A DNA stretch of 64,000 bases. It comes from Glaciozyma antarctica PI12. Lineage: Eukaryota; Basidiomycota; Microbotryomycetes; Kriegeriales; Camptobasidiaceae. The DNA lies in contig KZ627148.1 in the NCBI GenBank assembly GCA_002917775.1, forward strand, positions 1,593,183 to 1,657,182, given 5' to 3'. Below, in pieces: positions 1-64,000 of the stretch (its first letter is position 1; each line of letters opens with the position of its first letter). Under the pieces are notes generated by a model, which made no database searches, was not told the DNA's origin, and saw only the letters and a list, made by a program, of their open reading frames with translations. Made by a program: the position numbers and the translations under genes.

Positions 1-653
1 CAAACGCCGATCTCGGGGTCGTCCTCGGTGTCTGCGTCTGGTGAGAACCTCTTTCTCCCTACAAACACTAAAGACCTCTGATCTTCAGCAACAACCCCCT
101 CGCAATCTTGAGCGGCGGCACCTGCACCGTTCCACCCACCGTTTGTGTCGACCCGAGCGCCTCAAGCTGCGATGTCACCGGACTTGTCTCTCTCACTTGG
201 TGAGCTACCAGCACCCCGGCAGCACATTTTCAGCTCGCTAACTTCTTTCTTCCAGTGTAACCGACACCTTCCTCAAGGCCGGCTCCTGTGTGTCCAACTG
301 CGGTGCTGGATTCTTCAGGAACCTTCTCCTGGGCTCCTGCGACGGCTGTGGGACTGGAGCGACAACGTGCCTGTCCCTACTTGGCGCGCTCACTTGGTGC
401 GTCTTCTTCCCAATTTTCCTTTGCTCACACACTCATCTCGAATTTGTTTAGTGCGGATCAATTCTACCTCACGACTTCTGGTCTGAGCACAACTTGCTCG
501 CCCTGTGCCGCAAACGTGCGACTGTGTCCTCTGGGGATTACCACAGTCTGGTGCGTCTCTTTCTTCCACAAACATCGCATCGTCGTTCCTAACCCTTGCT
601 CCCTCAGTATGCCTGGATTCAACCTGAACATCTTCAGCGGTCAGTGTGTTTAG
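1..653 (+). CDS. Cysteine-rich protein, 3' part (gene starts left of window)
   Basis: Five exons can be read: 1-40, 89-199, 256-396, 452-550 and 608-653 (TAG). The joined protein is dense in Cys, with segments such as GVCVCNNPLA, GGTCTVPPTVCVDPSASSC, GSCVSNCGAGFF, SCDGCGTGATTC, CSPCAANVRLC and the C-terminus CMPGFNLNIFSGQCV. The CxxC and CxxxC spacing resembles furin-like or growth-factor-receptor-type Cys repeats of secreted or surface proteins; this is an inference from spacing only. All four introns split a Cys codon as TG|C or TG|T (phase 2), so the internal exons (111, 141 and 99 nt) are symmetric. No TM segment is visible in this part and the N-terminus is outside the window. Function is not recognised. 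Confidence 0.75.
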
Positions 654-1106
654 CTCCCCAGTTCCTCGTCCTCTCCCTGTACTACCCCTGGCTCTTGCCC
701 CACCTTGGATACTCTGTACCTCCTCCTTCTCGGGCTTCAATGGAATGCTGTTTGCGGGCAAACAACGAGAGGCAAATAGAGCGGGCCAGCACACTCCCTC
801 ACGCGCGAGACGAGTGAGGCTAAAGACGAAGAAGCGTGCGAAAAACGAGAGTGTGGCAGTTCGTGCATCGCAAACTCACAAACTCACCCATGCGCCAGCT
901 TGAAGCTGGGAGAATCTTGCGCAAGCTGAACTCCTAGAATGTAAGGCAAGATAGGCATACGCTGTTCCAGGCTGGCCCGACACCCGCTTCCTTCTTCGCA
1001 GGAGCGCAGGAGCGCAGGAGCGCAGGCTTCCGAACGTTAAAGGCGACAATCCTCCTCTCCTCACACAATATGTGTCTGGAAACCATGCATTGTCCATCTC
1101 TGAGCC
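654..1106. other. Intergenic region between two converging 3' ends
   Basis: Holds the 3' flanks of the Cys-rich gene (+) and the bZIP gene (-). The only structure I see is a short tandem repeat of GCAGGAGC near 998-1025. No supported gene or RNA. Confidence 0.6.
998..1025. repeat. Short tandem repeat, unit GCAGGAGC, about 3.5 copies
   Basis: The 8-bp unit GCAGGAGC repeats three times and ends with a partial copy in noncoding DNA. It is probably a simple-sequence tract. Confidence 0.7.
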
Positions 1107-2932
1107 CTACTTCTTCCCCAGCAAGCCCTCAGAAGGCACATCCGCTCCATCCGGCACGATCTCCCTCATCAACAGCTCGCTCTCCCCTCGCTCCCTTCGC
1201 CAGCGATTCGTGATCGCAAGAACCTCCGCATCGATCACGTACCTGCATTTGGCGTCAGTACGTCTGTCTCCAGCAGAGAGAGCAAAAAAGGGAGAGACTT
1301 GCCAGTACTTGCGGATGAAGGACTCGGAAACTTCCCAAGCCTCGGGATGTAAAATGTCCTGCGAGAGCGGGCTTCATCAGGCACCTGCGGAAAGGCAAAG
1401 AGGAACTGCGTACGTCTTCGTGTATCGCTAACGCGTCAACGAGATCCGTCAAAAGCGTCTGGAGATCGTACTGGTCCAGCAGAAGGATCAGGCGATCCCG
1501 CAGTGAGGCGAAGATGATGCCTGCACCCAAACGTCAGTGATTGTGAGTATAGGAATCAAGGAAGCGACGAACCGTCGAAGAAGGGGTTGTGAGGAACGGT
1601 TTGCTGAGTGACGGTGGCGCGGAGACTGGGTGGGAGGTGGTAGTTCGGGTTATCCCGCTTATTCTTCATGTGATCTGGGCAGCGAACCCCGTCAGACGTA
1701 ATCGAGAAGTGCGGCGCGAGAGAAATAACTCACAGCTAATGAGTTGGATGGCTTGAAGTTTCGGATTGTCGGTAGGCTGTGAGAAAGATCAGCGAGGAAT
1801 GAGAAAAGGTCGCGCGAAAGGGGATACTCACCCGCCCAAAAAGCACCTGAATGTTATCATCATGTGCTTGGATATGCTGCAGCTCCCCATGAATCATTCC
1901 AGCCTCCATTCGACTTCGAATGCCTCCCATAACCTCTCCCTCGACGACGGAGCACCCCTTGGCCAGACTACTCGTCAAAGCAGCGTCTGCGTCGCGATCC
2001 AACGTAGTAGTTCCCATCGTCATGTCCGTGCTGGGGGAGAAGAGGTTGACGGTCGGCGAGGCGGTCTGGGAAAGACGTCGAGATATCGGTTGCGGGGGAA
2101 GTCGGTAGGTTGGAGGAGAGTAAGTCGCAGCGGGAGAGTCGATCGAGGTGTCCATCTGGAGGTTGACGCTGGTACCTGCGGTGGCCTTCGGGCGTTTCGA
2201 GGTCGAAGGGCCGGCGGTAGATTGACGGTGAGTCGCAGACGCGCCTGGACGCTCCTTGATCGCCTCCGTGATGTGGTCGTTCTCGAGCCGTCCGATAAGA
2301 GCCTCAAAATCTGCGTCACCAAGTTGAACGTGAGAAGGACAATCGCAGAGCGTCGTAGAGCGCACGAACCTGGCAAGTCGATCCCGCCCATGCTGCTCAA
2401 CACCCCACCAACTCCTCCGCTGCCCGTCCCAATGAACCCTGCCATGTTCGCAAGTAGCTCCCGCAGCTGCTGGTTCTCTGAAATGAGAGCCTTGATCCCC
2501 GTCGTCAGTCGATCCAGCTGAACATCCCGCTTCGACTCGAACAGCTCGACCTGCAGCAGCGAGGACTCAGCTCGTCTCCCCGCACCTCCCAGCTCCCACT
2601 ACCCACCTTGAGCTCAAGCTCCTTGATGTACTGCTGCTTCCTCTGCCTGAACTCGCGCTGAGCGATCCTATCTGCAGCACGTACCGAAAGGTGAGTCGAC
2701 GCCCCTCCCTCCCCAGCGCGCGTGAAAGGACGTACTCTGCTCCTTCCTCGCGTCCACATCCTTGACCGTCTCCTTCCCCTTCCTACCTGCAGGCGCCTCC
2801 ATAGTGGACTCGTCATCCGAGTTGGCCTGGCGCCGAGACGAGTCGTTAGCTCCCCTCCGAGTCTCACGTACTGCAAAGGGCACTCACAAAGTCGTGCTGA
2901 GAACCGCTCGCGCTGCGGGCCCCAGAATCCAT
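1107..2932 (-). CDS. bZIP transcription factor with C-terminal DUF3425 domain
   Basis: Start ATG at 2932 (MDSGARSASGSQHDF), stop at 1107-1109, with eight or more exons. The basic region crosses an intron and reads KEQ-NRIAQREFRQRKQQYI; the N-x-x-A-Q-x-x-F-R core is the Yap/Pap1-type fungal bZIP signature. It is followed by a heptad-like segment (FESKRDVQLDRLTTGIKALI, then ENQQLRELL). The C-terminal third matches the DUF3425 pattern: YHMKNKRDNPNYHLPPSLR, TVPHNPFFDG, HPEAWEVSESF and AITNRWRRERGE. It is a likely nuclear DNA-binding regulator; targets cannot be read. One intron near 1243-1302 appears to use a GC donor (GCAAGT). It lies head to head with PPT2, 141 bp away. Family assignment is strong; the orthologue is unknown. 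Confidence 0.85.
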
Positions 2933-3073
2933 AGGCGAGAGTGAGAGGGCGTGCGGGACTTTCTCGCTGTCGGGACGTAGGAGAGGATAAAGGGAGCGAG
3001 CTCGAGCGGCCAAGTTCCAACTCTCCGAGATAGTCTCCTGCGCCTTCGCCTGCCCCACCTCCCTCAAGACGCC
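2933..3073. promoter_or_regulatory. Shared bidirectional promoter region, bZIP gene / PPT2
   Basis: 141 bp separates the two divergent ATGs, so both promoters must overlap here unless they lie inside the neighbouring genes. No defined element recognised. Confidence 0.45.
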
Positions 3074-3516
3074 ATGGCCATCATAGGCATCGGCGTCGAC
3101 CTCCTCTCCCTCCCTCGGCTCCGCTCCCTCATCGCACGGCGCGGCGCAAACCGCCTCGCCTCTCGCATCCTCAGTCCCGCAGAGCACCTCCTCTGGGTCT
3201 CCCGCACCTCTTCCCTCCCGCCCTGGAGTCCCTCAGTCGAGGAAAGTTTCCTCTCCACACGGTGCGCGTTCTCACTTTGCGCGTTTGAGGGGGGGAGCTA
3301 ATGAGGTGTAGGTGGGCGGCGAAGGAGGCGGCGTACAAGGCGCTTTTCCCGGCGTATCGGGTGGGGTGGAAGGAGGTGAATGTGAGGAAGGAGAGAGGGA
3401 AACCCGTGCTGGAGCTACTAGGAGAGGGGAGGGAGGGGGTGAGAGCGCATTTGAGCTTGTCGCATGATGGGGAGTACGTCGTTGCGTATGTCGTCATGGA
3501 GCGAGAGGGGGGATGA
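3074..3516 (+). CDS. PPT2: Holo-[acyl-carrier-protein] synthase (4'-phosphopantetheinyl transferase)
   Basis: Exons 3074-3261 and 3312-3516 give 130 residues, the normal size for an AcpS-type enzyme. It transfers phosphopantetheine from CoA to a Ser of acyl carrier protein; the fungal PPT2 class serves the mitochondrial ACP. The N-terminus MAIIGIGVDLLSLPRL carries the conserved G-[IV]-D metal-binding segment. After the intron RWAAKEAAYKALFP carries the catalytic/Mg-binding W-x-x-K-E-A-x-x-K motif. The C-terminal LSLSHDGEYVVAYVV is the usual SxSHxxxxAxA strand. No clear mitochondrial presequence is visible, because the Met sits directly on the first strand. The start is chosen because no ATG lies upstream in frame before the promoter. 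Confidence 0.9.
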
Positions 3517-3922
3517 GGTGAGCTGGCTGCTGAGTGGAGTGCTAAGGTGGGAACTGATGCCTGGGAGCAGCAGACGCGCTGAGCATGACCTCACTCTGCG
3601 AACCTCGCTGCCTTCAAGTCGAAGGGTCGGACCTCCAATCCAAGTCGCTACGGCAGCCTCGCCTGCTCGTACGCACTGTCGAATCGCACTCGCTACGGAC
3701 GACCGAAGACGGAAGCTCTCTCCAACGCGGGGACCCTGATAACGTTCTCGAAATGCTCTCGCACGAAAGACGAGTGAGGTATGCAACGTAGCGCCGCGTT
3801 GCAAGCGACAAGGTGGTGGGATCTAAAAGCACAGCGAGAGAGAGAGTGAAAAAACAACGTCGAAGGGGAGAATAAAATGGGAGTCGAAAGGAAGGGAACG
3901 AGGAGGGGAGCTAAACAGGGGA
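3517..3922. other. Intergenic region, converging 3' ends of PPT2 and NOP56
   Basis: About 400 bp of 3' flanking sequence. Open frames here lack family signals and are GC-rich chance frames. Nothing else seen. Confidence 0.6.
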
Positions 3923-6062
3923 TCATGCCTTCTCCTTCTTCTCCTTCTTGCTCTTCTTCTCCTTGACCGGTGAATCCTCAGCGGCGCCCGCCTTGGCAAG
4001 CTTCTTCAGCCGCTTGGCCTCCTTCTTCGTAGCGGCCTCGGCGTCCTCTGAAGGCTCCTCGGCGACGACGTCCTCCGACTTGGACTTCTTGCTCTTCTTC
4101 GACTTCTTCTCGCTCTCGACTTCGACGACCTCAGCCTGCGCGTCACTGTCAGCGTGTGCTCGGTAGCTGAAAGGAGAGGGAGGAACGTACCTCGACCGCC
4201 TCGCTCTTCCTCTTCTTCTTCTTCTTCTTCTCACCCTCGACTTCGGGTGCCTCGGCGTCGGCCATGTCGACATCGCCGTTCTCAGCCGCCTCAGCCTTGA
4301 CGAGATCGAGCGCCTGCGCCAACAACAAACGTCAGCGAACCCATCGCACCTCGGACGCAAAAAGAACGCGCACCTTCTTCATCGCGTCGGCGTTCTTTTG
4401 AGGGTTCGATCCAGTCTCGTAGAACGACAACGACAACCGGACTTGCCCACGAAGGACCTCGCCGAACTTGGTCGTAGGGGCGTCCGAGAAGCAATCGATA
4501 CGGGAAGCGATCGAGCACTTGTTGGCGAGGAAGCGCGAGATGCGTCCCTTGTTCTTGGTGCCGGCGCGACCGATGAAGGTGCTCTGAAGGTATACGCGGC
4601 GTTAGTACTGGCCGAAGAGCTAATGGAGGAAGGAGACGCACGTGGTAGATGAGTCCGTACTTGGGAGTGTTGCCCTTGGTCTTGAGGGCGCGGAAGAGGG
4701 CCTTCTCGGCTCCGAGGATCTGAACGGTCGAGGCGGGGTACTTGGACAAGTTGGTGAGGGATCCAGCGTGGCTGATGAGGCGAGCTCCGACCGTGTCGCC
4801 GATGAGGGAGGCGAGGTTGGGCGCGACGAGGCCCATCTTCTCGCTGAGGTAGAGCTGGAGGCTCTTGCGGTAGGCGAAGAGGTGGATGACGCGAGTGGCA
4901 AAGTTGGCGATGTTGAGGTGGTCGACGGGGGAGATGTCGGTTCCCATCGAGGCGCGGGCGGCGTCGAGGATGTTGCGCGCGAGCGTGTCGTTGTTCTCAA
5001 GGATCTCGGTGAGGCCGTCGAGGGAATCCTCCGAGAGCGTCGCCTTGTCACCGATGAACTGAATCACGCGGGCGTACTGGTTGTTGTCGGGGACGAGGCG
5101 AACGAGTTCGGGGAAGTGCCAGCCGTACCACTCGCGGACGCGCATCGAGAACGTGTTGACGTCCTTGTCGAGCTGGTCGAGGAGTGCGATCGCCTGGATG
5201 ATCATGTTGTCCGAGCGGTTCACGTTGAACTTCACCTTGGCGCGCGAGTAGGCGTGTCCAAGTCCGAGTTGCGAGCGCGAGAGGTCGCCCATCTCGAGGC
5301 CGGCGAGGAGCTTCTCGGCGTGAAGACGGATGCCTCGGATGATCTCGAGCGAACGCTCGGAAGCGTCGCAGTCGATACCGAGCGTGCCCTTGATCGAGGA
5401 GGCGAGGTTGCGGTCCTCGACGCCGAGAATCACTCCCGTCTTCTTGCCGAGGTTGAGTTCGAGGAGACCTTGGAGGAACTCGTGAACTTGTCCTGTAGGA
5501 TAGTGGGTACGAGTTAGCAGAGCGTTCTCCGTCCGTGGTCTGCCGTCGTTCCCTCCCGCCTCCTCTTCTCCTTCCTCGAAAAACGCTCATACACCGTCTC
5601 CCTTCTCCCGCGTCTCCCCCGACTCCTTCCCTCCTCCGCAGTAAAACCTTGCTCACCCTCGGACACGTCGTTGATGACCTCGAGCGCGTGGGCGGCGTCC
5701 TTGAAGGGAACGAACGAGACGAGCTTGACCATCTTGCCGAACTTGGAGACGTCATCGAGGCTGCGTAAGAAGCAGAGGTTCAGCTCCCACTCCCTCCCTG
5801 TTCCCTTGTAGCAAGCTCACGAGTCCTGAACGTTCTTGGTGAGGTGTCCAATCTCCTCGTGGAAGTCGGAAGAGAAGAGGGCGAGTCCGGTAGCGGACTC
5901 GAAGAGGACCTGTTGGGCGAGAGGTTCGGTGGGGCGTAGGATGATGGGGTTGGCGTGAGATTGGCGTGATTGGCGAGGCGGGGAGTGAGGTGTGAAGAGA
6001 AGGAGATGTCAGAGAAAGGAGGGATTGCAGAGAATTGAGAGAAGACTTACGTGAGTTGCCAT
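3923..6062 (-). CDS. NOP56: Box C/D snoRNP core protein Nop56
   Basis: Seven exons: 6062-6051, 5909-5821, 5760-5657, 5492-4642, 4583-4374, 4313-4191 and 4135-3923. The first exon codes only MATH. The protein begins [16 protein letters not shown], continues through the NOP5 N-terminal domain ([13 protein letters not shown]), a coiled-coil region, and the Nop domain ([61 protein letters not shown]). The tail is rich in Lys and Glu ([10 protein letters not shown] and later KSKKEKKEK), as in other Nop56/Nop58 proteins. It holds box C/D guide RNAs with fibrillarin and Nop58 in the nucleolus for rRNA 2'-O-methylation. Choice of Nop56 over Nop58 rests on the N-terminal sequence and overall resemblance. 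Confidence 0.93.
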
Positions 6063-6383
6063 TGTCGCTTCTTCACGGGAGTTGTTGCTTCCTAACGAGC
6101 GCGCGGAGCTTGTGACAGAGTCCTTTCAACGGGGAGGAGAGCTCAGAAGTGGAAGAAGTGGAAGAAGAAGGTCGTTGCGGTCGTTTCAAACGAGTACGAG
6201 CAAAAAGTCTTCGACTTCCAAGTCGGCGAGGCAGTTTCACAACTCGAAAGGTTCACTCGACTCCAACCAGCGCCCGCCCGCCGCCCAGGGACTCAGCCGT
6301 GGAGGTGTCCCTCGCCCGCCTTGCTCACGCCGTCAAAAGTACAACGCCTCGGAAACACGAACAGAGTAACTTCGGCCAGACGA
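6063..6383. promoter_or_regulatory. Divergent promoter region, NOP56 / SEC7
   Basis: 321 bp between the divergent start codons. It contains both promoters and 5' UTRs. An open frame continues upstream of the SEC7 ATG at 6384 but has no other ATG, so 6384 is taken as the start. Confidence 0.45.
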
Positions 6384-9300
6384 ATGGCGGCCCAACCCTC
6401 AGCCAAAGACGATCTCGAACCAACAACTCCGGCAGACGCGCTTGAGCTAGTCGAGAGCGTAGACTCTCCCGACAACCCTATCGAGCAGGAACCAGCAGCG
6501 GTGCAGCACACCAAAGTGGACGAGGAGCAGGACCCCTTGACCGCCTTATCACCCACGAACGGCGACGACTCGACACCACGAACCTCCAGCGCGGCGGAGC
6601 GTGGACCACGTCCCATCTCCAAGGACTACTCGAACGCGCCTCCTCCTCCTACGCCTCCCAAGCTTAGTATCAACGGCAAGGTCTACGAGGGAGAGCAGGA
6701 GGAGGAAGAGGGTGAAGGAGCGGTGCTGGGAGAGGACGTGCCACGTCCGCTGTCTGCGGCCAAGGAGGACGAGGAGGAGGCGTTCGAGGACGTGACTCTG
6801 TCTTCTCGTACACCGACAGAGGTGGGAAACGAGTCGAGGGAACGACCGCAGGAGGACGACGCGCCACCACCTCCACCTCCGCACTCGCCGACTCTCCCTT
6901 CCTCAGCCTCCCCTCCACCTCCGTCCCAATCTCCAGCTCTTCCGACCCTCCCCACCGACTCTACACAACCTACGAGCAGCACCTCCTCCACGCCATCTCG
7001 CCCCCTCTCCATTGCCTCCACCACGAGCCGCACGACCGCGCCCAGCAGCAGCGCGCCAGCCGCAGGACGTCGCTCCTCCGTCGGCTCAATCACGACCATC
7101 TCCGCCTCCGGCTCCTCCTCCCTCGTCTCGGGGATCCTCATCGTCTCGGCCCTCGAATCCATCGCGGCGTCCAAGGAGGCCAAAAAGTCCAAGCCGCTCA
7201 AGGACTCCGTCGACGCGGCTCTCGACGCGCTCAAGCACCCCGTCCCATCCCCCTCGACTTCGACCGCCGCGAACGCGAATGGGACCGTCGACCCTCTCGT
7301 CATTTTCACCCCCCTTCGACTGGCATGCGAAACCAAGAGTCTCCCGCTCATGATCAGCGCGCTAGACTGCATCTCCAAGCTCGTCTCGTACGACTTCTTC
7401 CACGACGACCCTTCCGCCCCTCCCATCATCCTCTCCGAATCTCCCGCAGCCGGCGAACACGGCGATGCCCCCGTCGCGGGAGAATCGTCCCTCGCCGACC
7501 TCCTCACGACAACGATATGCGACTGCTTCTCCCCCTCCCCCTCTTCCTCCTCCTCCTCCTCCTCCGCAGCCAGCACTACCAACGCCCCAACGACGCAACA
7601 CGATACTCTCCTTCTCCGACTCCTCTCCTCCCTCCTATCCCTCATCCTCTCCCCCTCCCTATCAGTCCACCAGTCTTCCCTCCTCAAAGCTGTCAGAACG
7701 GTATACAACGTCTTCCTCATGGGCAAGCACGGGACCGTTCAGACTGTTGCGCAGGCGACGTTGGGACAGATTGTCGGAGGCGTGTTTGGGAGGATTAGTG
7801 TGGCGGAGGCGGCGCAGGTGGGAGTCAGTGTGGCGGGGAGTGCGGGGGCTAGTAAGGTGGATTTGGGAACGGTGGAGGAGAGGGAGAAGGGAGAGGAGGA
7901 GGAGAGGGACGTCACGCCTAAGGTGGAGCAGAAGGAGTTGGGGAATGAGGGAGAGCAGGTTGTGGAGGAGGGGACGAGTGAGCCTGTTGCGCAGGAATCG
8001 ACGGAGAGCGTGCCGAGGTGAGTGGAGCCGCAGGCAGGAATAGGGCGTGGTGCTAACGTGCATGTGGTGAACAGTGCGAAGAAGAAGGACGTGGAGGAGA
8101 AGGAACCAATTCAACCCATCAGCACGAACGACCTCTACATCAAGGACGCATTCCTCGTCTTCCGCGCTCTCTGCAAGCTCTCGATGAAACCTCTCGGCGC
8201 CGAAAGGTGAGCTCTTCCTGTTCTCGCTGTCACGAAGACTAACCTTGCGAACGTCTCGCAGCGAACGCGATCTCAAATCTCACGCCATGCGCTCCAAGCT
8301 CCTCTCGCTCCACCTCGTCCTCTCCATCCTCACGAACCACCTCCCCATGTTCGTCGACCCCAACATCGTCATCCACTCGTACACCTCGCGCGAACGGACG
8401 CCCTTCATCCACGCCATCAAGCAGTACCTCTGCCTCGCCCTCTCCCGGAACGCCGTCTCCCCCGTCATCCAAGTCTTCGAACTCAGCTGCGAGATCTTCT
8501 GGCGCGTCCTGAGCGGCATGCGCTCCAAGCTCAAGAAGGAGATCGAGGTCTTGCTCAACGAGATCTTCCTCCCGATCCTCGAGATGCGCAATTCGACCGT
8601 CCGGCAGAAATCGATCCTCCTAGCCGTCTTTGGACGACTCGCGCAGGATCCTCAGGCGCTCGTCGATATCTACCTCAACTACGATTGCGATCGCGCCTCT
8701 CTCGACAACATCTACGAGCGGTACGGCTCTCCTCTCTCCCTCCCCGCGCCTCACTGATTTCTCTGCGATCGCAGCCTCCTCAACATCGTCTCCAAGCTCG
8801 GTACGACCCAATTCCCCGCCTCCACCGAACGACCCGGCACCTCTACCATCTCCGCCACCTCCTCCTCTCCCTTCCCCACGACCGGCCCCACCCTCTCCGA
8901 AGACTCCCGTTTCTCCGACCCCGCTTTCGCGGGCCAATCCCTCGAAACGCACCTCAAGCGCCAGTCGCTCGAATGCCTCGTTTCGATCCTGAGGTCCCTC
9001 GTCAGTTGGGCAGCGAGGGGCGTACAGGTCGTCCCGGCCCCGACAGTGGTGGAGAGTGGGTTGAGGACGAGCGAGGAGGTGGGCAGGGGGAGTGAGACGG
9101 ATTTGATTGTGAGTGGGGCGGTGACGCCGGAGGTCGGGGCGACGGACGATCCGAGTAGGTTTGAAAACGCTAAGCAGAGGAAGACGACGCTGTTAGAGGG
9201 GATTAAGAAGTTTAACTTCAAGCCCAAGAGGGTGCGTTTCGTTCCTTTGTGAGCAGAAGTGGAGTTGCTGACGAGGGTGGACGCAGGGTATCGCTTTCCT

Positions 9301-12300
9301 CATCGAGACGGGCTTCATTCGTACGCGCGAACCAAAGGATATCGCTCGCTTCCTTTTGCATGCCGACGGGCTCGACAAGGCGCAGATCGGAGAGTACCTC
9401 GGAGAAGGGTGAGTTGGTTCCGATGCTCCTGAGGTCGAGCTCGAACCTGATGCGGGCTTGTCTTCGCAGCGACGCGGACAACATCGCGACAATGCACGCC
9501 TTTGTCGACCTCATGGACTTTGCGAGCACGCCCTTCGTCGACGCCCTCCGCGCGTTCCTCCAGTCGTTCCGCCTCCCCGGCGAAGCGCAGAAGATCGATC
9601 GCTACATGCTTAAGTTCGCCGAACGGTACACGGCCGGTAACTCTGGAGTCTTCGCCAACGCCGACACGGCCTACATCCTCGCCTTCTCCGTCATCCTCCT
9701 CAACACCGACGCGCACAACCCCCAGGTCAAGAAGCCCATGTCCAAGCCCGAGTTCGTCAAGAACAACCGGGGGATCGACGACGGCAAGGACCTTCCCGAG
9801 GAGCTGCTTTCGACGATTTACGACGAGATCAACGCGAATGAGATTCGCATGAAGGATGAGGTCGAGGCGGCTGGTCCGCAGACGTCGACGACCGGATTGG
9901 CGAACGCGATCGCTACCGTCGGTCGAGACCTTCAGCGCGAGGCGTACGTTTGGCAGTCGGAGGGCATGGCGAGCAAGACGGAGGTGAGTTGTGCGATGGC
10001 TGCCGACGACGAGCTCAGCTGAACTTTTTTTGGGGATCGCAGGCTCTGTTCCGTACGATGGTTCGAGGTCAACGACGAGGAGCAGGTCGACCGATGGAAC
10101 AGTTCTTCAGCGCCTCGCATTTCGAGCACGTCAAGCCCATGTTCGAGGTCGCATGGATGCCGATCCTCGCAGGGATTTCGGGACCGCTCCAGGATTCCGA
10201 CGACCTCGACCTCATCACGCTCAGTCTTGAAGGCTTCAAGCAGGCGATCAAGATCGTCTGCCTCTTCGACCTCGAGCTCGAGCGCAACGCGTTCGTCACC
10301 ACGCTCGCCAAGTTCACGTTCCTCAACAACCTCGGCGAGATGAAGGCCAAGAACGTCGAGGCGATCAAGACCCTCCTCGACGTCGCCATGGTCGATGGGA
10401 ACTACCTCAAGGGATCGTGGCGCGAGGTCCTCACTTGCGTTAGCCAGCTCGAACGCTTCCAGCTTATCGCGCAGGGGGTCGATTCACAGAACCTTCCGGA
10501 GCTTGGTCGCAAGCCGTCAGTCTCGCTCTCCTGCGTCGTTGGGATAGTGCTAACGCGCTTTTTGATGTTCGCAGAAGCGCTCACTCGGATCGACGGGCGA
10601 CTCTCTCTTCGCGCTCGCGAAACAGTCGGCCGACGGACGAAGTCGCTCTCGAGACTCGTTCGCAGCACATCACGATCACGGCCGACATGATCTTCTCCTC
10701 CACCCCGCAACTCTCTGGCGTGCGTCCTTTCGTCTCGCGCAAGGCATCACGCTGATTGCGATTCCCGCGCGCAGACCGCCATCGTCGACTTCGTTCAAGC
10801 GCTGAGTGACGTTTCGTGGGAGGAGATCCAGGCGTCGGGTCTGGCGGAGCAGCCTCGCGTCTTCTGCTTGCAGAAGTTGGTCGAGATCTCGTACTACAAC
10901 ATGAGTCGTATCCGCCTCGAATGGTCGGCGATCTGGCTCATCCTCGGAGAGCACTTCAACCTCGTGCGTTTCCTCGGCGCCTTGCCTTCGCGCGCTCGCT
11001 AACCTCGTTTGAGCTACAGGTCACCTGCCACACGAACGCCAAAGTCAGCTTCCTCGCCCTCGACTCGCTTCGCCAGCTCGCCATGCGCTTCCTCGAGAAG
11101 GAGGAGCTCGCCAACTTCAAGTTCCAGAAGGACTTCCTCAAGCCGTTCCAGTACGCGATGGTCAACAACCCGAACCCGGACGCGCGCGACATGGTTCTCC
11201 AGTGCTTGCACCAGATGATCCAGGCGCGCGTGCAGAACCTTCGCTCGGGCTGGCGAACGATGTTTGGCGTCTTCTCGGCGGCGTCCAAAGTCATGAACGA
11301 GCGGATCGCAGTCCAGGCGTTCGACCTCGTTCAGCGCGTCAACAAGGATCACTTTTCGCGGATCGTCGCCTACGGTTCGTTCGCCGACCTCACCGTCTGC
11401 ATCACCGACTTTTGCAAGATCAGCAAGTACCAGCGCGCGAGTCTGCAGGCGATTGAGATGCTCAAGGAGATTGTGAGTGCTTTCGGTCGCTCGATGCTGT
11501 GCGAAAGCTGACGTATCGTCGTCGGCAGATCCCGATGATGCTGAGCTGTCCCGAGTGCCCTCTCAGCGAGTCGTCGACGGTCGTCGTCGATCCCAACTCG
11601 GCGAGCGACCCCATGATCATGTTCTGGTTCCCCATCCTTTTCGGCTTCTACGACGTGATCATGAACGGAGAGGACCTCGAAGTTCGCAAGCGGTTCGTCC
11701 TTTCCTCGTCGCCGCACCGTGCAGCCCTGACGTCTCCCTACAGAGCTCTCGATTACCTCTTCGACACGCTCAAGAAGCACGGCCAGACCTTCCCTCCCGA
11801 GTTCTGGGACACGGTCTGCAAGGAGGTCCTCTTCCCGATTTTCGCCGTCCTTCGCTCGAGGTCCGACGTCTCGCGGTTCAGCACGCAGGAGGATATGAGC
11901 GTCTGGCTCTCGACGACGATGATTCAGGCCCTTCGCAACTTGGTCGACCTCTTCACTTTCTACTTCGACGCGCTCGCTCGCATGCTCGACCAACTACTCG
12001 ACCTTCTTTGCGAGTGCATCTGCCAAGGTGAGTCGCTTCGTTTGCTGCGTCCGACCGAACATGTGTACTGATGCTCTCGTCAACTTTAGAAAACGACACG
12101 CTGGCTCGAATCGGAACTTCGTGCCTCCAGCAACTCGTCGAGGACAACGTTCAGAAGCTCTCGCCGGAACGCTGGGAGCGAATCACCGCGACGTTCGTCC
12201 ACCTCTTCAAAACGACGACAGCCTACCAGCTCTTCGACCCCAAACTCCTCCTTCCCCAACCCGAAGACCTCCCCCAGTCGCCCGACGCCTCCCCCTCGAA

Positions 12301-13110
12301 CGGCTTCGTCGCCCCTACGCCTCTTTCGCCTTCTCGAGAACCCGACGAGGAGGACGCCCTCGACTCCAACCCTTCTCCCATCACCGATCGACGCCGCATC
12401 TTCCGCCAGATCATCGTCAAATGCGTCCTCCAGCTCCTCCTCATCGAGACGACGCACGAGCTCCTCCAAAACGAAGGTGTCTACACTACCATCCCTCCCT
12501 CCGAGCTCCTCAAGCTCATGGCCGCCCTCGACGAGAGCTACCGCTTTGCGCGCAAGTTCAACGCCGACAAGGACCTTCGGATGGCGCTCTGGAAGGTCGG
12601 CTTCATGCGCGACTTGCCTAATCTCCTTCGGCAAGAGTCGACGAGCGCGGCGACGCTGGTCAACGTGCTTATGCGGATGTACAACGATACGGGACCGAAT
12701 CACGTCCAGAAGCGAGCTCAGGTCGTCGAGGTCTTTGCGCCGTGAGTCGTCTCCTCCTTTCCACTCGAGATCGTCGCTGACCCTCCGCAGACTGGGACTC
12801 GACGTTCTCACCGGCTACGTGTCGCTCAATCCCGAAACGCAAGCGCGCAACATCGCAGCCTGGACGCCCGTCTGCGCCGAGATCCTTTCCGGCTTCTGCA
12901 GTTTCGAAGACGACTCTGTGCGTCCTCTCGTCGCTCCCCCGCCGCTCCTCCTGACGCCGTTTCTCGAAGTTTATCGCTCAACTACCTCGCTTGTACCCTC
13001 TCGTGACCAACACGTTGGCGAGGGAGATGGACCCGGTCGTGAGGGAGTGCGTTCGGGCGGTGTTTGTGAGGGTTGGAAGGACGGCATTGGGGGTGGGGAG
13101 GGAAGCATAG
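6384..13110 (+). CDS. SEC7: ARF guanine nucleotide exchange factor, Sec7/BIG family
   Basis: A large multi-exon gene (first exon 6384-8017; last exon ends TAG 13108-13110) coding roughly 1,900 residues. Order: a low-complexity Ser/Pro/Glu-rich N-terminus; the DCB region; the HUS domain ([32 protein letters not shown]); the Sec7 catalytic domain ([35 protein letters not shown] with the catalytic glutamate in [23 protein letters not shown]); then HDS repeats ([62 protein letters not shown]). It activates Arf GTPases at the trans-Golgi and is the brefeldin-A-sensitive large GEF class. All exon joins I checked keep frame. It is head to head with NOP56. Confidence 0.93.
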
Positions 13111-13450
13111 AGCGTCTATGAGCGCGCACAGTATACCCCTAGCAATCCATTTTCGCTCGTAACCATTGTTTGAAGGAGCTGCTCGCTCGGTGTTGAGAGC
13201 GAACTCTGGGCGCTTTCTCCCATGTTCTTTGCGCGCCCAGGAGCGTTCGCGGGCAGCAGTTCTTTCTCCGTACGAGCAAGGAAGCGTGTCGTCACGATCG
13301 CGAATCCCTGGGGAGAGGAGAGCGAACAGTCGACGGAGGAGGTCGTGCCGGACCGCGCGATCCTCCGAGCTCTCGCAGGGCCAGGGGACAGGTTCAACAC
13401 TTTGTAGATTTCGAAATGAGGCAGGGGGGGACAAGTACAGTTCCGCTCCC
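13111..13450. other. Intergenic region, converging 3' ends of SEC7 and VWA gene
   Basis: 340 bp of 3' flank for both genes. A minus-strand open frame crosses it but is GC-rich shadow sequence joined to the real VWA exons. Nothing else seen. Confidence 0.55.
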
Positions 13451-14736
13451 TCAGTTCTGCTTGTCGATCGAGCGATTCATCCCTCCCAGCAAAGCCTTGA
13501 GAATATAGTCGCTCGACACGACTCCCTATGCGAAGCGTCAGCTCGAGGTCCTGCAAAAGACACGGGGAGGGAACGAACATTCTGAGGGAACAAGGTCGTA
13601 TCGCACATATCGCGAATCCCATGCTTCGTCTTGAGATCATCATCGAGGGAACGAAGGTGATCTGCCGCCTCGTCGTCCATCCCAATCTGCACGAACTGGA
13701 TCCCAAGCTTCTCGAAAGGTCAGCTAGGGAAGGGAAGGAAACGAGAACGGACGGACCTGGTAGGGTGGGAAACGGCCTTTGTCTAGACGGCGGGCGATGT
13801 CGACGATGAGAGCTTCGGGGTCTTCTCCGCGGTCGGGGGCGCCGTCTGCGGGGGCAGTGAGCTCGTATTCGTGTGAGAGGAACGAGGGACGGACCGGTGA
13901 GGACGATTAGGTTCATGGGCTTGGGTCGAGGAGCTCCGACGGGCTGCGAGAGTCAGTTGAATGCACAGGAGCGAGGGGGAGAGCGAGCGGACCTTTCCCT
14001 CCATGTTCCAGTTCTCGAGATCCTGCGAACCGAGATCGAGTCAGTGAAAGCCTCGAATCTGGACCAGCGAGCGAACGTACAGAGATGTAAGGATCCAAGA
14101 CGCGGAAGAGAGCTGATGCAGTGGGGGTACTCTTGCGAGGCTCGACGCGGCGGAAGAGCTGGAGCAACTCGGCTGCACTGCGCGAAGTGGCTTTGGTCCT
14201 GTTGTTGTAGAATGCGATATCGACTCCGTCTGCGTATTACTGCCAGTCAGCGTGCGATGATAAGAACGGGCGGAGGAAGTACGCACCGGCATCGTACTGG
14301 ACTGAGAGACGCGGGGTGAGCTCTTGGATCGAAGCCTGGACAGGGAGAGGACGACGTACCAGCTGAAGCAATCACAGTAGCGAGGGATTCCGACAGCTCA
14401 GGCCAAAACATCTCCATACTCTCGCTGTCGTCTCTGCGACACGGCGTAGCACAATCAGCTCCCCTCCCTCCGTCAGCCATCGAAACGAACGTACACCAAG
14501 ATAAACGTATCGTACCGCGCGAGCGCCGCCAGCGGGTCCTCGACCCCCCTACGTCCAGCAAGAGGAGGCGGAGGCGCAGTGGGAGGAGCGTACCCCTGCT
14601 GCTGAGGCGGCTGACGAGGTTGGTACACCTGAGGAGGGGCGTAGCTTGAGGAAGGGGGACCGGAGGGGGGAGCGTAGGATGAGTTGCTGGGTTGTTCAGG
14701 CTTCTTCTTGGTGGAGAAGGACTTGAAGAGTCCCAT
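13451..14736 (-). CDS. von Willebrand factor A (VWA) domain protein
   Basis: Start ATG 14736 (MGLFKSFSTKKKPEQP), stop 13451-13453, several exons. The N-terminal ~75 residues are Pro/Gln/Tyr-rich (SYAPP repeats, PRQPPQQQGY). The rest is a VWA fold: the first strand reads RYDTFILVDDSESM, giving the D-x-S-x-S MIDAS motif; KSTPTASALFRVLDPYI supplies the MIDAS Thr; PKPMNLIVLTDGAPDRGEDP supplies the third MIDAS Asp. It ends with an amphipathic KALLGGMNRSIDKQN tail. A complete MIDAS implies metal-dependent ligand or partner binding. Similar small VWA proteins are common in basidiomycetes, but I cannot assign a process. No signal peptide, so it is likely cytosolic; an MG start followed by KSFSTKKK could allow membrane contact. 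Confidence 0.8.
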
Positions 14737-15423
14737 CTTGGAGTGGTGGGTGGGGTGGGGGAGGTGGGAAGAGGGAGGGGGAGGTGACGCGGGGTTCCTG
14801 GTGGAGGCGAGTCGAGGGAGCGCGGGAGGTGGGTGCTTGGTGTGCTGCTGGCTTTGAAACTTGCTTTGGAGGGCGAACGTTGTTCTGTTGGAGGAGTTGG
14901 AGAGAGGGGGAGAGGGAGGTCAGCGGAGCAGCAGTGTGTACGCTCAGAGTCAAACTCTCCCACGCTCGGGAACACTTCTCGAATCCGTGTGCTTGATTCC
15001 TCCTCCTGGGTCGGCGCAGAAAGCTGACTTGGTGGACTTTAATAACAGGAGGAAGAAGGAGCGTGAGCGTGGGCTTGTAGAGCGAAACAATTTTCGATTT
15101 TCGGCAGCGAGGCGCGAGGAGCGAGGATGCGACGGTGGCGAATGCGTGAGGGTGGAGGAGAAGTAGAGGGGTAGAGAGAGATATCTAGCAAGAATTACAG
15201 AGGAGAATCAACTGCACGGGGAGCGGAGGAGTGGAAGGAGTGGACAGACGACGACGAAGGCGACGACCTTGCGAGTCTCGCAGCTGATGTTCCCGTTCGC
15301 TCTCTCGTCGTCGCTAAAATGAAGGCCGACGGCTGCTTCGTAGATCTGAGAAAACGGTCTCTCAGAAAACGGAGCACGACAGCGATTCTGGACGAAGCAG
15401 CGAACCGCCTCGCACGTTCAAAA
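14737..15423. other. Intergenic region upstream of VWA gene
   Basis: 687 bp holding the VWA promoter/5' UTR and the 3' flank of the membrane-protein gene. A minus-strand frame continues to 15195 from the membrane gene, but a good intron (GTACCACTTG donor, GCTGAC branch, CGCAG acceptor) ends that protein earlier. No RNA gene or other ORF supported. Confidence 0.5.
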
Positions 15424-16527
15424 TCAATTATGCTCTGCGATACGACCAAGTCAGCACATGGATACGACGAGGAAGGTGTACGATACGCACAAGTGGTACC
15501 AGAATCTCTCGCCTTCTTCTTCTTTTTCTTCCGCTTCTTCTTCCCCAGTGCCTCCTCGTGCTCCTCGTGCACTTCCTCCTCCTCCTGCACTTCCTCCTCT
15601 CTCGGTACCTCCTCCTCCTCCTCCCACGCCGCCGCCTCCTCCTCCATCGGCTCACTCGGAGTCTCCCTTTCCTTCTCCGTCTCCCCAGCTGAATCTTCGC
15701 TCGCCGCCGCCCATCCTTCCGCGAATCGATTCCACCATCTCATAGGCTTCGTGTGCCTCTGCACGAATGCAAACGATATCAGTACCAGTGCACTAACGAT
15801 ATGCACTGGCACGAGGGCGAATTGGATGAGTTCCCAGCCCATTATCATGCGAGTGATGAGGAGGACGTAGAGGGTGTACGAGATCCAGCGCGGGAAGAAC
15901 TGGTGGGTGACGAGGAGGGGAGAGTGGATGAAGGCGGAGAAGACGATTGGGTGTAAGATGGGGTTCTTGGAGATGGTGTGGACGAGGCGTTGGGCGCGGA
16001 CGGAGGAGTAGAACCCCCATGCGCTGGCGATCGCGGTGCTGAAGAGGAGGATGATGACGAGGAGGGCGAAGACGACGTATTGCGCTACCCAGAGGATCCA
16101 AACGAGGATCCACTGGGTCGCGCCGAGGCCTTTGGTGAGGAGGAGGAGGACGAGGCGGAACAAATGTCGTTCGAAGCGGGCGGCGAGCCATAGGACGAGC
16201 TGGAGCCCGACGCCCATGCCGAAGAAGATGGCTAGGTTGCTGTTGAGGATCGTGCGGGCATTCTCGGCGGAGCGTTTGTAGACTCGGCTTCGACCTAGGG
16301 AGGGGTAGGGGTGATCTGGCGAGGAAGGAGGGAGGGAGGGGAGGACGTCCTCGAGGTCGGAAAGGTTGTCCGAGACATGATCGTCCTTGTCCGGTACTTC
16401 CCTAGGAGACGAGTAGGAGAACTCGCGGAGGAAGGTTCGTACGTTCCAGTCCCTGGGTAACAAGGCGCAGAGTCAGCTCTCGTTCACCTGACGCGAAGCG
16501 GTGTGCTCACCAGCTTCTGTTCTCCAT
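15424..16527 (-). CDS. Multipass membrane protein with acidic/lysine-rich tail
   Basis: Exon 1 is 17 nt (16527-16511, MENRS plus part of W), followed by a long exon beginning DWNVRTFLREFSYSSP. About five or six hydrophobic segments follow: NLAIFFGMGVGLQLVLWLAA, RLVLLLLTKGLGATQW, ILWVAQYVVFALLVIILLF, HPIVFSAFIHSPLLVTH, ISYTLYVLLITRMIMGW and VPVHIVSALVLISFAF. A cytosolic-looking tail is very rich in Glu and ends in a Lys/Arg block (KKKRKKKKKK). I favour a final intron that ends the protein at ARDSEHN (stop 15424-15426); without it the frame would run on to 15195. No family recognised. It is probably an endomembrane protein, shared with UTP14 in a divergent pair. Confidence 0.65.
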
Positions 16528-16716
16528 CCTGAAGAAGCAGTTTGGCCTACACTCTGTAGACTGAGCGAGAGCAGAGGAGCAGCCGGACGCAGAAGAAAGG
16601 GGAAACCGGAAACCCCTCTCTCTCTCTCTTTCTCTCAGGTCTCGCACGGTCCATCTACGAAAAAAGTCCTCCTCGTCGTTTCGCGCGGTCTCGTCGTCGC
16701 CTTCCTTCAAACGACG
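16528..16716. promoter_or_regulatory. Shared promoter region, membrane protein / UTP14
   Basis: 189 bp between divergent ATGs; contains a CT-rich stretch (ctctctctctctttctctc) near 16618 just upstream of UTP14. No specific binding site identified. Confidence 0.4.
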
Positions 16717-19700
16717 ATGGCAAGACAAGGCCGCCAACCAGCTCAGCAGTCAAAGCCTAACGCAGCCAAAGCCCGTCCAGCAGCCAAAGCCAAGGGCAGA
16801 GCAAAGGGCAAGGGCAAAGCGACCACTTCCTCCGCCCCGCCTCTCGACATCTACAGCTACTCCTCCTCCGTCAAGAAGCCACGCGGAGACGTCGATCCCG
16901 AATCCCGTCCTTCCGCCAACCGCGCTAGCAAGGGCAAAGGCCGGCAGCGGGACGAGGACGAGGAGAGCGATGAGGATCTTAGTGAGGAGGAGTTTGGAGG
17001 GGATGGGGTCGTAGAGTTTACGGGAGTCAAGCCGGAGGGACTGTATATGGGTGGGGACGAGGATGATGAGGAGGGTGGGAGGATCAATAGCGAGGACGAC
17101 GAGGATATCGATAGTGACGAGGCGTTCGAGGACGAGGATGACCTCCCGCTTAAGCCCAAGGGCAAAGGAGCCAAGGTGCGTTCTTCGAGTGACTGTGGAA
17201 GGAGTAGGAGCTGATTTGGAATGCAGGCGAGCAAAGCAGCGGACCGCTACAGGCAGCCTGAGATCGATCTCGGCGAGGAGGAGGAGGAGGACCCGGACGA
17301 CGAGGAGGGAGCAGGCTACATGGACGCTTCGGAGATGCTCGACACGGGAGAGTTCGAGTCGGACGATTCCGAGGATGAGGAAGCTTCGGGATCTGAGGAG
17401 GAGCAGGACGACGATGAGGAGATGGACGAGGACGACGAGTCGGAGGTCGATTCCGAGTACGAGGGAGCGCTCGACAAGCTCAGCTCTTTCGTCGATGGAC
17501 TCGAGGGCAAGAAGCGCAAGGCGGGAGATGATGTGGAGGACGGAGGGAAGAAGAAGAAGCGCGTTGTCCTCAAGGAGCGAACGGAGGCGTGGCCCGAGGG
17601 CGAGTTTGTCGCCGTCTCTGCTCCCGAAGGCGTTCAAGAGAGTGAGTTTGCTCACCTTCTGCACTATGAACACTAGCTAACCACCGTCTCACCGTAGGCA
17701 AAGTCAACCTCGACGATCTCCTCGCCTCGTTCGCTGGCAGCAAGAACCCGCGTCTCGCCGCCCTTCGCAAGACTCTCAAGCCTCTCGCCGCCCTCTCCGA
17801 CACGACCACTTCCACCACGACCTCCCACTCGCACCTCAAGACTCCCGGACCTCTCGCCGCTCCTCTCCCCGCGCGTCTGCAGGACAAGATCGAGCGCGAA
17901 GCGGCGTACGAGAAGACGAAGGAGGAGACGGACAAGTGGAACGAGACGACGCGAAGGATGAAGGGTCAGAGCGGGCTTGAAGTCGTTGGAGCTAGGCACG
18001 AGCGCCTCGTGCTGCCGTTGGTCGGACCCGAGGGAGACATCAAGAGGGATCCCAACGCTGCCGAATGGAGCGCCAAGTTCCAGGTACGTCCTCCCCGCCG
18101 TTCCTACCCTGCGAATCGCAGCTCACCCTGCCTGTTCTACAGCCTACGAACGAGCTTGAGTCCTCGATCACCTCCCTCCTCGCCGCCGGCGCCATGTCGA
18201 CTTCCGACCTCCAAAAAGCCGAGAAGCAAGCTCTCGCCGCTCTCGACCCCGCCGACGTCGCCGCACGCCAAGCCGAGCTTCGCCAGCAGCGTGACCTCAT
18301 GTTCCGCGCCGAACGCAAAGCGAAGCGCGTCGCCAAAATCAAGAGCAAGGCTTTCCGGCGCATCCACCGTCGTGCGAAGGGCAAGGGCGACGAGGTGCTC
18401 AGTATCGATGAGATGGATAAACTCGATAATCTCGTAAGGAGGAGATCGCGTAACGGAGTAAGAGGTCGAGGATGGAGGTGGCGAGGGCGAAGGAGAGGGC
18501 GACGCTTAAGCATTCTACGAAGGGCGGTCGGTGGTCCAAGACGGTCGGAGGGATCGAAGGACTCGACGAGGAGCGCAACACGGCTGTGCGGGATATGGTT
18601 GCGCGAGGGGAGGAATTGAGGAAGAAGATCGCCGGTATCGAACCGGACGATTCGGACGACGAGTTTGCGGAGGGAGGGAGCGAGGAGGATGACGACGAGG
18701 CGGATTATGACCAGATTCGAGCGACGGCGTTCGATGAGCTCGCTTCGCTCGATGCGAAGGACGCAGCGGCAGTCGCGGCGGGTCCGAAGGCGAAGGGCGT
18801 CCTCGGGATGAAGTTTATGAAGGACGCGATGGCGCGAGATGAGCGCAAGGCCCAGGGAGCGGCGTCGGAGCTGCGTCGGAAGCTCGGGGCGATGGATGAG
18901 ATGGCCCAGGCGGAGGACGAGGACGACGACATGGAGCCGACGGGCATGTCGGAGCAGGTGCAGGGGAACTTGGGAAGGATGGTCTTTGGTCCTTCGGGAG
19001 CTCAGCAGGTACGTCGCTTTCGTCCCCGTCGTCGAAGTACGAGCTGACACTATCCTTCCTTCTAGTCGCAAGCCTCGCAGCCCGCCGCGTCTAAGTCAAA
19101 GTCAAACGAGCACACCACCAAGCTCAGCGGCCCCCTCGCCATCTCCTCCACCCGCCTCCCCACCCGCTCTCCCCTCTCCCTCGGCGCCCCAACGGGCGAA
19201 GCGAATCCCTGGCTCTCCCTCGCCGCCGACCAAGCCGATTCGGGCAAGCTCTCTCGCAAGATGAACAAAGCGACCGTCGGCAAGGATTCGCGCGAAGCGA
19301 ACCGACTTGCCGCCAAGGTCGATCGACACAAGAGTCGTATGGCCGATGCGCGCGAGGCGGATAAGGACGATGCGAGGGTCGAGATTGATCCTCAGGTCGT
19401 GCTGGCCGGTGCAAAGGCGCCGAAAGTGCCGCAGATTGAGATGGCGCAGAAGGTGGGAGGAACGGCGAAGGTGACGATGAGCAAGGAGGGAGATGACTCG
19501 TCGGATGAGGATGATGAGGAGCAGCATGAGGCGCAGAGGGGGGAGGGGGACCGGCGGCGTTCAAGCAGAGGGATCTGGTGGCGAGGGCTTTCGCTGGGGA
19601 TAACGTCGTTGCCGTGCGTTCTTTCTCGATTGTGGTTTGGGAAAGCTGTGCTGACGTTTGCTCTTTTGCAGGACTTTGAAGCCGAGAAGCGCAAGGAGAT

Positions 19701-20178
19701 GGAGCGCGATGCGCCCAAGGAGGAGGACAACACGCTTCCTGGCTGGGTTCGTCCTCTCGTCTCTACCTCGTTTCTACCTCGCTAACCTCACTACGCAGGG
19801 CTCCTGGTCCGGAAAAGGCGTCAAGAAGGCGAAGAACCTTCGCAAGTTCATCACCAAGATCCCCGGTATCGAGCCCGGCCAGCGCCAGGACGCCTCGTTC
19901 TCCAACGTCATCATCAGCGAGAAGAAGGACAAGAAGGCCGCCAAGTACCTCCTCAAGGACTTGCCGTTCCCGTACACGAGTGCGGCGCAGCATGAGCACA
20001 AGCTCCGCACGCCGTTGGGCCCAGAGTGGTCGACGTCGACCGTCTTGCGCGATCAGACGATTCCTGCTGTGCTTATCAAGCCTGGAGTTACGATTCGACC
20101 TGTACGCTCTCTTTCCTCTATATTGCTGAAGAGTTTGGGGCTGATGCGCCTCGCTGCCAGGTTTCTAACAAGATCTAG
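16717..20178 (+). CDS. UTP14: U3 snoRNP / small-subunit processome protein Utp14
   Basis: ATG 16717 (MARQGRQPAQQSKP), TAG 20176-20178, eight or so exons. The N-terminal third is acidic (long Glu/Asp tracts). Then come Utp14 signatures: VNLDDLLASFAGSKN, ERKAKRVAKIKSKAFRRIHR, RAKERATLKHSTKGGRWSK, GEANPWLSLAADQ, FKQRDLVARAFAGDNVV, FEAEKRKEMERDAPKE, LPGWGSWSGKG and the end LIKPGVTIRPVSNKI. It is needed for 18S rRNA maturation and activates the helicase Dhr1 in the nucleolus. Two places do not read through in this sequence. At 18434-18477 the frame shifts and could be a 29- or 44-nt intron or an indel. At about 19538-19549 one more G in a G-run would restore HEAQRGGGGPAAFKQRD. Since the gene is essential, sequence error is the likeliest cause of the second. 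Confidence 0.9.
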
Positions 20179-20570
20179 AGGTTGTCGGGGAGTTGCTCGG
20201 GAGGCGAGACGTTGGAGCTCTTTTTGTAATGATTCCTGCACACACACAGTCTTGCATTCTGCTCTCTTTGAGCTACAGAGTCGTCGTGCGAGCTCCCCAT
20301 CTCTGTCGAGAAGAAGACGCCGTCGCTGGCCAAGCTGCGTCCTCCTGACCTCGACGCCTCTCTCCTTCTTCCCTGTCCCCACCTGCCCTTCCTTCGTCAG
20401 TTCCTCCACACCTTGCTCTTACGCCTCTTTCCTCTCGACTCCCTCCGCCGCGCCGCCTCCAGCCTCTACTCAAGGCGCCGGCGTTGCCTCCCCGCACTAG
20501 CCCCTCTCCGATTCTCCCGCCTTTCCGGCCTCCCCAGTCCATCGACAGCGCACCACCCTCCAGCAGTCAA
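20179..20570. other. Intergenic region UTP14 to AMMECR1-domain gene
   Basis: 392 bp; pyrimidine-rich toward the downstream gene, typical of these promoters. No other feature seen. Confidence 0.5.
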
Positions 20571-21492
20571 ATGGCACTCCCCGCACACGGGTACTACTGC
20601 TTCGAAGTCATCAACGCTCGCCTTAACGGCAAGGAGGCCTTGATCCCCGAGTTCGACGACGCCGAGGAATTGTACGTCCTTCTCTCCTCAACGCCAGGAG
20701 CCAGGCAGGCTGATAGATTTCTGCTAGCCCGCTGTTTGTGACTTGGAACACGGTCTCTCGCTCGGGTGGGCTACCGAGACTGAGAGGGTGTATAGGCAAC
20801 TTTGGAGCGGCGGCGATAGGGGAGGGGCTGAGGGACTACGCTGGGATCAGGTGAGCTGGCAGCTGGAGCGAGTGCGAGTGCATTGGGAGCTGACTGGAGC
20901 TTGGAATTGCAGTGCGTTCAAGGACAAGAGATTCTCCCCTATCACGGCAAAAGAGCTGCCTAGACTAGAGTGCGGGTGAGCCGGACCTCCCTCTCTTGGG
21001 CGCCGTACGACAGTGCTGAGGCCCTCCTACAGCGTCTCCCTCCTTACCGACTTTGAGCTCTGCGACTCGTACCTCGACTGGACCCTCAACACACACGGCA
21101 TCTACATCTCTCTCCCGAACCCCGCTCTCACTCCCCCCTCCTCGACTCCCAGCTCCAGCTCCAGCTCCTCCTCTTCCTCCCTCCAACTCTCCTCCAGCAC
21201 CCCTCGCGCGAGCTACCGCTCCATCTCCCACCTCCCCACCTTCCTCCCTCCCGCACACCCAAACCCCCGTCGACTCCCTACAGTCCTCACAGCGACCTAC
21301 CTCCCCGACGTACCCGGTGCACAGGGGTGGACGAAGATGCAGGCGGTGGATTCGGCGATTAGGAAAGCGGGGTGGAGTGGGAAGATCACGGAGGAGATGA
21401 GGGGGAGTTTGAGGTTGACGAGGTATCAGAGCAAGAAGGTTGAGGTGACGTATGAGGAGTGGAGGACGTGGAGGGAGACGGTGGAGGTGTAG
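20571..21492 (+). CDS. AMMECR1-domain protein
   Basis: ATG 20571 ([20 protein letters not shown]), four exons, stop 21490-21492. The order of conserved motifs is that of AMMECR1: PLFVTWNT, the near-invariant [76 protein letters not shown] and SLRLTRYQS. The family is conserved from archaea to humans (mutated in the human AMME contiguous-gene disorder) but its biochemical role is unsettled. The LRGCIG segment is presumed functional. A Ser/Pro-rich insertion at 21121-21260 separates the second-last conserved blocks and is probably a surface loop. Introns split conserved motifs but all joins keep frame. Confidence 0.9.
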
Positions 21493-21827
21493 ATCAGTGC
21501 GGGGGTGGTCTTGCTGGATCAGTGAGGGCGGGGAGAAGGCGGTCGAACGTGTTGTGGGGGTGAAGCGGGGGTGGATTTCGCTGGAGGGTTCGTTGTAGAA
21601 GTGATTGTTATGCGAGATCGCTGCTGTTCCCCTATAAAGCTATCGTCTTGACAACAAAGCTCGCGTAGAACGAGGAAGAACAACGTAGGCGTGGGGAGGT
21701 TGAGTAAGGCTGAGTTGAGGAGTTGTTGAGGCGATCACGCCTTCGCACCTTTCTCCCTCCTTCCTCTTCCTCTCCCCTTTCCCTCCCTGCCCTCCCCTTC
21801 ACCCCCCCTACACTTCACTCCTCTCAA
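21493..21827. other. Intergenic region and promoter of the peroxiredoxin gene
   Basis: 335 bp, ending in a strongly C/T-rich block (about 21755-21825) directly before a 5' UTR intron. No other feature seen. Confidence 0.5.
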
Positions 21828-21888
21828 GTAAGTAGCTCTGGGACGACCTGTACAGCACCGCGCAAGTTAACCACCTCTGCTTCCCCAG
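21828..21888 (+). other. Intron in the 5' UTR of the peroxiredoxin gene
   Basis: Donor GTAAGT at 21828, branch-like GTTAAC near 21866 and acceptor CCCCAG ending at 21888, just two bases before the ATG at 21891. The match to consensus is better than most coding introns here. Leader introns are often linked to strong expression in red yeasts; that role here is inference. Confidence 0.7.
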
Positions 21889-21890
21889 AA

Positions 21891-22967
21891 ATGGCCGCCG
21901 CCCCTCGCAACGGACTTCGCCTTGGGTACGTGTCTCCTCTCGATCGGGGAGTAGCAACACGCGGCGCTACAGCTTCAGAAAGCTGTTTGCGTGGTCTGCT
22001 TCTGCCGGCACTGGTCGTAGAGGGAATAGCGAGATCGCAGGAGCTGATCCGACTCCTCTTGCAGCAACATCGCGCCCGACTTCAAGGCGCAGACCACTCA
22101 GGGAGACATCTCTTTCCACGAGTGGATCGGAAACTCGTGGGCCGTCCTCTTCTCCCACCCCGCGTACGTCTTCTCCGCTTCAAGAGCGATACCCGCGAGC
22201 TGACGCCTCTCCGACCTTCAGGGACTTCACCCCCGTGCGCTCCTCGACGCGCTTCCTTTTCGAGCAAAGCTAACACTCGCATAGGTCTGCACCACCGAGC
22301 TCGGAGAGGTTGCCAAGCTCCAGCCCGAGTTCGAGAAGCGTGGAGTCAAGACCATCGGCCTTTCGTGCAACGAGCTCAAGTCGCACGGCGAGTGGATCGC
22401 TGATATCAACGAGCTCTCAAACGTCAACCTTCAGTTCCCCATCATTGCCGATCCTACTCGCGAGATCGCCAAGCTCTACGACAGTACGCTGCATTCCTTT
22501 CGAACTGGTGAAACGAGGAGGAGCTCATCTTGCGTTTCGCAGTGCTCGACGAGCAGGACCTCACGAACCTCGACACCAAGGGAATCCCCTTCACCGTTCG
22601 CTCTGTCTACGTGATCGACCCCAAGAAGACCATCCGTCTCGTCCTCACCTACCCCGTTCGTCCCTCTCCTTCCCTCGTCAATCCAGTCACTAACCCAGGA
22701 TTCTCGCAGGCCTCCACCGGACGTCAGTTCAACGAGATCCTCCGCGTTATCGACTCCCTCCAGCTCGGAGACGCCAACAAGATCACTACTCCCGTCAACT
22801 GGGTTCCCGGAGGAAAGGTCATCGTTCACCCCTCTGTCTCGACCGAGGACGCACACAAGATGTTCAAAAACGGTGTCGAGGTCGCTAAGCCTTACTTGAG
22901 GTTCACTACTCGTGCGTCTCTTGCTCTGTTGGGAGGAGGGTGGAGCTGACGGTTGCGCGCAGTCTAA
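21891..22967 (+). CDS. PRX1: 1-Cys peroxiredoxin (Prx6/Prx1 type)
   Basis: ATG 21891 ([12 protein letters not shown]), then exons joined in frame to [132 protein letters not shown] and a last tiny exon (L, TAA 22965-22967). The peroxidatic Cys lies in PVCTTE; the C-terminal extension and lack of a typical resolving VCP motif fit the 1-Cys class. It reduces hydroperoxides, using glutathione or thioredoxin systems. No obvious mitochondrial presequence, so a cytosolic form is likely. Intron 1 is longer than the rest (about 136 nt). Confidence 0.92.
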
Positions 22968-23303
22968 ACGGCGGTTGGAGAGAGCTTGTGGGAGATTTGG
23001 TGCTTGCGTTTGAAACGAGGTTGTTCAGTTCTGCTGTGGCTGGCGTCTTCCACGCGAGCGGAAAGGAACGACGAGCTTGAGACGACCGCAAGTGTCGCGA
23101 CCCGAAGCGCACGCGCAGCGTGGTTACTCTCGCTGCCGTGTCCAAATCGCTGCTCGCTCCTCTCGAGGTCTTTCAGCAAAGAGGTGGGCTCCAGGCGTAG
23201 AGACGGAGGAAACTCTCTGAAAGCTAAACCCCTCTCTTCGCGCGTCGAAAAGCAAAAGTTACAACAACTTCGTTCCGAACAAACTCCTCCAGCGCCTCCC
23301 TCC
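22968..23303. other. Intergenic region, converging 3' ends
   Basis: 336 bp between the stop codons of the peroxiredoxin and the GT31-like gene. No feature recognised. Confidence 0.5.
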
Positions 23304-24986
23304 TCACAACGCCACGCGAGCCCGATCCCTCAGCGGCCTCCTCCTCTCCGTCACCTCCTCCTGTTCCTCCTCCTCCGCGGCGTTCTCCCTCAGCTCTGTC
23401 CGTTCGTTCGTCTCGCGCCGATCCATCCTCTCCTCCTCCTCCTCCTGCGCGTCGAGAGTCTGAGGAGAAGAGAGTTGGTCCCAGTCCCAACGGTATTCGC
23501 GTCCAGCGGCTTTCCAAGCGCCCAAGAACTTCCTTCGAATCATCGGCATCCTGCGAATCTCATCAGCGACCGCACAAGGAGCGACAGGGCGGGGACGAAC
23601 CAGTGATCGAGCTTAAGCCAATGCGCGGCGATCGTTTCAGTCGTAACGGTGATTTGGTCCCAGTCTCCCATTCCCCAGCCCATGTCGATGCGTTCGACAG
23701 CGCTGCGAGGGTGGGAGAATTCGAACGAGTCGTTCCCGGGAGTTTCGGAGGGGGAGAAGAAGGGTTTCTGAGTGTGGGAGAGCCAGTGGAGGAAGTAGCC
23801 CATTCTGCGGGGGGTTAGAGTGCGGAGGGGACGGCGAGGGGGCGGACGGACCTGGCGTCTTCGATACCGACTCGGGAGCTGGGGGCGAGGTCTAAACGCC
23901 CGAGCCAGTCGACCTGGGGGGGAGAGCGGGTGAGCTGGTGTCCCGGAGGTAGTTCTGCGAAGAGCGAGCGTACCAGAGGCCAGCTGATCGCGTAGCCGAG
24001 TCCTCGGAAGTAGTGCGAGTAGCCACTCGCTGCAACGGCGTCTCCGTCAGCTGTAGCCCACCTAGTGGAGTGAAAGCACGCACCGGATCCCTGACTGGTG
24101 CCCCAGTAGACGTTGTTCCTGCAATCAAGCCCTTTGAGAGCTCGGATAACGTTGGGGAGCGCCAGGAAGGTATCGTCGTCGACCTGCACCTCGCGCGTTA
24201 GCACCTCCTTCGCTCGCTCGTACAGCTCCTCCATAATCTCTAGCGCACCTTCATCACGAACTGAGGCCTTCTGCTCGCAGGCGTAGCTCGGTTCTTCCAA
24301 ACCCATTCGAAGAACTCCACAGTCTTTCCCTCTGCGTCGCGTCCGTCAGCTCTCCCTCCTCCCAGCTCCTCTCTAAAGAAGAGGACTCACGATTCATATT
24401 CTCCTCCTCGTGCAAGAACACCAGATCCCCAAACACGCGCTGCTCCTCCTCCGCGAGGTACCTCCAGTCGTCCGAGCTCGTCGCGCCCACAATGAATTGA
24501 AACTCCACCAGCTCCTCCCCCGGCAAATCCGGCTTGAACAGCGTCCTCAGAATAGCGCGCTTGCCTGGCCTATCAATCGTGCTGAAGACGCCTAGGAAGA
24601 GGAGTGGTCCCTCGGTGGAGCAAGTAGAGGGGCGCGGAGGCTCGGCTTGCAGGATCTCGTCGACGGGCTTCCACCAAGTACCTTCTGGGACTGGAGGCTT
24701 GAATAGGTTCGCGGGGGCGGAGAGGTGGAGAGGGTCTCCGGAGGGGCGGAGCTGGAAAGTGAGAGGGTCGATGTAGGCCGGGAGTCGGAGGGAGGGCGTG
24801 AGGAAGAAAGTCCAGAGGAGGAAGAGGGCGATACTGTCGCGCGCGAAGGTCAGCTTACGAGGATTCGAGAGTCCTGGCCGAGGGGGAACGTACGCGAGGA
24901 GAAAGGCGGTTTGGAGGCGCGACCGGAGGGGAGTCGACCGGCTCAGAGAGAGGGGGAGAAGAGGCCTGGTCTTGCGAGTGTCCATC
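23304..24986 (-). CDS. Type II membrane glycosyltransferase, GT31 (galactosyltransferase)-like
   Basis: ATG 24986 (MDTRKTRPLLPLSLSRS) is the only ATG available in the first exon. After a short basic cytosolic tail, one TM segment (about residues 28-47, LLAIALFLLWTFF) spans the first intron, as expected for a Golgi enzyme. The lumenal part carries GT31-like motifs: LFLGVFSTIDRPGKRAILRT, QFIVGATSSDDW, FVMKVDDDTFLALPNVIRA (the DxD metal site), VYWGTSQGS, GYSHYFRGLGYAISW and SRVGIEDAR (the E-D acceptor motif). The C-terminal ~60 residues are rich in Glu, Arg and Gln. It probably transfers galactose or GlcNAc in beta-1,3 linkage; the exact sugar cannot be told. Stop at 23304-23306. Confidence 0.82.
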
Positions 24987-26055
24987 GACCACTCTGCGGG
25001 CGCGTGCGGCTCAGGCGAAGGAGATGGCAGAAGGAGAAGAGCAACGCGCCAAGGAAAGGCTGAATCGCACTCTGACAATTACTCCGGAGTTCGTTCGAGT
25101 GTTCATGCTATTCCCCTCTTCCCTCTTCTGAGTAGCTCTACCAAGGTAGCTACGACGCGTCCCAGCAGGAGTCTCTTGAAAATCTCACTCCGCGGCGAAG
25201 CTCAACGCCGACTTCTCCGAAGGCTGTCTGCCATCCTGAGGACAAGCAGGTACGCGCTAGGCCTACAGGTACACTCGAACACGTATACGGGAAGGTAGAA
25301 CGCCTGCAAGTCGCCTGGAGGAAGCATTCCTGAGGTCTCCGAGATCTTTCAGGCTTCGCAACTTCGCTTCCTTGCAAGGCTCTCTCTCCCTCCTCCACAC
25401 GCCGTCCCCTCATACTCCTCCCCAGAGCTTCGTCATCCTATATTGACGCGATGTAGTGGCAGAGAAGGCGTCGTTACCTGTAGTAGGGAGCAGTAGCGCG
25501 GAAGACGAGAGGAGAGGACTACGGCGATGGCGAGAAAGGCGCGGTGGTGGCATTGGCGCCAGCTGCTGGCACTATAGGTCGGGTGCGTTGCGGGGTAGTC
25601 GCTGTGGGGTTTCCTGAGGAAGAGGAGCAGTGTAGAGGCCTCCGAGGAGAGCAGGGGGATCGCGGAGTTCCAGGCTGTTACGTTGTAGAGGCGAATTCAA
25701 AGCAGGAGCTTGAGGAGAAGCTGGGAGGGAGCGGCTTAGCGAGAGATCAGGAGCAGGTGCTGAAGGAGGACGAGCAGGCTCCGTTACCCGAATGCTCGCC
25801 CGCTCTCCCGTGGCCTCCTCCCCAACGTACAACGACGAACGACGCGGTCGCGGTCCGACAAAAACTGAAAAGCTGTATTCACAGCAGCAGGTGAATTATT
25901 ATGATGGTCCAAGGCGACAGGGAATACAAGTCCACCGCCAAGCCCAACCTCCTGCTACGCCCCTCCTGCCCATCGGGCGTTCTCCCTCCTGCGAGACCTC
26001 CCCCCTTCCCCCAAATACATCCCTGATATCGTCCATCGAGTTCATCCGTCTTGAT
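24987..26055. other. Long gap without a supported gene
   Basis: About 1.07 kb. It contains the GT31 gene promoter on the left and the 3' flank of the small TM protein on the right. A minus-strand open frame at 25572-25832 (Pro/Ser/Leu-rich, ending LPRNAPDL, stop present, no ATG) and an overlapping plus frame at 25544-25894 are open, but neither has a convincing start, introns or family signal. It could hold a fast-evolving small gene; nothing better can be said from sequence. Confidence 0.4.
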
Positions 26056-26829
26056 TTACTTGTTCTGCACGTTCGTCGGGTCGTACGTCGAAGGAGGAGG
26101 GCCGGGAGGAGGAGCGTAAGAGTTTGAGTGAGTGGCGGCGGGAGGGGGAGAGGAAGGGGGAGGATAGTAAGGCGAGGGTTCCGCCTGGGCAGAGTACTGG
26201 TTGGGCGTGTACCCCGAAGCGTCCTGGCGGTAGTTGGAGTCTGTATCGAGTGTTCGTCAGCGCCCTGAAAGCGGGGAGAACAAGGGGTCGAGACGCACAA
26301 GGGGGAGCCTCCTGAAAGGCCGGCTGCTGCTGGTACGAAGGCTGTTGCTGCTGGAGAGGTATGCCATTGCCCTGCCCGTAAGGTCCGCCCTCGTATGCGT
26401 TCGAGGTGTTGGGTTGAGCGGGGTACGCCGTACGGAACGCCTTTGCCCGTCGCTTGCGCATGCAAAACCCGATTCCGAGGATGATCAAGGCGACACCGAT
26501 CGCAACTCCGACTCCGATACCGATGCGCTGGAGGAGAGAGAACGGGAGTTGTCAGCGACCCATGTCAGGCTGGGTACGATCCGCCGGCGACCGCGCGGTG
26601 CGTTGGCTGCCAGTGCTGTACGAGGTGGGAGGACTCACGGTTCCGTAAGAGGAGCCACCGTAGTTGTTGTCTGTGGACGGGGGAAGAGAGTCAGCTCGGG
26701 CGATTGATGGTACGATGGCGGTGGCTGGGTCGAGCACGGGGAGGGGGGCGTGTACTCACAGCCAAACTGGGCGTGGGCAGGGGATGCTGCTAGCAGCACG
26801 AGAAGGATAGGTGCGGCGGTGGAAAGCAT
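26056..26829 (-). CDS. Small secretory-pathway protein: signal peptide, one TM, Pro/Tyr/Gln-rich tail
   Basis: ATG 26829; signal peptide MLSTAAPILLVLLAASPAHA with likely cleavage after AHA, then a very short lumenal part (QFGYNNYGGSSYGT). One TM follows (RIGIGVGVAIGVALIILGIG), then a basic stop-transfer CMRKRRAKAF and a cytosolic tail rich in Pro, Tyr and Gln (PLQQQQPSYQQQPAF, PSPYYPPPSSPPP, YAPPPGPPPSTYDPTN). Four exons, all joins in frame; stop TAA 26056-26058. The topology and tail resemble fungal Rcr1-like or Shisa-like adaptors that recruit WW-domain ubiquitin ligases, but no exact PPxY is clear, so this is only a suggestion. The neighbour JNM1 lies 221 bp upstream in the same orientation. 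Confidence 0.75.
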
Positions 26830-27050
26830 CGTCGTACGTCGAGAGTTGTGGAGGAAGAGAAAGGGAGGAAGTGACCAACTCCAACGAACTCAACTAAACG
26901 CGGGCTGGGCGAAGTTCAATTCCTCGTCATCTTCGCCAGATCTGCGAAGTCCTCCTCGAGCTCGAGCCAGAGGCGGCGGTGCCTGTCGAAAGCAACAGCA
27001 TCGTAGCGAGCACGAACAACGACGAAACGAGTCCTGCTATTAACCGAGGC

Positions 27051-28679
27051 CTACAGCCCCAACTTGGCCAATCGCTCCACCAGCGACCCCACTCTCCCCT
27101 CGAGTCCCTCCAAGTTACCCCTCACCTTCCCCTCGTTCTCCCCTACACTCTTCTCCAACCCCTCCAGCACCTCCTTCAACCCCTTCTCCCCCTCCGCAAG
27201 CCTCTCCACCTCCTCCTTCAGCCCCGACAGCGTCTCCCCAAATGTCGCCGCCGAGGAATGCAGCGTCGCAAGCGAGCGAAGGCGCGTTAGGAGTCGGGGG
27301 GTGAGGGGGAGGAGAGGATCGAGAGGATGGAGTAGAGAAGAAGAGAGCGTCGAGCTTTTGCAGCGTATCGGGTGGGATGGGGTCCCTGCCACCGGATTTG
27401 AGCGAACTCGGAGCGACGGAGGCGGAGAGGCTGCTCTTTGATTCGATCGTTCCGGCGACGGAGACGGTCATGCCGCCGCTGAGAGCGACGTTGAGAGGTC
27501 GGGTATCGCCTAGCTTGCGTCGGGATTCGTGGAGGCGTTCGAGGTCCGAGACGAGGACTTTGACCCGACGAGAGATCGAGTCGAGGTGGCGAGGTTGGGT
27601 AAGAAGGGTGAGAAGGTGGTCGAGGCGAGTGAGGGTTGAAAGGAGCGGTGGTGGAAGGGGGTGGGACTGTAATTGAATAATTTAGAAAGCGAGTGCAGGA
27701 GAAAGGAGAGAGGGACGCACCTCGTCGACATCGGCATCGCTTGCTCCGACGACGCGCTCAATCTCTGCGAGCCTCTTCTCCAGCTGGCCATCCGATTCCT
27801 TCACTTGAGTTCCTCCTACGCTCGGCACCGAAGGCTTCGCGTCGACCGGAGCAGCCGATGATCCCAATCCCAGCTTCGAGAGCAACGACGACGACACCTT
27901 TGCCTTCTGCGCCAACGCCGTCATCTTGTCGTCCTCCTTCTCCCCTTCTCCCTCCAGCACCCCTCCCTCCACTTTCCCCTCCAGCCCTCCCAAATCCCCT
28001 CGCAGCAGATGCAGCTGCTGCAAGATGACACTCGGCGAGACCTCCTTCTTCCTCCCCTTCCCCTCCGTCCCCGCGTTCATCTCCTGTGCATCCTTCTCCG
28101 CCTTCTCCCTCCGCACGTCCTTCTCCAGCTCCTCGACCTCAGACCTCAGTCGCCTCAGCCGCTCCAGCGTCGTCTCCTTCTGGTCCGTCCCATCCAGTCG
28201 ACCAGTATGCACCGTGTACGTATTCGTCGAAGGAAGCCTCCTCGAAACTCTCCTCGTGCTAGTCACTTCCTCTGCACCCAGCATCAGCTCGGCCTCTTCC
28301 GAGGTTCAACGCTCGCAGCACCACGTACCTCTCCCCAAGCTCGCCTCCCCGAATCGCCTCCTAGCCTCCCCAGTATCCATTCGCTGTCCATCAATACTCT
28401 CGTTCCCCGTTACGCCCGTCTGCCCTCTCCGCGCCGAAGGAGAGCCCCCGCGCGGGAGCTCAGAGTCGGAATCAGAGTCGCGCTGTGTGCGGTGTCAGTA
28501 CCGCGAGAGAGGATCGGAGAAAGAGCGTACGTCTTTGGAAAATGAGGTGGGGACGTCTGGAGTTTCGTAGACGTCTGGAGCCGAGTCCTGGAGGAGAGGT
28601 TAGCGGGGAACAAGGAGGAGGGAGGGACGGGCGCAACGATGTCGGGGAGAGAGGAGTACTTGGAGGGTTGGGATGCCAG
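27051..28679 (-). CDS. JNM1: Dynactin subunit 2 (dynamitin, p50)
   Basis: The first exon reads ASQPSKYSSLPDI, joined to DSAPDVYETPDVPTSFSKD, the classic dynamitin N-terminus. Coiled-coil parts follow (LERLRRLRSEVEELEKDV, ILQQLHLLRGDLGGLEGKV, LEKRLAEIERVVGASD) with the conserved LLSTLTRLDHLLTLLTQP and the C-terminal LLTRLRSLATLHSSAATF, ending LVERLAKLGL (TAG 27051-27053). It is the p50 shoulder subunit of dynactin, the dynein activator. Two oddities: no ATG exists on this strand for more than 200 nt upstream of the first exon, while CTG at 28679-28677 stands exactly where the start Met is expected. The frame also breaks near 27333-27345 between LQKLDALF and LLHPLDPLLPL, where deleting one T would restore it. 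Confidence 0.85.
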
Positions 28680-28844
28680 CTTGATGGGCGCTGTGAGCGT
28701 GCTGAAGGAGCTGTGGGAGCGCGTTTGAAGCGAGGATAGAAGTCAAGAGAGCTGCAGCTGGCGAAGCACGGAGTCGAGCGCGTGTTGGTCGAGTTGGCTC
28801 TGCTCTCAACCGCACGCCAGCCTTCCTCGTTTCCAGCTCACAGA

Positions 28845-30086
28845 ATGGCACCAGCTACAGCCCTCTTCCCTCCTCTCCGCTTCGCTCTCCTAGCCGCCTC
28901 CCCCCACCCCCTCGCCGACATCACCACCCCTCCCTCCCTCTACCGCGGCTCCCTCCCCAAGCCCCACAACCTGCCCTTCCTCTCCTCTCTCCACCTCCAG
29001 ACCATCCTCAGTCTCACGCCGAAAGCGCTTGCGGCGTACGAGGACGAAGGGAAGATTGGGCCGACGAAGAGGAGGAGAAGGGGAGGTGGGGGAGGGGGAG
29101 TCTGTGTCGGTCTGTGTCGGATAGGAGGGGGGTGAGAGTGGTGCACTTTAAGGTGGACAAGTCGAAGGATGGGAGCTTGCCGTGTAGCGTCGCGACGATC
29201 AAGCAGGTGTTGGAGGTGCGTTGCGGCTTTCTTGGAGCTCGTTGTGGGGGGTGCTGATGCCCCGACACAGTTCGTGATTGCGAGGGAGAATCTGCCGTGC
29301 TATGTGCATGATCTTGATGGGAGCGACGTCCTTGCGATGCTAGGAGCGGCGTTACGGAAGCTTCAAGGCTGGAGCGAGAAGGCGTGGAGCGAGGAGATGG
29401 CAAGGTGAGCTGGCGTGAGCTCGTGAGGTCTGATTTTTGGCTCTGCTGGACCAGGAGACAGGAGAAGGTCCCTGGGAAAAGCTGCCCCGGCGTCTTTTTT
29501 TCGGTTGTTGTTGGCGCCGAATCGACAAAGTGCGTCGGATCGAGGCTTCCTCCTCCCTTGCGACGTAGCCCTCGTCTCTCGCCGGCCTTAAATGTGTGCT
29601 CGTTTGCGGTCCTGCGCTATCACTCTGCGCCAAGGTCGACTCCCCATCCCTCGCACTCCCTCCCCTGCCCAACTCTTTCCAACCTCCTCGCTCCGCACAA
29701 CCCTCGCTCCTCACTCCTCAGCAACTCGCTAACCCCTTCCTCGCAGATTCCTACGCGCCCCACCCCCCGCCCCAGAACACCTTCTCTTCCTCCGCCGTCT
29801 CCTCACTCCTCTCTCCACCCCTGACCCACCTCTCTCCATCCTCGTTCCCGCGCCCTCACAACGCGCACCGTGGCTCTGGCCAGGAGGGATGCCGAAAAAA
29901 GGTGGTATGAGGGTGAAGGTGGTGCTGGGGGAGGAGGTGGTGGTGGTGGTGAGGGAGGAGGGGGTGGGGGAGAAAGTGGTTGAGGAGGAGGAAGAGGAGG
30001 AAGAGGAGGAAGAGGAGGAGGAAGAAGAGAAGAAGGAGGCGACGCCGTTGTCGCAGATGATTGATGCTCTTGATCTGGGACTGTGA
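28845..30086 (+). CDS. OCA6: OCA6/SIW14-family protein, probable inactive tyrosine phosphatase
   Basis: ATG 28845 (MAPATALFPPLRFALLAAS), then SLYRGSLPKPHNLPFLSSLH and QTILSLTPKAL: the start of the PF03162 phosphatase family. The equivalent of the P-loop reads LPCYVHDLDGSDVLAMLGA followed by LRKLQGW. The Cys and Arg of the HCxxGxxRT loop are absent, as in yeast Oca4 and Oca6, so it is likely a pseudophosphatase of the inositol-pyrophosphate/oxidant-response group. The frame breaks in the G-rich stretch 29078-29132 before VRVVHFKVDKSKDG. Exons after 29405 are uncertain; the last (from about 29746) reads LSILVPAPSQRAPWLWPGG, MPKKGGMRVKVVL, a poly-Glu tract and LSQMIDALDLGL (stop 30084-30086). 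Confidence 0.65.
29982..30039 (+). repeat. GAG/GAA simple repeat coding a poly-glutamate tract
   Basis: A run of GAG/GAA codons near the 3' end of the OCA6-like gene. It stays in frame, so it is a coding microsatellite rather than noncoding repeat. Confidence 0.75.
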
Positions 30087-30813
30087 TGGGATTTGTTGAG
30101 GGGTGTAGAGGATACTTCGCACGAGGCCAACGAGAGAGAACAGAGGCTGAGGAGAGAGGACTGTGAGTTGGCTTAGTCAAGGTGCAACAGAGTGAACGAC
30201 CGGAGCAGGAGGGTCGTTTGACGAATGGAGCTGGGAGCAGATGCGTAACGACGCGAACGAGACGAGTGAAGTACGCAGCGAGAAACAACACCGGAGCAGT
30301 GTGGCCGACGCAAAGTGGCCTGAGCAGAGGCTGTCAAAAGAGCGCGCACTAGTTTCCTGAGCTACAATCGCAGTCTACGGCCAGAGCTGGTTGTGCGTGG
30401 ACTGCACAGAGCCCCCAGTGATCAGCGACTTCAGCTCCCTCGACTTCAACCGCACCGCGCTCCCTTCACGTTGCAAGAGCTCCGCACAAAGCAGTTCACG
30501 CCGAGCACATCCCAGAGGCTTCTCGTTTCCATCGTCATAGCACGGCGGGCGAAGGGACGAAGCCGAGAGTTGAAGAAGGGAGGGGGCGCCGAAAGGTCGA
30601 GGGGCTGGGAGCGATGCGTGGAGCTGAGGGCGACAGCGAGAACGGTTGGGAGGCAGTGCTGCGGCTACTTCCACCCCTGAGGTCCTTGCGCACTCGCGAG
30701 AGAAGTCCCGGCTGTCGGTGGGTGAGGGAAGGAGGTCAAGAGGGAACCAACGCGCGAGCTCCCCTCCCTCCCTCCCTCCAACACCACCGAACTGGCCTCC
30801 TCCAGAACAACGC
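30087..30813. other. Intergenic region upstream of ATG22
   Basis: 727 bp with the OCA6-like 3' flank and the ATG22 promoter. Several short open frames without family signal. No RNA gene or repeat recognised. Confidence 0.5.
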
Positions 30814-33366
30814 ATGGAATACTCTGCTCCTGGGATACCTAGCTCCCTGGACGGTGCCGCCGACCTGCGCCTAAGCCTCGAGGACACCGAGTCCGAGGTG
30901 CGGGGGCTCCTCAGCCATGCGAGCTCAACTCAGGCCGCCAAGGACGGGCAGCGACTTCTGAAGGGATTCTATACCTACTCTATCGCTTCCGAGGTGAGCT
31001 GGTCCTTGCTTGACGCGCTGGAGGACACGAAGCTGACCCCTGAGCTACGACGCGCGCAGGTGTTCGCAATCGTTGGGTGTGTCTACTCGCTGCCTACTCG
31101 TCGAGTCCAAGCTTACGCGTGGAAGTACTCAGCCTCACCCTTTTCCTCCCGGTGGCTTTAGAGCAGATGGCAAGGGAGCACGGGTTCCTGGCGCCTGATT
31201 ATTCGGTCCCCTGTCCTCCTTCCTCCACAATCGCACCCGGAGACGAGGAGATGAGATGTGCGGTTCGNNNNNNNNNNNNNNNNNNNNNNNNNNNNNNNNN
31301 NNNNNNNNNNNNNNNNNNNNNNNNNNNNNNNNNNNNNNNNNNNNNNNNNNNNNNNNNNNNNNNNNNNNNNNNNNNNNNNNNNNNNNNNNNNNNNNNNNNN
31401 CTACTCGCTGCCTACTCCTAAATTTCAAGTTCAAGCTTGGAAGTACTCAGCCTCACCCTTTTCCTCCCGGTGGCTTTAGAGCAGATGGCAGAGGGGACCG
31501 GGTCCCCGGCTCATTATTTTCCGTTCCCCTGTACAATCGCACCCGGAGACATGAGATGTGCGGTTCGCTTGCTTGGGTCGTGGTTAGACACTGGTGCGTA
31601 CCGTTCGTCCACCACTCTGCGTCTACGAATTTACGGACGGTCTGTCTCGCAGCCGCCTTCTCGCTCTTCGTGTACTCTTCCAGTGTTGCTCTCCAAGCTT
31701 TAACCGTCATCTCCATCGGTCGCCTCGCTGACAACCGTACGTAACTTCGATTTCTACCACCATTCCGAGCTCATTCCCTCCTCTCCACAGCCCATACTCG
31801 CCATCGACTCCTCACCACCTTCGCCGCAGCAGGCTCCCTCTTCACCATCTCCTTCCTCCACCATCTCCTCCTCCTCCCCCCCTCTGGCCCCTCTCAGCAT
31901 TTCTAGCAATCGGCGCCAACGTCTCTTTCGGAGCCTCGATCGTCTGCCTCAACTCGTATCTCCCCGAACTCGGACGAGGCCACGAAAACGTCCTCGCGCG
32001 GTGGGACGAGATGGATGAAGCGTACGAGGATTTGCGGGCTGTCAAGAGCGCGGTAGGAAGGAGTGGGGAGGCGCTCCTTGGTGCGACGCAGAAGTTTGCG
32101 AAGGCGAAGGACGAGTACGTGAGGGAGCGGTCGCTCGCTACCTCGCACGTCTCTTCAACGGCGGTCGCTGCGGGGTTCGCAGCGGGAATCCTGGTTCTTA
32201 CGGTCCTTATTATTCCAGTCACGCTTATGCAAGGGTCGACCCTCTCGCTTCGGCTGGCAATAGCGGGCAGCGGGATCTGGTGGGGAGGAGGAACGATTCG
32301 TGCGTCCTTTTGAGTTCCTTGTGATCGACTGCTGAGCTCTGTTGTGCAGCTGCCGCAATCTGGCTTCGACCTTCGCAGGCGCTGGATATCATCCCACCTT
32401 CTGCCAGTCTGAGCGTCGGTGAGAGCCTCGTCGAAGGATGGCGAGGACTCGCGCGAATGCTGAGGGAGTACAGACGCCTCCCTTCGACGTTCGTCTTCCT
32501 CTCAGCATGGTTCCTTCTCAGCGATGGTAAGCTCAGCTTTCTTCCATATGAGTCCCGTTGACGGTCCTCGACAGGTTTCTCCACACTAACGTCGACAGCC
32601 ATCATCTTCGGCAAGACCTCGCTCGGAATGCAGACGTCCTCCCTCATGCTCGTCGCCATTCTCACTCCCACCTCCGGTACGTTCACCGTCTCTCGCGTTT
32701 CACACCCGAATCACGCTAACTCACCCCACTCCCAGGCATCGCCGGCGCTATCCTCTTCCCCCGTCTCCAAAAGCACGTCCTCCACTGGCCCAACCTCAAA
32801 GTCCTCCTCCTCCTCGTCTCCCTCGCCCTCCTCGTCCCGCTCTGGGGCGTCTTTTCCCTCCGCGCACAATGGGAGATGTACTTCCTCGCCGTCGTCTTTG
32901 GAGGTACGCCCGCGTTCCGCTTTTGCGAGCCGCTGGCTGATGAGGGGAATTAGCGATTTATGGAAGCTTTCAAGCGTATGCGAGGTCGTGTTTTAGTGAG
33001 TTGGTGCCGTCTTCGCAGGCGGCGAGGTGGTTCGGGTTGTACAGCATTACCGACAAGTACGTCGCGACGTTGTCCGCCTTGTCGTTGGCTAACTCGTTCT
33101 TCGCACACAGGTCTTCTTCCTTCCTTGGACCCCTCCTCGTAGCCCTCATCACGAACCTTACTGGCCAGGTACGTTGCTCTCGTAGTCGAGGGGAAAGAAT
33201 TCTGATACGCAGATCGCAGATTCGGTACGGCTTCGGACTGATCGGCTTGATGCTGGTCATCTCGCTGCCGATCCTGTCGTTCGTCGACATGGAGCAGGGA
33301 AGGAACGACGCGGAAAAGTACCAGCGAGAAACGAAGGTGGAAAATCTCGAAGAGGAGGGAGAGTGA
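30814..33366 (+). CDS. ATG22: Vacuolar amino-acid effluxer Atg22 (interrupted by an assembly gap)
   Basis: ATG 30814 (MEYSAPGIPSSLDGAADLRL), stop 33364-33366. Motifs: LLKGFYTYSIASEVFAIVG, LTLFLPVALEQMAREHG, VRLLGSWLDTAAFSLFVYS, ALQALTVISIGRLAD, IGANVSFGASIVCLNSYLPE, a cytosolic loop, several TM helices (TAVAAGFAAGILVLTVLII, PNLKVLLLLVSLALLVPLW), ARSCFSELVPSSQAARWFGL and ITDKSSSFLGPLLVALITNL. This is the MFS-like Atg22/UMF1 family that exports amino acids from the vacuole after autophagy. The N gap (31268-31400) is flanked by two diverged copies of the same exon region; only one is needed, and the right-hand copy continues the gene. The frame also breaks in a seven-C run at 31876-31882 (before LWPLSAFLAIG). 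Confidence 0.87.
31083..31567. repeat. Duplicated contig ends around the N gap
   Basis: The left flank (31083-31267) and right flank (31401-31567) share long stretches, including ctcacccttttcctcccggt and the final gatgtgcggttcg, but differ by several substitutions and small indels. Both encode the LTLFLPVALEQMA segment of Atg22. Best read as unmerged contig ends (poor-quality or allelic), not a real tandem duplication. Confidence 0.75.
31268..31400. other. Assembly gap (133 Ns)
   Basis: A run of N inside ATG22. The sequence on both sides overlaps in content (31083-31267 against 31401-31567), so the true distance is probably negative: the two contig ends represent one locus. Confidence 0.95.
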
Positions 33367-33447
33367 GGGGTTGTACAGCATTCACATTGTCGTTTCGTGT
33401 CTCGCATCTCGCACGGATGGGTCGTTCATTCGCTGTCGGTTGCATGA

Positions 33448-34781
33448 CTATGCCTCGGTCCTCGTGATCACCTCTTTGAGCTCTTCCGCGTTCATGATTG
33501 AGAAACCCTTGTCCGGCACGACCTTCGTTTCCTCATCAGCTTTCCCGCGCAACCCGAACGAGAAACGGACGAAAACGCACCTGAGCGAGCTGAACGTTGT
33601 TGTGATCCAACTTCTCCTCCATCACCTGCTTCAACACCTTGAGCGCCAGCACCTGCGCCTCGAGCAGCGTCATTGACTGCGTTCATATCAGCTCCCATCT
33701 TTCCAGTCGAAGAACGACCCCCACGTACCTTGGTGTAGGAATCCTGCAACTCGTTCTGTGCGCCCTCACTGCCCGACCCGATCGCCTTTGCGTCGTAGCG
33801 CATGAACGTCCCCGAGGGATCAGCGTGATACCTGCGTTCCATCTCAGCCTCCCACTCGCTCAACCCTCAACACCAACCTACAGTTGGGGTCCATTCGCAT
33901 CAATTCCAGCGATCAAGAGCGCCACGCCGAAAGGTCGGGACTGGGAGCTTACGGTCAGCGAGCGCGGAGAGATGGGAGGGAGAGAAGCGCACCATCGTTG
34001 CTTCTTCCTCGTCGGCTCCTTCGCCGAATCGGAGAGCAAGGTCGCAGACGGCTTGGGTGACGGACTCGACTTTGATGGGCTCGTCGTAGGTGAAGGAGTG
34101 GTTCTGTTGAGCGGGGCAAGGGAGGTCAGCGACTGGACGTGTTGAGAGGAGCTGCAACGACTCCGCCCCTCGTTCCAAGCGTCTTCCAAGCTCATCCAGA
34201 ACCTCTTCCAACCGTTCCTCACACCCTCCAGCCGCACCTCACCCCGCCTGCGCCAAACGAAAGTCTCGAAACCACACTCACCTGAGCCGTAACCCTAGCA
34301 TGCTCCACCATCGTCCTAGCATCCGCCGTAAGCCCACTCATAGCACACCCCACATGCGCATCAATCTCCATGATCTTCTCTATCGAATCCGAGTCGAGCA
34401 AGGGCGACTGAGTTCGCTTCTCGACCGCTAGGACGACGCCTTGGGAGGTTTGGATACCGACGGTCGTCGAACCGAGCTTGATCGCTTCGATGGCGTATTC
34501 GACTGCGTGTGCGCGGGAGGTGGTTAGTGGGAGGGGAAGGAGGGGAGGGGAGCAGTGGAGGGGAGGGGTGGAGGGAAGGGCGGAGGTGGAGGCTGACCTT
34601 GGAAGAGACGGCCCTCGGGGCTGGGGCGGGGGGTTAGCGGGGACTGTCTGAAGCAGAGGGACGAGCGTACCTGAAGGTGTTGACTCCTCGATCGTACTCT
34701 GAGCGACTAGAACGCGCACGCAAGGAGGTGAGCTGGGAGAGGCGAGAGGAGAGGTCGCGATGGTGCTTACCTTGAGAACAT
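33448..34781 (-). CDS. PUP2: 20S proteasome subunit alpha 5
   Basis: ATG 34781; the first exon codes MFS plus part of the next Ser. Joined exons read [20 protein letters not shown] then [16 protein letters not shown], the alpha-subunit signature that forms the gate. Further blocks: [78 protein letters not shown] (diagnostic for alpha5), [20 protein letters not shown] and the end [12 protein letters not shown] (TAG 33448-33450). As an alpha subunit it has no catalytic Thr. Two early exons are very short (about 23 and 36 nt). It is tail to tail with ATG22 (81 bp) and head to head with EMC6. Confidence 0.95.
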
Positions 34782-34957
34782 GGCTGACAACGGGCGGAAG
34801 GGTAGGCGGGGGGGTAGTAGGACGGAGCTGTTAGACTAGGAGAAGGGGGAGAGGGAGGAAGGAGAGGAACAGCCGCGTCAGCTCGTCCTCGTCCTCGCTG
34901 GCGAGGTTCTCCTTGTCCTCCTCCGCTCCTTCCTCGCGACAAGCTCCACTCGCACAA
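34782..34957. promoter_or_regulatory. Shared promoter region, PUP2 / EMC6
   Basis: 176 bp between divergent ATGs. I looked for a proteasome-associated control element (GGTGGCAAA) and did not find one. Confidence 0.4.
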
Positions 34958-35416
34958 ATGGCGACGATTCCACCACCTTCAGAGAACCACTACCTCCCCA
35001 ACGTGCATTCCAACTCCCAATCCCTCCACTACATCAAATCCAGTACGCCCTCCCTGCCTCCCTCCCGCCCCTCCTCCTCCATCCCTCTCCGGCTAACCCT
35101 CCCTCCCCACAGCAACCTCCTCCCTCTCCGGCGCAACCGCCGGTCTCCTAGGCCTAACCTCCCTCCCCGGTTTCGCATTCTACCTCCTCTCCTCCCTCCT
35201 CTTTGGATCCATTTACGCCCTCTTCGGCTGCGGTGGAAAGCCCGGAAAATTCTTTGGGAAAGGGAGGGATGTGGTTATGGGAGGGGTGGTGGAGAACGCT
35301 TTTGCTTTCGTGCTGTTTTGGACGCGTGAGTGGGCTGAACGGGGGATAGGACGGGACGCTGATGATTGCGTGTGGGGGGAACAGTATTTTATGCGCTGGT
35401 GCATATTTACGATTAG
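34958..35416 (+). CDS. EMC6: ER membrane protein complex subunit 6
   Basis: ATG 34958 (MATIPPPSENHYLPNVHSNS), three exons, TAG 35414-35416. The short protein (about 115 residues) has the EMC6 pattern: a cytosolic N-terminus with SNSQSLHYIKS, then TSSLSGATAGLLGLTSLPG, FAFYLLSSLLFGSIYALFG, a small loop (GGKPGKFFGKGRD), and VVENAFAFVLFWTLFYALVH ending IYD. The first TM hairpin, SGATAGLLGL, is highly conserved. It is a core subunit of the EMC insertase that places tail-anchored and multipass proteins in the ER membrane. Intron 1 lies just before the first TM and the last intron splits WT|L in the final helix. Confidence 0.92.
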
Positions 35417-35683
35417 CGCGATGGGAGGAGGGGTGGAGCACGATTAGGTTGGAGGGGGAGCGGCGCGGTGAGGGGAGAGGGAACGCTCGCAGGACGACGT
35501 CGGTGGGAGGGCGCACAGGGGAGCGAAGGGCCTCTCTCGACACAGCAGAAGCAGAGGACACTGTCAATCCTATGTACAATCATTCGCAACCTCCCTCCAA
35601 TTCCTACACCCTCTCAAAAGAGACCCGATATCGCAGCTCCTCTGCGCCTTCCCTCCCTTCTCCAAAAAAGTGGATATGGCTGT

Positions 35684-36694
35684 TCAGTGCGCAGCGGGGC
35701 TGGCCTGCGCGGCCTGGGCTCCGACAGAACTGACGTCGATACCGGCGGTGCGGGCGGTGCGCTTGGATTGGTAGTCCTTGATGGCGGCCTTGATGGCGTC
35801 CTCGGCGAGCACTGAGGAGGGGAGTAGGAGGGGGTCAGTTGGGTTCGAGACGGCGCGGGCATGGGTGGCGGTGGCGGGAAGGGAGTGGGAGAGGATGGGG
35901 AGGGAGGATTGGAGGGAGAGAGAGGGACGTACTGGAGCAATGGAGCTTGACGGGAGGGAGGCACAACTCCTTGGCAATCTCCGTGTTCTTGATCGCGCCC
36001 GCCTGCTCGAGGGTCATTCCCAAGACGCGTTCAGTCATGTAGCTACTGCTAGCGATAGCCGAACCGCAACCGAACGTCTTGAACTTGACGTCCTGGATGA
36101 TACCATCTTCTCCGACCTTGATCTGGAGCTTCATCACTGCGTCGTTTCTTCGTTAGCTCGTGCGTCGTCTTGGGTAAGTAAGGGGACGTACCATCTCCAC
36201 AGGCGGGAGCACCGACGAGACCACTGCCGACGGAAATGTCGTTCTTGTCGAGCGATCCGACCTGTGCCGAGAGAAAGAGGGTGAGACCATCGTCAGCGTT
36301 CAGTCCAGCCGATAACCACCACGTTGAAGGTGCCCGTCCCTGAGCACCCGTGGGGGCGAGCGCAGGGAGTGGAGGAGTGGCGATGTGGACCAGAGGGGCA
36401 GGAGGTGGATTTGCCACCTCGACCCCGCGCTGGTGACTCTGATATTCCCTTACTCCCTCCTTCCACCGCGCGGAGAGAGCGGAAAGATACTCACGTTGCG
36501 GGGGCGCTCGTAGTGGTCAATGACCTGTGGGAGGGAGAGGCGTCAGGGTTTGGTCGGCAGGGCGAGCGGGAGGTCCAACCCACCTTCTCGTGGTAGGAGC
36601 GGGCCTGGGGCGCAAATCGAGGGGCTAGGGAGGGGAGGACAGGGCGGGCAGAGGTGGAGGCGACACGGCCGATACGAGTGATTGAGCGTAGCAT
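35684..36694 (-). CDS. ISU1: Mitochondrial iron-sulfur cluster assembly scaffold
   Basis: ATG 36694; the first 34 residues (MLRSITRIGRVASTSARPVL...APRFAPQARSYH) form an Arg/Ser-rich mitochondrial presequence. The mature part has every ISU hallmark: VIDHYERPRNVGSLDK, GLVGAPACGDVMKLQI (first Cys), KFKTFGCGSAIASSSYMTE (second Cys) and LPPVKLHCSMLAEDAI (third Cys next to the LPPVK Hsp70-binding motif). It builds [2Fe-2S] clusters with Nfs1-Isd11, frataxin and ferredoxin. The C-terminus is extended by an Ala/Gln/Ser-rich tail (GAQAAQASPAAH). Several introns; one between PRN and VGS is over 200 nt, long for this window. Stop 35684-35686. Confidence 0.95.
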
Positions 36695-36900
36695 TCTTTG
36701 TTGAGTTGGTGTTTGGTTGAAGACGAGGGCCTTGGCTGGTCTGCGGGCGGGAGAAGGAGCGAACTTGGCTGACTCGTTACTCTCTCACGCTAAAATACGA
36801 CCACAAAAGTTAACAGAAAGTAACAAAAAGTAACAAAAGGAAGTAAATCGTCAATTAGGGTCGACTCGACTCTACTCCTCGCCTCGACGACGACGACGAG
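36695..36900. promoter_or_regulatory. Shared promoter region, ISU1 / BRE2
   Basis: 206 bp between divergent ATGs. It contains an unusual A-rich patch for this GC-rich window, with AAAGTAACAAAA-like units repeated two to three times at about 36800-36845, perhaps a nucleosome-free or factor-binding stretch. Confidence 0.45.
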
Positions 36901-38658
36901 ATGTCGACTGAGCAAGACTCTTTGGCTAACCAGCTCACTCCACTCGAAGAATCACCAGCAGCAGCAGACAGCCCAGCTCAGGGAGCAGAAACACCAGAAG
37001 GACGCGACGACTCAGAGGTGAGCTCCTTACCCTCCCTCGCCAAAGCAGCTACTCACAGAGGAACGACAGCACGAACGACGTAAACCTTCTCAAAAGCGAA
37101 AGCACCGCGAATCCCCTCCTCCCTCAATCACCCCAGCTCGGTCACCCGCCCCAATCCACATCGACTCTTCCACTTTTTCAACCCCTCCCATCCTCCTCCC
37201 TTCCACCGCCCACCTCCCTCCCTCCGACTTTGAATTCTACACCACCCGTTCTCACCCTATCAACAAGAACAACTTTCGCTACACCCCTTGCGGCCCTTCC
37301 TCCTCCTCGGCTCACCTCCCCGTTCTCATCCAACGCACTATCGAGAGTCCGCCTCAGGCTGCGCGATTCAGCTGGGAGGACAGGAGTTCGTTCGTACTCG
37401 TTACGGAGGATGCCAAGACTATTACGGCAGAGAAGGGGTGGAGAGCGGCCAAGGCGAATGTGGGAGTTAGGGAAGGGAATTTGGTTAGTTGGGGAGGTCA
37501 AGGTGGAGGCGGTGGGGGAGGGGAGGGGGGGAGGCACAAGGGAGGAGAGGGGGAGGGGAGCTGGGCGCGTGTAGGAGTGGGAAGGAGGGAGGCTCCGGTT
37601 AACGCGCCCCGTTGGCTTCGATGGGTGAGCTTGCGTTTCTTCCGAGCTTGCGACGGCGACTAACGCGTTTTCGTTGCAGCTATTCGTACGCGTACCGGGA
37701 TCGAGGAGGAGACGCCGTTACGCTCGCGCGTTCGCAACCCTATGGCGCTCCTTACGGCTCCGGCTCGACTATCGGCATCTACATCTCCCTCCCTCCTCGC
37801 CCTACTCCCTCCGTCGAAGACCGTCGCGACCCCGCTCGAATCGTTCGAAAGCGGATCCCAATTCGCTACAAAGGTCAGCTGTATTTCGAATCGCTCGAAT
37901 ATTCGCAGAGCAAGGAGATGGAAGACCTCTCGGTCGACCCTGCGACGAAAGCGAAGCTCGTCGTCACGGAAGCCAAAGCTGCACCCGGCACAAAATCCCG
38001 CCCTGCCGTCGCAGACCTCACTCCCCCTCCACGCCCTCTCCCGACCCTCCCACAATCCCGAATTACCTTCTTCCTGGACGGAGTCTGCCAAGGCGTCGCT
38101 TTCGAAGACCTGTACGACTTTCTTCCTCTACGCCTTCATCCCGGCGCACGAGAACGGAAGAAGGGCGCGGACGTTCATCTTAAACTTATGGAGAACTGGC
38201 ACGACGATGGTGCGACGGGGTACTTTCCCTTCGTCTCGGTGTTCGGAGGAGCGATCGCCACCCTCAACCCAGGTCCTCATTTCGCTTTCCCACCTCCAGA
38301 CGACATCGAAGCCATTCTCGCCACCTCTCCTCGTCCGCCTTCCTCTCCTCCAATCGTATTCGACCCGCCAAAAGCGGAAGCCTGGAGGCCGTTATACGAG
38401 CGGTACCCGGAATTTTTGGCGGAGCAAACGACGTTGGACGATTTGGATGAGCGAGAGGCGATAAAGGTGTTTGAGGAGGCGCAGAGGGTCGAGGGAGGAG
38501 CGGCGATGAAGAGGGGGAGGAGTGGGGAGGGAGCGTTGGCGCCGGGGAGGTTGGCGCAGTTGGGAGTTTTGTTGAGGAAGGAGGAGGAGGGGGAGAATGG
38601 AAAGAGCTGGAGTGGGGGATTGGGAGACGAGATAGAGGTAGATGGAAAGGAGGATTGA
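36901..38658 (+). CDS. BRE2: COMPASS subunit with SPRY domain (Bre2/Ash2-like)
   Basis: ATG 36901 (MSTEQDSLANQLTPLEES), stop 38656-38658, three exons. After a charged N-terminus come DFEFYTTRSHPINKNNFRYT, FSWEDRSSFVLVTEDAKTI, GWRAAKANVGVREG, SWARVGVGRREAPVNAP, VGFDGYSYAYRDRGGD, QPYGAPYGSGSTIGIYISLP, RITFFLDGVCQGVAFEDLY and GYFPFVSVFGGAIATLNPGP: the SPRY order of Ash2L/Bre2, which binds Sdc1/Dpy30 and stimulates Set1 H3K4 methylation in the nucleus. The join between VNAP and VGFDG needs one C fewer in the CCCC run 37607-37610; as given the frame breaks there. Intron 1 must end at ACAGAG rather than ACAG to keep frame, or another small error exists. Confidence 0.87.
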
Positions 38659-38942
38659 ATTGTCGGTTTCGCTCCGGCGAGTTTGCTGCTTTGACTTTTG
38701 GTCGTGTCGCCGTCGTCGCCTTCGTTTTTATAATACTTCGGGGCCTCCGCACCCTCCACAGAACGAGCGTTCGCTGGCTCGCCTCGCTCGCTGTCGGTTG
38801 TTGTTGATTAGTAAACTCTTGCCCGCGGGGCGGTGAGCAGGCCCAGCCGTCCAGCGCCAAGTTTCTTCCCGTTTTTTCGTTTCTCGCCCCCGCTGCCCAT
38901 CCTTATCTTCCTACCACGACACAGGGAACCACAAACAGACGC
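38659..38942. promoter_or_regulatory. BRE2 3' flank and promoter of the ENA-type ATPase
   Basis: 284 bp between the BRE2 stop and the ATPase ATG, same strand. CT-rich near the ATG. No recognised element. Confidence 0.4.
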
Positions 38943-43311
<4,369 letters not shown>

Positions 43312-43795
43312 GATCTTTGAATATTCGTTGGGGGAAGGGAGATGCAGTATCTCCTTTTCTTCCCTTGTTTGGTAGTTCGGCACGAAGCAGGATAGATTCG
43401 GTGATTGGGAACAAAAATGTAAGCGGCCGTAGGCCGCTGTTTAAGCACCCATTTTGCGTCGAGGAGTCTCGTAGCGAGAGAGCGTTTTAGAGTTGCTTTG
43501 CGGAAGTCCGGATCTCGGTGGGCGCGCTGAGTGTGAGTCGAAGGTCCACGTTGGCCCGCGGTCCGCTAAGGGACGCGACGAGGACGCTGGCAAAGCACGA
43601 TTACGAAGCAGCAGTGAGAGAGGCTCCCGGGAAGAGAGCTGGGATGAGCGAAGCGCGACGAGCAGCGGTGCGACAGTAGGAGCAGTGGTTCCTCCTTCAC
43701 AGTTCAAATGGCCAGCATTTCGCGTCACCACCAATCGTACAACATCCTGGCGTCCCATCTTCTCCTCTGCCATCCCGAAGCTCACCCCTCCTAGC
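43312..43795. other. Intergenic region, converging 3' ends of ENA and TAF13
   Basis: 484 bp. It contains a perfect short hairpin at 43422-43438 in the expected 3' UTR of the ATPase gene. The rest is without supported features; open frames are chance GC-rich frames. Confidence 0.5.
43422..43438 (+). other. Perfect short inverted repeat (hairpin) downstream of ENA
   Basis: AGCGGCC, a GTA loop, then GGCCGCT: a 7-bp perfect stem followed by GTTT, about 110 bp after the ATPase stop. A 3' UTR hairpin is possible; it may also be chance in GC-rich DNA. Confidence 0.5.
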
Positions 43796-44374
43796 TCATC
43801 CCTTGGCCTTCCCCTTCCCCTTCGCTCTACTCTTCGCCGTCGTCCCCGCCACCTCCACCACCGCCGCCGCCACCGTTGCCGCTCCTCCCTTCTTCGCATT
43901 CGCCCCCTCCTCATCCGCATACGCCGCAAAGTCGTCCTTGCCCCTCGCACGCGCAATATCCTCCGTCATGAACAGCAGCTCCTCGACTCGGGCGAGCTTC
44001 TTCGGGTCCTTCCGAAGTGCGAACTTGAAGTCGTCCACCTTGATCTTACCGCGGTTTGTTGAGACGCGGTGTGCTTGAGTGCACTGCGCGAGAGTGTTAG
44101 AGGGAGGAGATAGGAGGGAGGGAGGACGCACGACGTCGGTGATGTGCTCAATGAGGAGCTCCTCCATAACGCTCACCGTGTCTGGAGCAGGCTGGTCGTC
44201 GCCAAAGCCGTACATCATCGGTGCCACTGTGTGAGAGGGAGGGTGAGCTGGCAGTTCGAGAGGGAGCTGGAGGAGCGCACGATCTTTGGCGAAGAGTCCC
44301 TTCTTGAGCACGCGGGTAACCCTCGTGGCCTTCGCCAGTGCCTCCTTGGCTGCTGCTGACTGGGACTGAGCCAT
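43796..44374 (-). CDS. TAF13: TFIID subunit TAF13
   Basis: ATG 44374 (MAQSQSAAAKEALAKATRV), three exons, stop 43796-43798. After a short Ala-rich lead come LKKGLFAKD, PMMYGFGDDQPAPDTVSVME, ELLIEHITDVCTQAHRVS and IKVDDFKFALRKDPKKLARV, which is the TAF13/Spt3-type histone fold that pairs with TAF11. MTEDIARARGKDDFAAYA follows, and the tail is Ala/Lys-rich (SRAKGKGKAKG). It is part of the TFIID lobe that contacts TBP at promoters. It is head to head with ELP2 across only 81 bp. Confidence 0.92.
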   Translation of the reverse strand: MAQSQSAAAKEALAKATRVTRVLKKGLFAKDRALLQLPLELPAHPPSHTVAPMMYGFGDDQPAPDTVSVMEELLIEHITDVVRPPSLLSPPSNTLAQCTQAHRVSTNRGKIKVDDFKFALRKDPKKLARVEELLFMTEDIARARGKDDFAAYADEEGANAKKGGAATVAAAVVEVAGTTAKSRAKGKGKAKG

Positions 44375-44455
44375 CTTTGCTACTGTGCCGAGGTGGCGAA
44401 GGACAAGGAGCGCAAGGTCGATTCGCTCCTCTTGCTTCTCCGCTTCGCCTCGAAG
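44375..44455. promoter_or_regulatory. Very short shared promoter, TAF13 / ELP2
   Basis: Only 81 bp separates the two divergent ATGs, the tightest head-to-head pair in the window. Both 5' UTRs must be very short or overlap. Confidence 0.5.
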
Positions 44456-47400
44456 ATGGCTCTCGACTCCAGCTCGAACACGGCAGCTCTAACAGCTAGC
44501 ACGAGCTATATCGCCGCCTCCTGCAACCGTGCTTCCAACGTAGCAGACTGCCGCCTCGAGGACGGGCTCCTTGCTTTCGGCTCCGGACACTTTGTTGCTC
44601 TCTGGAACTCCTCGGTGAGCAGCTCCTTTCGCGTTCGCTGTAGTCGAATAGCTTACCTCGCTATACGCAGGATGAGAACTCTCGGGGGATCCGTGCGACG
44701 CTCCCAGGGCATCAGGGAGACGTTTCGGTGCTCAAATTTGTCGCGAGGACGGCGGGGAGCAGCGTGTTTGTGAGTGGAGATAGCGTGGGAGTGGCGAGAG
44801 TGTGGAAGGAAGAGGATGGGAAGGTGCGCTGCTTCGTTGGGGCGGGGCGGGAGGTCCAGCTGATGTCCAGCAGTGGTCGACGTATGCGGTCTTGACGGGA
44901 CACTCTCAGTCCATCTCAGCGCTTGCGGCGCTGGAGTTGCCTGGAGGAGGGAAGGAGAGAGACTTTCTGGTGCTGACTGGGAGCTCGGACGGCTGTATTC
45001 AGTGCTGGAGGATCAGCGCAGCTGGATCAGGTGCGTTGCGACGTTGTACTCGCTGCCACCTCCGCTGATGATCTTGCTTTCGCAGAGCTCGTTCAGAAAT
45101 TCGAGTTGAAGGGAAAGCTTCCGTTAGAGCTTGCGCTAAGCTACCTTCCTGCTTCCGAAAGTGAGTGGTTTGTTCGTAACGCAGCTCCAGAAGCTGATCT
45201 CGCGAACCTCCTCAGGTCTCGTTCTCGCTGCCGGAAGTACAGAGAACCGCATTCAAGTCTACTCGAGCCCAACCGCTGGTGGGATCATCAACGTACGCGC
45301 TCTGGGATCCTATCATACTGCCATTCTGATCCCTCGTTTGCAGTTCTCCAAATCTCTCACTCTCGACGGCCACACCGATTGGGTCCGCTCCCTCGCCTTC
45401 GTCACCCCCATTCCTCTTTTCAGTACTCCCTCCACTCCCATCGACTACGACATCCAGCCCGGGGAAGTACTTCTCGCCTCCGGCTCGCAGGACAACTACA
45501 TCCGTCTCTGGCGTTTCTCCCGCCTCTCCTCCCAATCGGCGATTCCCACTCCCTCCGGTCTCGACGCACTAGACGACCTCGAACGCACTCTCGCCGAAGC
45601 AGGCGACGGCGAGCTGCGCGTAAAGGCGCACGACTTTACCGTTGCCGACGACGGGGAGTTCTCCTGCTCCTCCGAGGCCGTCCTCCTAGGCCACGACGCC
45701 TGGGTTACAGGCCTACACTGGGCCCCACCTTCCTCCTCTTCCCTCTTCTCTCTCCGCCTCCTCTCCTCCTCCGCCGATCGCTCGATGATCCTCTGGACTC
45801 CTTCTTCCGACGAAGGCTCCTCCTCCATCTGGACCAGTACGCGCCGGTTCGGCGAGTTCTCGTCGGCGACGAATTTGGGGTTCTTTGGCGCGCTGTGGGG
45901 AGAGGGAGCCAAGGGCGTGATGGCGCATGGGTGGGGAGGATCGTGGCATGTTTGGAGACAGGAGGGAGCAGAGGAGGAAGGAGAGTGGGAGGCAGTGGTT
46001 GCGGTGGGAGGGCACTTTGGAGGAGTCAAGAGCCTGGCTTGGGAGCCCAAGGGGGAGTACGTGATCTCCGCTGGGTGAGTTATCGTTTCTGGACGTAGCT
46101 GGATTGCGCTGACCGGCGCGCGAGCAGTTCGGACATGACCACCCGGTTGCATGCGCCCTGGCTTCGGGAGGTAGAATCTTCAACTGGCAGCCTGGCGATG
46201 GAGACATGGCACGGTGAGCGTCAAGCTCTCGACAGCTCCCCCTCCTTGCTGACGACAACTCGCAGAGCTCGGTCGACCTCAAATCCACGGTTATCCCATC
46301 GCCTCGGTCGCGTTCACGGATCGACTTCAGTTCGTCAGCGGTGCCGACGAGAAGATTGTGCGCATCTTCGACGCGCCGAAGGTGTTCCTTACGAGCTTGA
46401 AGATGCTGTGCGGAATCGAGGGTCTGGGAGACGAGGTCAGTCGCGCCCGCTCTTTTCGTGCGACCGTTCCTGACCCATCGCCGCAGGAATCTCGACCGAT
46501 GGCTGCGAACGTTCCTCCTCTTGGATTGTCAAATCGAGCGATTGCGAGTAAGCCGCACCGCCCTTTGCCCAACGTACCGCAGCTAACGGCGAGTATCTGC
46601 ACCCAGCATGCGCCGCAGAGGACCAACTCGTTCCTGACTCGGACGATCCGTTTGCCTCCATCCTCCCTGTCAACTTCACCGTCGCATCGCACCCACCTTT
46701 CGAGGAGCAGCTGCTGGGCTCCACGCTATGGCCCGAGGTACGGACCTTCCCGCTCTACCATCGCAGGTACTGATGTCGGCTAGCAGATCGAGAAGCTCTA
46801 TGGACACGGCTACGAGATCATCGCCCTCGCCGCGGCGCATACCCTCCCTCTCATCGCAACTGCTTGCAAAGCCACGACCGCCGAGCACGCCGTTATTCGC
46901 CTTTACGAATCCAAGACGTGGAAGCCGATGGGAGCTATCCTCGAAGGTCATTCCTTGACGATCACGAGCTTACGATTCAGCGCCAACGACCGGTATCTCC
47001 TGAGCGTGTCGAGGGATCGCTCGTGGCACTTGTTCGAGAATGTCGGAGGTGCGTAGTTCCGGCGCTTTCGGAGAGTCTGCGCTGACGGCGACGGCCTGGT
47101 TCTGCAGGCGAGTTCCGGCCTGCTGCCAACCTGAAAGCGCATGCGAGGATCATCTGGGACGGCTGCTGGGCTGCCGACGACAGCTTCTTCGTGACGGCTT
47201 CTCGAGACAAGACGGTGCGTCCTCAGGCTCTTCTCATTGACCCCGCTGACGCTCGTACTATCGTCTTAGGCGAAGATCTGGCACCTGCAAGATGACAAGT
47301 GGGTGGCAGCCGCGACGCTCAAGTTCGAGGAAGCTGCGACAGCTGTTGCGGCGACGCTTCTCCCGAATCCTGCGTGAGTCCCTTCAGGATTCGCTCCTTG

Positions 47401-47701
47401 GACTCAGCTGACATGCTGGAACACCGCAGACGCCATCTCCTCGCGGTTGGACTCGAGAACGGGCACATCCACTTGCTCACTGCTTCTCTCGACGACCCCA
47501 CTTCCTGGACTACGTACCTCGAGATCGACTCTTCGTACGTCCCTCCGCGCTCTTCAACGTTCTCAGCTCACGCGCTATCTTTCCAGCGTCGCTCATGTTC
47601 AAGCGGTCACGGCGATGGCGTTCCGACCCAAAGCGGGAACTCTCACTCTCGCTAGTGCGAGCGACGACCGTAGCGTGCGGGTGATAGAACTTGCAAGCTA
47701 G
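44456..47701 (+). CDS. ELP2: Elongator complex subunit 2 (WD40)
   Basis: ATG 44456 (MALDSSSNTAALTASTSY), about 15 exons, TAG 47699-47701. It is built of two WD40 propellers: examples are GHQGDVSVLKFVART, VLTGHSQSISALAALELPGG, SLTLDGHTDWVRSLAFVTP, LLASGSQDNYIRLWRFSR, LGHDAWVTGLHWAPP, GGHFGGVKSLAWEPKGEYV, the diagnostic TRLHAPW and TWHELGRPQIHGYPIASVAF, SGADEKIVRIFDAPK, EGHSLTITSLRFSANDRYLL and ASASDDRSVRVIEL. Elp2 is a scaffold of Elp123 and helps tRNA wobble-uridine modification in the cytoplasm. All exon joins keep frame. It is tail to tail with the kinase gene (about 100 bp). Confidence 0.93.
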
Positions 47702-47803
47702 CCAACGTAGAGTGGGAGATTATGACGAAGAAAGTATGCAGAGAGAGGGAGAGAGAGTAAAACATGAGGGGGGACAACACCCTTATTGCGTTGGTACACG
47801 AAC

Positions 47804-50800
47804 TCAGACGGACAAGCTGCGACCGAAGCCTGAGCCGCCTTCGCTCCGCATCGCGCTCCTGCCACGAGGTTCGTCGACGCGAGGGTTCTTGCGAAGAACG
47901 ATCCCCCTGCGAGGGTCGTAGACTTGGTTTCGGGGCTTCTTGTACGTCTGCGAAGGGTTAGCTTGGGTGTGAGAGAGGAGCGAAAGTGGCGTACCCAGCC
48001 TTGGAAAGCGAGCTGCTTGCGTACGTCGAGGAGGTGCTCGCCTTGGACCTTGTCGCGAAGCATCGGATCCCTCGTCGCGTCGGGAGCAGGACCTCCGGGG
48101 CCAGCATCGGGAGGAGGAAGAGGGTTCTGCGACACAGAGGATTAGTAAAGCGAGCCACAAGCGACGCAACGAAAGCACGCACGTCGTCGATCTCGTCCTC
48201 AAAGTAGCGCGTATCTCCCGGCGCCGATAGCTGAGGAACAAACGGAGGAGTCTGCTGATGGATCGTCTCAAAGTCGACCCCTCGGAACCACGGATGAGCC
48301 TTGATCATCTCCGCTCCATCCGTCATGCCATTGTCGTTCGCTCCCGGCGCAATGAATCCACTCTGTCGCTGACCGACGAGGACAGAGTTGGGGCGCGAGA
48401 CGGAGACGGGCCCGCGAGAGCCGAGTCGGTCCTCGCGCTCGCAGATGAGGTTCGTGATGAGGTCCTGAGCTTCGCGCGAGATTCGAGGGCGAGGAGGGAA
48501 ACGGAGGGCAGTGCGCCAGTTCATGATCTTCTGGCGAGTGATTTGGCGGCTCTTGGAGACGAACGGAGGGTAGCCACTGCGAGAGAGAGTCCTTCGTCAG
48601 TCACCGTTCACGATGTACGCTGGAAGAGACGTACTAGAGCATCTCGAACTGCGAAAGAGGTTCGTAAACGACGGGAAAGGTTTCGAAAGTCATAGCGACG
48701 CACCATGATGACTCCGAGACTCCACCAATCGCACGCCTGATCGTATCCCTTGCCACGAAGCACCTCGACAGACTGCGCCGAGAAAGTGCATCAGCGCAAC
48801 CCCATTCCGCACGACGGTAACTCACCATGTAGTTGTTCGTCCCAACGACGGAATAAGCGAGCTTCCTCCTGTTCTTGTCCCTCCACGTCAAGATGCTCCC
48901 CGGCGCCTCCTCCGATCCTCGCATCATATCCTGATCGAATCTCGTCGTCGCAGGCGCATGATTCCCGTCCTCGAGGTCGATACCGTGCTTGTGAAGGAGC
49001 TCGCTTCGCTGCTGCTCGTAGTACTGACCGTCGTGCGCCCAGTGGAACTGTGAGAGGTGGTTCAGCGAAGCTCGAGAGGAGTGGAGAGGCGGACGAACGT
49101 CGGTGGCGAGACCGTAATCGCTGATGGCAATGTGGCCGTTCTTGTCGAAAAGGAAGTTGTCGGGCTTGATCTGCGTGAGGAGGAGTTAGCCGTCCGCTCC
49201 ACTCTCGACGCCACCTGCAAAAAAGCTCACGTCGCGATGAATAGCTCCAAGGACCTTGTGAGTTTCCTCAATCGCCAGGACCATCTCGGAGATGTAGAAC
49301 TTGGCGAAAGATTCCTCGAAGACGTCCTTTTCGATGAGAAGCGTGAGCAGATCTGCCAGCAAGTCATCAGCGAGTGTTCTCACGCGAGCGAAGGACCACT
49401 CACCGCCGCCACTCATGAAACTCATGACGAGATAGAGATGATCCACGTCCTGGAAGGAGTAGGCGAGGCGAACTGTCCAGCGCGTGCTCGTCGCTGCGGT
49501 GGCGAGGAGGTCTCGCTCGGCGCGAACGTGTCCCTCTTGTCCCTTCCTCAGCATGCTGATGGAGCGAATCGTCAGCGGGAGCAGTTCGGAGGCAAGACGA
49601 AAAAGACGCACTCGGCCTTGCGAAGCTGCTTCATCGCATAAAGCCTGCCGAGCAACTCTTATCAGCAAACAACTCCCACAACCAGCCCTCGCAACTCACT
49701 CTCCCGTCCCTCTCTCCTTGACCAAACTCACGACGCCAAAGGCGCCATGCCCGATCGTCTTGAGCTTGACAAACGAGCCGACATTGACGCGCGTCCTCAG
49801 ATCGCGCAAGTACTCGGTCTCGCTGAGCGCCCAAGCCGCCCGTACGTTCCGACGCTCCGCGTCCGAGATATTAAGTCGGCTGAGCTCCTTCTCGAGCAGG
49901 GCTTTGCGTTGGTCTCGGTCGCGAGGTTTCTTGAGGAGGCCGTGGTAGAGTGTCTCGAAGTAGACCTGCACGACGGACGTAAGTTCGCGTTTCGGCTGCA
50001 GGGGACACGCTCAAAACGAACCTTCGTAGCGACAGCTTTCTCGACTGCAGAGAACGAACGAGGTTAGCCGAGCTCTCAACAGCTTCGCAGCGAACTCACT
50101 CGTCGTAAGCGACGGAACAAAGTTCCTCGGCGCCCCAAAGTCGATCCCAGAGTCTCCCACCTCCTCAAAGGGCTCATCAAACGCCACTCCCGACCCCTCG
50201 AGGTCCAACGGCGTCCTCCCCTTCGCAGGCGCCCTCGTCGTCCCCTTATCCAGCACGCTCTCCGCCGTGTCCGTCCTCTCCAACCCCGGAAACACGGGCG
50301 GACGCAGCTCATCCTCCTCCGGTAGCGATTCGAGCTCCCCACCATCTTCGACCGCTTCGACGCTCGCGACGCTCACGCTCAGAGTCGACGGAAGGCCATT
50401 GACGACTTTGAGACTGCCGACGTCGCGGTTCGCTTGAACTTCAGCAACGGCTCGAGCGCGGGCGCGGGCGCGGGCAGCTTCCTTGATAGGCTGTACCCAG
50501 CCGGGTTCTGCGAGAGGTGGTCAGCGGGGGAGAAGGGAGCGAGGAGGGACGGACGGACGGGCGAGTTTACCGACGCCGTCTTGGGACCAGCGGCGGAGGA
50601 TGTCTTCGGCTTGTTCGGCGTCCGAGGCGTGGCAGAGGTGGCTGGGGAGAGGGAGGAGAGGGCGTTAGGAGCGGTTCGAGAGGGTGACTGCATACATGCT
50701 CCTCCGAGGACCGGTTTCGCGCCTGGTGAGCTGTCTTCCCCTCCTCGACACGCTCAGCAACGCGTCGCTAGTCACCTAGCGTACGTCCAGCCCTCCTCCA

Positions 50801-51626
50801 GTCCCCCTCCAGCCGCTCGCACCAAAGCCCAACCTCCTCCCCATCGACCACCTCCTCCTCGACCCGCCGCAAAACAACAACACCCTGAAGCGAAGACTCA
50901 CCTAAAGTTCCCCGGCCTCCCAATCATATCGATACTGATCCTCTTCTTCCCCATCACCTCCCCCACCAACGCAGGACTCGTCACACCCCTCCTCTCCCCC
51001 ACCATCGCCGTCCTCCCTCTCTGCTGCCCCTCCGCGCGTCCCAAGCACCCTCCATCAAAGTCCTCCTCCCCCAGCGTCGAAGGAAACGCCGGTGCAGCTC
51101 CATAGAACCTCGACCCGGTCGCGGAGAGGATGTTCCAGAAGCCGCTGTGGACCATGATGCTCGAGCTAGTCGACAGGGGGACTTTGGTCGTAGCTGCTGA
51201 TTGAAGAGGAGGAGAGCGGGAGGGCATAGCGCCTGGTGGAAGGCGCTGAGGGGAGGAAGGAGGGGAGTAGGCGGTCCGGGAGGTGAAGGGGGGCAGCGGG
51301 ACGGCAGGAGAGGGGCTTAGGTTTGGCGAAGGGGGAGTAGGGAGGGGAGGCCGCTTCGGAGCGTACAGCTGCGTTCCACTTCCTCCTACGAAGAAGGTCG
51401 ACCCGCGCCCGATCGTGGGAGAGGCGTAGGGGATCCAGTCTTGAGGAGGGTGAGAGGGAGGTCCCGACGCGAGGTTGGAGTACGGGAACGCGGCGTGCGC
51501 ATTCTGGGGCGAGCTGATGGGCTTCTGGGGCTTGAGGGTCGAAGAGGGGCCGTACGAGTTTGGGTAGGGAAGTCGGTTGGCGGAAGGAGGGGTTGGGAGA
51601 GGAGGTCGTTTGGTCGTGGGTTCCAT
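47804..51626 (-). CDS. NDR/LATS-family kinase with N-terminal CRIB (p21-Rho-binding) motif
   Basis: ATG 51626 is the first ATG in the open first exon (to 50902). Residues 1-225 are Pro/Ser-rich with two copies of KRPPLPTPPS (residues 6-15 and 91-100). At residues about 230-265, across an intron, is a CRIB/PBD motif: ISIDMIGRPGNF-SHLCHAS then EQAEDILRRW. Exon 2 is 50641-50571. Exon 3 runs on in frame (EPGWVQPIKEAARARARARA to NFVPSLTT) and joins the NDR N-terminal regulatory region (VVQVYFETLYHGLL, SETEYLRDLRTRVNVGSF). The kinase domain has GHGAFGVV, YAMKQL, AIHRDIKPDN, SDYGLA (DYG for DFG), a long insert before AYSVVGTNNYMSVEVLRG, and the C-terminal hydrophobic motif FQGWTYKK. It likely acts in morphogenesis or polarity under Cdc42/Rac control (inference). 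Stop 47804-47806; about 1,000 residues. Confidence 0.85.
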
Positions 51627-52157
51627 CGAGTGGGAAGGAGGAGCGGCGGGGAGAGGTTTGGAGCGGGTGAGGAGGGCTCGGAGGGAAATGTCGAGTGATC
51701 CTGATGATTCTGAGCTGGATGGTAGAGAGAGGGATAAGCTTGAGCCCAGGGATGGCAAGGCAGGAAGAGGCGCTGGAGGAGGAATGCGAGGGATTCTCTG
51801 TCGTCGTCGTTGCTGAGCTTCCCTGCTGTCACCGGGTCGTAGTTTATAATCCACTGTTGAAGTTGAGAGTACTCTTACTCTCGAGTAGTGGAGAGAAGGT
51901 CAAGCCCTCTCAGCCTGAACGAGCGCGCGCTGAGAGGGGCTACAGCCAAATTAGCGGGGGAATCTCCTTGCCCACTTCCCTTAACTCTGCTCAGCACGTT
52001 CTGCTCCGCACTCACAGGTAAGAGCACCGCCGTACACCCTTATAGACGGCTCAACCTCTCCCATCCAGCTGCGCACTCTCTTCCCAACCCAGCGCGTACA
52101 TCCCTCTCCCGGCAGCCGGCAGCTCCAACGCGACTCCCTCCCCCGCCGACCTCTCAT
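51627..52157. promoter_or_regulatory. Divergent promoter region, CRIB-NDR kinase / sirtuin
   Basis: 531 bp between divergent ATGs. The kinase frame stays open for about 230 bp upstream but has no ATG there, so this is taken as 5' UTR. No defined element seen. Confidence 0.45.
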
Positions 52158-53217
52158 ATGACCGCCTCAAACGACCTCCTCCGCCAGAAGCTGCAATCAG
52201 CGCGATCCGTCGTCGTCCTCGCAGGTACGTCCTCTCCCCCACGCGTTCTTGCGCAACCGTACGGCGGCTCACCCCGCCGAGCAGGAGCTGGGCTGTCTAC
52301 CGCCTCGGGTCTAGCAACGTTCCGGGGACCTGGAGGACTTTGGAGAACGTACTCTGCTTTGTCCCTCGCGACTCCCGAGGCGTTCAGCCAGAACCCAAGT
52401 CGCGTCTGGGAGTTCTGTACGCCTCTTCCTCCCTTCCTCCTTCCTCTCCTAACCCATTTCATACAGACGAATACCGCCGACAAAAGTGCGCTCATCCCTC
52501 CTCTTATTGACCGCGCTAACACCCAGCAGAGCCCTCCAAGCCACCCCTACCACCGCCCACACCCTCCTCGCGCGCCTCTCCCTCCCCTCCCTTCGCCACC
52601 CCCTCCTACCCACATGCGAATCCTTCACCCTCATCACCCAGAACGTCGATTCCCTCTCTCTGCGCGCTCTAGCCTCCCTCGATACCGAGGCCAGAGTGGA
52701 GGAGAGCATTATCGAGATGCACGGCTCTATCGTCCGGCCGCGCTGTAAGAAATGTGGTGTCGTAGACCACGAGCGGGGGGAGAGTATGACGCCGTTATGC
52801 GCTGCACTCGAGGGGGTGGTAGAGCGGGTGGAAAGCGGGGAGAAAAGATTAGAAGATTGAGAGGAAGGACTTGCCGCGCTGTGGAGTGCGGAGCTGTGGG
52901 GGTTTAATGCGCCCTGGGATCGTTTGGTTCGGCGAGAGTCCAGAGAGGATGGAGGTGTGTGGGAAGGTGCTTGAAGGGGCGGACGTTTTGCTTGTGGTGG
53001 GGACTTCAGGGACGGTACGTCCTTTCGCGTTGGAGAGCGAGGTGGAGCTGATTTGACGAAGCAGGTCTATCCGGCTGCGGGATTTGCGGCCCAGGTCAAG
53101 AAAGGTGGAGGGATTGTAGCGGTATTTAACCTCGAAGGGAGCGAAGGAGACGAGGAGGCGGATTTCGTCGTTTTGGGCAAGTGCGAGGAGACGCTTCCCG
53201 CGCTATTCGATCTGTAA
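52158..53217 (+). CDS. Sirtuin, SIRT5-like NAD-dependent protein deacylase
   Basis: ATG 52158 ([20 protein letters not shown]), TAA 53215-53217. Motifs: [20 protein letters not shown] (NAD binding), [48 protein letters not shown] (catalytic His and first Zn pair), [20 protein letters not shown] (second Zn pair), [20 protein letters not shown] and [12 protein letters not shown]. The Y-x-x-R in YEYRR matches the SIRT5 residues that prefer succinyl/malonyl/glutaryl lysines. No strong mitochondrial presequence is visible from this start. The frame breaks around 52836-52860, between VESGEKR and the second Zn pair; either one base is wrong or a very short purine-rich intron is present. Other joins keep frame. 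Confidence 0.83.
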
Positions 53218-53417
53218 CAACGCCGTCGACCACGACAGCTTTTGGCCCATTCGACTCGTTTCAGAACAAACTCCCGCTATTCCACTAGCCCTCCTCCGCA
53301 AGATCAACGCCACCCCGGACTCCGGGCCCCTCAGCGCCTCCTGGTCTCCCACTCCCTCATGACCCTCTCCTTCTCCCCCTCCCTCTGGCTCCTATCTAAC
53401 CACCTCTTTGAGTGATC

Positions 53418-54784
53418 CTATTCCTTACTCCACATCCCCACCTTGCTCTTAATCCTATCATCCACCCTCCTCCACAGGTCCCCGACCATCGACTCCCTCT
53501 TCCTCCTCACCTCCGCCAATCGAATCACATACGCCGCAAACCGATGGACCTCTGCCGAGCTGTATAGATCAAGTACTGCGTCCAGATCGGCGTAGGTCGC
53601 TGAGCGCGGGGCGAGGAGGAAATGGAGAGTGGTGAACTGGCACCGACGGACGTTGGCAGCTTTGTTGCGCGATTTGAGGCTCGGGTGGGAGGTGATAAAG
53701 TGGCGGGGTGATACGGGGTCAAAGTGCTGTTGGAGAGGGGTGGGGTTGGAGGGGAGCGAGGAGAGGGAGGGGATGGAGGAGGGGAGGGGAGCGAAGTGGA
53801 GGAAGGGCTGGACGTGCTCCGGTGGTCCCCTGGGAGAGGATTAGTGAGAGTATGTGGTGGAGAGGAAAAGACGCACGTCGAGGTTCCAAGCTTGCACTTG
53901 ACGTCGAAGAGGTCGAGAGTGTAATTGAGGAAGTCGGTCCATCGCTCGTACGTTCGCCAGTCCCATTCGATCGGAAGCTTATTCGCGAACTGATGACTCC
54001 CAACGACCTTCTGAAGCTCATCCGCCTCAACCGCCTCCGAATACGGCGGGGGCAGCAGAGGAGGAGGTATCGCACGAGGGCCAGCGGGCGTCGTCGCTCC
54101 CGGAGAGAGCGAGCCGTCCAAGTCGAGGTTCGGGCGTCCGGAAGGGTTCTGGAGGGGATCAACTTCGTGCGGAGGGAGAGAGATTCGAAGTCGTTTGTGG
54201 CTGCGATCGGGGGAGGCGGAGCGCTGAGGAGGGGAGTGTGGGCGAGAAGGAGGACGGCGGAAGGGTGGCTGGATAGGCTGAGGTTCAGAGGTATCGATCG
54301 CCATCCGGTGGTCCTCCTCGCGCGCTTGATGCGCAGGCAGAGGTGGATCACTGGGACCCCATTCCTCCTCGGAAAAGCTGAACAGAGGTGAGGGTCCTGA
54401 GGTAGCTCTTCCTGGCGGGTAGTTCGCCTGTATTCCTGCAAAAGTAATTGCTCAGTATCCTCTGCTTAGCGAGTCACCGCAAGGCCAAGCCTGAGCCGGC
54501 ACCGTCCGCTCACCTTGCTCAAATTCCCTCCTGCGCTCCTCGAACAAGTTGCGCGCTTCGAGCTCTAGGAAGTGGTCCCGGACACCCGGGTAGAGTCCTG
54601 AAACAATGAGGGCGAGCTGAGCGGAGTTGAGGAGCTCGAGGGAGTCGCGGAAGGAGGGAATGAGCTTGGTCTGGTAGAAGCAGAGGAACGGGCCAGGAAG
54701 GAGAGCAGGGAGACGGATTAGGACTCGGCGCTGCCAATGGCGGGGGAAGAGACGTACCGTGAGCAAGGGATCCTCGAGGTCCAT
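53418..54784 (-). CDS. Unrecognised protein, probably nuclear
   Basis: ATG 54784 (MDLEDPLLT), joined across a well-formed intron (branch CCTAATC, acceptor CTACCAG) to TKLIPSFRDSLELLNSAQLA, LIVSGLYPGVRDHFLELEAR and NLFEERRREFEQG. The middle is low-complexity Pro/Ser-rich with a basic patch (SPDRSHKRLRISLPP). A second ordered part reads VVGSHQFANKLPIEWDWRTY, ERWTDFLNYTLDLFDVKCKL and later FITSHPSLKSRNKAANVRRC, QFTTLHFLLAPRSATYADLD, ending KVGMWSKE (stop 53418-53420). Two folded segments linked by a disordered region suggest a regulator, but I recognise no family. The basic patch could serve as a nuclear signal. Confidence 0.65.
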
Positions 54785-54967
54785 CGCGGCGGGAGGGGGA
54801 CGAAGGTGAGAGAGAGTTTGCGGCGGAGTCCGCACTGACCTCTCAGGCGCTAAAGGTCCCGAACACCTTTCCTTCTCACAAATTGCAGAGAGCAAGGTGA
54901 TTCAAGCGTGTGTGCGTGTTGTGTTCTGCTGAAAGCTCTCCTCAGAAGACCGAACAGCATCACCAAT

Positions 54968-56413
54968 CTACCCCCTCCTGACCTCTGCCATCTCATCCTT
55001 CGAGTTCCCCTGGCAACCGAGGAATCAGTCACACAGAATGCAGCATAAAAGTAGACGCGCACCCTGAAAGACTTGGGCCGCAAGCGGTCCAACTTCGACA
55101 AGTCCGACTCGAGTACGAGCGGGTGCGAGTACGCTCTCCAGCCTTCGTCGTCGCGCACATCCAGCAATTCGCCAAGAGGTCCAGTAAGATCTTCAGCGGG
55201 TAGACGCTCAAATCCATCTGCGACGAGGGCGGGTCAGAATGGCGGGGGCGAGGAGGGAAGCGAGTGTGGCGTACATAATCTGAGTTGGCGGAGGAACGAA
55301 GAGGCTTTCGTGTGCTGGTAGAAGTCGGGAAGTAGCTTGTTGAGAAACTTTGAGTGCTCTGGTACGGCGAGAAGGGGTTAGCGAGAATGAGGAACGCCGG
55401 ACTGAGGACGCACGGGTTGCGACGACGATGGCGTCTCCGCTCTCGGCCCATCGCAGGCAATCTCCCCATTCCAGAGGACGCTCGAGGATGTAGCGAAGCT
55501 TGGAAGCGAAGGGCTTCGGGGAGAAAGATCAGACAGCTTCGAAACGACAGCGAAGACATACTCACAGTTACTCCTGGTCGGCTGGGAATCGCCTGAGCTT
55601 GCGAAGAGGAGGATTCGGCGCTAGGAGTGCTTGTCGGAGTAAACTCCCTCGATGCGTTTCCTCCCATATCGCTGAGGTTCAGGATATTCCTCGGGGGGAG
55701 AGGATGGGTCGGGCGGAAGACTTGCGGCGAGGAGGAAGCGAGTCGGCTGGCGGATGAGCTGAGAAGGCGGGTGGGCTGGGACGAGAAGAGTCAGTTCAAT
55801 CTCATGAAATGATGAGAGGAATGGCCCACTGGAGAACTGGGTCGCTCTGGGAATCTGTAGGGAGCGGTAGAGGGAGGCGGACCTCCCAGAGGAAACGATA
55901 GGCGTACGGCTGACTCCGCTGCGTGCTGATCAATAGTAGGCGTTGGATCTGGGTGGTAGACGTGTGGAGGCTTTCGATAGCGGCTTGGCGCAAGAGCTGG
56001 CGTCGTCCTGGTGCTGGGCGTCTGTTCGAGGATCGAGCCTTGCGGAGGGTGGTAAGGCGCGCTGCTTCGGTGGGTCGCCACAGGCTGGAAGTAAGATTGG
56101 GAGGGAGGAGAGCTGTAGGGGTAGAATCTGTAGCCTGCCGGAGCGTACGAATAGATCGAGGATTCTGGAGGAGAGTGTCGAGGGCCTTCGAATGCCGCGG
56201 AGTCTGAGTCCAAGTGATTATAGGGCGCGAAGAGGGCGGGCGAGTAGCCACTGGGTGGATGGAGGGAGTGATTCTCTCCTGCTGTACTAGAGGGAGAGTA
56301 GACTGCGTTTAAAGAGCGTTCGTCCGAGGTCAGCAACTGAAAGCACCGCTGGAGAAAGGACAGGACGTACGGCTCGAAAACTGCGACGTCCAGGCCTGCG
56401 AAGCGGAATACAT
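54968..56413 (-). CDS. HSF-type DNA-binding domain protein
   Basis: ATG 56413 (MYSASQAWTSQFSS), exons joined to YSPSSTAGENHSLHPPSGY; a long Pro/Ser/Tyr-rich N-terminus; then a C-terminal HSF-type winged helix: PFASKLRYILERPLEWGDCL, RWAESGDAIVVAT, HSKFLNKLLPDFYQHTKASS, FLRQLRLYGFERL and GWRAYSHPLVLESDLSKLDR, ending RPKSFRGNSKDEMAEVRRG (stop 54968-54970). The S-S-F-L-R-Q-L-x-x-Y-G-F recognition helix is intact. Unlike canonical Hsf1 the domain is at the C-terminus and no heptad trimerisation region follows, so it is more likely an Sfl1/Skn7-like or lineage-specific regulator. Six or so exons, all in frame. Confidence 0.83.
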
Positions 56414-57046
56414 CTCAGCTCAGAGAGTAGTGAAATCGACTGCTCTGGCGGGAAGCGGAGAGAGGGCGAAGGAAAGAGCAAGGGCGAAAGAAAAAAGTCG
56501 ATGGGAGGGAGGGATCTCCTCACCCTTGGTCGATCGTCCAAGCGGGCCCCGGTACGAAGGGCCCTCTCAGCGAGCGATCCTGAATGAGAACGAGGGCTTA
56601 AAGGTTCCCTCTGCTCAACGAGAGTAAGAGAAGGAACGGAGGAGAGAAGAGGTTGGGAGCGGATTCGGCCGCGGAGCAGAAGTCGGGCAGCTGGTGGACT
56701 GCTCCGAGATATCAACCCCTCGAAGCGGCGTTCCGCTGGGTGATTCTGGACACGGAAGCCCAGACCAGGGAGAAGGAGAGAGGAAGAAGAAGGAGCACTG
56801 CCACTTGGCTGAAACCCCTTTTCTGCGGCGGAACTGCTGGTCCTTCTTCTCCCCCAACCCCACAGACGCCCGCACAGCTAGCACACGCTCGAACTAGCTC
56901 ACCAGGCTCACCCGTGAGTGTACAGCCTCGCGCATCCGCCACAGCTCCCAGCTGACCCTTGCCGCAAGCGCCCATCTCCAGCGTCTCCCACGACAGCTCC
57001 CGCCGCCCTACCCCCTCGCCAAATCTGCAGGAGCGCCACCGGTTGC
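56414..57046. promoter_or_regulatory. Divergent promoter region, HSF-type gene / TPT transporter
   Basis: 633 bp. A plus-strand open frame from about 56653 (MGADSAAEQKSG...) is open, but its link to the transporter is unsupported. A possible 5' UTR intron runs from a GTGAGT at 56912 to CTGCAG at 57030, just before the transporter ATG. Confidence 0.45.
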
Positions 57047-58628
57047 ATGTCCATCAGCGGCGCATCGTTTGGAGGACTACTGGGGAGCTCACCAGCTGGC
57101 ACGCCCACGGTTTCAGCACGAAGGAGTCTGGATGAACCTCGCGACGTCGCACCAGGGAGCGCTGCTGCTGCTCCCAGCGGAGGTCCAGCAGGCCTACACG
57201 TACCCGCTTGGCTCATTATCGGAGCGTGGATCAGCCTGAGCACGACCGTAATCCTCTACAAGTGCGTCCCCACGCTTCTCTCTCGGAGGTCCTGTAGCTA
57301 ACACTCCTGCTTCCCTCCTGCCGTTCAGCCGCGAGATCATGATGGGATCAGCACACTTCCACTACCCTCTCACTCTCACCTCCCTACATCTTCTCTTCCA
57401 AACCATCGCGACACGCCTTCTCCACCGCTGGACGGACCTCATCGCGCCTTCAGCACCTTCATCCAGCTATGGGCTCTTGCCTTTGACGGAGCCCAAGGAG
57501 GACGGACAGGAAGAGGTGCAGAGCGCGGCGGAGAAACGGGCAGGAAAAGCTGCAGCGGTGGAGATATCGTGGTCTGACTGGAGTACCCTGATGTGCGTTC
57601 TCGTTGGCCGGAGTGCGGGCATGAGCTGACTTGCTTTTTCTCCTCTAGCGTTCCACCTGCTATCATGTTCTCTCTTTCGCTCGTCTTATCCAACTTCGCC
57701 TACCTCTATCTCAGCGTCGCGTACATACACATGCTCAGTTAGGCCGTTCGCTCCACCTGGTCGCACTCCGACTGACTTTGTTCTCGCAGAGGCCTTCTCA
57801 CCAGTTGCGATCCTTCTTGCAGCGTTTGCGTTTCGAACGAAAGCCTTCAGCGTACGCAAAATTACATCCTGCCTCAGCTTCGAGAGCTAACGAAACGCTG
57901 GCTGCAGGTCAAGCTGGTCCTGATCGTGCTGGTCATCTCCGCCGGCGTAGGGTTGGCGAGCTACGGTGAAGCCGCGTTCAGCCTCACGGGATTCCTCATC
58001 CAGGTTCGCTCCCCGAATCTCCGGGGCACGCCCACTCGGCTGACTCTCCTCTCGCAGTTCACGGCCATCTGCGTCGAAGCGACTCGCGTAACGCTCATCC
58101 AGATCATCCAGACCAAGGCAAGGAGATGTCTCCGCTAAAGACGCTCTACTACTTCGCACCCGTACGCAACGCCCTCTCTCGCACGCCTACATTCGCTGAT
58201 GCCTGAAATCACAGATCTGCCTCGGCATCAACTCGTTCCTCATCCTCCCCGTCGAAGGCTTCGAAGCCCTCCGTGCGATTCCTCAACTAGGCTTCCTCAC
58301 GATCTTCAGCAACTGCTGCCTCACCTTTCTCCTAAACCTCTCTGCCGTCTACCTCATCTCCCTCTCCGCCATGGTCCTCTCCCTCAGCAAGGTCGTGTGA
58401 GTCCCTCCTCTGCACTTCCTCGCCTCGCGCGCTGATCCAGGATCGACGATCGCAGGAAAGACATCTTGCTCGTTGGAGGCTCGGCGATCCTGCTGGGAGA
58501 TTCGCTCACGCCGTTGCAGGGAATTGGTTACGCTCTCGGTGAGCACGGTCGTCGCTGGCGAAGAACGAGGCTGATTCTCTATTGAAGCGACGTTGGGACT
58601 TGGCTGGTACAAGCTCTCGCCTGGATAG
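57047..58628 (+). CDS. Triose-phosphate/nucleotide-sugar transporter family (TPT, DMT superfamily)
   Basis: ATG 57047 (MSISGASFGGLLGSSPAGTP), TAG 58626-58628. Ten-TM-type carrier: PAWLIIGAWISLSTTVILYN, HFHYPLTLTSLHLLFQTIA, a cytosolic loop, PPAIMFSLSLVLSNFAYLYL, AYIHMLKAFSPVAILLAAF, VKLVLIVLVISAGVGLASYG, EAAFSLTGFLIQ, AICVEATRVTLIQII, PLKTLYYFAPICLGINSFL, TIFSNCCLTFLLNLSAVYLI, ALVLSLSKVV-like DILLVGGSAILL and GYALATLGLGWYKLSPG. The GVGLASYGEAxF and EATRxTLIQ motifs mark the fungal/plant TPT branch; the substrate (nucleotide sugar or phosphorylated sugar at the Golgi) cannot be assigned. The frame breaks at 58117-58118, where one extra G would give QTKGKEMSPLKTL. Tail to tail with STU1, 88 bp. 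Confidence 0.85.
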
Positions 58629-58716
58629 AACGGCGCATTGGAGGTAGAATGAGGTTCCAACGGGATAGAAAATGCAGGGAACCAGAATGGGTGTTGTAAC
58701 GGGAATGAGCGCGTAA

Positions 58717-61700
58717 TCATGCCGCCTTCGAGATGTAGTACGACAAGAGATTCATCCGCGAGACCTCATATCAGCTCCTCGTTCCTCGCGCGCAAAGAGA
58801 GAAAACTCACCTGGTCCTTCCCAAGGCCTTCCATCATGAGGTAAAGCCGCTGCTCGTCATGCAACACGCTCTGCGCCGCCACCAAGACCGTCACAGCCGC
58901 TCGTCGCAAGTCTCCCGACTTGGCGTCGTTCAACCCCTGCTCGCCAGAATCGAAATCAGCCTCGACTCCTCCGCGAAAGAGCAGGCGAAACGCACCTTCT
59001 TGATGAGCGTCCTGGCTTTCGGCAGTTCCTCCTCGAGAACCTCGCTTGGGAGTCGTTCGAACAGCTTGCCGAAGAGTCGAAGACCGAAAGCGTACGACCG
59101 GGAGACGGCGTCCGACTGCCGTTGCTGGAGGTAGGATTCGAGCGTCGAGCGGAGTGTCCCGAGGCCGTACAGCGGTTCGAGCTGGTCGACGAGGACGTCG
59201 GCGATCCCTTCGACTGCGGCGATGACCTGGAGTTGGATAATGAGCGTTAGGATACCTCGAGTGAGAGAAGCGAGGAGACTGACGCTTCGTGAGGGATCTT
59301 CGCGCAGGAAGAAGAGGAGGTTGAAGATCCGTATCTCGTCGCCCGAGAACGACGGGAACTGGTTCTGAACGACGTCCTTGAAGAGAACGAGAGCGAGGTC
59401 TTTCCGATCTTCAGCCTGTAGCGGGGTCAATACGGACACGAAAGGAACGAGAACGAAAATGCACCTGAGGATTCCGCAACAAGCTCTCAAGCCCATCGAC
59501 CAGCTTCGCCAACTTGCGACCTTCGTCCCAGAACGCCAACGCGCCGTTCTCCCCGCCCTCCGACGAGCTCTTGAGCGTTGGACTCGAAAGGACGGACGCG
59601 CTCTCCTCGTCCTCCTCCTGCAGCGGACGTTCCTTCGACAGCGCCGAGAGCTTTTGCAGACCAGCCGCGTCGATTTGGCCCGAGTGAATCGACGAGATGA
59701 GAGATGCGATCTCCTGCGTCCGTTCGGCGGTATCTGGAGGAAGCGGCGGTGCGAGAGGAAGGTCTGCGTCGCGGTCGTTAGCGCCGCCACCCGAACTCGA
59801 ACGCGAGAAAGGCACTCACGATCCGTCCTCTTCATCCACCAGTTCTTCGACCCCTTCCCCGCACCCGCAAACCCGCTATCCTTGACATCCGGACTATCCT
59901 CAAACACGTCCCGTGCAATCACCCTCCTCGTGACCGGCGTCCTCTGAAATTTAGGCAACGGGCTCGCCGTCCTCTCCCCACTCCACTCTCCCCGCACTCC
60001 CCCAGGCCCAATCGGCACCTCCTCCCTCCGCTCATCATCCGACTCTGCGAGCTCCAAAAGTCGCTGAGCCGCCTCCTCCGCCTGAGCCGCTTGGTCCCGC
60101 AGAGCGGCGTCGACGACTTTTTCTGTGATAGGGAGGACGAGGGAGGCGTTCCGAGGGCGGGAGGGCGCAGGGCTGGAGAGAGGGGTTGAGCGCGGAGTGG
60201 GGTCAAAACTGGAGGAAGGATCTTGGTCGTCCGCGACGACGAAGGGGGAGGCGAACTGCATGAGGTCGTCGGCGGGCGCGGGAGGGGAGGCAAGAGCGTC
60301 GAGGTCGTGTTGAAGCTGAAGGTCGTTGGCGGGCGCGGGGGTGATGGTGGAAGGAGTACGAGGGGCTCGGGGAGAAGGGACGAGACGATGGCGATGGAAG
60401 GCAGTGGAGGTGGCGGCTCGGTCAACTGGTGGTCGGAGAGGCGTCCGCTCCTTCGCAGGCGGCGGTCGAATCGGTGATTCCGTCTCTGCGACGACGGGTT
60501 TCGCCTTCGCCTTCGCCATCATCTCCCGCACCGACGGTCTCGCCATCTTTGCCACGATCGCTCCCGCCGGCTTGCCCTGCAATCTCGGATCCGCCTTGTC
60601 GAGCTGCTTCCTGCCCGAAGGATCGAGTCCCTCATACACCCTCACCGCCATCTTGTCCCAAATCTCCTTCGAATCCCAGTACGCCTTTCGCGAGTTCTCC
60701 TTGACGATCGGATTCGGGTCCGCAAGCCCCTTCTTCAAGCACTGCTCGAGGATATCGAGTCCGCCGCTGCTCTCGATAGCGCCTCGCGACGCCTTGCCAT
60801 GTACACGAATGAACGTCCCGACGTGCGCACTGACGAACGTTCGGGCGAGGACGATCTTGTCGTTCATTCCCGTCCAGAGGAGCTGGACCGTCTTGAGGTG
60901 ATAGGCCGAGTTGGTGAGGAGGGCAGTGACGGCGGCTTGGGAGGAGGTTGCGACGAGCTTTTTCGTCTGACCGGCCATGGAGAGGGTGTGAGAGAGGTAG
61001 TCGGGGAGGAAGAGATCGAAGAGGGGGCCGAGAGAGTTGGAGAGTTCGGAGATGAGAGTGAGGGCGGAGGTAGCGACGGTCGTGCGAAGAGAGGAGGCCT
61101 GCGGAATCATCAGCTCACGTCGAGGAATCGAAAGGCGAGGACGAACCGTTTTTAGCACGCCCTCCTGTACGCTCTTAAGTCCAATCAAGAATCCCTCGAG
61201 ATAATTGTCCTGAACTCTCCCCTTGAGCATCCCTCTGATCCTCGCCACGCTCCGATCCCGCACCATCCAATTGTGTTCCGTCTCCTTTCCCTCGAACCCA
61301 GCCCTCATCCCCTCGAACTCCCCCGCCAGATCCTGCTCGCTCGCGATGTACACCGGACTGATATCGGTCGTCGGGCCCGCGAGGACTGGAGGTTCGGAGG
61401 GAAAGGCGGAAGCGGGTAGAGAAGCGAGCATCGAATGCGCTTGGGGCATCGCGGAGGTGGTGGCGCGGCCAGGGAGAGGTCGTGGGGAGGGTCGTGAGGG
61501 CGAGGAGGCGGGGGATGCGCGTGCTTTGTGAAACGAAGGCGAATCGCTCCCTGCTTCGCTGGAGGGGCGAACTGCCATGTCGGAGGCGATGCTCCCGCTA
61601 CTGCTCGAGCGTTCGAGAGCTGGGCCGCCGAGGAGGGAGCTGAGGATGAGGTCTTGAACTTTCTTCGAGACGTCCTGCTTGACGAGTTCCTTCTTGAGGT

Positions 61701-62617
61701 CCGCTCGTGCGCCGGCGGTCACAGAAGGGGCGGAGAAGATGGAGATGGTGGCCTTTAACGCGAGTGCGCGGACGGTGGGGTCCGAGTCGGAGAGGAGGGG
61801 AAGGAGTAGAGGAGTGAAAGGGCGGAGAGGGGCGAGAGGTTGGGTGAGAGCTGGATTTCGAAGAGCCAGGAGGTACTGCAGCGCCTGTGGGAGGAGGTCA
61901 GTATTGCTGATAGCGAGAGCTCGAGAGCTCCAGCGGAGAGCGACGCACCTGTTCACGAGCTTTGGCGTTCTTCCCGGTAAACAGCTCCCCAAAAATCCTG
62001 TGCAGGTAGCCCCAAGGCCCCTCCTTGTCCTTTCCACCAGTCCCAGCGTTCACTCCAAGGCGCAAGGCTGCTCGACCGGCAGCCACCAGTCCCTCTCGTG
62101 CCACCTCCCTAACCTTCTCCTTTGAATCTCCCATCCGATCCAAACCCAGCGGTAATAGCGCAACAAAGGCATGCTTGAGCGTGTGGTTGACTGATCCGGA
62201 GAGAGGATGAGATGCGGCGGAGGAGCTGGTAGAGATGGTCCGGGCAGGGGATGAGGTGCTGGCGCGGAGGTCGGGGACGGAGATGGGAACGAGGAGGGGG
62301 AAGAAGGCAGGAAGGCAGGAAAGAGCGGCGAAGGAGACGTGTGCGTTGGAGGTCTTGAGGGCCGTACGGAGGAGCGCCGTGAGGTGGTCGGCGTCGGCGA
62401 GCTGCAGGGGGAGGCGTGAGCAGCCTGCTCGGCCGTCAGATTCGATTGCACCTACCTCTGTCTCGCTATGAAGGCCGCTCTCAAGAGCTGTAAGCGCCGT
62501 CACCTTCTGGTCGTTGTCTGTTTTGAATGCGACAACAGCGTCAGCAAGGGGGTTTCTTGGTCGGAGAGCCAGCGTACCCGTGCCAGCCAAGCGCTGCTCT
62601 AGCAGTTCAAGATCCAT
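58717..62617 (-). CDS. STU1: CLASP-family microtubule-stabilising protein
   Basis: ATG 62617 (MDLELLEQRLAGTGTLA), stop 58717-58719. The N-terminal half has TOG/HEAT-like repeats: ALKTSNAHVSFAALSCLPAF, GLDRMGDSKEKVREVAREGL, and the CLASP-N domain with WMVRDRSVARIRGMLKGRV, LRTTVATSALTLISELSNSL, VLARTFVSAHVGTFIRVHGK and NPIVKENSRKAYWD. A long Ser/Pro/Arg-rich linker follows (microtubule-binding type; REMMAKAKAKPVVAE), then a C-terminal HEAT region (RKDLALVLFKDVVQNQFPSF, YGLGTLRSTLESYLQQRQSD) that in CLASPs binds CLIP/Kar9-type partners. The last exon (SRMNLLSYYISKAA) depends on an intron with a weak ATATGAG acceptor. It stabilises spindle and cytoplasmic microtubules. Confidence 0.9.
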
Positions 62618-63391
62618 ATTTACTCAGTCAAGCGAATTGCAGCTTCGAAAGGCGTCGGCGAAGAGGGAGAGGGAGAGAGCTCCGCCGAGCGAGCTGCAAG
62701 CTGTTCTTGTTGATTTCGATCTGCGCCTCTCTCTCTCCTACTCTACGCTCAACGGAACTTCTTTCAGGCTTCGCCCATTCGCTTCGTAGGCTGGACGACG
62801 CAGCACCAGGAGAGGACGCAAACGCGACTGTCGGATCCAGCGCTTCAACTTCATTCGCGGAGCCCGTCTCTGGCGAGTGCTGGACCTCTGGTTACAGTTC
62901 CAACCCTGGAATGCAGCGTGCCTGGTGGAAGAGCTCTGCGTTCTCCTCACTTCTCGGCGAGGCGGGCGGCCTGAGGCCCCTGGGGTGTCGGGACGCTCTG
63001 TGCCAGAGAGCTACTTCCGGAGGAGCCACACCGGAGCCTGTGTTGCTTCCCTTTGCCGACAACGACGGGTTCTAACTACGTCTGCACGAAGCCACAGGGA
63101 TCTCCACTGAGAGCAGCTGAGGAGAACTGCAGCTGGAGAGGACTTCAGCTGTTGTGGACCTCTCCAGCACAGCGCCTTGGGCCGCTCTCGAGTTTGCTTC
63201 AGCTCTCGCTCCCTTCAGCCCCGCCAGGCTGCAAGAGCTTCTCAGATCTCAGCCTCCTTCATTCCTCCCCCGACAAAGAAGCTCTCTCACCTCGCTCAAC
63301 ACCTTACCTCCGACCGGCGGATCTCCGCAGAGAGGAAGCTCGGTAGCCGAAGTCCTTCGAGAAGAGAGGCTTCTTCTCCTGCCCTCACCAG
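62618..63391. other. Promoter/5' region between STU1 and the right-edge gene
   Basis: 774 bp holding the STU1 promoter and the 5' part of the next gene. A strong pyrimidine-tract acceptor (CCTCACCAG) ends at 63391. An upstream exon with the start codon should lie here, but I cannot choose among several candidate ATGs (for example 62910). Confidence 0.45.
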
Positions 63392-64000
63392 TCCTGCTGT
63401 CGAACGAGTACCACGACGACCTGGACTACTGGGAACCGATTGCGCCATCGCCTCAGTACCAACCAGCTTACCTCCACTCCTGGGGATCCACCCCGTTTGA
63501 TCTCAACGCCGCCCCCGACATCGCGTACCCAGCACCCGCTCCCGAAGCCTCGTTCACCCCGCACAGCTACCCCCTCTCGCCAGGTCCTTCCGAGCGACGC
63601 CACTCGACGGACGCCTTGTTCCCGCGCTATCCGTTCTACGGAACGCCGCATACGGAGGACGCCTTCAATTCTCGTCGCCAGTCGTTCAGCTTCCAGCCAC
63701 CTCGTCCCTCGCAAGATCTCTACCCCGCCGGCCCCTCGCTCGACCTGTACTCCGCTGGCCCTTCGACCGGATTCTACTCCTCCGAGCTCGCGCTCGACCA
63801 CCAGCACCCTCAGCAACTCCTCCATCACCCTCATCCTCAGCACCAGCCGATCAGCCCGACCCTCTCCTCCTTCCCCTCGCAGACCTTCCACGAGGACTAC
63901 ATTGCGTACCCTCCCACTCCTCAGAGCCAGTCGACTGCGTCATCGAGGAGGTCTAGCCTGACGGAGGAGCCGGAGAGGAGGGGTTCGTTCGACGCGCCGG
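63392..64000 (+). CDS. Ser/Pro/Tyr-rich protein, internal or 5' part (runs off window)
   Basis: From the acceptor at 63391 one frame stays open to the window end. It reads LLSNEYHDDLDYWEPIAPSP, QYQPAYLHSWGSTPFDLNAA, PHSYPLSPGPSERRHSTDAL, FPRYPFYGTPHTEDAFNSRR, QSFSFQPPRPSQDLYPAGPS, HHPHPQHQPISPTLSSFPS and ends RRSSLTEEPERRGSFDAP. The composition (Ser, Pro, Tyr, His, Gln) and RRxS sites are typical of disordered N-terminal regions of fungal zinc-finger or other regulators. No folded domain lies in the visible part; function unknown. Confidence 0.6.

Follow-up and report, generated by a model that had tools for sequence, protein, structure and literature searches.

A minus-strand gene joining an NDR-type kinase to an N-terminal CRIB-like motif in Glaciozyma antarctica PI12

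In fission yeast, the NDR kinase Orb6 has been reported to act on Cdc42, with the exchange factor Gef1 as intermediary (S. pombe; available part of PMC5011436). Additional kinases of this type have been described in other fungi. The text available of PMC3591445 presents STK-21/An-Stk21/PUK1 as an extra NDR kinase of ascomycetes with CBK1 as its best hit, and the accessible portion of PMC4817773 describes edited UAGUAG codons in subdomain IX of the STK-21/PUK1 class, which become UGGUGG. Excerpts of two further papers describe a second CBK1-like protein of 488 aa in Magnaporthe (MGG_09519; PMC9765699) and two CBK1 orthologues with no DBF2 in the basidiomycete Wolfiporia (PMC5030230). As to Cdc42/Rac-binding (CRIB) motifs in kinases, DMPK kinases with PH and CRIB have been described (available part of PMC1420674), and Kosti et al. 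count PBD among the domains in the kinomes of all fungi in a passage that names no kinases (excerpt of PMC2838846). For the STK-21/PUK1 class, the available portions of PMC4817773 and PMC3591445 make no mention of a CRIB ('crib' occurs 0 times in that of PMC4817773). A literature search, with most subscription journals and sequence databases outside its reach, found no description of a CRIB in an NDR kinase.

Here we analyse a gene within the window, by which we mean the whole 64,000-nucleotide stretch of contig KZ627148.1 under study. Our main reading, to which we assign a probability of about 0.6, is that this single gene would encode a third, divergent NDR kinase with a disordered N-terminus bearing a CRIB-like motif, through which a GTPase would recruit it. 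The architecture itself is real: its kinase half is solid, and its CRIB half is plausible but sub-threshold.

A single gene of fifteen exons

The original prediction had given the gene the coordinates 47804..51626, and these proved exact, with the ATG at 51626, the end of the stop codon at 47804 and 0 internal stops on the minus strand (Table 1). The three joins it had named as in-frame GT-AG sites were reproduced as 50902/50641, 50571/50507 and 50100/50044, across introns of 260, 63 and 55 nt. Intron 1 is the long one, the other 13 of 14 measuring 47-63 nt, and CTRAY branch-site matches lie upstream of the acceptor in 11 of the 14, introns 1-3 included (at 17-27 nt). As a separate observation, a long intron that cuts the CRIB core could permit alternative splicing to a motif-less form.

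Table 1. Features of the gene by window position
Feature	Position	Strand	Description
Whole coding span	47804..51626	-	15 exons, 948 aa; all 14 introns GT..AG, frame intact
Exons 1-5	51626-50902, 50641-50571, 50507-50100, 50044-50022, 49965-49700	-	
Exons 6-10	49644-49612, 49555-49404, 49352-49231, 49170-49099, 49047-48826	-	
Exons 11-15	48772-48704, 48648-48635, 48576-48183, 48126-47995, 47947-47804	-	
Exon 1	50902..51626	-	P/S-rich N-terminus; terminates within the CRIB core
KRPPLPTPPS, copy 1	51582-51611	-	aa 6-15
KRPPLPTPPS, copy 2	51327-51356	-	aa 91-100
Intron 1	50642..50901	-	260 nt; falls within the CRIB core, following ..RPGNF; branch-site match CTAAC at 27 nt before the acceptor
CRIB-like motif	50623..50948 (50948-50902 + 50641-50623, intron 1 between)	-	KKRISIDMIGRPGNFSHLCHAS, aa 227-248
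NDR N-terminal regulatory (Mob-binding) region	49783..50044	-	aa 402-470; from exon 4 into the beginning of exon 5
AGC/NDR kinase domain	48276..49782	-	about aa 471-826; Pkinase 1.1e-52, 179.5 bits (cut-off 31.7)
Hydrophobic motif	47936..48006 (48006-47995 + 47947-47936)	-	FQGWTYKK, aa 898-905, Thr902

Given that small stand-alone CRIB proteins such as human SPEC/CDC42SE exist, exons 1-3 might encode a small CRIB-like protein of their own and the NDR kinase might be a separate downstream gene, the two having been misread as one. However, all that separates the CRIB exons from those of the kinase is intron 3, 55 nt long with a branch site at 23 nt. Moreover, the exon-4 frame extended upstream offers no ATG before it is closed by a stop at 50066, indicating that the kinase cannot simply begin at exon 4; in a two-gene arrangement its N-terminal region would be left without a start of its own. 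We therefore regard two genes as very improbable and the minus strand of 47804..51626 as almost certainly one gene, as originally claimed, in a single model whose 14 joins keep the frame.

Codon preference, trained on the kinase part, gave the annotated frame 0.36 bits/codon at residues 230-300 and 0.27 at residues 301-401, and this test is weak because the reverse strand scored 0.22 and 0.25 by the same measure and residues 1-229 just 0.05. Better evidence that exon 1 is coding is its duplicated peptide KRPPLPTPPS, whose two copies are written with different codons at 7 of 10 residues, every change falling at the third position, a selection-like pattern. When the 241-aa exon-1 protein was shuffled, a repeated 9-mer arose in 0 of 20,000 shuffles. 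The pair has the appearance of a short binding motif that was duplicated, and we take the PPLP inside it to be of the WW-ligand type; a role as SH3 ligand was considered and rejected, the class I pattern being absent. Genome-wide, RPPLPTPP returned 6 matches (2 of them from this gene) versus 2 for a reversed control, so the four other places are not above chance. A side observation concerns one of these four, at C16:2121419, where the peptide falls in a 447-codon frame shortly before a cysteine pattern that looks LIM-like by eye.

Residues 1-229 hold 43 P and 31 S, and the 400-residue N-terminus ahead of the kinase is disordered. When the region before the CRIB-like motif was compared with the gene's own genome, the one match besides itself was weak (C8:209935, E 0.048), had the look of noise when read and was not retained as a paralogue.

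Two genes were seen to flank the coding span, both on the plus strand: a convergent WD40 protein gene at 46253-47701, with its final ORF ending at 47701, and a divergent SIR2-family gene at about 52284-53053. In Pfam searches, the first WD40 piece scored over cut-off and the other two under, while all three SIR2 pieces (3/3) scored over. With both flanking genes on the other strand, no third gene boundary is left in between.

An NDR-type kinase beside Cbk1-like and Dbf2-like genes

Residues 402-905 make up an NDR kinase including its Mob-binding region and hydrophobic motif, followed by a C-terminal tail. Its motifs comprise GHGAFGVV at 481, Lys503, Glu522, HRD at 598-600, DYG at 618-620, the basic insert RDKNRRKLAYS ahead of the activation segment, and Ser690 as the serine of that segment. 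It departs from the usual pattern in having DYG for DFG and NNYMSVE for PDYIAPE, so that SVE stands in the place of APE; with Lys503, Glu522, Asp600 and Asp618 in place, the kinase is predicted to be active. The hydrophobic motif aligns with Cbk1 F-x-G-Y-T-Y at the edge of the solved-chain alignment, and Pfam Pkinase_C scored 14.4 bits, under its cut-off of 20.9.

The top three of 223 solved-chain matches (E <= 1e-30) were yeast Cbk1 twice (3.4e-106 and 1.3e-105; 359.1 and 357.2 bits) and human STK38 (5.5e-89; 302.3 bits), with the MRCK-beta chain behind them (6.6e-67; 229.5 bits). Sequence identity is 51-52% to the Cbk1-like kinase of the same genome, yeast Cbk1 and STK38, and 48% to MRCK-beta. 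When residues 394-477 were compared with solved chains, all six matches at E <= 1 were Cbk1, STK38L or LATS1, and 20 of 62 positions are identical to STK38L. The six positions that we take to be Mob contacts, following NDR1 numbering (K/Y/R/R/T/R), are all kept (6/6). The original prediction had contrasted the CRIB with Mob binding, noting that NDR kinases normally bind Mob proteins and lack a CRIB; with the Mob-contact residues conserved, Mob binding is no alternative to a CRIB here.

The 48% identity to MRCK-beta raises the possibility that the kinase belongs instead to the MRCK/DMPK group, AGC kinases in which, as in MRCK, the CRIB lies at the C-terminus together with a coiled coil. Tree support does not separate it from MRCK: in a tree built from spliced models (8 sequences, 315 columns), the node joining the two had a support of 0/38, and an earlier, noisier tree from stitched matches (FastTree) placed the kinase beside Dbf2 with 0.89. 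By contrast, the NDR N-terminal region is present in the window kinase and missing from MRCK, Cbk1 and STK38 exceed MRCK by at least 70 bits, and the motif sits before the kinase, all of which make an MRCK/DMPK affiliation highly unlikely. Nor is the kinase a PAK, its domain being AGC/NDR and not of the STE20 group. The NDR assignment is thus drawn from the N-terminal region and the motifs, not from the tree; with Cbk1 and STK38 as best solved-chain matches and an N-terminal region that matches NDR/LATS alone, the kinase is predicted with great confidence to be of NDR type, which upholds the family originally named.

In the same genome, a Cbk1-like gene (C1:819 kb) is 73% identical to yeast Cbk1 and 51% to the window kinase, and a Dbf2-like gene (C14:665 kb), located with a composite query, is 42% identical to it. 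By these comparisons the window gene is a predicted third, divergent NDR kinase of this genome. Potential partners are also encoded: three Mob-family loci (C3:1996 kb, C1:453 kb and C1:397 kb) and Cdc42/Rac-like GTPase exons (found with a human query). Two PBD-bearing PAK-type places are present in this genome as well. No relatives of a 94-aa kinase piece were confirmed among the 3 and 42 pattern matches in collections of viral and genome contigs; these collections are without fungi, and the result is therefore silent on conservation of the kinase or the motif.

The CRIB-like motif at the first splice junction

The core of the motif, I-G-R-P-G-N-F-S-H-L-C-H (aa 235-246), is preceded by KKR-I-S. 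Compared with the CRIB core I-[SG]-x-P-x2-F-x-H-x2-H-[VM]-G, every position is kept through the second His, and V-G is replaced by A-S. Core and lead together resemble N-WASP KKKRLTKADIGTPSNFQHIGHVG (8s5t) and the WASP-like CRIB of the same genome, GKKGGISKSMIGAPSGFNHVAHMG.

We considered whether this likeness could be a chance or decayed match within the disordered N-terminus of a third NDR kinase controlled solely by Mob and upstream kinases. Several results point in that direction. The Pfam PBD profile (PF00786; gathering cut-off 21.3 bits) scored 12.2 bits with residues 1-401, 15.2 with a 70-aa piece and 15.0 with the 28-aa core, all under the cut-off, and PBD was not listed in the search with the full 948-aa protein; the motif is accordingly not filed as a PBD member. 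In the same 70-aa piece the unrelated family DUF7939 reached 15.4 bits by chance, under its own cut-off too. The PBD match ends at position 20-22 of 59, the C-terminal hairpin/helix extension of PAK and WASP being absent. A search of solved chains with the CRIB region gave 8 weak matches, among them N-WASP at E 0.5, which was outranked by 6 of the 7 others, four of these six being designed PPR proteins. In a small CRIB matrix built from six known cores, the core scored 12.7, well under the 23.0-43.7 of known CRIBs each left out in turn (n=6).

Other results speak against a chance match. The top score among 92,529 16-mers of the unspliced six-frame window was 6.9 in the same matrix, and the score of the core was reached by 1 of 3000 shuffles. 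When residues 1-401 were shuffled 200,000 times, the pattern I[SGA]xPxxFxHxxH arose 0 times. In addition, the motif is restored exactly across a splice junction and carries the KKR lead of N-WASP-type CRIBs. Calibration also bears on the Pfam shortfall: trimmed cores of the gene's own genome scored 16.2 bits for WASP (24 aa) and 22.0 for PAK (22 aa), of which the latter passes, and with extensions the scores were 32.6 for WASP, 44.2 for N-WASP and 87.4 for PAK. This indicates that the PBD shortfall comes partly from the missing extension and partly from A-S replacing V-G.

Searches of the gene's own genome were also made. A whole-genome PBD search returned four matches at three places, and the motif described here, split by intron 1, is not among them; the CRIB region found its own three exons as sole matches. 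An unspliced scan, which is blind to an intron-split core, found no CRIB core in the Cbk1-like and Dbf2-like loci (best 6.0 and 4.5), with WASP as control at 47.6, itself in the training set of the matrix. A tblastn comparison with the WASP locus (E 0.001; one chosen 5-kb locus, composition correction off) was discarded and is not used as statistics because proline-rich chance matches there score better (to 8e-8).

Taken together, the evidence on the CRIB-like motif is mixed, and it is plausible but sub-threshold. Of the original claim of a CRIB, the core stood, whereas the PBD score fell short of the Pfam threshold, which is one half of the refuting condition set there for the CRIB, V-G had given way to A-S and the PAK/WASP extension was absent; the Pfam search that it had proposed for PBD plus kinase placed Pkinase over its cut-off, and PBD under in the pieces of the protein that gave a score. 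We regard a chance or decayed likeness as the less likely reading, with about one chance in three, and judge it somewhat probable that aa 227-248 would bind a Rho GTPase.

Proposed recruitment by a GTPase and comparison with known systems

In the reading we prefer, that of an NDR kinase recruited by a GTPase, GTP-bound Cdc42 or Rac would bind the core and bring the kinase to membrane sites of polarity or growth. A Mob protein would bind aa 402-470, an upstream germinal-centre kinase would phosphorylate Thr902, and autophosphorylation at Ser690 would complete activation. Since the PAK-type inhibitory extension is absent after the core, the GTPase step is likelier to be mainly recruitment than release from autoinhibition. 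Recruitment by active Cdc42 or Rac is the most likely account, with the binding of the GTPase itself inferred, and the direct connection originally suggested between a Rho-type GTPase and an NDR kinase is plausible. We give roughly even odds to the broader proposal that the NDR kinase may itself be a Cdc42/Rac effector, which the GTPase would recruit via the N-terminal CRIB and Mob would activate, so that polarity switch and morphogenesis kinase would reside in one molecule.

If the motif works, cell polarity would be wired directly to an NDR kinase. Given that Orb6 acts back on Cdc42 via Gef1, an NDR kinase recruited by Cdc42 or Rac would permit a direct feedback loop, and it would reverse or close the arrow from NDR kinase to Cdc42 of fission yeast (available part of PMC5011436). 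How NDR kinases come to be placed at sites of growth would then become a testable question.

The window kinase has in common with Cbk1, Orb6, COT1 and STK38 the Mob-binding N-terminal region, the basic insert, the Ser690-equivalent and the hydrophobic-motif Thr; unlike them, it adds the CRIB-like motif and the 400-residue N-terminus, and shows the DYG and NNYMSVE replacements. STK-21/PUK1/An-Stk21 of filamentous ascomycetes, with NCU03242 and AN10485 as members and compared by description, is likewise an additional AGC/NDR kinase, and the UGGUGG edit of that class would fit the D-W-W of the window kinase. With WASP and N-WASP it shares the lead and core KKR-I-S-x-x-x-I-G-x-P-x-x-F-x-H-x-x-H; after the core, however, A-S-D-A is found here and V/M-G-W/F-D there, with no hairpin extension here. 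PAK (Ste20/Cla4) similarly carries a CRIB ahead of the kinase, whereas the window kinase is AGC/NDR, not STE20, and is without the autoinhibitory extension. MRCK, of the DMPK family, is likewise an AGC kinase linked to a Cdc42-binding motif, but the position of the CRIB and the accessory domains differ and MRCK is without the NDR N-terminal region. If our reading is true, there would be two AGC lineages in which a Cdc42-type motif is joined to the kinase, metazoan MRCK/DMPK and that of the window kinase.
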